From contig PEVN01000373.1 of assembly GCA_002779825.1 (NCBI GenBank), positions 1-36,526 of the forward strand: DNA of 36,526 bases. The letters are read 5' to 3'. The number at the start of each line of letters is the position of its first letter. Within the stretch, counting starts at the first letter, position 1. The notes under the pieces were generated by a model. The model was not told the DNA's origin and made no database searches. It saw only the letters and a program-made list of their open reading frames with translations. Below, piece by piece: positions 1 to 36,526 of this stretch. The position numbers were made by a program, and so were the translations under genes. The DNA comes from Armatimonadetes bacterium CG06_land_8_20_14_3_00_66_21 (GTDB lineage: Bacteria; Armatimonadota; Abditibacteriia; CG2-30-66-41).

Positions 1-150
1 GACAACGGGGCGACATGGTCGCAGAGCGTGGTGCTGGAAGATGAGCCGGGGGAGTACTCGTACCCGGCGGTGATCGCTGTGGAAGGCGGCGTTGCCGTCA
101 GCTACACTTGGCGCCGGGAGCGAGTGGCTTACTGGCGAGGCACACTGTGA
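1..150 (+). CDS. Sialidase (BNR-repeat) family protein, C-terminal end, 5' partial
   Basis: The first 49 codons are open in frame 1 and end with TGA at 148-150. The peptide reads DNGATWSQS, then LEDEPGEYSYPAVI and VSYTWRRERVAYW. This is the recognisable last blade of exo-alpha-sialidase/neuraminidase-like six-bladed propellers: an Asp-box (S/D-x-D-N-G-x-T-W), then the GEYSYPA segment and the VTYTW+R+RI strand before the C-terminus. The family removes terminal sialic acid or related sugars, or binds glycans, and is usually secreted. The start, any signal peptide and the catalytic Arg/Tyr/Glu residues lie outside the window, so activity cannot be judged. It sits 20 bases before the next gene on the same strand. 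Confidence 0.7.
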   Translation, partial: DNGATWSQSVVLEDEPGEYSYPAVIAVEGGVAVSYTWRRERVAYWRGTL

Positions 151-170
151 CACGACGGTTGGAGGGACTC

Positions 171-647
171 ATGTCAATGGCTGACGAAACCATCCGCCTC
201 AAGCCCCACCACTTCCTCGACCTCCTGCGCGACCTCGGCGCGGGCAGGTCATTCAGCTCTCCGCCCGGCTACGGCCACGCCGTTCCCCAAGTCGCCGCAG
301 CCCTGCAAGCCAATCCCGACGTGCTGCTGGAACTCACCGCTGGCATCGACGACATCTGCGCCCCCTGCACCCACAACGTCAACGGCGCGTGCGACGACCT
401 GATCGGTCGCTACGACCCGCCCGTGTCGAAAGACGAGTACAACCGCCGTCTCGATGAACGCTGGTGCGAGCGCCTCGGCCTCGGGGAAGGCCACCGGATG
501 ACCGCCCGCGCGTTCTGCCTGCTCGCCAGCGCAAAGATGGGCGACTTGCGGACGATCTATCTGGAGCGCGGGGAAGCCGAGACGCAAGCCCGGCAGGAGG
601 AAGTGCTGAGAGGGGTCGAGGTGTTTCTGGCGCTGCCGAGGAGGTAG
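171..647 (+). CDS. DUF1284-like cysteine protein (possible Fe-S binding)
   Basis: This 158-residue protein opens with the IRLKPHH motif typical of DUF1284 proteins. It has cysteines in a DDICAPC...NGAC pattern (C63, C66, C74) and a further ERWCERLGL motif (C99), followed by a helical tail. In DUF1284 the conserved His pair and the CxPC...C cysteines are thought to bind metal or an iron-sulfur cluster; the biochemical role is unknown. I chose the ATG at 171 because GGAGGG at 161-166 precedes it, and because a start at 108 would run through the sialidase end. ATG 177 is a possible alternative. The gene is convergent with the reverse-strand pair ending at 694. Family assignment rests on motifs only. 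Confidence 0.65.
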   Translation: MSMADETIRLKPHHFLDLLRDLGAGRSFSSPPGYGHAVPQVAAALQANPDVLLELTAGIDDICAPCTHNVNGACDDLIGRYDPPVSKDEYNRRLDERWCERLGLGEGHRMTARAFCLLASAKMGDLRTIYLERGEAETQARQEEVLRGVEVFLALPRR

Positions 648-693
648 GGCTCGCACGAGACAAGGCGGCGCTTTCGTGCGCGGTGGTAGCTGC

Positions 694-1041
694 CTACTGG
701 TTCAGCAAGCCGGACCATTCGAGGACCTGGTTCGAGCGCTGGCGAGCGTCGCGAGCGACCTCTTCCCGCGCCCGTGCGTCGAGGGAGAGACCCGCCCACC
801 GATGCTGCCACAAGGCCAACTCCACCTGTAAGCGAACCAGCTCTGGCTGGACGTCTGGTTCGACCTCTGCACCGGTCCACTCGATGAAGTGCTTGCTTTC
901 GTCGATTACCGAGAACGCCATGGGCAGCCCGCCCTCCTCCGCAATGCAGGTGCTGATCCTGGCGAGGTTTGAGGCGAGGTTGCCGAGACGGATGGGCACC
1001 GCGTCTCTGAGGTACCGGGTCTTGCGCTCGGGAGGAGTCAT
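694..1041 (-). CDS. Hypothetical protein (115 aa), co-transcribed with DUF5674-like gene
   Basis: A 115-residue, mainly helical soluble protein with no signal peptide or membrane segment. I do not recognise a family. Its ATG overlaps the stop of the upstream DUF5674-like gene by four bases (TCAT read on the + strand at 1038-1041), the classic sign of translational coupling. Conserved-looking features are the N-terminal basic stretch, a Trp-rich middle and C-terminal half (IEWTG, LWQHRW, EWSG) and many Arg/Glu pairs. The length and the coupling suggest a small two-gene cassette, possibly a toxin-antitoxin-like or regulatory pair, but nothing in the sequence proves that. Confidence 0.6.
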   Translation of the reverse strand: MTPPERKTRYLRDAVPIRLGNLASNLARISTCIAEEGGLPMAFSVIDESKHFIEWTGAEVEPDVQPELVRLQVELALWQHRWAGLSLDARAREEVARDARQRSNQVLEWSGLLNQ

Positions 1042-1376
1042 GGTGCCATCCGCTCCTTCACGATCTGCTCGATGGTTGCCCGAAGATCCCGATCCTGTAT
1101 CACCATGGACATGTTCCCCTGTCGGGGACGAATGTTGATCAGCGACTCGAAGGCGACCTCCTGGCTGTGCGGCTTCCAGTCTGCACCCCAGACGTCTTCC
1201 TGGCGGCTGCCGGCGTCGAGGAGCACAGCCTCGCAGTCCGCGTGCATCTCACCACCACCAGCCACCAGTCTGCGCCGCACGTCCACGGCCAGCTTGGCGT
1301 AGTTTCCCAGAGCTTCCAGCATTTCGGCCATCTGCTCGGGAGTCGGCTTCTCGTTGCTGAACAGGTGTATCTTCAT
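1038..1376 (-). CDS. DUF5674 family protein
   Basis: A 112-residue protein matching my recollection of the DUF5674 pattern: an initial MKIHLF strand, a helix with EQMAEMLEALGNYAKLAVD, then RRRLVAGGGEMHADCE, a GSRQEDVWGADW segment and a SLINIRPRQGN motif near the C-terminus. The conserved His, Asp and Cys in the GEMHADCE motif suggest a binding or catalytic site, but no function is established for the family that I know of. It is the first gene of a reverse-strand pair and overlaps the start of the 115-residue gene by four bases. A good promoter lies about 80 bases upstream. Confidence 0.7.
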   Translation of the reverse strand: MKIHLFSNEKPTPEQMAEMLEALGNYAKLAVDVRRRLVAGGGEMHADCEAVLLDAGSRQEDVWGADWKPHSQEVAFESLINIRPRQGNMSMVIQDRDLRATIEQIVKERMAP

Positions 1377-1454
1377 GTCCCGTCGCCCTTCTCTGTGCTT
1401 CCCGTGTCTTCGTGGTGAGATCGTTCATCCGCCCTTCTGTCCCAAGCGATCCCG

Positions 1455-1483
1455 ATTGTAACACCTGAGCCGGACCCCACCAA
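1455..1483 (-). promoter_or_regulatory. Sigma70-type promoter for the DUF5674-like gene pair
   Basis: On the reverse strand TTGGTG (1483-1478) and TACAAT (1460-1455) are separated by exactly 17 bases, and a TG extension one base before the -10 box strengthens it. Transcription would start near 1448 and leave a leader of roughly 70 bases before the ATG at 1376. Confidence 0.5.
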
Positions 1484-1591
1484 CTGCTCGGCGTGGGCAA
1501 GCGCGCGAGACGGCCGTTTCCACCACGCGCAAGGGTTTGCAGTCCGAGACGCCAACCAGTGGCGGGTCAGCATAGCCGTGGAGGTCTTCCC

Positions 1592-2734
1592 ATGCTACCC
1601 AAGGAACGTGTCCTGGCTGCGTTCGAGCACCGGCCGTATGATCAGGTCCCGCTGTACCAGGCGGGCTTCTCCTCGCAGGTTGCGAGCTACATACTGGGAC
1701 GACCGGACGCGCACATCGGCGGCGGCATCCAGCAATGGCGGGAGTCGCAGGCGCTCTGGGAAGGCGAGCAGGCCCACCAGGAGTTCCTGGAACGCTGCAA
1801 CCAGGACGCGCTGGATCTGAGTGACAAACTCGAGCTGGACTACGTGCGCCCGTCGTACTGGCGGATGCCGGAGAAGCCGACGGCAAAGCTGGACGAGTAC
1901 ACGTACCAGTACGGCGACCCCAACGGCGCCTACCGGATCATGCGCGTGGATCCGGCTACCGAGCTGTACCAGGTCGTCGAGCAGCAGCCGGACCCTGAGC
2001 CGACGCTGGAGGACATCGAGCGGGGAGTGGAGGCGGCTGAAAGCGCCCTGGCGAGCTTCCAGCCTCCCACGGACGTCGGCGCCGACATCAAGGCCGCCAA
2101 GGAACGCTTCCCCGATCGGGCGGTGCCGGTGGGCGGCGCGGGACTGGGTATCTCCAACCGGTCGCAGGTTTGGCTGGAGGCGGTCGTGCTGCGCCCCGAC
2201 CTGGTCGGCCGCTATCTGGAGTGCCAGACCGGCCGCGCCGAGAAGACCTGTGAAGCGATGGCGCGGCTCGGTCACCCGTTCCTCCTGGGCGGAGGCGACT
2301 TCGCCTCCAACCGCGGCCCCAACTACTCGCCCAAGTCATTCCACGAGCTGATGGCGCCACGGCTGAAGCGGATCACCGAAGCCTGCAACCGCGCCGGCGG
2401 CTTCCACATGTTCGCTAGCGACGGCAACCTGTGGCCGGTGGCGGAGGATCTGTTTCAGGTCGCCCACATCGACGCGTTCTACGAGATCGACGGCAACTTC
2501 ATGGACCTCCGCGAACTGCGCGGGCGCTACCCCGACCTGACCTTACTGGGCAACATCCGCTCGGCCACGCTGCACAAAGGCAGCAAGGCCGAAGTCATCG
2601 CTGAGACGCGCGCCTGCATGGAGGCGGCGAAGGAGTTGGGCAGCATGATCATTGGCTGCTCCAACCAAGTTGTGGCCGGCACGCCCGAGGAGAACTTCTG
2701 GGCGATGATGGAGACGATGCACGCGCTGAAGTGA
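1592..2734 (+). CDS. Uroporphyrinogen decarboxylase (URO-D) family protein, non-HemE type
   Basis: A 380-residue TIM-barrel protein of the URO-D superfamily, which includes HemE and corrinoid methyltransferases such as MtaA/CmuA. Family features are the N-terminal MLPKERVLAAFEH helix, GGGDFASNRGPNYSPKSFHE (the D/N...SP..F pattern before strand 6), FHMFASDGNLWPV and LLGNIRSATLHKGS...VIAETRACME at the C-terminus. It lacks the HemE arginine-rich N-terminal signature and the H-x-C zinc motif of methylcobamide:CoM methyltransferases (here H-M-F), so neither reaction can be assigned. ATG 1592 was chosen for GGAGG at 1580-1584; the frame is open upstream to 1493 without coding character. It is a single-gene unit between reverse-strand genes. 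Confidence 0.8.
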   Translation: MLPKERVLAAFEHRPYDQVPLYQAGFSSQVASYILGRPDAHIGGGIQQWRESQALWEGEQAHQEFLERCNQDALDLSDKLELDYVRPSYWRMPEKPTAKLDEYTYQYGDPNGAYRIMRVDPATELYQVVEQQPDPEPTLEDIERGVEAAESALASFQPPTDVGADIKAAKERFPDRAVPVGGAGLGISNRSQVWLEAVVLRPDLVGRYLECQTGRAEKTCEAMARLGHPFLLGGGDFASNRGPNYSPKSFHELMAPRLKRITEACNRAGGFHMFASDGNLWPVAEDLFQVAHIDAFYEIDGNFMDLRELRGRYPDLTLLGNIRSATLHKGSKAEVIAETRACMEAAKELGSMIIGCSNQVVAGTPEENFWAMMETMHALK

Positions 2735-2754
2735 GCGCGGGCGATGGCGGGCTT

Positions 2755-3873
2755 TCAGTCCCGCTCTTCCACCCGCATCTGCGTAGTGACTTGCCGACCG
2801 TCGCGGACAAACCGGGTGGTGAGGTCCGCGCCGATTCGCTGCCGACGGGCAAGTCGTATCAGCCCTTCTGCAGAGCGGACAGACTGCCCGGCAAACGATA
2901 CGATCACGTCATGCCGCTGAAGCCCTGACTTGGCCGCGGGCCCGCCGGGGAGGATCCCCCGGATCAACGCGCCCGCCCGCGTGCGCAGGTTGAGCAGGTG
3001 GGCGTCGTCTTCGGAGACATCGTCGACGCTGATCCCCAGGTACGCTCGGTGCCCCCGCCCGTTGCGGGTCATTTCGTCGACCACCGTGTGGACATCCTCA
3101 ATGGGGACGGCAAAGCCGGCACCCGCCGTGTCCGGCGACTGACCGTAGACGCTGGTGCACAGACCCACTACTTCGCCGTTCAGGTTGACCAACGGACCGC
3201 CCGCGTTGTCTGCGGGGAGGGCTGCGTCTGTCTGGAGCAGGTTGTCGTAGCTACGGTCTTTGAGCGCGACCGGCCGTCCCTTCGTGCTGATCACTCCGAC
3301 GCTGGCCGTCGGCTCGAATTCTGCGCACGGGTTGCCCAGCGCAACGACCCATTCCCCGGTCTGAAGCAGCGCCGAATCACCCAACGAGGCGGCGGGCAGG
3401 TCCTCCTCGCCCCCGATCTTGAGCACGGCTATGTCTGAGGCACGGTGAGAGCCGATGAGCTTGGCGGCGAACTCCCGGTCATCCGCCAGCCGGACGCGGA
3501 ACGACTTGAGTTCCGCCACGGCGTCCTGGCTGGTGACTATGTACCCGCGGTCGTCGAACAGGAAGCCGGAGGCGCCCACTGCCGGCGACTTGGGGGAGTC
3601 GGCATATGCCGGGCCGCCGTTGCGGATGTTGACCAAGGAGGGAGTGATCCGCTTGACGGCCGCTGCGATGGCGTCCTGGTCGGTGAGGACGACCGACGCC
3701 GTCTCTGGGGTCAGTTGGTCGAGGTGGGTGGGTGCGGGCGACGGCCGCTTGAGGGGTAGGCGATCCGAGAGGCCGGGCAGCAGCAGGTAGATTGCGCCGG
3801 CCGCGCCGGCGAAGCCAGCGACGGCAATCAGCGCAAGGGCGCAGAGGTACTTGAGGCAGCGGAAGAATCGCAC
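2755..3873 (-). CDS. HtrA/DegP-like protein with PDZ domain, catalytic residues lost (pseudoprotease)
   Basis: A 372-residue protein with an N-terminal membrane anchor or uncleaved signal (residues about 9-33), a trypsin-like domain (about 65-265) and one PDZ domain (about 277-368). The layout is that of periplasmic, membrane-anchored DegS/HtrA serine proteases. The catalytic His in the usual TNNHVV motif is Asp117 (TSQDAV). The Asp is kept (Asp147 in SDIAVLKI). The Ser of GNSGGPL is Ala224 (DNAGGPL). Two triad residues are therefore gone while the surrounding fold motifs remain, so it should lack serine protease activity and may act as a scaffold or PDZ peptide sensor. The start is GTG at 3873 with no clear ribosome site. 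It is the last gene of the riboflavin operon, 45 bases after ribH. Confidence 0.85.
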   Translation of the reverse strand: MRFFRCLKYLCALALIAVAGFAGAAGAIYLLLPGLSDRLPLKRPSPAPTHLDQLTPETASVVLTDQDAIAAAVKRITPSLVNIRNGGPAYADSPKSPAVGASGFLFDDRGYIVTSQDAVAELKSFRVRLADDREFAAKLIGSHRASDIAVLKIGGEEDLPAASLGDSALLQTGEWVVALGNPCAEFEPTASVGVISTKGRPVALKDRSYDNLLQTDAALPADNAGGPLVNLNGEVVGLCTSVYGQSPDTAGAGFAVPIEDVHTVVDEMTRNGRGHRAYLGISVDDVSEDDAHLLNLRTRAGALIRGILPGGPAAKSGLQRHDVIVSFAGQSVRSAEGLIRLARRQRIGADLTTRFVRDGRQVTTQMRVEERD

Positions 3874-3918
3874 GGGATCAGGTGACGCTCAACGGCTAAG
3901 CAAAGCAGGACTTTGCCT

Positions 3919-4389
3919 TCAGGGCAGTTCCCTGAGCAGGTTCGCCATCTCGATGGCTGCCGTCGCCGCGTCCCCCCCCCGATTCCCGGCTCGGAGGCCG
4001 GCGCGCTCGATTGCCTGCTCGAGGGTATCGGTGGTCACAATCCCGTAGATGACCGGCACGCCCGACGCCAGGGAGATCTGCGCGATGCCCTTTGCCGATT
4101 CGCCGGCCACATAGTCAAAGTGCGGCGTTTGCCCGCGGATGACGGCTCCCAAGCACACGACGGCGTCGTACTTGCCGGACTCAGCCAGTCGCTTGGCGAC
4201 CAGTGGAATCTCGAAGGCGCCGGGCACCCACGCCGTCTCGATGGCGTCCCCTGCAACGCCGTGGCGCTCCAAGGCGTCCCGGGCGCCGCTCAGCAGTCGC
4301 CCGGACACCAGCTCGTTGAACCGGCTGACCACGAGGCTGACTTTGAGCCCTTCGCCGATCAGTTTCCCTTCGTACGTCTTGCCAGACAT
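3919..4389 (-). CDS. ribH: 6,7-dimethyl-8-ribityllumazine synthase
   Basis: RibH condenses 5-amino-6-ribitylamino-uracil with 3,4-dihydroxy-2-butanone 4-phosphate to give lumazine, the penultimate step of riboflavin synthesis, usually as a 60-mer or pentamer. The 156-residue protein has the family landmarks: [12 protein letters not shown] at the N-terminus, [29 protein letters not shown] with the catalytic His, and [17 protein letters not shown] before the C-terminal helix [20 protein letters not shown] 4389 was chosen over 4407 because GGAGG sits five bases upstream of it and it gives the usual family length. It lies between ribBA (55 bases) and the HtrA-like gene in a reverse-strand operon. 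Confidence 0.95.
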
Positions 4390-4444
4390 GGTTTCCTCCG
4401 TGGGCAAACAGGGGACGTCCCAGACCTATTCGACCGGCACTGGC

Positions 4445-5695
4445 TCATCCCTTCAGCAGGTGCCCCATCTTCTCTTTCTTCGTTTGCAGGTAGTAGCGGT
4501 TCTCTTCCCGGGGTGGAATCTCGATAGGCACGCGCTCTACAACCTCGAGACCATACCCGTCGAGACCGATCACCTTCTTGGGGTTGTTGGTCAGCAGGCG
4601 CATCTTGCGAATGCCCAGCTCGCGCAGCACTTGGGCGCCGATGCCGTAGTCACGCAGGTCGGGCGCAAACCCCAGCTCCACATTTGCCTCCACCGTGTCG
4701 CGCCCCTGGTCTGCCAGGGCATACGCGCGGATCTTGTGGAGGATGCCGATGCCGCGCCCCTCATGGTGGTGGATGTACAGGATGACCCCCGCACCCTCCG
4801 CCTGGATCCTCGCCATGGCTGCATGAAGCTGCTCGCCGCAATCGCACCGGGTGGAGTGCAGCACGTCACCCGTCAGGCAGCCCGAGTGGACGCGAACCAG
4901 TACCGGTTCCTCCGAGACGATCTCCCCGGCCACCAACGCCAAGTATGCCTGCGCGTCCACAATGCTCTCGTAAGCGACGCACGTGAACTCGCCGACGCTG
5001 GTGGGCAGCTTGGCGGAGGCAACGTGGCGGATTAGCTTCTCGGTGCGGCTGCGGTGGCTGATGAGGTCGGCGATGTTGAGTAGTTTGAGACCATGCTCAA
5101 CGGCGTACCGTTCGAGTTCTGCGAGGCTCATGATGACGCCGTCTTCTCGCATGATCTCGCAGATCACCGCGCAGGGCTGGAGACCCGCCATTCGGGCCAG
5201 GTCGACAGCCGCCTCGGTGTGTCCCACGCGGACGAGAACGCCACCCTCACGGGCACGGATGGGGTTGACGTGCCCGGGGCGAAGGAGGTCGCGGGGCTCG
5301 GAGCGGGGATCTGCCAGCGCCTGCACCGTGCGCAGCCGGTCTGCCAGTGAACTGCCGGTGACCGTGCCTTCCCGGGCATCGATCGGCTCCGCGTAGCCCG
5401 CGTGCGCTTGCTGCTCCGGTGCACCGGGCAGCAGGGGAATGGCGAGCCGATCCAGGATCTCGCCGTCGGCCGGGACGTACATCAGCCCGCGTCCTTCGGC
5501 GACCATAAACCGCATGGAGTCCAAGGTCAACTTGTCGGCCGCCATCACCAGGTTGCCGTGGTTGCGCAGATCCCGATCGTCTACCAGGATCAGGAACCGC
5601 CCAGCGCGCACCTCTTCGAGGGCCTCGTCGATGGGGACGAAGGGCGCAGAGGACAGGTGTTCGGCCTCGGTTGCGGCAGTGCTACTCAATTCCAT
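4445..5695 (-). CDS. ribBA: Bifunctional-type RibBA: DHBP synthase domain (degenerate) plus GTP cyclohydrolase II
   Basis: A 416-residue protein with a DHBP synthase domain (about 20-215) and a GTP cyclohydrolase II domain (about 220-412), the two entry enzymes of riboflavin synthesis. The cyclohydrolase half looks intact: zinc cysteines C273, C284, C286 ([17 protein letters not shown]), HHEGRGIG and [12 protein letters not shown]. In the synthase half [10 protein letters not shown] (His159) and VICEIM (Glu180) are kept. The Mg-binding acidic loop, normally DDEDRENEGD, reads [10 protein letters not shown] (39-48), losing the two Glu and the final Asp. Synthase activity is therefore doubtful. 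The start ATG 5695 overlaps the end of ribE by 14 bases, and a GAGGGAG site lies just upstream of it. Confidence 0.92.
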
Positions 5696-6335
5696 GCTCC
5701 CTCAGGAACTCCGGGGTGAGGCGGGACGTGGACGCGCTGCCAGCCTCTTGGTGGCCGAGTAGTCGCTCCACGTACTTGGCAAGGATGTCCACTTCGAGGT
5801 TGACTCGGTCGCCGACGACGAGGTCGCCCAAGGTCGTGACTTGGCGCGTGTGGGGAATCAGCGAGACGGTGAAGCCGTGGTCAGTTGCGTCTACCACGGT
5901 CAGGCTGACGCCGTCCACTGTGATCCAGCCCTTCTCCACCAAGTAGCGACAGAGGCTGCGGTCACATTCGACAAACGGGAGCGTCGAGTGCGCCCGGCGT
6001 TCCAGCCGGGCGACGACGCCGAGACCATCAACATGCCCGTTCACCAGATGACCGCCGAAGCGGCCCGTCGGCTGCATCGCTCGCTCGAGGTTCACCTTCG
6101 AGCTGCTGGACAGGCGACCGAGGTTCGTCCGAGCCAGGGTCTCCTCTACGGCCGTTGTGCGAAAGCCGGTTGCGTCCACGTCGGTCACGGTCAGACACGC
6201 ACCGTTGACGGCGACGCTGTCGCCGAGGTGCAGATCGTCCAGCAGGGCGGGTGCGGCAACGCTCAGTTCCGCCGAGTCGCCACTGCGCGCGATCGACCGA
6301 ATGCTGCCGATTTGCTCGATGATTCCAGTGAACAT
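5682..6335 (-). CDS. ribE: Riboflavin synthase alpha chain
   Basis: This enzyme dismutates two lumazine molecules to riboflavin and 5-amino-6-ribitylaminouracil. The 217-residue protein starts with the invariant [10 protein letters not shown] and consists of two homologous lumazine-binding beta-barrels (about 1-95 and 96-195). The first shows [14 protein letters not shown] and the second [15 protein letters not shown]; between them is [16 protein letters not shown]. The C-terminal helix is [14 protein letters not shown]. Length is normal. No clear ribosome site precedes ATG 6335, but the family-invariant N-terminus fixes the start. It is 61 bases after ribD and overlaps ribBA by 14 bases, so translation of the two is probably coupled. 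Confidence 0.95.
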
Positions 6336-6396
6336 GGGAGGCAGTGCGGCCAGCGGGTAGTGCGGGACCGGAGCCTGTGCCGGGAACGCGTCGCGG

Positions 6397-7509
6397 CTAC
6401 GGCAGGTAGCCGACTACCAGGAAGTCAGTGCCAAGGCGCTCGACCATCGCGTGGCGAAGTTGGAGCGCGTCTGCCACCACGGTGACTCCTTCGCCACCGA
6501 TGGCAGTCAGCGACTCCGTCCCCCCGATGATCTTCGGCGCGTAGAAGAACGCCACTTTGTCGACGACACCAGCTTCGAGGGCGCTGGTTGCAAGCCTACT
6601 GCCACCCTCGATCAGGACGCTGGTGACACCGCGCTGCGCCAACAGGGCCAGCGCCTCATGGAGGTCGAGCCCCCTTGCAGTCGTGGCGACTGTGAGGACC
6701 TGAACGCCGGCGCGCTGCAGCCGGCACACCCGGGAGGCGGGCGCTGCGGAGCCGCAGACAAGGAACCGTGGCGCGTCAGCCGAGGCCAGTGCCTGCGCGG
6801 CAACCGGCGTCTGCGCTCGGGCGTCCACTACCACCCGGGCGGGGTGCTTCCCCTGGCGGTTCCCGGGGAGTCGCGTCGTGAGGCGTGGGTCGTCTTGTGC
6901 GACGGTCCCGCGGCCGACCATGATCGCGTCATGCTCGTGTCGCAGTTGGTGCGCCCGAGCGCGGGCGAAGGGGCTGGTGATCCACTTTGAGTCGCCCGTG
7001 CGCGTGGCGATCTTGCCGTCCAACGACAGGGCAAGTTTCAGCGTCACGAACGGTCGTCCGGTCGTGATGAACTTGGTGAAGTCCTCATTGAGCCGCTGCG
7101 CACGCTCTCGGCACACTCCGGTGACCACCTGGCGACCCGCCCGGCGGAGCTTCCGCAGACCGCGACCGCGCACTCTTGGGTTCGGGTCCGCCATCGCCAC
7201 AACGACCCGCGACACGCCGCTCTCAAGCACGCGGTCGACGCACGGTGGGGTCCGGCCAAAGTGGGAGCACGGCTCCAACGTGACGTAAAGGGCGGCGCCT
7301 TCGGCCCGCGGCCCAGCGCGTCGCAGCGCAGTCGCCTCGGCATGGGCGCTCCCGGCGCGAGGGTGGTATCCGCGCCCGACAACCCGCCCGGCCTGTACCA
7401 CGAGCGCGCCGACGCAGGGGTTGGGGCTAGTCCATCCCTTGCCCTTGGCTGCAAGGTCCAGAGCCTCTTCCATAAAGGCAAGATCGACTGGGGAGGGGGT
7501 GTTACTCAC
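6397..7509 (-). CDS. ribD: Riboflavin biosynthesis deaminase/reductase
   Basis: RibD deaminates 2,5-diamino-6-ribosylamino-pyrimidinone phosphate and reduces the ribosyl group with NADPH. The 370-residue protein has an N-terminal zinc deaminase domain (about 9-150) with HAEATAL and PCSHFGRTPPC zinc motifs, and a C-terminal reductase domain (about 150-370) with TLKLALSLDGKIAT, SKWITS, HDAIMVGRGTVAQDDP and LIEGGSRLATS. Both active sites look complete. Translation starts at GTG 7509, overlapping the stop of the upstream membrane protein gene by eight bases. It is the second gene of the operon that continues to ribE, ribBA and ribH. Confidence 0.95.
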   Translation of the reverse strand: MSNTPSPVDLAFMEEALDLAAKGKGWTSPNPCVGALVVQAGRVVGRGYHPRAGSAHAEATALRRAGPRAEGAALYVTLEPCSHFGRTPPCVDRVLESGVSRVVVAMADPNPRVRGRGLRKLRRAGRQVVTGVCRERAQRLNEDFTKFITTGRPFVTLKLALSLDGKIATRTGDSKWITSPFARARAHQLRHEHDAIMVGRGTVAQDDPRLTTRLPGNRQGKHPARVVVDARAQTPVAAQALASADAPRFLVCGSAAPASRVCRLQRAGVQVLTVATTARGLDLHEALALLAQRGVTSVLIEGGSRLATSALEAGVVDKVAFFYAPKIIGGTESLTAIGGEGVTVVADALQLRHAMVERLGTDFLVVGYLP

Positions 7510-7939
7510 CAGGCATCGCCTCAGCCTCGTGCGCCTTCACTTGAAGGCTCGCCTGGCGGCCGGCCGCGTCTGCGTGCTCGTGGATGAACCGCGCCATGTC
7601 CCGCCGGAGCGCAAGCTCGTGCTCGCGCCGGGCGCGGCTGAGGGTCCTTAGGTCGAGCAGGCTCATGACCACCGGGACCGCGCTGAGCACGCCGAACGTG
7701 ATCCAGTAGGCGGCGAACAGTGCGAGACTGGTGAAGTCCACCACGTACACTCCCAGGCACATCATGAGGACCAATCCGTACAAGACCGCCGCTCCGGTCA
7801 CCCGGTACCGGAACTGCGCTGGGCCCACCAAGGAGTTGCCATGGCGATAGGAGTACCATTCCCTGATGACGAGGAAGGTCACCACGCCCGTCATGACGAC
7901 GGCGAAGAGCGCCACCACGAGTTCCCCCGAGGTCTCCAC
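7502..7939 (-). CDS. Small membrane protein, first gene of riboflavin operon
   Basis: A 145-residue protein with three likely membrane helices (residues about 6-25, 48-67 and 70-95) and a charged, helical C-terminal tail of about 45 residues (RARREHELALRRDMARFIHEH) that probably lies in the cytoplasm. I do not recognise a family. Because it overlaps ribD by eight bases and has a promoter about 65 bases upstream, it is almost certainly transcribed with the riboflavin genes. It does not resemble known riboflavin transporters (RibU, RibM, ImpX), which are larger and have more membrane segments, so a transport role is not supported. Confidence 0.7.
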   Translation of the reverse strand: METSGELVVALFAVVMTGVVTFLVIREWYSYRHGNSLVGPAQFRYRVTGAAVLYGLVLMMCLGVYVVDFTSLALFAAYWITFGVLSAVPVVMSLLDLRTLSRARREHELALRRDMARFIHEHADAAGRQASLQVKAHEAEAMPGE

Positions 7940-8314
7940 AGAAGATCACCGCTTTTCCACAGGTTCCCGCACTTCGGCCCCACAGAGCAGCCGATGCGCG
8001 GAGAGGATACCATATGCCCCGCAGCGCCACAAGCTGGGCGAATCCCGGCAGTTGCGCCGGCCCGGTGGCTGCCAACCTCCCGGCTCTGTGCCCTCTCCCA
8101 ACGGGTGCAGAGAGGCTCCGTCAGTGAGCGGCTGCGCGCTTTTGCACGCCTTTTCCACACCTGTTGAAAACATGACCTACCACGGCTTCGCGGGTTGTGT
8201 CACGGATTGCCTTTGGGGCCCCATGGGCATCGGCCAGCGTTGCCGGTACCCATGCCGACTCTGGGAAGGAGACCGGCCAAAGTGCCCGTAGAGGCGCACA
8301 CGGGTACCTCGACT
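7940..8314. other. Intergenic region with promoter and DnaA-box-like 9-mers, no gene
   Basis: This 375-base gap separates the riboflavin operon start from the end of the epimerase gene, both on the reverse strand. It holds the promoter annotated at 8004-8032 and two exact matches to the DnaA-box consensus TTWTNCACA (TTTTCCACA at 7953-7961 and 8151-8159), plus TTTTGCACG at 8140-8148. I looked for an FMN riboswitch and found none. No open frame here has coding character. Confidence 0.4.
8004..8032 (-). promoter_or_regulatory. Promoter of the riboflavin operon
   Basis: On the reverse strand TTGTGG (8032-8027) is followed after 17 bases by TATCCT (8009-8004), with a TGG extension directly before the -10 box. 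The leader to the ATG at 7939 would be about 60 bases. The CATATGGTATC core also occurs at the GH-A hydrolase promoter near 11960. Confidence 0.4.
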
Positions 8315-9184
8315 CTACGCCCAACGGGCCGCCTCCACGCACATCCCCACCACGTGGTAGTCCACCTTCCACTCGCTTCCCTTGTCGTGCTTGGTGACGC
8401 CGGACACTGGAGTCCAGGAGCCGCTGTACCACCCGCCGTGCTCGTGGTCGAGCAACTCGCGCTTGACGAAGTCCACTGTTCCCTGGAGCGGCGCCCACAA
8501 GTCGTCGTGCTCTCGGAGTGCGGCGAAGTGCAGCAGCGCCCGGATCGCCTCGCATTGCTCCCACCAACCCTTCGTCTGCCGTACCGAACTGCCGTCGGGC
8601 GAGGCGGGCGAGAAGATGCCGGAGGTCCTGAGCTTCAGACCGCCATGTTCGTCGGTGAGCTTGGCCTGGATGGTGGCCCACGTGTCGGCTGCTGCCTGCC
8701 GATATGCGTCGTCGCCGGTGCACTGTGCCGCATGGGCAAGTCCGAAGACCACGAAGGCGTGGCCGTAGCTGTCCTTTCGGTCGTCGAGCACCGCCGCCGA
8801 GCCTGGAAGGGCCCTGGCGCGATCCACCTCCGGGACTATCGCAGCTTCGGGGTGCGCGTCGAGGACGCTGGGCGGCGCGACTGAGAAGAACCAGCCGCCG
8901 TGTTCGGGATCGCGGAAGTGGTCGATCAGGTAGCGGGCGCCGTTGCGGACGGCCTGGAGATACGGCTCGTCGCCTGTAGCTTCGTAGCCGTTCGCGAAGT
9001 TGTACAGCAGCCGGGACTGCGAGACGAGCGTGGCGACTTGGTCGGGCTGGCGGCGCCACTGCCGGTCCAGTCGCGGAAAGAAGAGCCCTGCCGGGGTGGC
9101 GGCACCCTCAAGCCAGTGGGGCAGGATGTCTTGGACCAAGTGGGCACGGAACCAGTTGAGATCGAGGCTGTTCGGGCGGGGCAT
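8315..9184 (-). CDS. AGE-family (N-acylglucosamine 2-epimerase-like) sugar epimerase/isomerase, short form
   Basis: The AGE superfamily forms an alpha6/alpha6 barrel and epimerises or isomerises sugars (N-acetylglucosamine, cellobiose, mannose/glucose). This 289-residue protein shows the family pattern: QSRLLYNFANGYEATGD, EHGGWFFSV, DDRKDSYGHAFVVFGLA, KGWWEQCEAI and, near the C-terminus, EWKVDYHVVGMCVEAAR. Typical members are about 380-410 residues; the stretch between the YGHAF motif and the WWEQ motif is shortened, so about one hairpin of helices seems missing. There is no signal peptide, so it should act in the cytoplasm. It begins 12 bases after the secreted hydrolase gene, which suggests it handles sugars that enzyme releases. 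Confidence 0.75.
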   Translation of the reverse strand: MPRPNSLDLNWFRAHLVQDILPHWLEGAATPAGLFFPRLDRQWRRQPDQVATLVSQSRLLYNFANGYEATGDEPYLQAVRNGARYLIDHFRDPEHGGWFFSVAPPSVLDAHPEAAIVPEVDRARALPGSAAVLDDRKDSYGHAFVVFGLAHAAQCTGDDAYRQAAADTWATIQAKLTDEHGGLKLRTSGIFSPASPDGSSVRQTKGWWEQCEAIRALLHFAALREHDDLWAPLQGTVDFVKRELLDHEHGGWYSGSWTPVSGVTKHDKGSEWKVDYHVVGMCVEAARWA

Positions 9185-9196
9185 GGTTGGGTTGCC

Positions 9197-11929
9197 TCAC
9201 TGTGCTGGCGCTTCCTCTGCGTTCAGCGTCCTCAGGAATGCCTCAACTGCCTGCCGCTGCGCGTCGGTGGCGGTGGAGAGGTACAGCGGCGAGTCCTCGA
9301 CCTCCGGTGGCAACTCCGTGAGTCGGCCGCCGGCCACGTTCGCGAAGGTGGCGCCGCTGGCGTTCAGGGCGCGCAGGCCGGCCGCAGGCGCTGTTAGCCC
9401 GCCCTCCGCCCAGAGGGCGGTGACGTGCCCTCTTGGGCGCTCGAACTCAAAGGCGAATAACTGGCTGGGACCAGTCCAGGTCCGAACGTGCCGCGTCCCG
9501 GGCGGCAGGAGGTAGGCGAGGGTGTTGAGCGCAACGTACGTCTTGCGCGGCACGCCGCCCCACTCGAAGAAGGCGTGGAAGCCGCAGCCGTGCTCGCGGT
9601 TGACGACGAACGGCCAGTTGCCGATGTGGAAGAAGACCTTCTCGAAGCCGCTGGCGAGCGCGATCACGTGATGCTTTGCGACATAGGTTGCGGCCAGCTT
9701 CTCGCTGTCGGCACCGCAGTGCTCGAGGAAACGCGAGTCCGCGGTGGTCGGGTCCGGGTCGTCGTCGGCGTACACGCCGTACTCCGTCATCCAGAGCGGC
9801 CGGTCGCCTCCGGCGGCTCGGAGGCGCTCATGGATTCGCCGGAAGTTGCTGAGCATACCGGCGGTCGGCGCGAGACGGGGGTAGCGGTGTTCGCTGAGGA
9901 GGTCGATTCGAGCGACGATCGGCGAGAGGTCGGGTGCGTCTGCGAAGTAGCCCAGCCCCGCACCCAGGAGCTTATTCTCCGGCGAGACTGAGCGGATTGC
10001 CTTACCGGCGTGCTGTAGGAACGTCGGGTAGGTGTGCGCCAGATCGAGGTTGCCGCCATCGCCGCCTTTGCCGTTGACAGGCTCGTTGAAGACCTCGTAG
10101 TGGTGAACCCGACCTTTGAAGTGGCTGGCGACTTCGCGGACGTAGTGCTCGTAATCGCCGAAGCGCTCCGGCTGCCACCAGACACGGGGGCTCTGGGCTT
10201 CGTTGCCCGTGGAGCCGGACAGTGTTGAGGGCGCAGTCGAAGCCCACTCGGAGGCGGGATCGGACAGACACAGCTCGACGTTCATGCCGTGCTGCCTGAT
10301 CCAGCGGCACTGAGTATCCGCCTCGCTGAAGTCGAAGGTGCCCTGCTGGTGCTCCACGTCTTCCCATTTGCAGAACCAGCTCCGCACCCAAGTGACGCCC
10401 ATCGCCTTGGCGCGACGCATGTAGAGATCGGAGACGAAGGCGTGGTTGACACCGAGGAACCCGTCGGCGTTGGGGGACTCCTTGGCGAAGGGGTAGATCA
10501 GCGCCGCGCGAATCGTACGGGAAGTCTGCCGCCCGTCGCCCTTTGCAGACAGGTGGAAGCGGTAGAAGCCCGGCTCTGTCACGCCGAGGCTGGCCGCCTC
10601 GCGAAGGGTCGTGTTCGGGCTCACGGACAGACGCCGTTCCAGCCGCTTCTCCCGCTTGCCGAAGAAGTCCTCCACCTCCACGGCGACGGTGATTTGCTGC
10701 TTCGTTCCGCTGTGGTTGCATACGGTCAGTTCGGGCGTCACCGCCTCACCGAGAAGATAGGTGTTGCCTTCATGCCCCGTGTCGAGGGCGCACTCGACCG
10801 GGAACGTGGGTTCGTAGTCCGTCGGCGTGTCGCCCAACTCAAGCTGGAGCGCATCGACCCACAGCGTCACCGGCAAGTCGGGTTTGGCGTCAGCGTCGGT
10901 TCCGAGGGTGACGAACGCGATGCTGCTCTGTGGCGTGGCCGCGAAAGAAAATCGTGCCCACTCCGCGCCGGCCACGAACGTGTGCGCGGTCGCCTTGCCG
11001 GAACCGTCGGTGACGTTCGCGACGATCGGCACGCCCGGCCGAGACCCCCGCGCGGCGAACGAGAAGCAGACAGGCTTGCCCTTCTCCACCGGGCAGTAAC
11101 CGATCGGGCAGACGGGTAGCTTCATGACCGGGTCATGGCTTGCCCGCGAACGAAGGGCGTACGTGAAGTCATTGTAGTAGACAGGGAGCTTGGCCGGCTC
11201 CAGGGCGAGGCGGAAGCTGTGCTTGCCGTCGGCGGCCGTTGTCGTGTCGAGGTCGCCGAACAGCTCGTCCGCTCCGTAGGTCGCCCAGCCGAACGCGCCC
11301 ATTTCGAAGCTACCGTTGGGCAGGAGGTTCTTGCGGCCGGCCACATCGAGCACATTGGCGTCGGGCTCCGGGACCGTCTCGACGAGGCTGACGTCGTCCA
11401 CCCACAGCGAGCCGGTGCTGTCGAAGCTGAACTGGAAGCGCGACACCGCTGCCGGCAACGGCTGCGTAACGGGGAAGCGGAAGCGGTACTCGCGCCAACG
11501 CACCCCCGGGAAGAACGTGCGCCAGAGGCGGTTGGCGTCCCAGTGGGTCGTGTCCCGAAGTGCCACCACTGCGCCGCCGGTCAGCCCCTCTGCCCGCGCC
11601 CAAAACCGCACTTCGTACCACCGATCACCCTCGACGGAAACGACACCCGACTGCCCGAACCCGGGGCCCCAGCCCGCCGTTAGCCGCGTGCAGGTCACCT
11701 GGGCGCAGTGCCCGCCTTGCCGCCCATCGTCGGCAGTGAGGGCGCCCTCGCCGTCCATTGGGTCGATGTACTGCCAGCTCGCCGGGCTCTTACCTGCTGC
11801 GTCGAGTGCTTCGAAGTCTGCGTTGCGGATGGTGACCCATACCTCGCCCACGGCCAGGCCGCAGGCAAGCAAGCAGAGAGCGACGAGTGCAGGACCACTG
11901 CGAGCGTTCGTGGATTCGCGTCGGCACAT
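9197..11929 (-). CDS. Secreted clan GH-A glycoside hydrolase with two N-terminal jelly-roll (CBM-like) domains
   Basis: A 910-residue protein with a signal peptide (VALCLLACGLAVGE), two beta-sandwich carbohydrate-binding-like domains (about 30-190 and 200-370, each opening with a N-x-(S/D)FE motif), an Ig-like linker (about 375-485) and a TIM barrel (about 490-800). The acid/base Glu is in FNEPVNG (about residue 616) and the likely nucleophile in LWMTEYG (about 716), the spacing seen in clan GH-A families such as GH39 or GH5. The exact family and substrate are uncertain. I prefer ATG 11929 to 11959: GGAGG lies eight bases before 11929, and 11959 falls inside the -10 element. It is followed by the AGE-family gene. 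Confidence 0.8.
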   Translation of the reverse strand: MCRRESTNARSGPALVALCLLACGLAVGEVWVTIRNADFEALDAAGKSPASWQYIDPMDGEGALTADDGRQGGHCAQVTCTRLTAGWGPGFGQSGVVSVEGDRWYEVRFWARAEGLTGGAVVALRDTTHWDANRLWRTFFPGVRWREYRFRFPVTQPLPAAVSRFQFSFDSTGSLWVDDVSLVETVPEPDANVLDVAGRKNLLPNGSFEMGAFGWATYGADELFGDLDTTTAADGKHSFRLALEPAKLPVYYNDFTYALRSRASHDPVMKLPVCPIGYCPVEKGKPVCFSFAARGSRPGVPIVANVTDGSGKATAHTFVAGAEWARFSFAATPQSSIAFVTLGTDADAKPDLPVTLWVDALQLELGDTPTDYEPTFPVECALDTGHEGNTYLLGEAVTPELTVCNHSGTKQQITVAVEVEDFFGKREKRLERRLSVSPNTTLREAASLGVTEPGFYRFHLSAKGDGRQTSRTIRAALIYPFAKESPNADGFLGVNHAFVSDLYMRRAKAMGVTWVRSWFCKWEDVEHQQGTFDFSEADTQCRWIRQHGMNVELCLSDPASEWASTAPSTLSGSTGNEAQSPRVWWQPERFGDYEHYVREVASHFKGRVHHYEVFNEPVNGKGGDGGNLDLAHTYPTFLQHAGKAIRSVSPENKLLGAGLGYFADAPDLSPIVARIDLLSEHRYPRLAPTAGMLSNFRRIHERLRAAGGDRPLWMTEYGVYADDDPDPTTADSRFLEHCGADSEKLAATYVAKHHVIALASGFEKVFFHIGNWPFVVNREHGCGFHAFFEWGGVPRKTYVALNTLAYLLPPGTRHVRTWTGPSQLFAFEFERPRGHVTALWAEGGLTAPAAGLRALNASGATFANVAGGRLTELPPEVEDSPLYLSTATDAQRQAVEAFLRTLNAEEAPAQ

Positions 11930-11957
11930 CAGCAACACCTCCAGCAGGCGTCGGGAC

Positions 11958-11966
11958 ATGATACCA
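11958..11966 (-). promoter_or_regulatory. Extended -10 promoter element of the GH-A hydrolase operon
   Basis: The reverse strand reads TGGTATCAT, a TG-extended -10 box, about 30 bases upstream of ATG 11929. No good -35 box is seen. The ATG at 11959 lies inside this element, which supports the downstream start. The transporter gene diverges from the other side of this gap. Confidence 0.35.
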
Positions 11967-12025
11967 TATGTGCGCGCAGCCGCCTACGCGACGGCCGAGC
12001 CACTGCGCCAAACCGACCGCACCTC

Positions 12026-13396
12026 ATGTTTGCAGTCTCTGTCCTGGTATCCGTACTGCTTCTCATCGGCGCCTGGAGCTTCCGCCAAACTCGGAGCACG
12101 GAGGCGTTCGCCGTCGCGGGCCGCAGTGCGCCGGCCTGGCTGGTGGCCGGCTCGCTGGTGGCGACCATCGTGGGCGGGTCGAGCACCCTCGGCATGGCGG
12201 GGTTGGGGTTCAGCAAAGGGCTCGTGGGCGCGTGGTGGCTGCTGGGCGGGGTGGTGGGGTTGCTGGTGCTTGGGGCAGTCCTGGTCGAGCGAGTCCGAAG
12301 TACCGAGGTCTACACCTTGCCCGAGTTGCTGGGGCGGCAATACGGCAGCGGGGTGAAGACGGTCGCGTCGGTGCTCATCGCCGTGGCGTGGTTGGGCATC
12401 ATCGCCGGGCAAATGGTGGCAGCGGGGCAGGTGCTCACAGTGATCTCGCCGTGGCCGCAGGCAGACTCGATCGTGGTTGCCGGGCTGGTGCTGATCGGGT
12501 ATGCCTTCCTCGGCGGCCAGCACTCGATCCTGCGCACCGATGCGCTGCAATGCGTGGTCCTCGTTGTCGGCATCGTGGTGTGCGCTTTCGTGGGCGTGCA
12601 GGAGATCGGTGGACTGTCCGAGCTTCGGCGGGCACTTCCGCCGGGGCGGCTGGCGTTCCCGATCCGGGACGCAACGGACCTCCCGTTTGTGACCCGCATG
12701 CTTGTGCTCGTCGGCTCCACCTACCTTGTGGGCCCGGACATCTACTCGAGGTTGCTCTGCGCCAGGGACGCGCGGGCAGCCCGCCGAGCAGTGTTCTGCG
12801 CGGCCGGAGTGTTGGTGCCTGTCGCTCTCGCGGTGGTCACCGTCGGTCTGACGGCCCGAGCGCACTTCCCGTACCTGCAAGCCGAGCAGGCATTCCCGAC
12901 CGTGATTGCGGAGCTGCTCCCGAAGACCTCGGCGGTCCTGGTCGTCGCAGCGCTCCTCGCCGCCCTGATGTCCTCCGCCGACACCTGCCTGGTAACCGCC
13001 AGCGTAATCGTCGGCATCGACGTCCTCCGCGACCACTTCGCCCCCACGCTTGACGAGCGCCGCCAGCTCACCCTCTGCCGGCTCTGCGTGCTCGTCCTCG
13101 GCGGGCTGTCGCTTGTGACCGCCCTGCACATGCAGAGCATCATCAAGTCGCTGATGCTGGGCTACACCCTCTACGCCGCCGGGCTGGCGATCCCAACACT
13201 GGCCGGGTTCTGGCGCAAGAAGCTGCGGGTGAATGCCGCCGGCGCAATCGCGGCTGCCGTAATGGGCGGAGGGTTGGCGCTCTGGGCGAAGTTCGGGGGA
13301 CCGCCGAACATGGACCTGATCGCGGTGGGGGCGTCGGGGGTGGTGTTGTTTCTGGGGAGTTGGGTGATGGCGTACCGGTGCCGCGCGGCCGACTGA
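12026..13396 (+). CDS. Sodium:solute symporter (SSS) family transporter
   Basis: A 456-residue integral membrane protein with about 12-13 hydrophobic helices. Family landmarks are FAVAGRSAPAWLVAGSLVATIVGGSSTLGMAGLGF near the N-terminus (the SSS TM1-2 signature), GQMVAAGQVL, GGQHSILRTDALQ and the AALLAALMSSADTCLVTASVIVGIDVLRD segment, which carries the conserved SSAD residues of the sodium site. SSS transporters import sugars, sialic acid, organic acids or amino acids with sodium; the substrate here is unknown. Divergent transcription from the glycoside hydrolase/epimerase pair, 96 bases away, points to uptake of a sugar or uronate. ATG 12026 gives a normal N-terminus; the frame is open to 11708 but that stretch lies over the hydrolase gene. 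Confidence 0.88.
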   Translation: MFAVSVLVSVLLLIGAWSFRQTRSTEAFAVAGRSAPAWLVAGSLVATIVGGSSTLGMAGLGFSKGLVGAWWLLGGVVGLLVLGAVLVERVRSTEVYTLPELLGRQYGSGVKTVASVLIAVAWLGIIAGQMVAAGQVLTVISPWPQADSIVVAGLVLIGYAFLGGQHSILRTDALQCVVLVVGIVVCAFVGVQEIGGLSELRRALPPGRLAFPIRDATDLPFVTRMLVLVGSTYLVGPDIYSRLLCARDARAARRAVFCAAGVLVPVALAVVTVGLTARAHFPYLQAEQAFPTVIAELLPKTSAVLVVAALLAALMSSADTCLVTASVIVGIDVLRDHFAPTLDERRQLTLCRLCVLVLGGLSLVTALHMQSIIKSLMLGYTLYAAGLAIPTLAGFWRKKLRVNAAGAIAAAVMGGGLALWAKFGGPPNMDLIAVGASGVVLFLGSWVMAYRCRAAD

Positions 13397-13409
13397 GTTC
13401 GAAGAACGA

Positions 13410-13994
13410 CTATGCGCCATCGTCAAGCTCGACCGTTATGCCCGTCTTCGACTTGCGGTAGTACACGATTCGCGCCGCGATTTGCTCAGGCAGCATCCCT
13501 TCTGCCTTGTACGTGTCGGGCTTGATCGAGACAGGTTCGTCGCCAAGGTACCCGTCAACGCCTCTTGCCTCCTCCTGCGGCGGGGCGAGGCGGTAGGCGG
13601 TCCCGAGGGTCTCTGCGAGCTTCTTCAGAACGGCTTCCTGGAAGCGCAGACCGACGAATGTCTTGACGACGACGAGGTCGTGGACCCAATTCCCTACCAT
13701 CTCAGCGTCGATGCGGGAGAGCGCTGCCTTGAGGTTCTCCAGCATCCCGACGATCCGGTTGGTCGCCTTCTCGACCGCGTCGGGATGCCCTTCCCGGTAC
13801 CACGCCTCCCACTCGGCAAGGGTCCTGTCGGGGAACTCGTTGATGAGATCGCTCATCTGCCCCACGACCCGCGGGCGCGTCGCCTGCGCTGTCTGGTTCG
13901 CCAGATTGATGAGCTGCCGCGCGTACTTGGGGAACTCGACAGACGGCGCTGCCAGTAGCTCGGCAATCTCCTCGTTTGAGATCGTAAGCCTCAA
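13410..13994 (-). CDS. MjaI-family type II restriction endonuclease (predicted CTAG)
   Basis: A 194-residue protein matching the MjaI restriction endonuclease family. It begins MRLTISNEEIAELL and has KYARQLINLANQTAQATRP and VVGQMSDLI, then WVHDLVVVKTFVGLRFQEAVL and EARGVDGYLGDEPVSIKPDTYK. The GxDGYxG...VSIKP segment probably supplies the nuclease metal site (Asp plus a downstream Lys) as in PD-(D/E)XK enzymes. MjaI cleaves CTAG; specificity here is inferred from the family. It overlaps the end of the methyltransferase gene by four bases (ATGA), so the pair is co-transcribed with the methyltransferase first. It ends 13 bases from the convergent transporter gene. Confidence 0.88.
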   Translation of the reverse strand: MRLTISNEEIAELLAAPSVEFPKYARQLINLANQTAQATRPRVVGQMSDLINEFPDRTLAEWEAWYREGHPDAVEKATNRIVGMLENLKAALSRIDAEMVGNWVHDLVVVKTFVGLRFQEAVLKKLAETLGTAYRLAPPQEEARGVDGYLGDEPVSIKPDTYKAEGMLPEQIAARIVYYRKSKTGITVELDDGA

Positions 13995-15307
13995 CCTGCT
14001 GCCTCCCTGCTCTCCGTCACCACGCTGAGGAACCTGCGCCTCTCACGGTAATCCATCGACTGGTCGACCTCCACCAGCCCGCTGCGGACCAGATGGAGGT
14101 TCACGAACGTCTTGTTGCGCAGGTATAGGTAGGCGAGTAGCCGGCCGTCGTCATCGTGCTTGCGCTCGTCGAACTTCAGGAATACCTTCTGACCCCGCGT
14201 CATGTTCTGCAGGAACGCAGTTGCCTGGTCCACTCGCTGGGCTATTGGCTTGACCCCGATAAGCCGGACTTGCAGAGCATCATCCAGCGTCAGCAATGCG
14301 GGAGATTCGATGCGCTGCACACGGAGGTACCGCCCGTCGTCCTTCTCCTTGCCATCGATCGTCGAGCCGAAGCGGAGCTTCCGGGGGTCAACCCGCCTCT
14401 CGAATGACACGGGGTCCCTGAACACGTAGGGCAGCGACGCGACTGCGCTGTCGAAGTCGCGCGTTGCGGGCGGCTGCAGCGCCACCTCGAACTCCGCCTC
14501 CAAGTCGAGCCGACGCTGCTGACCGATCCCGAGTGTCTCACGGATGGTGGCGGCGAAGTCCGGGTTGATCTCGTACCCGACTGAGTTCCTACCAGTGTTG
14601 ACGGCAGCCAAGGAGGTTGTGCCGCTGCCCAAAAAGGGGTCGAGGACTGTATCGCCCACGAACGAGAACATCCGGATCAGTCTGCGCGGCAGCTCTTCGG
14701 GGAAGGCGGCCAAGTGCTTGTCCTGGCGGGCGCCGGGGAAGTTCCAGTGTCCGTAGAAGTACTCGTTCCACTCCGCCGTCGTCAGCTTGGAGAGCTCCTT
14801 CTGGTCGCTGGTTGGTCGGGGTGGCTTGCCGAGCTTCTTGAACAGGAGGATGAACTCGTAGTCGATCTTGACGATGCCGTTCCGCGGGTAGGGGAACGAG
14901 CCCATGACCGTGGCGCCGCCGGTCGTGTTACAGGTCGTCGCCTTCTGCCAGATGATTGCGCCCATGTAGTCGAAGCCGAGGGTCTCGCAGAACTTGGTGA
15001 TCTCGGTCCGGATCGGGATGACTTTGTAGCGTCCATAGTACACGGCCCGGGCGAACTGGTCGCCGATGTTGACGCAGAGACGACAGCCGGGATGGAGGAC
15101 GCGATGGCACTCGTTCCAGACGAGATTGAGGTTGTTGATGTAGGCTTCGTACGAGTCGTCGAAGCCGATCTGCCCGTCGTGCCCGTAGTCCTTGAGCTGC
15201 CAGTAGGGGGGCGAGGTGACGACGAGGTGCACCGACGAGTCAGGCAGTTCCGACATCCGTCGAGAGTCGCCGATGAGGATTCGGTGCTTGGTTCGCGTGT
15301 CAGTCAT
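13991..15307 (-). CDS. Site-specific DNA methyltransferase (MjaI-type, beta class) fused to a staphylococcal-nuclease-like domain
   Basis: Partner methyltransferase of the MjaI-like endonuclease. In the 438-residue protein, motif IV TSPPYW (31-36) precedes motif I DPFLGSGTT (223-231), the beta-class order. The SPP(Y/W) motif fits N4-cytosine or N6-adenine methylation; M.MjaI is an N4-cytosine enzyme. Residues about 326-435 resemble a thermonuclease (SNase/OB-fold) domain: QVRLIGVKP, AFLQNMTRGQKVFLKFD, DDDGRLLAYLYL and FVNLHLVRSGLVEV. Arg348 and Arg389 match two SNase catalytic Args, but the Asp/Glu of the DTPE motif are absent, so nuclease activity is unlikely. ATG 15307 was chosen because a promoter lies at 15345-15373, inside the longer frame. 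Confidence 0.88.
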   Translation of the reverse strand: MTDTRTKHRILIGDSRRMSELPDSSVHLVVTSPPYWQLKDYGHDGQIGFDDSYEAYINNLNLVWNECHRVLHPGCRLCVNIGDQFARAVYYGRYKVIPIRTEITKFCETLGFDYMGAIIWQKATTCNTTGGATVMGSFPYPRNGIVKIDYEFILLFKKLGKPPRPTSDQKELSKLTTAEWNEYFYGHWNFPGARQDKHLAAFPEELPRRLIRMFSFVGDTVLDPFLGSGTTSLAAVNTGRNSVGYEINPDFAATIRETLGIGQQRRLDLEAEFEVALQPPATRDFDSAVASLPYVFRDPVSFERRVDPRKLRFGSTIDGKEKDDGRYLRVQRIESPALLTLDDALQVRLIGVKPIAQRVDQATAFLQNMTRGQKVFLKFDERKHDDDGRLLAYLYLRNKTFVNLHLVRSGLVEVDQSMDYRERRRFLSVVTESREAAG

Positions 15308-15344
15308 TGGTGCCGGGTGCGTTGGCGGTGGCGGGCGGGTACAT

Positions 15345-15373
15345 AGCGTAGCAGAGAGCGCGCGCAGCGGCAA
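15345..15373 (-). promoter_or_regulatory. Promoter of the restriction-modification operon
   Basis: On the reverse strand TTGCCG (15373-15368) and TACGCT (15350-15345) are separated by 17 bases. A transcript would begin near 15338, about 30 bases before ATG 15307. This argues against the longer start at 15400. Confidence 0.4.
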
Positions 15374-15408
15374 GCGGCCGAGCGGTGCAGTGGTCGTCAA
15401 GTGAGCAG

Positions 15409-15753
15409 TTACTCAATGACGGCGATCTCCACCCAGTCGCGCAGATGGACTCTGACGCGCCACCCCTTGGCGGACTTGGCGAGCGGGAACCGGTGGTCCT
15501 TCTCACGCCCATTGAGGTCGAAGAGGTGGACTGTCGGTTCGGTTCTGCCGCGCCAAGTGTACTCGCCCGAAATGCACGTCACGGTCCGCTCCTTCCCCTC
15601 GATCCAGCCCTCGTGCAACGCGACTGGCGTGAGTGGAAACAGGTGGTTGACGGGACCGTACTCGCCGCTGCCCTCGCCTGCTTCGGGAATGTCGCGCAGG
15701 AAGTAGTGGTAGTAGACCATGCCGTGGCGGAGGTAGGTGACAACGGCCCGCAT
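15409..15753 (-). pseudogene. Out-of-frame C-terminal part of the LamG-domain glycan protein
   Basis: This stretch encodes MRAVVTYLRHGMVYYHYFL, then GPVNHLFPLTPVALHEGW, SGEYTWRG and a C-terminal beta-rich end finishing WVEIAVIE. It continues the protein encoded from 17717, but in a different frame: the upstream reading frame is lost at about 15753-15760. The expected join is ...FSQGWRGGS followed by MRAVVTY, which one missing base just before the ATG at 15753 would explain. It may be a true inactivating deletion or a sequencing/assembly error. It is unlikely to be an independent gene, since no ribosome site precedes the ATG. Confidence 0.65.
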
Positions 15754-17717
15754 GAGCCGCCGCGCCAGCCCTGACTGAACTCGTCGATGTAGAACCCGTC
15801 GCAGCCGACCTCGTCCAGCAGGAACCGCACCTGCCCCAAGAGGAACTCGTACTGGTAGTTGCCCACCGCCGGATACACGCTCAGGGCCGTCTGCGGCTTG
15901 TCGCCGCGGGTGTACAGCTCCAGTTTCAGCGTGCCGTTGGCGTCGCGCTTGACGCTGTCTCGCCACGGCAGGTTGGCGTCGTCGATGACCTTGGTCAGTT
16001 CCGGCGTCAGCCGGCCGCTGGGGCGCGGTTGGCCGGCAACCGCTTGCGGCAGGCCGTCGCCGCCTTGGATCCGCGCCGGGTCGATCGTCACCCAATCCGT
16101 CTCGATGGCCCCGACGACCTTGATCGTGGGGTCGACCTGCCGGAAGGCGCGGATCGCCTGCTGCATCCGCTCCTTGTACTCCTTGCGAGACCAGATTCGG
16201 TCGAAGCTCCCGGGATCGTAGTCCAGCCACGGCGAGAGCACCACGATCTTCAGGTGCTTGCGCTTCAGGTACGCCTTGAGGGCCGACGGGTCGTCCAAGA
16301 GCGCCGACATGCCTCCGACATCGAAGCACGAGAACGGTCCTTTGAGGGTCAAGTTCGTGTGCCAGTCCCGGCGGACTCGGTTGATGAAGTCGAAGTAGCC
16401 CTCGCCTCTGGGCAGCAGGTAGAGCGTCCACCGGAACGGGTAGCGCTTGCGCGCCCCCAAAGCGAAGCTGCCGACGCGAAACTTGGCCTGGTTGGCCGGC
16501 AGACCGAGGCAGGGCTCGAACTGAAGCCGCGAGACGTTGTCTTCCAGCAGCACGCCCAGCCCGGTGTTGCGGCGCCGAAGGAAAAGCGTGGGGTTCTCGG
16601 CGCCGCCGACGGTGAACGACTCCTCGAAGGACTCGGGGGCGACGAGGCGATTCTGGACGATGACGCCGGTGGGCACGTCTCGCAGGTTGGTCAGCTCGTC
16701 CTCGAACAGCACCTGGTCTGGCTGGAGGGTGACGGTGCGTCTCAGCGCGTAGAACGCCCCGTGAGCGCGAACTTCGACAGAGCGGTCAGAGAGGCGTTTC
16801 ACTGCGGGGTGCCAGTTCCGTTCGCCACCTGCGCGCCGCCCGCCCAGAAAGTTGTGACCGATCGCTTTGCCGGGGTAGGAGAAGGAGCTCCCGACCACGC
16901 ACGCCTCGGCCCCGGCCGCCACCTGCACGCCGCCGCTGGCGCCGACCTTCAGCACGGTGTTGCCTTCCCGGAGCGTCGCCCGCGCTGCGACCGGCTGGAA
17001 GGGCGCGACCAAGGAGAGCTTCCGGACGCCGGCGGCGAATCGGGCTTTGACAGCCTCCGCCGTCAGCGCGCAGTGCCACACGCTCACCTCGTCGATCCTG
17101 CCGGGGAAGTGGGCGGTGTGCGTGTAGGCGGGATCGGTCGCGTTCGGTTCTCCCATGACACAGCCGAGGAAGAACCTCCCGCCGCGGTTGATCGACTTGT
17201 GTCGCGAGGGGTGACTGCTCGCGAGGCGCCCGTCGAGGTACAGCTTCATGGACTCGCCGTCAAACGTGGCGACAACGTGGTGCCAGCCGCCGACGGTCAG
17301 CGGGGCCTTGGCGTTGTTGCCGCCCTCGCCGATGTACCACCAGCACTGCCCGTCTTTGTAGTAGGTCAGCAGGTAGCTGCTGAAGTGCTTCCCCAAAATG
17401 CCCGGCTCCTCAGAGACGCGGCGCGACGGGTAGACCCATGCCTCCAGGCTGACGACGTCCTGCACGTCCAGCGACGGGCCGTCGCCGCAATCCACGTAGC
17501 TGTCAACCCCATTGAGCTCGAGGCAGTAGCCTCGGCCCTGCTTCACCCACTTGGCGTTGTGGAGACGGCCGTCGTTGCCGTTCCCGCTCCGGTCGTGCAG
17601 AACTGCGCCCGCCCCTTCGTCGAAGTCGTAGCAGGCGGCGAGGTCGCTCTCCGCGCACCACGCGGCGACCGTTGCGGCGACGACGGCAACCACGCTGAGC
17701 GGCGGTAGGTGCTTCAT
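15579..17717 (-). CDS. Secreted LamG-domain protein with hydrolase-like barrel, frameshifted near its C-terminus
   Basis: The protein has a signal peptide (MKHLPPLSVVAVVAATVAAWCAES), a concanavalin-like LamG domain (about 25-210: YDFDEGAGAVLHDRSGNGNDG, LNGVDSYVDCGDG, VTFEAWVYPS-type strands, FPGRIDEVSVW), a beta-sandwich middle (about 225-450) and a barrel-like C-terminal part containing LKIVVLSPWLDYDPG, VVGAIETDW and DEVGCDGFYIDEFSQGW, whose Asp-Glu resembles glycoside hydrolase active-site strands. I cannot name the hydrolase family. After GWRGGS at about 15753 the frame changes and the last roughly 58 codons are nonsense; the true C-terminus lies in the other frame (15409-15753). ATG 17717 was chosen for the signal peptide; an upstream start would run through a hairpin. 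Confidence 0.7.
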   Translation of the reverse strand: MKHLPPLSVVAVVAATVAAWCAESDLAACYDFDEGAGAVLHDRSGNGNDGRLHNAKWVKQGRGYCLELNGVDSYVDCGDGPSLDVQDVVSLEAWVYPSRRVSEEPGILGKHFSSYLLTYYKDGQCWWYIGEGGNNAKAPLTVGGWHHVVATFDGESMKLYLDGRLASSHPSRHKSINRGGRFFLGCVMGEPNATDPAYTHTAHFPGRIDEVSVWHCALTAEAVKARFAAGVRKLSLVAPFQPVAARATLREGNTVLKVGASGGVQVAAGAEACVVGSSFSYPGKAIGHNFLGGRRAGGERNWHPAVKRLSDRSVEVRAHGAFYALRRTVTLQPDQVLFEDELTNLRDVPTGVIVQNRLVAPESFEESFTVGGAENPTLFLRRRNTGLGVLLEDNVSRLQFEPCLGLPANQAKFRVGSFALGARKRYPFRWTLYLLPRGEGYFDFINRVRRDWHTNLTLKGPFSCFDVGGMSALLDDPSALKAYLKRKHLKIVVLSPWLDYDPGSFDRIWSRKEYKERMQQAIRAFRQVDPTIKVVGAIETDWVTIDPARIQGGDGLPQAVAGQPRPSGRLTPELTKVIDDANLPWRDSVKRDANGTLKLELYTRGDKPQTALSVYPAVGNYQYEFLLGQVRFLLDEVGCDGFYIDEFSQGWRGGSCGPLSPTSATAWSTTTTSCATFPKQARAAASTVPSTTCFHSRQSRCTRAGSRGRSGP

Positions 17718-17749
17718 CACGGCAGTCCTACGGAAGTGCATTCCGGACG

Positions 17750-17801
17750 CCCCAACTTGTTGGGGTATTGCCCGCACTCAGCCCCCGAACGAGTGCGGGC
17801 A
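17750..17801. terminator. Two adjacent perfect inverted repeats (likely terminator or RNA hairpins)
   Basis: CCCCAACTTGTTGGGG (17750-17765) forms a 7-bp stem with a TT loop. Three bases on, TGCCCGCACTC (17769-17779) pairs perfectly over 11 bp with GAGTGCGGGCA (17791-17801) around an 11-base loop. They follow the nitroreductase gene on the reverse strand and precede the LamG gene, so they probably end the upstream transcript. There is no T run, so a factor-independent terminator is not certain. Confidence 0.5.
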
Positions 17802-17960
17802 TCCAATAGCGTTTTGATCCGACGTGGTGTCCAACCAACGGGCGGGCATGAGTGGTTCCTTCGAGAACGTCCAGCGTGGCAGCTTGCCGGCTCTCACTCG
17901 TCCCCCGCACAGCACGCAGGTCCAGGAGCGGGCAGGCTGCCCGCTGTACGGGTCGCCCAC
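17778..17960 (-). CDS. Possible small Cys/Trp-rich protein (60 aa)
   Basis: A GTG-initiated frame of 60 codons starts 15 bases after the nitroreductase stop. It contains CVLCGG, PRWTF, MPARWLD and CPHSFGG, with three cysteines that could form half a zinc site. Its stop lies inside the 11-bp hairpin at 17769-17801, as expected for a last gene before a terminator. I do not recognise a family, and there is no strong ribosome site, so it may be chance or a gene remnant. Confidence 0.3.
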   Translation of the reverse strand: MGDPYSGQPARSWTCVLCGGRVRAGKLPRWTFSKEPLMPARWLDTTSDQNAIGCPHSFGG

Positions 17961-17975
17961 AACACCATCGAGCGG

Positions 17976-18488
17976 CTACCACGCACACCCATACCGGTCG
18001 CGATGCACGACTTCCGTCAGCGGCTTCTTCGCTGCCTGCGCACCCGCACGCACCGGTTTGCCAATGGGCAGCACCGCTAAGAGCAGGATGTCTTTCGGGA
18101 CGCCCAGCAGCTCGCGCATCTCCTTCAGGCACTTGCGGAGCCCGCCTTGCACCCAGCAGGAGCCGTAACCCAGGGCCGTCACGGCCAGGAGCATGTTCTC
18201 GACGGCGGCGCAGGCGTCTTCCACCCAGTAGCCGCCGGAGGGGGTCTCCCGCTGCTGCATCAGCACGGCGACCATCGCGCTGCAGTTCTTGTCCCAGCCA
18301 AGTAGACCGAGGGCTTTCTGCAGCACGTCGGGAGCTGTCACGGCGATGAACTCGCGGGGCTGGTAGTTCCACCCGGTGGGGGCGCGCCGGCCGGCGTCGA
18401 GGATCTTCGCCAAGTCGGCCTCGGGGATCGCTCCCGGACCGAACTCCCGCACGCTACGTCGTTGTTCGACTGCCTCGAAGAAGTCCAT
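17976..18488 (-). CDS. Nitroreductase family flavoprotein
   Basis: A 170-residue FMN-dependent oxidoreductase of the nitroreductase fold. Visible motifs are the N-terminal RRSVREFGPG (FMN phosphate-binding Arg residues), RRAPTGWNYQPREFIAV (the AP(S/T)..N.QP motif), GYWVEDACAAVENMLLAVTALGYGSCW (dimer core helix and FMN contact) and LLLAVLPIGKP before the C-terminus. Members reduce nitro compounds, quinones or flavins, or serve specialised reductions, using NAD(P)H; the substrate here is unknown. ATG 18488 is supported by an AAAGGA site about 10 bases upstream and by the family N-terminus; the longer frame overlaps the heparinase gene. It lies 22 bases after that gene. Confidence 0.88.
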   Translation of the reverse strand: MDFFEAVEQRRSVREFGPGAIPEADLAKILDAGRRAPTGWNYQPREFIAVTAPDVLQKALGLLGWDKNCSAMVAVLMQQRETPSGGYWVEDACAAVENMLLAVTALGYGSCWVQGGLRKCLKEMRELLGVPKDILLLAVLPIGKPVRAGAQAAKKPLTEVVHRDRYGCAW

Positions 18489-18510
18489 GTGGATTCGTCC
18501 TTTCTGTGCC

Positions 18511-21168
18511 TCAGGGCACTTCGCCCAGTGGCCTGTCGGCGTCCGCGAAGAGAGCAACCCTCGCGCTTGTGCGCAGTCCGCCGCAACGCAGTTCCCTGCC
18601 GGGGTTGCCATTCCACAGCACTGTGAAGTGCGCGCCCTCGGCGCCGACGATCCGGGCGGCGAAGCTGCCAACTGTCGAGGCGCCCTCGGTCGGCAGCGCC
18701 GCGACGGTCGGCACCGGCTCCCCCTCGCGCAGCGGCACGAGGAAGTAGGCGAGCTGCGGATCGCCACCGGCTGTCCGATGGTACACAGCCGTCGGCACCG
18801 GCCGCAACACGTTGTGCTTCCCGGTCGGCAGCCAGCCCTGTACCACTGGCCTCTCCTGCCCCTTGACCACCTCAACCTGCCAGCCGTCGAGCTGCACCGG
18901 GATCAGCGCCAGGTTGGCGCCTGCCGGGTCTTGGGTGACCACGGTACCCGACGCCTGATCGGCGCGGGCGTCGGGGGCGTCGAGGTGGAACAGGCTCTCG
19001 TAGCGGTGCGGCTTGCCGTCTGTCGGGTGCAGCTCGTCGACCACCAGCCACAGTCGGGGCTTCAGGAAGAGGACCGACCGGCGGTGCTCGACCGGGACGT
19101 TCTCGTCTCGCCCGTACCCTTGCGTGTAGGCGGCGGAAGCAAAGTCGAAGGCGTCGGTGGTAAGCCAGCCAGATCCATCCGAAATGGCTGATCCGGCCGC
19201 CTTCCAGCTCTCACGAACCACGGCGCGCCTCTGGTCGAGCCCGTCGACCATGACGGTGTTGTGCGCGCGAGTTGAGAGCACGTACTTCCGCCATTCGGAG
19301 ACATCGTACGAATAGGTGCCGGCTTCCACCAGGAGCGGCCGGTCAAACGCGTGAACGAGAATGGACAGCTTGTCCTCGTGCTGGTGCCCGGTGCCGAACG
19401 GGCCGGCATCCATCATCAGGTAACAGGCGTCGCGATCCCAACCCGAGCGCATGACATCCCAGCCCGCGTCCGGCAGGCGGGCCGAGGTGTAGGCCGGTGG
19501 AGTGCCTTCCTTGCCGTCGGTCAGGAGGTATCGCCAGTCCGCGCGCGAGGGGAACAGCGCAAGCCCTTTCTGCAGCCAGCCACCGACGCCGGACGCGCCG
19601 GAGTCATTGAGCGGCGGCGTCCTCCCGGCGGGGTCAGCAATCCGGGCGTAGTAGTCGAACATGCGCTCGAGCTTGTCGGTGAAGTCGTCAGGCAGCGGCA
19701 CTTCGCAGCGACGCGCGACCTCCACGGCCCCCAGCATGTTGCCCAGCGTCACGCCGTGGTAGCCGGGCGTCAGCTCCATCTGGGCGCCATCGGCGTAGAC
19801 TTGGTTGTCCAGTTCGCTGTGCAGCCGCTCGATTGCTGTGTCGCGCCAAGCGGCCGACTCTCGGAACTCAGGCAACATGCAGCCAATGTGCAGCAACCCG
19901 TTCGCTTCCATCGCCCCCCAGTTGGAGCCGGCTTTGAAGTGCTGCGGGTCCATCAGGTAGAGGGCGTGGTCGCGGAACGACTGGAGCATCGCGACGAGGT
20001 CGCTATCGCTGAAGCTGGGCGAGTGAAGGAAGTAGTAGAACGCAGGGAACCACGTCTGCCCCATGCGGATGCCGGCATCCAGGCTGAGTGGTGACTTGCC
20101 CGCGTCGTCGAACGGCCCCTCGACCCAGTGTGCGCCGACGTGGACCGGCATTGCCGCGATCCACGACCGAAGCTCGGCGACGAACTCGCGGGCGTACTTC
20201 TCGTCCTTCGTGCCAGCGTAGGCAGCGCCGAGGGTCAGCCAGTGAGAGTGACGATTCAGCGCGATGGCCCACTGCTCGTAGTTGAACGGGTCTTCGTTCC
20301 ACTTGATCTCCGGTCCCACGTTGAAGGCTGGGCAGCCCACGAACTGGAACTCGTGGGCGACAATCCGGTCTGCCGCTTCCGCGGAGCCGCTGGTCGCCAA
20401 CGACGGCGGCGCTGGCGTGGTGCGCTGCCGGAAGTGGGCGGCCAGGGCGGCTTCCGCCGCAGCCCAGTCCCCCTGCACCGCGGCTGCCGCAGCCGGAGCA
20501 AGCGCAGGCAACGTCAGGTCGAACGCCTCGTAGAACTCCCGCCGCACCGCTTCCTCGCTCTTGGTCACGATTTCCACCTTCTCCACGGCGGCCCACTCCT
20601 CCACGTGGAAGTGCATGGCCGACCAGACGAATGCCAACATCAGTTCCTTGCCTGCATACGGTCGAAGCCGCTGCCGCAGTTCGCCGCTCTCCCAGTCGCG
20701 CCACTCCACCACGTCTGCGCCCGCCGCGCCGATGCCGGCGTAGTAGAGCGGCGGACGCTCCTCCGAACGCGCCTCGAACTTCAGCGACGGCGTGGCAGAC
20801 TCCTCGAAGCTCCGCCACACCTCCGGGGTGAAGAGCGCCAACGCCGGCACCCCGCTCCGAGGCGGGTCGTCGAGGGCGCAGAACGTCTTGTAGCGCAGCC
20901 GCGCCCTGAGGCTGGCGGCCAGGGGAGAGGGCACCGTGATCCGGGTCCCGACCAGGACAGTCCCGCGGAGCTTGCCGTCCTTGTCGCCGTCAATGGCAAA
21001 GCCGTCGCCTGTCGCGTCGGGCGTGACGTCCCACGCCGGCAGGTAGCCGGCTGCCGTCCATTCCGGCTTCTGGTCCGGCGCCAGCGCGCGGCGAACCTGC
21101 CACTCGTGAGCAAGGGCAAGCGGTGAGGTGGCAAGGAGCAGGGCAGCGGCCAGTGTGCACGTGTTCAT
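18511..21168 (-). CDS. Secreted heparinase II/III-family polysaccharide lyase
   Basis: An 885-residue protein with a clear signal peptide (MNTCTLAAALLLATSPLALA). It has an N-terminal beta-domain (about 22-215), an alpha/alpha toroid (about 230-560) with FNYEQWAIALNRHSHW, SNWGAMEANGLLHIG and LTPGYHGVTLGNM, and a C-terminal beta-sandwich (about 580-880) beginning near MMDAGPFGTGHQHEDKLS. The Asn, His and Tyr of the NW, GYHG and GHxHED motifs correspond to catalytic positions in heparinase II/III and alginate/oligo-alginate lyases (PL12, PL15, PL17, PL21). Substrate is probably a uronate-containing polysaccharide but cannot be fixed. GGAG five bases before ATG 21168 supports the start. It overlaps the AstE-like gene by four bases. 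Confidence 0.85.
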   Translation of the reverse strand: MNTCTLAAALLLATSPLALAHEWQVRRALAPDQKPEWTAAGYLPAWDVTPDATGDGFAIDGDKDGKLRGTVLVGTRITVPSPLAASLRARLRYKTFCALDDPPRSGVPALALFTPEVWRSFEESATPSLKFEARSEERPPLYYAGIGAAGADVVEWRDWESGELRQRLRPYAGKELMLAFVWSAMHFHVEEWAAVEKVEIVTKSEEAVRREFYEAFDLTLPALAPAAAAAVQGDWAAAEAALAAHFRQRTTPAPPSLATSGSAEAADRIVAHEFQFVGCPAFNVGPEIKWNEDPFNYEQWAIALNRHSHWLTLGAAYAGTKDEKYAREFVAELRSWIAAMPVHVGAHWVEGPFDDAGKSPLSLDAGIRMGQTWFPAFYYFLHSPSFSDSDLVAMLQSFRDHALYLMDPQHFKAGSNWGAMEANGLLHIGCMLPEFRESAAWRDTAIERLHSELDNQVYADGAQMELTPGYHGVTLGNMLGAVEVARRCEVPLPDDFTDKLERMFDYYARIADPAGRTPPLNDSGASGVGGWLQKGLALFPSRADWRYLLTDGKEGTPPAYTSARLPDAGWDVMRSGWDRDACYLMMDAGPFGTGHQHEDKLSILVHAFDRPLLVEAGTYSYDVSEWRKYVLSTRAHNTVMVDGLDQRRAVVRESWKAAGSAISDGSGWLTTDAFDFASAAYTQGYGRDENVPVEHRRSVLFLKPRLWLVVDELHPTDGKPHRYESLFHLDAPDARADQASGTVVTQDPAGANLALIPVQLDGWQVEVVKGQERPVVQGWLPTGKHNVLRPVPTAVYHRTAGGDPQLAYFLVPLREGEPVPTVAALPTEGASTVGSFAARIVGAEGAHFTVLWNGNPGRELRCGGLRTSARVALFADADRPLGEVP

Positions 21169-22190
21169 GAGTGCTCCAGCAAAGCGGCGGTCTGGGAACG
21201 TCCGAGCTGTCTGAGTTGTCCGACGAGTCTGACTGCGCTCACCCCCCGCTGGGTGGCCCAGGCAACGGTCGCCAGCCGGTCGCCTTCTGTCACATCCGGA
21301 TGGTGCCCCGGCAGCGCCACGTCGCAGTTTGCTCGGGAAGCCCCGTAGGTGCGCAAGCAGCCGGTTGCGGGGCTGCGGATTTCGTGGGAACTCAGGTCAA
21401 CGTCTGACGGGAGGCGCCCCAGCACCGCGCCCTTCTCGACGGGGTCGCACGGAGGCAATGCGCGCCCAACGAACAGCCCCGTCGTCGGCGCCGTCACGTC
21501 CAGCGTTGCCATTCGGTCAAAGAACAGCACCGGGTCGTCGCCTTTCTGTAGCGCGCCGCCCAACATGCCGATGGCCTTCGCGAAGTTGGTGAGCAGGCGC
21601 AGCCCTCGCTTCACCTGCTTCTCAACAACGACGTACTGCCCGGAGCACTCGTAGGTCACGCCGATGCGGCCGGTCGAGCAGAAGTAGCCGCCGACGGTGA
21701 TGTTGTTTGGCGCGCTGAGGTGCACAAACCGGTGTCCGAGCTTCGCCGCCAACTCGCGCAACTCGGGCGTGTCGCGGATCAGGACGGCCGGGGCTGCGTG
21801 CTTCTCCCAGCAATGGAGGTCGAACACGTGCGTGGCTTCGTCGCCGAACGCCTGGTAGAGCGCGTGCGACACGCGCCCGGTGTCGTTGCCGGCTCTGTCC
21901 CCCGGCCAGGTCCGGTTCATGTTGTGCCCGCGGTCGTCGCCGTAGGGCTGCTCCGGCTTCATCCGGAGGTGGGGCCGGCGCTCGCGGACAGCCGGCAGAT
22001 TGGCGAAGGGCACGGCGAGCACCTTCCCGCGCAGCCTCTTCCGCGACGCCAGCTCGACAAACCGGCGAATCACCTCGGTCTCAACGCCGCGCACGAAAAG
22101 GCCCACGTCGAGTTCACGATGGAAGTATGCGGCAAGACGAGTAGAACCTCGGCCTCGACTCGACCAGAGGGACTGGAAACTCCTTCTCAC
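21165..22190 (-). CDS. AstE/AspA-like (succinylglutamate desuccinylase/aspartoacylase) family protein, N-terminal zinc motif missing
   Basis: The family are zinc-dependent M14-like deacylases and amidases. This 341-residue protein retains LRGKVLAVPFANLPAV, the N-x-NR-x-(W/F)PGD substrate loop (GHNMNRTWPGD), the zinc-ligand His in THVFDLHCW, and a catalytic Glu in GVTYECSGQY. The usual N-terminal HGxE zinc pair, which should precede GVETEVIRRF, is not present; the region reads VGLFVRGVET. The start is uncertain: the frame opens at GTG 22190 inside the upstream gene and overlaps it by 77 bases. An N-terminal deletion or frameshift is likely. It is translationally coupled to the heparinase-like lyase by a four-base overlap. 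Confidence 0.7.
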   Translation of the reverse strand: MRRSFQSLWSSRGRGSTRLAAYFHRELDVGLFVRGVETEVIRRFVELASRKRLRGKVLAVPFANLPAVRERRPHLRMKPEQPYGDDRGHNMNRTWPGDRAGNDTGRVSHALYQAFGDEATHVFDLHCWEKHAAPAVLIRDTPELRELAAKLGHRFVHLSAPNNITVGGYFCSTGRIGVTYECSGQYVVVEKQVKRGLRLLTNFAKAIGMLGGALQKGDDPVLFFDRMATLDVTAPTTGLFVGRALPPCDPVEKGAVLGRLPSDVDLSSHEIRSPATGCLRTYGASRANCDVALPGHHPDVTEGDRLATVAWATQRGVSAVRLVGQLRQLGRSQTAALLEHS

Positions 22191-22407
22191 CCGTCCGCTC
22201 CTCGGTTGTGCGTTCTACCCCGCCCAGGTTCGGCCCGTGTGCGACGACCTGGCTGTCCACGACCGCGATCCATTCATCAGGGAACCGCAGCTTCAGGTCG
22301 CCGGTGTGCTCGCCAATCCAGTCACGATCACGGTACCAACGTCCCGGCACACTCGGCGGCAGCGGCACGCCTTCCGGCCACCCCGGCGGCTTGCGTCTTC
22401 GCCACAT
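22114..22407 (-). CDS. Small DUF5678-like hypothetical protein
   Basis: A 97-residue protein whose middle, FPDEWIAVVDSQVVAHGPNLGGV, resembles the DUF5678 pattern (WVAVVDGKVVASG) and is followed by FPVPLVESRPRFY. No function is known for this family. A GAGGTG site nine bases before ATG 22407 supports the start. Its last 77 bases overlap the open frame of the AstE-like protein, an unusually long overlap that may reflect a deletion joining two genes. Confidence 0.5.
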   Translation of the reverse strand: MWRRRKPPGWPEGVPLPPSVPGRWYRDRDWIGEHTGDLKLRFPDEWIAVVDSQVVAHGPNLGGVERTTEERTGEKEFPVPLVESRPRFYSSCRILPS

Positions 22408-22476
22408 AGCAGATCACCTCACGCCCGATTATAGCCCTTCGCCCTCGCCCCCCTCAAGCCAGCCCCCTGTCCCGCC

Positions 22477-23790
22477 TCACCCAACCACCCCCGGAATCAC
22501 CCCACCATCATTCCGCACTGCCGCCTTGAACGGGTGATCCACCAGCCGGGGCGCGCCGGGCACCGTCTGCGGACCGCAGCCGCACGGGTAGTCGGTGGCG
22601 GTGTAGCCGAGCTTGTCCTTGAACGCCGACCACATCCGGAAGTTCTCGGTCGAGAGCGACACGGGGATGTCGCTGTTCCACTTGCGGATCTCGGTCAGAT
22701 GATGGTCGTAGATCTCCGCGCGCACCCGGTGCGGGAAAGGCTTCGCGATGGTGTCCTTGACCTCGTCCCGCTGGTCCTCCGCCACCTTCAGGAACTCCGG
22801 GTCGAGCTGGTCGAGCGGCAGCCGCCGCTTCATGTCGTCGACGTCCATCCACATGAAGCAGCAAAGACTGATGACATCGGGGTTCGTCCGCTCGAAGAGC
22901 AGCTTCGCTGTGTAGGCGGCCTCCTCGCGCCAGCCCTTCACCGGGATGATGGGCTTGAACTTGTAGCGGATCTGGTAACCGGCGTCCTGCGCCACGCGGG
23001 CCGCCTCGATGCGTTGCTCGGTCGTGCCGGTGAGCGGCTCGATCAACCGGCTCTGCGTCGGCCCACTGACGCTCCAGACAAGGATGGTGTGCCCATTGTG
23101 GTCGAAGTCGCGCATCCACTCGGTGTTCCAGGTCTTCGTGTGGATGATCAGGTAGCGGTTCTCCTGCTTGCCGAACCACTCGATCATCGGCCCCAAGCAG
23201 CCCAACTCCGGCTCCAGGCCGGGCGGGTCGCCGTCGTCGTCCAGGAGATAGGTGTACTGCCACGGATGCCGCTCCATGAGCTGCCCCAGCGTGCGGCAGT
23301 AGTCCTCCACGTTGACCATGGAGATCAGCAACCCGCCGAATCCGCAGTACAGGCACTTGTGCACGCAGCCGTTCTGGAAGTGGATGCGCCAGCACGGCCG
23401 GCACACCTTGTCGTTCCGGTTCGGATCCTCCGCTTGGTTGTAGCACGCCCACGAGAACGCCCCGCCGCCCAGCAAGGCATGTGCCGTCTGGCCGCTGAGG
23501 CTGCAGCCCTGCTCGTTGAGCCACTTCACTCGCTCCCCTTCCTTGCCGTCGAACCGGAACGTGTTGAACAGCAACGCCGGATCGCGGACCTCCTCCATCG
23601 TTCCCATGGTCCGTCGAGCAGCCAACAGCCCGCCGTCCTTGATAAGCGCCGGCAACTGCTCATCGGCGTACACAATCGGCTCGACCGGCTCCTTCAGCGC
23701 AGCCACGACGCGCTCTACGCGCTCGCGGTAGCTGTCGTTCGCCATTACGGTGTCGTTCACATAGACGACTGGGGGGCTGAGTTTATACAT
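22477..23790 (-). CDS. Radical SAM protein of the spore photoproduct lyase (SplB)-like family
   Basis: A 437-residue radical SAM enzyme. The cluster motif is C142-x3-C146-x2-C149 (NGCVHKCLYCGFGG), followed by YLLDDDGDPPGL, LIIHTKTWNTEWMRDFDHNGHTILVWSVSG and RIEAARVAQDAGYQIRYKFKPIIPVKGW. The last two parts are characteristic of the spore photoproduct lyase family, which repairs the thymine dimer of spores. No sporulation gene is nearby, so the role may be different. Additional cysteines at C130, C133 and a CGCG motif near the C-terminus could support another cluster or thiol chemistry. It lies 94 bases downstream of the TldD-family protease gene, same strand, probably co-transcribed. Confidence 0.8.
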   Translation of the reverse strand: MYKLSPPVVYVNDTVMANDSYRERVERVVAALKEPVEPIVYADEQLPALIKDGGLLAARRTMGTMEEVRDPALLFNTFRFDGKEGERVKWLNEQGCSLSGQTAHALLGGGAFSWACYNQAEDPNRNDKVCRPCWRIHFQNGCVHKCLYCGFGGLLISMVNVEDYCRTLGQLMERHPWQYTYLLDDDGDPPGLEPELGCLGPMIEWFGKQENRYLIIHTKTWNTEWMRDFDHNGHTILVWSVSGPTQSRLIEPLTGTTEQRIEAARVAQDAGYQIRYKFKPIIPVKGWREEAAYTAKLLFERTNPDVISLCCFMWMDVDDMKRRLPLDQLDPEFLKVAEDQRDEVKDTIAKPFPHRVRAEIYDHHLTEIRKWNSDIPVSLSTENFRMWSAFKDKLGYTATDYPCGCGPQTVPGAPRLVDHPFKAAVRNDGGVIPGVVG

Positions 23791-23834
23791 GATTCCTGCT
23801 CCGTTGTCGCGCTCGCCCCTTCGCTTGGTCTGCT

Positions 23835-23858
23835 TGTCACCGTGTCACCGTGTCACCG
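23835..23858 (+). repeat. Tandem 8-bp repeat, TGTCACCG x3
   Basis: Three exact copies of TGTCACCG are followed by the related TGTCTCCCCG in the 94-base gap between the TldD and radical SAM genes. On the transcribed strand the array is purine-rich. It is one of several short-repeat arrays in intergenic gaps of this window. Confidence 0.7.
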
Positions 23859-23884
23859 TGTCTCCCCGTCTCCTTGTCCTTGAG

Positions 23885-25330
23885 TCACCTCCGAAACGCC
23901 CCACCCACCTCCACCCCCCGAAACCGCGCTGGCGCGGCACCGTGCGTCATCTGCGAAATCTGCATCGGATCGCCTTTGCCGCAGTTGAGGACGCCGTTCG
24001 GCACCCAGAAGCGCTGGTCACAAATGGCGTCGCACGACCCCCAGAAGTCCGTGGTCAGCGACTGGTAGGTCACGTTCTTCAGCATGCCTGCCAGTCGGCC
24101 GTCGCGGATCCGCCAGAACGCATCGCCGCCGAACTGGAAGTTGCAGCGCATCTGGTCGATGCTGAAGCTGCCGTGCCCCTCGATGTAGATCCCGTCGCCC
24201 GTGTCGGCGAGCAGTTCGTCGAGGGCGAGTGGCGACGTGCCGGGCATCAGGCTCAGGTTCGGGATGCGGACGATGGGGATGCTGCTCCAGTGATCCGCCC
24301 GGCAGCCGCCGGTGCTCCGCGCCAACCCGATCTCGCCAGCGACTTCGCGGCTGGTGCTATAGCCGCTGAAGACGCCGTCCTTCACGATGTTCCACCGCTG
24401 CCCGGCGACCCCGTCGTCGTCGAAGCCGTGGGTCGCCAGCCCGCCCGGCAGCGTGTTGTCTGCCACGAAGTTGACAACCTCTGAACCGTACTGCAGCCGG
24501 TTCAGCTTGTCGGGCGTGGCGAAGCTCCGCCCGGCCAGGCTCTCCTCGAAGCCTAACGCCCGATCCAGTTCGGTGGCGTGCCCGACGGACTCATGCATGG
24601 TCAGCGCCAGGTTCAGCGGGTCCAGCACCAGATCATACACGCCCGGTTCGCAGTCCGGCGCGTGCAGGTGCTCCACTGCCTGCTGCGCCACGCGTTCGGT
24701 GTTGGCGAGGAGGTCGTCCGCGTCAACGTTCTCGAATCCGAGCGTCCGCCCCGGCGGGTTGTAGCTGCGTGACCGCGCGTCATGCTCACCCACCGCCGTC
24801 GCCATATAGCCGGCGTTGGTGGTGACCACGTCGCTCGCCAACTCGGCCCCCTCCGAGTTCAGGAACGCCCGGACGCACCGGCGCAGCGTCATGTGCGCAT
24901 TCGCCTTCGAGACGCCCTTCTGCCTAAGCAGTCGGTCGTTGATCTCCAACAGTAGCCCCACCTTCCGGTCGACGCCGACCGTGAACGGATCCACCGTGCA
25001 CTCGCTGGCGAACCGCTCCCTGCGCGGCGGCTCCGGTACCAGTTCCACCGGCTTCGGCATCAGCCGAGCGCTTGCCTTCGCCACTTCCACCGCCTCCGCC
25101 GCCAGCGACATAGCACCCTCCGCACGCTCCACCGCCCCCGCCGCGAAGCCCCAGGCGCCGTTGACCAACACCCGCACCCCAATCCCCCGGCTCTCGTCAT
25201 CCGAGATCCCGCTCACCCGCGCCTCCTCGGCGGACAGGTTCTGCGAGCGATAGGTGCACGCCCGCGCGTCAGCGTACTGCGCGCCACGAGCCGTGGCTGT
25301 GTCCAACGCAACCTTCGCGAGATCCATCAT
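23885..25330 (-). CDS. TldD/PmbA-family zinc metalloprotease (TldD-like)
   Basis: A 481-residue protein with the TldD zinc motif HESVGH (246-251, HExxxH, followed by TELD) and the C-terminal metal-ligand Cys in LNCGKGDPMQISQM. TldD with its partner TldE (PmbA) forms a protease that degrades unstructured peptides and matures microcin B17-type peptides; the two are usually encoded separately, and no TldE partner is visible here. ATG 25330 was chosen because AAGGTG lies about 10 bases upstream and the preceding frame has no coding character. It is the first gene of the reverse-strand run that continues with the SplB-like radical SAM protein. Confidence 0.9.
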   Translation of the reverse strand: MMDLAKVALDTATARGAQYADARACTYRSQNLSAEEARVSGISDDESRGIGVRVLVNGAWGFAAGAVERAEGAMSLAAEAVEVAKASARLMPKPVELVPEPPRRERFASECTVDPFTVGVDRKVGLLLEINDRLLRQKGVSKANAHMTLRRCVRAFLNSEGAELASDVVTTNAGYMATAVGEHDARSRSYNPPGRTLGFENVDADDLLANTERVAQQAVEHLHAPDCEPGVYDLVLDPLNLALTMHESVGHATELDRALGFEESLAGRSFATPDKLNRLQYGSEVVNFVADNTLPGGLATHGFDDDGVAGQRWNIVKDGVFSGYSTSREVAGEIGLARSTGGCRADHWSSIPIVRIPNLSLMPGTSPLALDELLADTGDGIYIEGHGSFSIDQMRCNFQFGGDAFWRIRDGRLAGMLKNVTYQSLTTDFWGSCDAICDQRFWVPNGVLNCGKGDPMQISQMTHGAAPARFRGVEVGGAFRR

Positions 25331-25360
25331 GGTGTTTGTCACCTTCGGAGCAGTTTGATG

Positions 25361-25474
25361 GGCGGAAAGATGCCTGGCAGAAAGATGCCAAGGGCTGGAG
25401 AGCCTTCGGTCGAGAATGAGCGGGCGGCCCTCCCACCCGCCGCAAGGCGGTCCGTGTGCCGTCATCTTTCTGCC
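25361..25474. repeat. Direct and inverted copies of GGCAGAAAGATG upstream of tldD
   Basis: GGCGGAAAGATGCC (25361-25374) and GGCAGAAAGATGCC (25376-25389) are 15-base-spaced direct repeats. An inverted copy, CATCTTTCTGCC, lies at 25463-25474. The set sits between the TldD start and the CIRCE-controlled promoter. It could be an operator or a short dispersed repeat. Confidence 0.6.
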
Positions 25475-25515
25475 CGCTTCCCCAAACTCCTCCCCTCGCC
25501 TGCATCCGCCGCCCC

Positions 25516-25544
25516 TTGCCACCCTCCCGAACATTGTGTAGAAT
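25516..25544 (+). promoter_or_regulatory. Sigma70-type promoter of the FmdB-like gene
   Basis: TTGCCA (25516-25521) and TAGAAT (25539-25544) are separated by 17 bases, a strong housekeeping promoter match. The CIRCE operator begins at the last base of the -10 box, as is common for HrcA-controlled promoters. Confidence 0.7.
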
Positions 25545-25570
25545 TAGCACTCGTAGACAACGAGTGCCAA
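25544..25570 (+). promoter_or_regulatory. CIRCE element (HrcA operator)
   Basis: TTAGCACTC (25544-25552), nine bases, then GAGTGCCAA (25562-25570). The consensus is TTAGCACTC-N9-GAGTGCTAA, so 17 of 18 arm bases match and the spacer length is exact. The heat-shock repressor HrcA binds this element when refolded by GroE. It overlaps the start region of a good promoter that reads toward the FmdB-like gene 170 bases downstream. Confidence 0.85.
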
Positions 25571-25610
25571 GCTGGCACATTGACTGTAGTGACAGCTTAC
25601 ACGGGCGATC

Positions 25611-25712
25611 TCACCACGGAGAAGCCCGGTGGGTTTCAGGAGTCGCGGAGTCCACTGCGAAGGGCGAGAAGTGCCAGTCAGAAGCTCCGCGATCTCCGTG
25701 ACTCCGTGGTGA
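25611..25712 (+). repeat. Nested inverted repeats in the leader of the FmdB-like gene
   Basis: TCACCACGGAG (25611-25621) pairs perfectly with CTCCGTGGTGA (25702-25712). Inside are GAAGCCC/GGGTTTC (25621-25637) and GTCGCGGAG/CTCCGCGAT (25642-25650 with 25685-25693, one G-U). The leader RNA could fold into a three-stem structure, or the unit may be a small palindromic repeat element. Confidence 0.6.
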
Positions 25713-25740
25713 CACCGCCATCACCGAGGTGAGGAACCAA

Positions 25741-26097
25741 ATGCCGCTCTACGAATACGAATGCCGGAAGTGCGGGAATCGATTCGAGATCCAGCAAAAG
25801 GCAACCGAGAAGCAGCTCCGCAAGTGCACCCACGTGAACGGCGGCAAGAAGGCCTGCGGCGGCGACCTCAAGAAGCTCTTCTTCCCAGCCGTTATCATCT
25901 TCAAGGGATCCGGCTGGCACATCAAGGACTACGCCAAGGGCGGCGGAAACGGCGGCAAGCCCAAGTCGGAGAGCACAGAGCCGTTGGGTTCGGAGTCGAA
26001 GTCGAGCACGGAGACGAAGTCCAGTTCAGACAGCAAGTCCGGGTCGGAGAGCAAGTCTGAGAAGAAGAAGGAGACGGTGTCGGCCTCGAAGGACTGA
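25741..26097 (+). CDS. FmdB-family zinc-ribbon protein with Ser/Lys-rich tail
   Basis: A 118-residue protein starting MPLYEYECRKCGNRFEI, the typical FmdB regulatory-family zinc ribbon, with zinc cysteines at C8 and C11 and a second pair around C29 and C39 (LRKC, KACGG). The ribbon ends with KKLFFPAVIIFKGSGWHIKDY, also family-typical. Residues about 70-118 form a low-complexity tail of Ser, Lys and Glu. The family's role is unclear; some members sit near formamidase or translation genes. ATG 25741 is preceded by GAGGTGAGG. Its promoter region carries a CIRCE element and a structured leader, so expression may rise on heat or protein-folding stress. Confidence 0.88.
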   Translation: MPLYEYECRKCGNRFEIQQKATEKQLRKCTHVNGGKKACGGDLKKLFFPAVIIFKGSGWHIKDYAKGGGNGGKPKSESTEPLGSESKSSTETKSSSDSKSGSESKSEKKKETVSASKD

Positions 26098-26649
26098 CGT
26101 TCCGCAGGCGGTCGAGATCGAGGGTCTGAACCGCGAGGCGGCGACGGACGCGGGGCAGGGCAGGGATCCCGCCGGGCGGCGTTCTGGTGCACGGAGACCC
26201 CGTGCTGGCTCTCCGCCGACTTACTCACGGGCCCGTTGTCCCGCCCTGACTGCCACCCACGTCCGCCTCCCGGCGGCTCCGTGGGCCCATGGTCACCGGG
26301 GCCCCCGCGGTACTTCGCCCGCCCCTGCACTCGCGACGACGCGAAGTGCCTTGTCTTCCGCCGATGGCGGGCTGTGCCACATGACCAAACCCGCAGCCCA
26401 TCTCGGCGCTGGGCGCCTGCTGTTGGCTGTTGGCCGTGGTAGAATCGCTGCCCGGCGTGCCCGCGAAGTTCTGACGCGCAAGAGAGGCTCTGGGGGCGCC
26501 GGCTTCCCAGAGGGTGCGACGAGCTGTCCAAACCCACGGCATCCATCCGCCGTGCCATCCTGCCAATCCTGTCCCTCCCGTCCGGCTATGTGACGACTCA
26601 CGCTGCCTGCCTTCAGTGACGTCCCCTCAAGCGTGACAGCGAATCGCCA
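26098..26649. other. Intergenic region without a recognised gene
   Basis: The 552 bases between the FmdB-like and URO-D-like genes hold open frames on both strands, but none has a credible start, ribosome site or family motif. The only signal I see is the TG-extended -10 box at 26437-26445, which could serve the next gene with a leader of about 200 bases. Confidence 0.4.
26437..26445 (+). promoter_or_regulatory. Extended -10 promoter element (TGGTAGAAT)
   Basis: TGGTAGAAT is a TG-extended -10 box with no convincing -35 box. The same GTGGTAGAATnGC context recurs on the reverse strand upstream of the P1B-ATPase gene. The leader to the URO-D gene start would be about 200 bases. Confidence 0.35.
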
Positions 26650-27690
26650 ATGACAACAGACGTCCCCCAGCGACTCAACGCCCTGGACTTGGTGTCCGTT
26701 CGGGAGCATCACTTCCGCCGCTTGGTCGCTCTCTTCGAGGGCGCGGTGCCGGATCCTGTCTTCGTCCTCTGCGGGATCGTCCGCCACACCAGCGAGGTCC
26801 TCGCCAACTGGGAGCAGTGGCTGGATGAGTCGCTGGAGTGGCTGGCGGGGCAGGTGGACGCGGCGACGGACCGGGAGGTCTTCCGGCCGTTGGCTGTGAA
26901 CCACGACCCCGACGGCGTGCACTTCGTCGATCACCTCTTCGGGGCGGACGTGTCCCAGATGGAGGACCGATCGTGGCAGGTGCGGCTGCTGGAGACGCCG
27001 GTCGGTCAGCTCGACCGGCCGGACTTCGCCGTGAACGCTACCTGGCGGCAGACGCAGGCGTTTGCGCGCGCCTTCGTAGAGCGCGGAGGGCGCGGGGTGA
27101 TCCTCGGAACGCCCACGCTTTCGAGCGCGCTGAATGTCGCAGTGAACCTGTACGGCCAGCGGATTTTCGAAGCCCTGCTGCTCGAGCCCGAGGCGGCCAA
27201 GCACGACCTGCGCGTGATCAACGAAGTGATCTGCGACCTCCATCGCTGGTACCTGGATGCGGTTCCGGCCGAGCAACTCCAGTGCATCGTGCCGGGCGGC
27301 CGGCGCCAGCCGCCGGGGTGCGGCCAACTGTGTGGGTGCGCCTGCCAAGTGCTGTCCGCCGAGCAGTACCGGGAGTTCGTCGCGCCGCTGGACGAGGAGT
27401 TGCTGTCGCTCTACCCCAACGGCGGCATGATCCATCTGTGTGGCGTGCACACGCAACACGTCCCGGTGTGGCGGGAGATGAGCGCACTGCGGGCGGTGCA
27501 GGTGAACGACCGGGCCGCGGAGGAGCTGGCGCTCTACTTCGGCGGGCTCCGCGAGAATCAGCTTGTGTATGTCGACCCGTGCGCGGAGATGCCGGTCGAG
27601 CACGCTCTGGAGATCGCGGGCGGGAGGCGGTTGGTGCTGGCGGCGGACCTGAAGGAGGCACCGCGGTTCCCGCCGGCCGCTCTTGAGTGA
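26650..27690 (+). CDS. URO-D family protein with zinc-type H-x-C...C motif (methyltransferase-like)
   Basis: A 346-residue URO-D superfamily protein. It carries MIHLCGVHTQHVPVW with an H-x-C pair, and a further Cys in YVDPCAEMPVEHAL. This matches the H-x-C-xn-C zinc site of methylcobamide:coenzyme M methyltransferases such as MtaA, which activate a thiol for methyl transfer. HemE signature residues are absent. A Cys cluster, GCGQLCGCACQVL, just before the YREFVAP helix is unusual. A methyl- or dealkylation reaction on a corrinoid or thiol is therefore more likely than porphyrin decarboxylation, but no corrinoid protein or corrinoid-dependent partner is visible nearby. It is followed by a promoter for the secreted repeat protein. 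Confidence 0.75.
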   Translation: MTTDVPQRLNALDLVSVREHHFRRLVALFEGAVPDPVFVLCGIVRHTSEVLANWEQWLDESLEWLAGQVDAATDREVFRPLAVNHDPDGVHFVDHLFGADVSQMEDRSWQVRLLETPVGQLDRPDFAVNATWRQTQAFARAFVERGGRGVILGTPTLSSALNVAVNLYGQRIFEALLLEPEAAKHDLRVINEVICDLHRWYLDAVPAEQLQCIVPGGRRQPPGCGQLCGCACQVLSAEQYREFVAPLDEELLSLYPNGGMIHLCGVHTQHVPVWREMSALRAVQVNDRAAEELALYFGGLRENQLVYVDPCAEMPVEHALEIAGGRRLVLAADLKEAPRFPPAALE

Positions 27691-27711
27691 GCCGACGGCG
27701 CTTGATACCAT
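27683..27711 (+). promoter_or_regulatory. Promoter of the secreted duplicated-domain protein
   Basis: TTGAGT (27683-27688) and TACCAT (27706-27711) are 17 bases apart, with TG one base before the -10 box. The -35 box overlaps the stop codon of the URO-D gene. The leader to ATG 27789 is about 70 bases. Confidence 0.45.
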
Positions 27712-27788
27712 GCACTGGGAGGCGCACAGATTGCGAAGGAAGCGGGAAGCTGCAGTGTGCTACGGAGCGCCCACTCGGGAGACCTGCC

Positions 27789-30233
27789 ATGCTCGTCCTT
27801 GCCATTGCCGCCGCGTTGCCTGTCCTCACCTCCTCCGCCGGAGCCGAACAAGCCATGAACGCTGACGGGCCGCTCTGCATCAGCGGCATCTACCCGCACC
27901 TTTCCCCCTTCAACCAGCCCGAGCCGGGCAAGAAGGACGCCACGCACGGCGAAGCCGGGATCGGCGCCATCGCCCCGTGGGCGGGCCGACTGTGGTACCT
28001 GAGCTACCCGCAGCACAAGGTCACCGGCAGCAATGACAAGCTGTACGAAGTCGATGAGCGGATGAACCTGACGATTCGACCGGAGAGCGTTGGCGGCACG
28101 CACGCCTGCCGGATGATCCACAAGGAGTCGAACCAGCTCCTCCTCGGGCCCTACTTCATCGACGCCGACCGCCGCGTTCGCGCCGCCGACTTGGAGCAGC
28201 TGCGCGGCCGGATGACGGCGGTGATGCGGCATCTGACCGACCCGGCGAACAAGGTCTACTTCTTCGACATGGAGGGCGCGATCTACGAGGTCGACGTGCA
28301 CTCGCTGGCGGTGACCAAGCTCTTCGACAAACCCGTTCCCGGCTGGCACGGCAAGGGCGGCTACACGGCGCAGGGGCGCGTGGTCATCGCCAACAATGGG
28401 GAGCGAGGAGGCAACTTCGACGACCGCCAGTACCTCGTGGGCGGCCCACCCAAAGGCGAGGAGGCGGGCAGCCTCGCCGAGTGGGACGGCAGGGAATGGC
28501 GCCTCATCGAGCGGAAGCAATTCCTCGATGTCACCGGCCCGGGCGGCATCAGCGGCAGCCCCAGCGACGACGCGCCGCTCTGGACGTTCGGCTGGGACAA
28601 GCGCTCAATCAGCCTCAAGCTGCTGGACGGCGGGCAGTGGCACACCTTTCGCCTGCCGAAGGGCAGCCACACCTTCGATCCGCGTCACGGCTGGTTCACC
28701 GAGTGGCCGCGGATCCGCGAGATCGAGCCCGGCAAGCCGATGATGTGCGTGCATGGCAGCATGTTCGACTTCCCAATCGGCTTCAGCGCCAAGGCAACCG
28801 GCGGCATCCGGCCGATCTGCACCCACCTTCGCTACATCCCAGATTTCTGCCACTGGAATGGTCGGGTGGTGCTCGGCGCCGACGATTCGTCGATGATGGA
28901 GAACGAGTTGTGTGGTCAGGCGCAGTCGAATCTGTGGTTCGGCACCCGTGACCGACTCGAACGCTTCGGTCCACAGGTCGGCTGGGGTGGTGTCTGGGTG
29001 GATGACGCGATCACGGCGGGCGAACCGTCGGTGCCGTTTTTGTGGGCCGGTTACCGGCAGCGAACGGCGCACCTGTTCCACGATGCGAAAGACACCGTCA
29101 CCTTCTCCCTGGAGGTCGACCGCGATGGCCACGGAAACTGGGAGCCGTATGAGCAGATCCGCGTGCCGGCCGGCGGCTACGCGTGCCACGCGACCACGGA
29201 CAACCCGCCAGGCGAATGGATCCGCGTGACCGCCGACCGCGACTGCACCGCCACGGCGTACTTCCACTACCTGACGCCACGCCGCGAGGACGCGGCCGAG
29301 GCGAAACTGTTCGACGCGCTGCCCGACGCCGGTGACGCCACGAGCTATATCGGCGGCATCCTCCGCCCCTCGGCGATCCACCGCGGCCTGGAGTGGGTGT
29401 CGCAGCAGGTGGACGGGAATGGCAAGGCGGCAGCCACCGTGTTCAGAAACGTGCACCTGGAAGGCACGACGCGGTTGACGTTCAGCCAACCGGAAGAAGA
29501 TCGCTCGAAGTGGCTGCTGGACGTGGGCGCGTTCAAGCAGGACTTTGAGGTCGACGCCGCTTCCGTCATCGTGACCGACAAAGAGGGCGGACGTTGGCGA
29601 CTGCCCAAGGGCTCGCCCACGTTCGACAGACCCTTCCCTTCGGGCTGGCCCCGCGGCATTCGCGAGGCCGTGTCGGAGCGCTTCCTCGCCAACCTCCACG
29701 GCACGTTCTACGAGGTCCCTCGCTGGGGCGCGCAAGCCGTGCCGGACTTCAGCAAGCTGAAGCCGGTGTGCAGCCACCACAAGCTCATCGCCGACTTCTG
29801 CACCTGGCGTGGGCTGTTCGTCATGAGCGGGGCCCGGATCGGCGCCCGGCAGGACGGTCAGTTCTTCGCCGGCGACGACGGCTGCGGGCTCTGGTTCGGC
29901 ACGATCGACGACCTGTGGAAGCTCGGCAAGCCGCGCGGCGAAGGTGGACCGTGGAAGGACACCCCGGTCAAGGGCGGCGAACGGTCGGATCCGTACCTGA
30001 TGGCGGGCTACGATGCGAAGACGCTGACGCTCACGCACGACGCAGACACTGCCGTCGAGTTCGTCGTCGAGGTGGACCCCGTTGGCGACGGCCACTGGGT
30101 GGTGTACGACGCCTTCACGGTCGAGTCTACGCAGGTGTTCGTCCACCATGTCCACAAGGGATACCACGCGCGTTGGGTGCGTTTCACCGCGAACCGAGAC
30201 TGCACGGCCACGGCGTGGCTGACGTACGAGTGA
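27789..30233 (+). CDS. Secreted hypothetical protein with internal duplication
   Basis: An 814-residue protein with a signal peptide (MLVLAIAAALPVLTSSAGA) and no membrane helix after it. The N-terminal part (about 25-240) has propeller-like strands (GRLWYLSYPQHK, KLYEVDERM, NKVYFFDMEGAIYEVDV). A later segment occurs twice: RLPKGSHTFD, LWFGTRDRLERFG, AGYRQRTAHLFHD, EVDRDGHGNWEPY and RVTADRDCTATAYFHY reappear as RLPKGSPTFD, LWFGTIDDLWKLG, AGYDAKTLTLTHD, EVDPVGDGHWVVY and RFTANRDCTATAWLTY. I know no characterised family; a glycan or surface-binding role fits the context but is not shown. GGGAG seven bases before ATG 27789 supports the start. Confidence 0.75.
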   Translation: MLVLAIAAALPVLTSSAGAEQAMNADGPLCISGIYPHLSPFNQPEPGKKDATHGEAGIGAIAPWAGRLWYLSYPQHKVTGSNDKLYEVDERMNLTIRPESVGGTHACRMIHKESNQLLLGPYFIDADRRVRAADLEQLRGRMTAVMRHLTDPANKVYFFDMEGAIYEVDVHSLAVTKLFDKPVPGWHGKGGYTAQGRVVIANNGERGGNFDDRQYLVGGPPKGEEAGSLAEWDGREWRLIERKQFLDVTGPGGISGSPSDDAPLWTFGWDKRSISLKLLDGGQWHTFRLPKGSHTFDPRHGWFTEWPRIREIEPGKPMMCVHGSMFDFPIGFSAKATGGIRPICTHLRYIPDFCHWNGRVVLGADDSSMMENELCGQAQSNLWFGTRDRLERFGPQVGWGGVWVDDAITAGEPSVPFLWAGYRQRTAHLFHDAKDTVTFSLEVDRDGHGNWEPYEQIRVPAGGYACHATTDNPPGEWIRVTADRDCTATAYFHYLTPRREDAAEAKLFDALPDAGDATSYIGGILRPSAIHRGLEWVSQQVDGNGKAAATVFRNVHLEGTTRLTFSQPEEDRSKWLLDVGAFKQDFEVDAASVIVTDKEGGRWRLPKGSPTFDRPFPSGWPRGIREAVSERFLANLHGTFYEVPRWGAQAVPDFSKLKPVCSHHKLIADFCTWRGLFVMSGARIGARQDGQFFAGDDGCGLWFGTIDDLWKLGKPRGEGGPWKDTPVKGGERSDPYLMAGYDAKTLTLTHDADTAVEFVVEVDPVGDGHWVVYDAFTVESTQVFVHHVHKGYHARWVRFTANRDCTATAWLTYE

Positions 30234-30275
30234 GGAAAGGCTGGAAGGATGGAAGGCACGGAAGGCATGGAAGGG
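30234..30275 (+). repeat. Purine-rich tandem GGAAGG repeats before the four-helix-bundle gene
   Basis: Five GGAAGG-like units (GGAAAGG, then four GGAAGG) with an 8-9 base period start directly after the stop of the secreted protein gene and run into the start of the four-helix-bundle gene. One unit serves as its ribosome site. The complementary pyrimidine array follows the gene at 30724-30794. Confidence 0.7.
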
Positions 30276-30722
30276 GCGCAGCGAGCTCGCGTGGCGAGCC
30301 CTCGGCGCAATGTCAACCGAGGGTACCGGACGCTTGCCGTTTGGCAGGACGCAATCGACTACTACGCAATCACCTGCCGGATCTTCAGAGCGTTCCCGGA
30401 CGAGTTGAGGCGCGTGGTCTCGAACCAGAGCTCCGCCGTGGACTCCGTTCACAGGAACATTGCCGAGGGATACTGTCGTCGCCGCCTCAACGAGTACCTT
30501 CAGCACCTCAACGACGCAATGGGCTCGGCTGGGGAGTCGGTGTCCGGCCTTCACGCCTGCCGCAACGCCGGTCAGGTCTCCGAGACGGAGGTCGCGCAGG
30601 CTGATGCCCGTGTCTTCAAGCTCGAGAACCGCCTGAAGCGCTTGATCGCGAGCCTCCAGTCGAAACGTCAAGAAGGCGATTGGGAGGACTCATTCGTTGC
30701 GCCCGATCCAGATTCCGGCTAA
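30249..30722 (+). CDS. Four-helix-bundle protein (23S rRNA intervening-sequence/bAvd-like family)
   Basis: A 157-residue protein with a core of about 115 residues in the S23/IVS-protein family: YRTLAVWQDAIDYYAITCRIFRAFP, then NQSSAVDSVHRNIAEGYCRR, YLQHLNDAMGSAGESVSGLHACR and a C-terminal helix ending RLIASLQSK. The L.VWQ.A+.....IY...+.FP and S.. SI..NIAEG motifs are the family signature. Members are encoded inside 23S rRNA intervening sequences, as stand-alone genes and as Avd accessory proteins of diversity-generating retroelements; no reverse transcriptase or rRNA is present here. The start ATG 30249 lies in a GGAAGG repeat; downstream ATG 30267 or GTG 30291 are possible. Short complementary repeats flank the gene. 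Confidence 0.8.
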   Translation: MEGTEGMEGAQRARVASPRRNVNRGYRTLAVWQDAIDYYAITCRIFRAFPDELRRVVSNQSSAVDSVHRNIAEGYCRRRLNEYLQHLNDAMGSAGESVSGLHACRNAGQVSETEVAQADARVFKLENRLKRLIASLQSKRQEGDWEDSFVAPDPDSG

Positions 30723-30723
30723 C

Positions 30724-30794
30724 CTCCGCCCTTCCGCTCTTCCATCCCTCCACTCTTTCGTCCTTCCATTTCTCGGCTCTTCCACCCTTCCCCA
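30724..30794 (+). repeat. Pyrimidine-rich CTTCC repeats after the four-helix-bundle gene
   Basis: At least six CTTCC-type units separated by 6-12 bases (CTTCCGCTCTTCC, CTTCCATTTC, CTTCCACCCTTCC) fill the gap to the next gene. They are complementary to the GGAAGG array on the other side of the four-helix-bundle gene, so the two arrays could pair in RNA or DNA. Confidence 0.65.
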
Positions 30795-30806
30795 GGAGAC
30801 ACCCTC

Positions 30807-31943
30807 ATGCCCACCGACCTCGAACGATTCCTCGCCTGCATGGACTACGAACCCTCCGCCCGTCGCCCCAACCACGAACTTGGTGCGTGGGCGCAGACGC
30901 GAGCGCGTTGGCAGAAGGAGAATCCTGACGCCATCAAGGACTTCCACTGGTCGTGGTTCGACGACGAGCCCGCCATTGGCCTCGACAAGCGCGAGTACAT
31001 CGGCGTCAACTATGGCTTCATTCCGGGATATCAGTACGAGGTGCTCGAGGAGACCGATCGCTATGTGGTAGCCCGCAACGGCAACGGGATCGTCACCCGA
31101 GCGCTGAAGCAAGGCTCCGTTGGTGGCGCGCGGATGTGCATGGATGAATACCTCGGCTTCCCGGTGTCGAAGCCGGAAGACTTCGCCGACGTGAAGCGGC
31201 GCCTCGTGGCCGCCGCCCCGGAGCGCTACCCCGCCGACCTGGACCAGCGGGTCGAGCGCTGGAAGCAGCGCGACTACCCGCTCATCCTCGGGCACAACTG
31301 CGCGGCGAACGGGTTCTACTGGCGTGCCCGGGAGTGGATGGGGACCGAGCCGCTGTCGCTTGCGTGGTACGACTACCCCTCCCTCCTGCACGAGATGATG
31401 GAGTTCTACGCCGACTTCGTCATCGAGACGAGCCGGCCGGTGCTGGAGAAGATCCAGGTCGAGTACTTCTGCCTGAACGAGGACATGTCCATGAAAGCCG
31501 GCCCGCTGCTGAGCCCGGCGACGTACCGAGAGTTCATCTTCCCGCACCTCAAGCGGATGGTAGAGTTCTTCCGCAGTCACGGAACGAGGCACTTCGCTGT
31601 CGACACCGACGGCGACCCGACCGTGCTGATTCCGCTCCTGATGGACGCCGGCGTCGACGTGGTCTGGCCCATCGAGCGCGCCTCCGACATCAGCCCGCAG
31701 GAATGGCGAAAGCAGTTCGGCAAGGAGCTGCGCTTGTGGGGCGGCGTCGATAAGCGGATCATTGCCCGCGGGCCCGAGGCGACCACACAGCACCTTCGCG
31801 AGTTCATCCCGCTGATCGAGGAAGGCGGCTTCATCCCGACGGTGGACCACACGGTGCCCCCCGATATCTCGTGGGACAACTTCCGGTACTACATGGACGC
31901 GAAGCAGGCGCTGTTGGCGGGGGACTTCGCGAAGCTGGAGTAG
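30807..31943 (+). CDS. Uroporphyrinogen decarboxylase (URO-D) family protein
   Basis: A 378-residue URO-D superfamily protein. Landmarks are the N-terminal LERFLACMDYEP helix, LNEDMSMKAGPLLSPATYREFIFPHLKRMVEFFRSHG (the SP..(F/Y)RE segment), RHFAVDTDGDPTVLIPLLMDAGVDVVWPIE, and the C-terminal GGFIPTVDHTVPPDISWDNFRYYM, a common end in non-HemE members. The H-x-C zinc motif is replaced by H-F-A-V and the HemE Arg motif is absent, so the reaction is unknown. AGGAGA eight bases before ATG 30807 supports the start. It follows the pyrimidine-rich repeat array and is convergent with the P1B-ATPase gene. Confidence 0.82.
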   Translation: MPTDLERFLACMDYEPSARRPNHELGAWAQTRARWQKENPDAIKDFHWSWFDDEPAIGLDKREYIGVNYGFIPGYQYEVLEETDRYVVARNGNGIVTRALKQGSVGGARMCMDEYLGFPVSKPEDFADVKRRLVAAAPERYPADLDQRVERWKQRDYPLILGHNCAANGFYWRAREWMGTEPLSLAWYDYPSLLHEMMEFYADFVIETSRPVLEKIQVEYFCLNEDMSMKAGPLLSPATYREFIFPHLKRMVEFFRSHGTRHFAVDTDGDPTVLIPLLMDAGVDVVWPIERASDISPQEWRKQFGKELRLWGGVDKRIIARGPEATTQHLREFIPLIEEGGFIPTVDHTVPPDISWDNFRYYMDAKQALLAGDFAKLE

Positions 31944-32007
31944 CCGCGCAGCCCGTAGCCCGAGGCGGCAAGCCGAGGGGAGCTTCCACTCGCTTGGACC
32001 TTCGTGG

Positions 32008-35000
32008 CTACGCGCGAGGGCGGAACAGGCACAGGCGCAGCGCGTGCCAGAGGGGCAACAGCGAACTGAGTGTGATTGCGCCCAGCACGAGTTCGGGGCC
32101 GAAGTGGACGGGGGTGTAGAGCGGCACAACACCCACAGCAACTGGGAGGGCGAGCGCGTGGCAGAGGAACGCCCACACCGTGCTCTGGCGGACGGCCCGC
32201 GTGGTGCGGCGGGCCAGTTGGATCACCTCGGGCACCTTCAGCGGGTCGGCTGCAAGGAGGAGGATGTCGGCCGCTTCCCCGGTGAGGTCCTCGCCGCCGG
32301 CCATGGCGATCCCCACCTCGGCCTGGGCCAGTGCCGGCGCATCGTTGAAGCCGTCACCCACCACAGCCACCAGCTCACCTTCTGCTTGCAGCCGCCGGGT
32401 CTCGTCGGTCTTGCGGCCGGGCATCGCCTCGGCGAGGACGCGACTCAGACCCAGCTTCTCGCCCAAGTGCTCTGCGACGACCCAACTGTCGCCGGTGACC
32501 ATCGCCGTCTTGATCCCCAACCGATGGAGCTTCTCCACGGCTGCCTGGGCGGTGGGCTTCAGCGGATCGGCGACGGCGATGATTGCCGCCAGTTCCGCCT
32601 CAACCCGCACCGTCAGGATGGCCTTGCCTTCCTGGGCGAACCGTTGCGCCGCTCGCTGTAGCGCCGTGTCTTCCAGTAACTCGCCCCGGCTCCAGTCCCA
32701 CCGCGAAACTTCCACTCGGCGACCGTTCACCAGAGCGGAAACCTGGAGTCGCGAGGTGGCGACAGTGTCCTCCGGTGTGGCAATGGGGAGTTCGTCTCGA
32801 TTTGCCGTGCGGAGGATCGCCCGGGTTAGTGGATGATCCGTGTATCGCACCGCCGAGGCCGCCAGGCTCAACACGGCATTGCGGAGGCGCCCTCTGGCGG
32901 GGGTGATCTCCACGACCTCGGGGTAGCCGAGGGTGAGGGTTCCAGTCTTGTCGAGCAGCACCTCCGTCAGCCCGGCACTCAGTTCGACGGTCTCAGGCGA
33001 CTTGAAGAGGAAGCCCAACTTCTTCGCTCGCAGCACGGCGGCAGCCACGATCAGCGGTTCGGCGAACCCCAACGCGCACGGGCACCCGACGATGAGCACG
33101 GCCACTCCGTACAGCAGCGCGGGGGACAAGTTGGGCTTGGGACCGTACACAAGCCAGAGCAACGACGTGCCCGCTGCGAGGACCAACACCCCAGGAACCG
33201 CGTATCCTCCAACAGCCTCGGAGGTAGGCAGGAACGGCAACTGGGTGCCCCGGGTCCGCATGAACTGCCGGACGATCCGCGACCTGACCGTATCGCCGCG
33301 CACCCGCGCGACCTCAACCAGCAGGCGCGCTCCCCGGTTGACCGAGCCGCTCACCACCTCCGCTCCCGGCGACTTGTCGGCGAGCATGCTCTCCCCCGTG
33401 ACCGTGGATTCGTCGACGACCGACTCACCCGACACAACGTGGCCGTCCACAGCGATCCGGTCGCCCGGTTGCACCACGACCAGGTCGCCGACCTCGATGG
33501 AGTGACCCGGAACCACCACCTCCTCGTCCTCCACCACCTTCGTCACGTAGCGCTCGCCGCCGTGAATCCGTTGCCGAACGGAGGTGTCGCTTCCTTGCCG
33601 CGAGACTTCCGTCTGCAGCCGCCCGAACAGTACCAACGCAACCATCAGCGCAGCAACGCAGAAGTAGCCCTGCGGGTCTTCGACCCCCCGCATGAGCGGC
33701 GCCTGCAAAGTCCCGGCGGCCCCATCCAGGAGAGCGGCGAAGGCGCAGAGGCCGACGTACACGCCGAAGCTGAGCCGCGATCGGAGCAGCGACCGGAGGG
33801 CCTCCCGGTAGAGCGACCCGCCGGCCCAGAAGACCACGGCAGCGGCAAGCAGCCCTTTCGCATAGTCCAACTGCTGCGAGGGGAGTGAAGGCAGCGGCTT
33901 GTCCCGCTCCAAGAGCGTTGCGCCGAAGAGCGCGATTGCGCCGACGCAGGCCCACCGCGCCCGGACTCGCCAATGGGACACGCCGAGCTTGGCGCGGCCC
34001 GGCTCTCCGGCGTCGGGATCCGAGCGGACGCGGAGACCCTCCTGCGACAACACCCACTGAAGCTCGGCGATCACCGAGGAGGAATCCCACACGCGAAGCT
34101 TCGCCACTCGGTCTTCGTCGATGGAAGCCTCAACGACCCCTGGTACCTGCTGTAGCGTCGCCTCCAGCACGACCCAGTCGTCCACATCCCCTTCCAGTTG
34201 GAGGGTCCGCTCAGAGACGGGGACCTCGTGGCCGACAGCTTCGACGGCTTGGATCAGTCGCTGAGTACTGGCCCTCTGGACCTGGAGACGAATGGTTGCG
34301 CCCTTGGAGTCCAGACTCACGTCCGTCTCGGTGACACCATCGACCTGCGCCAAGGCGCTCCGCACAACCTCGGCGGAGCGACCGGACGCCATGTTGCTCA
34401 CCGGCACAAACAGGGAGACCGGCTTGCCCTCGACGTCGGCCTTGGAGGTCTGCCGGCTGAAATGCTCACTGAGCAGGGGGAGAAGCTGGCGCGGGGCAAG
34501 CTTCGCCTCCAGGGCAGCTCGATCCTTTGCCGAAGACTGCTGTAGTTCCTCCCGGAGCTGCCGTTCCGTGTCCAGCAGGCCGGTCAGGCGGCGGGTACTC
34601 AGGTGCAGCGCCGTTAAATTGACCACCGCCGCCACGAAGTCCAAGTCCTCACCGCCCGCCGCCTCCACGGCAGTGTGTGTCACCAGCAAGATGAGCCCGT
34701 GGACGGAGTTCGCGTCGACAAGGGGAGCGCACAAGAGAGCGCGTATCGGCGGCCTCGTCGGCTCTCCCGGTTCGGGGAGACGGCTCTCCTCCCCCGCGAA
34801 CTCGCCCCAAACGGCCTCTCGATGCTTGATTGCCCTCTCCACCAAGGAGCGATTGGTCTCGAGCAGGTGCGCTTCGGGAACGGCGGACGCGCCGTGGCAG
34901 GTGACGGCCGCCACGAGTTTCCCGGTGGCGTCGTCGCGGAGCAGGATGCTTCCCTGCTCTGTCTCCAGGCCAGTGCCGGTGAACAGGACATCCATGGCCC

Positions 35001-35229
35001 AGTTGAGCAACTGGTCGGTGCCCAAGTCAGTCGTGCTTGGGGCTGTCAGCGAACGGAGGGCCGCCAGTCGTTCGGGAGACCAGCTCTTGGCGGGTGTTGG
35101 GTCTTGCACTGCCTCTCTGAATGCGTGAGGCGCTTCCTCCCACGGCGGGTGCGCTCTCTCCGGCAGGCCGCTCTCGCCGGCGGCGAGAGCGGTGTCCTCT
35201 GACTGGGGAGTTGGCGTGGCTACGTCCAT
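32008..35229 (-). CDS. P1B-type heavy-metal ATPase with N-terminal GAF domain and two cysteine-less HMA domains
   Basis: A 1073-residue protein. Residues about 60-215 form a GAF domain (QGSILLRDDATGKLVAAVTCHG, RALLCAPLVDANSVHGLILLV). A coiled-coil-like segment (216-260) leads to two HMA folds (271-336, 341-402) that keep the VGV/AL and GH/EGL pattern but have no CxxC. The ATPase core follows: TGES (611-614), CPC (716-718), DKTGT (760-764), the HP loop (799-800) and GDGFNDAPAL. Cu+ ATPases use YN and MxxSS in the last two membrane helices; here CH and ITLSS stand there, so the metal is uncertain. It probably exports a transition metal, with GAF as a putative ligand or redox sensor. No strong ribosome site precedes ATG 35229. 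Confidence 0.88.
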   Translation of the reverse strand: MDVATPTPQSEDTALAAGESGLPERAHPPWEEAPHAFREAVQDPTPAKSWSPERLAALRSLTAPSTTDLGTDQLLNWAMDVLFTGTGLETEQGSILLRDDATGKLVAAVTCHGASAVPEAHLLETNRSLVERAIKHREAVWGEFAGEESRLPEPGEPTRPPIRALLCAPLVDANSVHGLILLVTHTAVEAAGGEDLDFVAAVVNLTALHLSTRRLTGLLDTERQLREELQQSSAKDRAALEAKLAPRQLLPLLSEHFSRQTSKADVEGKPVSLFVPVSNMASGRSAEVVRSALAQVDGVTETDVSLDSKGATIRLQVQRASTQRLIQAVEAVGHEVPVSERTLQLEGDVDDWVVLEATLQQVPGVVEASIDEDRVAKLRVWDSSSVIAELQWVLSQEGLRVRSDPDAGEPGRAKLGVSHWRVRARWACVGAIALFGATLLERDKPLPSLPSQQLDYAKGLLAAAVVFWAGGSLYREALRSLLRSRLSFGVYVGLCAFAALLDGAAGTLQAPLMRGVEDPQGYFCVAALMVALVLFGRLQTEVSRQGSDTSVRQRIHGGERYVTKVVEDEEVVVPGHSIEVGDLVVVQPGDRIAVDGHVVSGESVVDESTVTGESMLADKSPGAEVVSGSVNRGARLLVEVARVRGDTVRSRIVRQFMRTRGTQLPFLPTSEAVGGYAVPGVLVLAAGTSLLWLVYGPKPNLSPALLYGVAVLIVGCPCALGFAEPLIVAAAVLRAKKLGFLFKSPETVELSAGLTEVLLDKTGTLTLGYPEVVEITPARGRLRNAVLSLAASAVRYTDHPLTRAILRTANRDELPIATPEDTVATSRLQVSALVNGRRVEVSRWDWSRGELLEDTALQRAAQRFAQEGKAILTVRVEAELAAIIAVADPLKPTAQAAVEKLHRLGIKTAMVTGDSWVVAEHLGEKLGLSRVLAEAMPGRKTDETRRLQAEGELVAVVGDGFNDAPALAQAEVGIAMAGGEDLTGEAADILLLAADPLKVPEVIQLARRTTRAVRQSTVWAFLCHALALPVAVGVVPLYTPVHFGPELVLGAITLSSLLPLWHALRLCLFRPRA

Positions 35230-35364
35230 GCGGTGTCTGAGTTCGTCCGAGGGCTCGACGAATGGGAAGGACGCCCCCCGTCGCCCGAGTAGACCGGCGG
35301 TCCTGCGGACCGTGCCCGCCAGTGCCTCCGACTTGGCAGTTCAGGCACTTGCCGAGACGGGGCT

Positions 35365-35373
35365 ATTCTACCA
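35365..35373 (-). promoter_or_regulatory. Extended -10 promoter element upstream of the P1B-ATPase
   Basis: The reverse strand reads TGGTAGAAT, identical to the element at 26437, about 136 bases upstream of the ATPase start. No clear -35 box is seen. It lies just past the stop of the cytochrome gene. Confidence 0.4.
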
Positions 35374-35394
35374 CGCTGCGCGGGAAGAGGCGAT

Positions 35395-36526
35395 TCATCG
35401 GCGCGTGGCGCCCGCCGGCCGGCGTCGGCGCCAACCCCACAGCACGCCACCACCAAGAAGAAGGGGCCCGCCCAGACCGAGAGCGACCTGCCCCCAGGCC
35501 GAGAACAACAGGATCTTGTGGATCAGCGCGTTGTGCGCTCTGGGGTTCTTGGGCAGTTGACCCAGGTGCTCAGCCACATGGTGGAGCAGGCTGACGGCGG
35601 GGGAGCGCTCGGGAATCTCCTTGTGGCAGCCAAGGCAGACCCCGCGCCGGTCGGTGCGGTGGCGCTCCACGTTGTTCAGCGGACGCGACAGCCTGAAGTG
35701 GTGGCCGACCGTCTGGAGCTGCTTGCCGTCTTCTGTCACGATCCGCGACCAGTCGTGGCTGAGTCCCTCAATGGGCTCGCACTGGACCTGGGCTTTCTTG
35801 GCGAGCACCGTCCCGTCCACCGTCTCCAGATCCACATAGAGCGGCTTGTCTGGCGGGCGCGTCGCTTCGCCGCCCGAGATACCGTAGCCCAACGCCTTGT
35901 CGGACGCGTGGCACGACTCGCAGGGGCGGGCCCCATCCATCATCGTGTGCGGCTGGTTGGGGCTCATGTCGATGCACAGTTGCCCCTTGGCGCCGCCGCC
36001 CTCAGTGTTCGGAGGAGCACGGAATATGTGATTGAGCAGAAGGGGCTTTCCGTCGGGCCCGATGACCGTGATGGAAGGCTGGCAACCTGGCGCCAGCGGG
36101 GTGATCCGCCCCTCGCCGTTCACGCCCATCATCGGGTCTTCCCAACGAGTGTATGAGCGGTCCTCTTCCAGCGCGCCGGGGATGGCAACGGCGTATTGGC
36201 CTTCGCTCGGGTCGGCAGCGTGCCCGGGCTGAGCGTGGCGGTGTCCGGCGGCGAGCCAGTCGAAGCGGGTCTTGCCTCTCGAGTAATCCACCTTCACATG
36301 GCAGCCATAGCACTGCGGCGACCACGAGGCGTGGCACGTGTAGCACTCCATCCTGCTCCTGTGCAGACGGACATTGTCCATGGCCACGCGACCGGCAAGC
36401 TCGAACCCGTTCTCCTGCTTGATCAGCTTCAGCGGCTTAATACTACAACCGTACTTAGCGCGAATGTGCTCGGCGAGGGTCTCCTGACCCCGCCGCTCCC
36501 CGGACCGACAGGTCTCCAGAGCCCTT
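35395..36526 (-). CDS. Multihaem cytochrome c with C-terminal membrane anchor, 5' partial
   Basis: The reverse frame is open to the window edge, so the start and any signal peptide lie outside; 377 codons are visible. Four CxxCH haem sites appear: CYTCH and CYGCH close together, then CESCH about 130 residues on and CLGCH later. Extra His residues (HAQPGH, GHH, LLHHVAEH) could be axial ligands. The C-terminus has one membrane helix (LFSAWGQVALGLGGPLLLGGGVLWGW) and a positive RRRRPAGATRR tail, so the haem domain is likely extracytoplasmic. It probably carries electrons in a respiratory or extracellular chain. Class is unclear: the window lacks partner oxidoreductase genes. It ends 165 bases before the ATPase gene. 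Confidence 0.85.
   Translation of the reverse strand, partial: RALETCRSGERRGQETLAEHIRAKYGCSIKPLKLIKQENGFELAGRVAMDNVRLHRSRMECYTCHASWSPQCYGCHVKVDYSRGKTRFDWLAAGHRHAQPGHAADPSEGQYAVAIPGALEEDRSYTRWEDPMMGVNGEGRITPLAPGCQPSITVIGPDGKPLLLNHIFRAPPNTEGGGAKGQLCIDMSPNQPHTMMDGARPCESCHASDKALGYGISGGEATRPPDKPLYVDLETVDGTVLAKKAQVQCEPIEGLSHDWSRIVTEDGKQLQTVGHHFRLSRPLNNVERHRTDRRGVCLGCHKEIPERSPAVSLLHHVAEHLGQLPKNPRAHNALIHKILLFSAWGQVALGLGGPLLLGGGVLWGWRRRRPAGATRR

Follow-up and report, generated by a model that had tools for sequence, protein, structure and literature searches.

What does a CIRCE, the operator of the heat-shock repressor HrcA, do upstream of a short gene for an FmdB-family zinc ribbon, and does the same arrangement occur in other genomes? 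The question arises from a stretch of 36,526 nucleotides, here called the window, in which the first-pass annotation had described a 17-of-18 CIRCE match with an exact nine-base spacer at the -10 box of a TTGCCA-N17-TAGAAT promoter, followed by a small FmdB-family zinc ribbon with a Ser/Lys tail. Both descriptions were borne out. The operator at 25544-25570 (full letters TTAGCACTCGTAGACAACGAGTGCCAA; no strand assigned) reads TTAGCACTC-N9-GAGTGCCAA and agrees with the inverted repeat TTAGCACTC-N9-GAGTGCTAA at 17 of 18 consensus positions, with one mismatch and the exact N9 spacer. When up to three mismatches are allowed it is the sole match in the window, while shuffled sequences give a mean of 0.01. 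The promoter scan of positions 25300-26700 also returned one site, a sigma-70-like TTGCCA-17-TAGAAT at 25516-25544 on the + strand (0.1 in shuffles), composed of a -35 box at 25516-25521 and a -10 box at 25539-25544 that jointly match at 10 of 12 positions with a spacer of 17. The CIRCE shares its first base with the 3' end of the -10 box, and the predicted HrcA site covers the expected transcription start near 25551. The operator thus overlaps the promoter, and as judged from these predicted elements its placement is that of an ordinary repressor site. As to an early transcript end, which the annotation had considered, a sequence scan found no terminator-like site on the + strand between the CIRCE and the gene.

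HrcA itself is encoded in the genome (PF01628, 166 bits), as the annotation had presupposed, in an hrcA-grpE-dnaJ cluster whose flanking genes, named by eye, we take to be mnmA and prmA (mnmA-hrcA-grpE-dnaJ-prmA). The assembly is an 8.29-Mb metagenome-assembled genome (MAG) in 578 contigs, and at up to three mismatches it contains two CIRCEs, one ahead of the zinc-ribbon gene and the other 56 bp ahead of groES-groEL; the reversed-pattern control gave 0. Further CIRCEs may lie outside the assembled contigs. No CIRCE stands ahead of this genome's hrcA, grpE, or dnaK. Weak operators at these three genes were considered and ruled out, the best candidates having 7-9 mismatches (8 for dnaK, 7 for hrcA). 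In 20 related genomes scanned, every CIRCE lies 5' of groES/groEL or of a gene of the zinc-ribbon type discussed below.

The gene downstream (25741-26097, + strand) runs from an ATG at 25741 to a stop ending at 26097 and is preceded, 6 bases 5' of the ATG, by the Shine-Dalgarno-like sequence AGGTGAGG (25727-25734, + strand). Its 118-aa product belongs to the FmdB family (TIGR02605 at 48.3 bits against a cut-off of 31.3, and PF09723). The profiles, the alignment, and the structural model all place a four-cysteine ribbon in the N-terminal 50 residues or so, with cysteines C8, C11, C29, and C39 and an FKGSGW motif at 54-59; C8, C11, C29, C39, G58, and D63 are invariant across 33 aligned sequences. 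In the AlphaFold model residues 1-55 form a confident ribbon (pLDDT about 90), and residues 61-118, a hydrophilic tail rich in Ser, Lys, and Glu, have neither helix nor strand (pLDDT 53-66). The annotation had called the family uncharacterised, which is wrong. According to Becker et al. (2020; PMC7448276), Rv0991c of Mycobacterium tuberculosis, named Ruc, shares direct HrcA repression with the groES/groEL genes, is heat-induced, binds zinc, carries ribbon cysteines C8, C11, C29, and C32 and a disordered tail, and once oxidised prevents protein aggregation; it is thus a redox-activated chaperone. The same study puts the share of Armatimonadetes genomes with a homologue at 73% and notes homologues close to chaperone genes in several phyla; in the sections consulted it reports no CIRCE outside mycobacteria (PMC7448276). 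Judged by profile score, the gene at 25741 is the best match to Ruc in its genome: against a profile of actinobacterial CIRCE-linked proteins the window protein reaches 53.8 bits and its four paralogues reach 29-30. We therefore refer to it as ruc.

Would the encoded protein also act as a chaperone? The gene may be HrcA-regulated and its product serve otherwise, for example as a zinc-responsive or transcription-linked adaptor whose ribbon contacts protein or DNA. FmdB proteins were first annotated as putative regulators, which counts toward such a role, as do a fourth cysteine moved by seven residues relative to Ruc (the first three positions being identical, with the fourth at 39 instead of 32) and a tail of unrelated sequence. 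Many relatives carry a shorter inserted loop ahead of the fourth cysteine. The best profile match is nevertheless to the Ruc-type branch, the modeled protein has the same two-part architecture as Ruc, and in this genome the operator is common to groESL alone, and a non-chaperone role is in our view unlikely. We consider it very probable that the locus is a single-gene heat-shock unit, an HrcA-controlled orthologue of Ruc.

FmdB relatives were detected in 245 of 291 genomes of the window's phylum, Armatimonadota, and up to 450 bp upstream was inspected for 87 FmdB gene rows. Genes with a [FY]KGxG[FWY]-like motif were classed as Ruc-type; 70 non-redundant genes whose upstream sequence spanned 200 bp or more were kept, and CIRCEs with up to two mismatches were accepted. 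Consistent with what the annotation had expected of related genomes, a CIRCE is found upstream of 31 of the 70, in 11 of 33 sampled families, although the sample was chosen via similarity to the window protein and the fraction is no phylum-wide estimate. A CIRCE occurred in 0 of 82 stretches of equal length taken 3' of the start codon, and the reversed CIRCE pattern gave three sites in 61 relatives. The site is present at 7/7 genes in family f23, 6/6 in f28, 7/8 in f30, 3/4 in f12, and 2/2 in both f9 and f45, and one additional CIRCE-ruc case (G057) was missed by the motif filter. Among non-Ruc paralogues 2 of 12 have a CIRCE, both being tandem second genes that share the first gene's operator. 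Two loci of family f6 (L081 and L083) have two FmdB genes in tandem behind one CIRCE, the second copy being without the FKGSGF motif. In the window's own class, the Ruc-type fmdB genes of families f2, f3, and f4 show no CIRCE at up to four mismatches within 450 bp upstream (218 bp in one), so the link is not conserved nearby and its distribution is patchy. The proposal that the family as such belongs to the HrcA regulon stands, on predicted operators, for the Ruc-type branch in part of the lineages, and falls for FmdB proteins in general.

Where the operator is present in relatives, its position relative to the promoter falls into more than one type. In the window and in f9 the CIRCE lies at the promoter core or just 3' of it. 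In f12, f23, f28, f30, and f45 the CIRCE precedes a strong ruc promoter: counted from the CIRCE start, the -10 box begins after 64-67 bp at 21 of the 25 loci, the other 4 showing 54-56 bp, although these 25 loci are related by descent and hence are not independent. The CIRCE and the -35 box are separated by 14-17 or 4-6 bp, lengths that differ by one helical turn. In one genome (G060) a second TTGACT follows directly 3' of the CIRCE; there the promoter scan puts the gap at 14. The 14-17-bp gaps share 27.6% sequence identity between families, versus 26.7% after shuffling, which is chance level and means that the length has been kept and the sequence has not. The loci with such phased upstream CIRCEs include L047, L048, L054, L057, L058, L060, L063, L065, L066, L118, L120, L130, L135, L137, and L148. 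The majority of groESL CIRCEs in these genomes begin 4-19 bp past the point where the -10 box starts, which is the canonical position; a few are without a clear promoter or have one further downstream.

The phase-locked upstream CIRCE raises the question of how HrcA acts there. The simplest reading of the sequences is that HrcA acts on the ruc promoter from the phased upstream site, probably by contacting RNA polymerase. More broadly, and at somewhat less than even confidence, we propose that Zipacnadia-type Armatimonadota use a second, non-canonical HrcA geometry at ruc, in which the CIRCE is helix-phased close ahead of the -35 box, centred near -65 or -55, so that a bound dimer could touch RNA polymerase instead of blocking it. 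HrcA would then repress ruc through contact, or might even activate it, with groESL repressed in the ordinary manner. The geometry in the window is the ordinary one.

A CIRCE in a divergent intergenic region could also serve the other gene, which is tldD in the window and a NIF3 or coiled-coil gene in relatives, with its placement ahead of ruc being incidental. In f12, f23, f45, and some others the CIRCE is often close to a divergent NIF3-type gene, 14-29 bp from its start, as would be expected if it served that gene. Yet the divergent gene varies (tldD, NIF3, coiled-coil protein, and others) and its distance to the CIRCE ranges from about 0 to 145 bp, whereas the distance from the CIRCE to the ruc promoter is fixed across spacers of chance identity; a promoter-like match toward the divergent gene occurs at only 1 of 32 loci. 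In the window the tldD-type metalloprotease gene (23885-25330, - strand) starts about 214 bp away, the sole promoter aims at ruc, and TldD was not found at any other armatimonadotal locus examined. We consider service to the neighbour quite improbable, placed tldD outside the regulatory unit, and rejected it as the CIRCE target because the divergent linkage is not conserved in the phylum. Another gene in the window (22477-23790, - strand) encodes a divergent protein weakly akin to spore photoproduct lyase (PF20903), far under the equivalog cut-offs. That the window CIRCE is a functionless chance palindrome, with real CIRCE-ruc units in other lineages only, is hardly credible: the nearest sampled relatives (f2-f4) lack the site and the window copy is thus unsupported by close orthologues, but the expectation is 0.01 per window, the whole-genome reversed-pattern control is empty, and the site sits exactly on the sole promoter before a gene that has a CIRCE in 10 other sampled families.

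The preferred reading, an HrcA-controlled ruc unit, has also to accommodate a long leader, as the CIRCE-ATG distance of 170 bp in the window exceeds that of most relatives. The 5' UTR contains a palindrome at 25611-25712 (no strand assigned; ends TCACCACGGAG ... CTCCGTGGTGA) that is part of a dispersed intergenic repeat. Pieces of it recur elsewhere in the genome (L310, L311, and L312, at least the last as a similar inverted repeat), and the 11 bases at its end are present 19 times versus 2 in the control. Without the 102 bp of the palindrome the distance would be near that of most relatives, and the palindrome probably accounts for the extra length. An RNA thermometer in this 5' UTR was considered in view of the strong fold (z -3.2) and rejected, since the dispersed palindrome explains the fold and the Shine-Dalgarno sequence is outside the main stem.

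Beyond the phylum, 84,980 species genomes were scanned with a composite pattern consisting of an exact CIRCE core, 55-115 bp, and an FmdB start. The CIRCE-to-fmdB architecture was found on at least 119 contigs, where a rough estimate puts the chance expectation well below 1; the pattern required a G between gaps and an exact GCACTC/GAGTGC core, and the counts are therefore lower bounds. Among the matches listed are about 93 from Actinomycetota (including Arthrobacter, Cellulomonas, Promicromonospora, Nitriliruptoraceae, and Acidimicrobiia), 12 from Armatimonadota or WS1, 8 from Chloroflexota, 2 from Bacillota, and 1 from Polyangiaceae. When the proteins of the first 80 loci were translated, nearly all were Ruc-type; both Bacillota proteins were not. 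At seven actinobacterial loci, mostly of Acidimicrobiia (L207, L221, L229, L234, L242, L251, and L308), a tldD-like gene lies within a few kb of the CIRCE-fmdB unit, as tldD also neighbours ruc in the window. At L191, L208, L249, L256, and L258, Chloroflexota among them, and at L154 of f42, a TTGACA-like -35 box stands in or beside the nine-base spacer of the CIRCE; in f42 and several Chloroflexota, operator and promoter appear to be fused, a third arrangement.

HrcA control of ruc in M. tuberculosis is already known (PMC7448276); what is new is that the CIRCE-ruc pairing, as predicted by pattern, recurs in Actinomycetota, Chloroflexota, and Armatimonadota, so that the operator link proven in mycobacteria extends across these phyla. 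In the open-licence papers searched, neither the cross-phylum conservation nor the upstream operator geometry was found described, and a tie of FmdB to CIRCE and HrcA was not found under the family name; it is known under Rv0991c. For the window locus, that HrcA binds and represses, that heat induces the gene, and that the product is a chaperone are all predictions from sequence. In unstressed cells HrcA would sit on the CIRCE across the -10/+1 region and block RNA polymerase; upon heat or unfolded-protein stress HrcA would be titrated or inactivated, and ruc would be transcribed together with groESL. The product would be a four-cysteine zinc ribbon bearing a disordered, charged Ser/Lys tail, and by analogy to M. 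tuberculosis Ruc its oxidation may release zinc and yield a holdase that needs no ATP and cooperates with the DnaK system. With ruc and groESL as the only CIRCE-marked pair, the genome makes the link between heat-shock control and a redox holdase testable outside M. tuberculosis.

Several known systems resemble parts of this locus. For the upstream CIRCEs of f12, f23, f28, f30, and f45, Helicobacter pylori HspR, with operators centred at -72 and -117 (PMC6032397), is a precedent for a heat-shock repressor bound upstream of the core promoter, although it is a different protein with a different operator, and HrcA in that organism overlaps the core promoter (PMC6032397). Hsp33 (HslO) resembles Ruc in principle, having a zinc-cysteine redox switch and a disordered client-binding part, but it is dissimilar in sequence and is a functional analogue rather than a relative (PMC7448276). 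The classical HrcA/CIRCE regulon (groESL, dnaK, hrcA) shares with the window the canonical inverted repeat with N9 over the expected start, and here too groESL has a copy, the second in the genome; it differs in that dnaK and hrcA are without CIRCE in this genome and ruc is the sole other target found. The closest counterpart is Ruc itself. It differs in its fourth cysteine (C29-x2-C32, against C29-x9-C39 in the window protein) and in its tail, to which the Ser/Lys/Glu-rich tail of the window protein is unrelated in sequence, and in comparison with Ruc the sigma-70-like window promoter has no sign of SigH. The positions of C8, C11, and C29 agree in the two proteins; like the window protein, Ruc has an FKG motif that ends the ribbon and a hydrophilic disordered tail, and its promoter is under HrcA in a regulon common with groESL, as we predict for the window gene.

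Follow-up and report, generated by a model that had tools for sequence, protein, structure and literature searches.

A GAF domain joined to a divergent P1B-type ATPase in an Armatimonadetes bacterium

It is still argued whether metal pumps use their N-terminal HMA domains for metal delivery or as a brake. The locus described here raises a related question: what could control a P1B-type ATPase that has lost the metal sites of both HMA folds and carries a signalling domain in front of them? The window, meaning the whole stretch of 36,526 nucleotides that was analysed, is a single contig (C439; PEVN01000373.1) of a metagenome bin assigned to Armatimonadetes bacterium CG06_land_8_20_14_3_00_66_21.

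Architecture and source of the GAF domain

A sequence-only reading of this DNA had proposed that a GAF domain, a linker and two HMA folds are fused to a P1B-ATPase. Pfam, AlphaFold and Foldseek agree on this fusion, in which a GAF domain is followed by a helical linker, two ferredoxin-like HMA folds and the P1B pump (Table 1), with HMA2 lacking sequence-profile support. Whole-protein Pfam searches recognize E1-E2_ATPase (E value 7.5e-40), Hydrolase (1.1e-29) and, as HMA1, the HMA family at residues 275–334 (8.6e-8; score 32.9 against a cut-off of 24.8), while GAF_2 at residues 92–210 (3.9e-6) scores 27.5, just below its cut-off of 28.6. When the GAF segment is searched alone, GAF_3 (31.4 against 27), GAF_2 (31.1 against 28.6) and GAF (24.6 against 22.4) all pass.

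Because alignments mixing GAF and P1B fragments put the GAF rows in the wrong place, structure prediction was run on two halves that overlap, residues 1–430 and 255–1073. The first half has GAF topology at about residues 52–231, and Foldseek matches it to GAF-containing structures such as 4g3k_A (TM 0.75 by target). Successive ferredoxin-like folds are modelled at about residues 271–346 and 338–402. The second half (pLDDT 86, pTM 0.81) shows eight transmembrane (TM) helices and the A, P and N domains after the HMA folds, and it matches LpCopA and ATP7B, with LpCopA (4bbj) as the top match (TM 0.87 by target). The GAF fold that had been placed at residues 60–215 is thus recovered by Pfam on the segment, AlphaFold and Foldseek, and the HMA folds placed at 271–402 appear as two ferredoxin-like folds in the AlphaFold model, where Pfam supports HMA1 only. 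The Pfam E values and the homologous sets of GAF and P1B sequences exclude a chance architecture.

Table 1 Features of the fused ATPase gene and of its upstream neighbour, in window coordinates
Feature	Residues	Coordinates	Strand	Basis and remarks
GAF-HMA-HMA-P1B ATPase gene	1073 aa	32008..35229	-	ATG start; stop codon included
GAF domain	about 52-215	34600..35076 (= 52-210)	-	Pfam segment search, cyclase homology, AlphaFold, Foldseek, PDB profile matches
Helical linker	about 211-262	34444..34599	-	AlphaFold; long helix 193-231, then two more helices
HMA1	271-338	34216..34419	-	Pfam, alignment, AlphaFold; CxxC replaced by Ser282/Ser285
HMA2-like ferredoxin fold	339-402	34024..34215	-	Alignment, AlphaFold; without CxxC (EGDVDDWVV)
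TM helices MA, MB (Gly470-Gly471 kink), M1, M2	412-556	33562..33996	-	Alignment, AlphaFold
Actuator domain, TGES at 611-614	561-655	33265..33549	-	Pfam, alignment, AlphaFold
CPC motif (M4)	716-718	33076..33084	-	Alignment
DKTGT phosphorylation motif	760-764	32938..32952	-	Alignment
N-domain nucleotide site	794-843	32701..32850	-	Alignment; His799 kept
GDGFNDAP	958-965	32335..32358	-	Alignment
Cys1023-His1024 (M5), replacing Tyr-Asn	1023-1024	32158..32163	-	Alignment; common to paralogue fragment
Multihaem c-type cytochrome, four CxxCH		35395..36525	-	Weakly ExtM-like; cut by contig end

The host assembly is of metagenome type (8.29 Mb, 578 contigs, 93% complete, 6.6% contamination), and an error of assembly or binning might have fused two separate genes, one for a GAF protein and one for an ATPase. 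Such an origin would fit the derivation from a single bin in so many contigs, the many dispersed repeats and a paralogue that is broken at a contig end. However, the fusion lies in one unbroken frame of 1110 codons, GC3 is even across the junction (0.77–0.85) and the linker helix is continuous from the GAF domain towards HMA1, and we regard an artefact as very improbable. The GAF–P1B architecture is real and unusual; confidence in the fusion is limited because a single gene from a single metagenome bin shows it.

The best relative of residues 46–231 in the same genome is an FHA-GAF-class III cyclase on contig C352 (38% identity, pairwise E value 8e-26). Identity extends into the start of the linker, where ERQLREELQ in the ATPase corresponds to ETQLREQLQ in the cyclase. 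The match of the GAF query continues into the cyclase domain (residues 232–299), but this part crosses a 30-residue gap and was discarded as an overrun. An FHA-GAF-class III cyclase gene (L058:4680-6293) lies immediately after what reads as a Ser/Thr protein kinase gene. In a set of 291 genomes from the phylum, this one included, the same GAF type is found mostly in frames of about 450–640 residues, and those that were read encode FHA-GAF- or GAF-histidine kinases. The cyclase and the FHA-GAF-histidine kinases resemble the ATPase in the GAF domain and the beginning of the linker, but they carry an FHA domain and a cyclase or kinase output, whereas the ATPase lacks FHA and has a P1B ATPase as its output. 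By sequence, this FHA-GAF-cyclase/kinase family is the likely kind of source for the GAF domain, and the simplest history would be capture of a GAF domain with its linker by a P1B gene.

GAF domains that bind cyclic nucleotides are marked by an NKFDE motif, which is not evident by eye in the GAF domain of the ATPase. Cys167 of this domain is conserved throughout the aligned GAF set and is therefore not a special redox switch.

Neither a GAF–P1B fusion nor an orthologue of this one was found in the 290 other genomes of the phylum, where every GAF match lies outside P1B ATPase frames. A single-protein scan of species-genome contigs gave no relatives. The DNA pattern for the TM5 Cys-His site (W-A-F-x-C-H), a single strict pattern that would miss variants, has five matches in 84,980 species genomes, none in a P1B ATPase, and none in viral contigs. 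By tblastn, at least 5000 plasmid records match the protein, and GAF is present in none among the matches listed.

HMA folds without CxxC and a changed pump core

The absence of CxxC from both HMA folds, as claimed from the sequence, holds in the alignment. Cysteine occupies both HMA1 positions in all 25 relatives that have the column, and the replacement by Ser282 and Ser285 is unique to the fused ATPase within this set. In HMA2, which Pfam does not recognize, GMxCxxC is replaced by EGDVDDWVV. Three CopA relatives (L022, L034 and L045) keep the first HMA intact while their second HMA also lacks CxxC, so this second loss is not special and is older or recurrent.

The core motifs TGES, CPC, DKTGT, HP and GDGFNDAP are intact, as had been reported, and the alignment adds TGD to them. 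What the earlier reading missed is a strong divergence of the pump core, the N-domain and the metal path. Among 196 positions that are at least 90% conserved in 31 P1B relatives, 80 (41%) are changed in the fused ATPase; the relatives change 0–14. In LpCopA, Met148, Glu205 and Asp337 form the Met-Glu-Asp entry site for Cu(I) (PMC7558416), and their equivalents here are Phe488, Thr540 and Glu671. The CPC cysteines are kept (Cys382 and Cys384 of LpCopA, here Cys716 and Cys718). Glu189 of LpCopA, which we take to be the exit residue, is replaced by Cys524. Among the other TM residues, presumed copper ligands, Tyr688-Asn689 is replaced by Cys1023-His1024 and Met717 (M6) by Ile1052, with Ser721 kept as Ser1056, such that three of the six transmembrane ligands are lost.

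The nucleotide site is altered as well. We take Glu457, His462, Gly490 and Gly492 of AfCopA to be the Glu, His and GxG of the P1B nucleotide site. Only the histidine is retained (His799); Glu457 has become Val794, Gly490 Arg827 and Gly492 Gln829, and the next glycine is Ser842. With the equivalents of Glu457, Gly490 and Gly492 lost, turnover may be low. Because most Cu(I)-path residues outside CPC and three nucleotide-site residues have changed, both cargo and turnover are uncertain, and the description of the protein as a metal pump, for which the kept CPC speaks, is less secure than had been supposed.

Class, paralogue and genomic context

The fused ATPase has the features of the P1B superfamily: TGES, DKTGT, HP, GDGxNDxP, CPx in M4 and eight TM helices. 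It passes the general heavy-metal model TIGR01525 (420 against a cut-off of 346) and falls short of the NCBIfam copper model TIGR01511 (347 against 397) and the cadmium model TIGR01512 (284 against 313). P1B-2 Zn/Cd ATPases have Lys in M5 and Asp in M6, and neither is present in the sequence. With P1B-1 Cu(I)-ATPases (LpCopA, AfCopA and CopA2/CcoI/FixI) it has in common eight TM helices, the GG kink, the A, P and N domains, CPC in M4, the catalytic motifs and N-terminal HMA folds. In contrast to them, it has gained a GAF domain, lost both CxxC motifs and diverged at 41% of near-invariant positions, with changes in the entry triad, the exit Glu, the M5 Tyr-Asn pair, the M6 Met and the nucleotide-site Glu and GxG.

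In the tree, the Cu-type clade includes the fused ATPase (support 97/94), whose branch, at 2.74, is the longest and makes this placement unsure. Its position there and the Cu pumps among its best structure matches would suit a drifted Cu(I) exporter or cuproenzyme-loading pump, in a CopA1 or CopA2/FixI role, on which the GAF domain is an add-on for dimerisation or anchoring. The genome also encodes two haem-copper oxidases, canonical copper ligands (Tyr-Asn, MxxSS) were seen in none of its other readable P1B pumps, and a cytochrome gene adjoins the ATPase. However, no COX genes adjoin it, the TIGR01511 score lies below the cut-off, the branch is long, and the equivalents of Met148, Glu205, Glu189, Tyr688, Asn689 and Met717 have all changed, which leaves a drifted copper pump of this kind unlikely.

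The cytochrome gene lies upstream on the same strand, separated by 165 bp. The only homologue among the remaining 290 genomes of the phylum (G257) has no P1B gene nearby, which leaves an obligate partnership with the ATPase unsupported. A dispersed repeat of about 80–100 bp at window positions 36421–36520 recurs at some 40 further places in the genome, most copies being 94–100% identical and many lying at contig ends; at four places an inverted part of 25–31 bp is found within about 100 bp, giving the repeat the appearance of a hairpin or MITE-type element. The cytochrome frame owes its opening 30-odd codons to the repeat, and the true start of this frame is probably the GTG at 36387. Downstream of the ATPase, on the opposite strand, Pfam identifies a URO-D family gene, and a 23S_rRNA_IVP family protein unrelated to the ATPase is encoded at 30249–30722 on the forward strand.

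The genome holds other variant P1B-like ATPases. One carries a Band_7/SPFH domain at its C-terminus, in frame with the ATPase (L084:453-3851 on C166), and another has CPG in place of CPC (L089 on C269). In a third (L060:5687-7549 on C438), which has a weak HMA_2 match, DYSCG replaces CPC; the match spans two frames, indicating a gene that is broken or misread.

A partial paralogue on contig C187, visible for its C-terminal part only because its N-terminus lies beyond the contig end, is 55% identical to the fused ATPase over the last 320 residues. Both have the derived Cys-His pair, Phe961, His921, Pro1059 and other such residues, and the paralogue retains the nucleotide-site Glu and one Gly. 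Contig C569 (L006) was considered as its missing N-terminal half and rejected. A profile built from the pair and run on the 291 genomes gives 659 and 640 bits for its two members and 290 bits for the next best sequences. Between the two, dN (0.40) is far below dS (about 2.0, which is close to saturation), for a dN/dS near 0.2; this purifying selection indicates that the C-terminal third is maintained and points to a function for it.

These data also bear on whether the protein transports at all. It might be a sensor that evolved from a pump and transports little or nothing, in which P-domain phosphorylation is retained, the ATPase conformations serve signalling or scaffolding and the GAF domain provides the input; the degenerate HMA folds, metal path and nucleotide site would then reflect lost pumping. 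The many changes at near-invariant positions, the branch length and the loss of the Cu entry triad and of the Glu457 and GxG equivalents are consistent with this idea. Nevertheless, TGES, CPC, DKTGT, TGD, GDGxNDAP and HP are all kept, purifying selection acts between the paralogues, and the paralogue still has two of the nucleotide-site residues, so we judge such a sensor to be improbable.

A possible GAF-controlled ATPase

We favour, with a probability of roughly 0.5, a CopA-derived ATPase of the P1B-1 clade that has acquired a GAF and helical-linker input and works under GAF control, its cargo being uncertain. The sequence and model data show the architecture, the homology of its parts, the CxxC loss, the kept catalytic motifs, the altered metal path and the purifying selection on the C-terminal third. 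As we envisage it, the GAF domain, which is probably dimeric, would bind a small cytosolic ligand or report redox state, and the helical linker would relay the change to two HMA folds that are unable to bind copper through CxxC. Docked on the A and N domains, these folds may serve as a metal-blind brake, so that turnover would be switched by the GAF signal and no longer by copper. The pump would cycle by way of Asp760 phosphorylation, moving a soft metal, which is not safely Cu(I), through the changed CPC and Cys-His site.

Direct ligand or redox control, as the sequence-only reading had suggested, is plausible, the GAF domain and the first part of the linker having come from a family of signalling proteins. 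Its proposal that the HMA domains are regulatory modules agrees with published work: the N-terminal domains of Cu-ATPases are proposed autoinhibitory sensors that hold the core back when copper is scarce (PMC11970713), and Thermotoga maritima CopA with its CXXC mutated is still phosphorylated, with turnover nearly abolished (PMC4179477). In that mutant, too, a Cu-type pump is preceded by an HMA fold whose metal-binding cysteines are missing, but the mutant is laboratory-made and nearly without turnover, whereas the fused ATPase is natural and has a second HMA fold and a GAF input. With both CxxC motifs gone, copper cannot lift a brake through them. Signalling helices link GAF domains with catalytic ones (PMC1592074), which would make the GAF domain and its helical linker the obvious replacement as input. 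A further step, in which a copper-sensing N-terminus has turned into a metal-blind relay driven by the captured GAF domain and the CPC and Cys-His of M4 and M5 define a new cargo class, is offered tentatively and is doubtful.

What is new is the GAF–P1B fusion as a variant of the P1B ATPase. A recent review, which holds that prokaryotic P1B pumps lack regulatory terminal domains, raises the question of when these arose (PMC10654040). In the open-access papers searched, we found no report of a P1B ATPase that receives a small-molecule or redox input, and if the proposed control is true, this would be, to our knowledge, the first. A signal other than copper may switch the pump, and a natural pump in which both HMA metal sites are lost and a signalling domain stands in front offers a direct test of the brake model.
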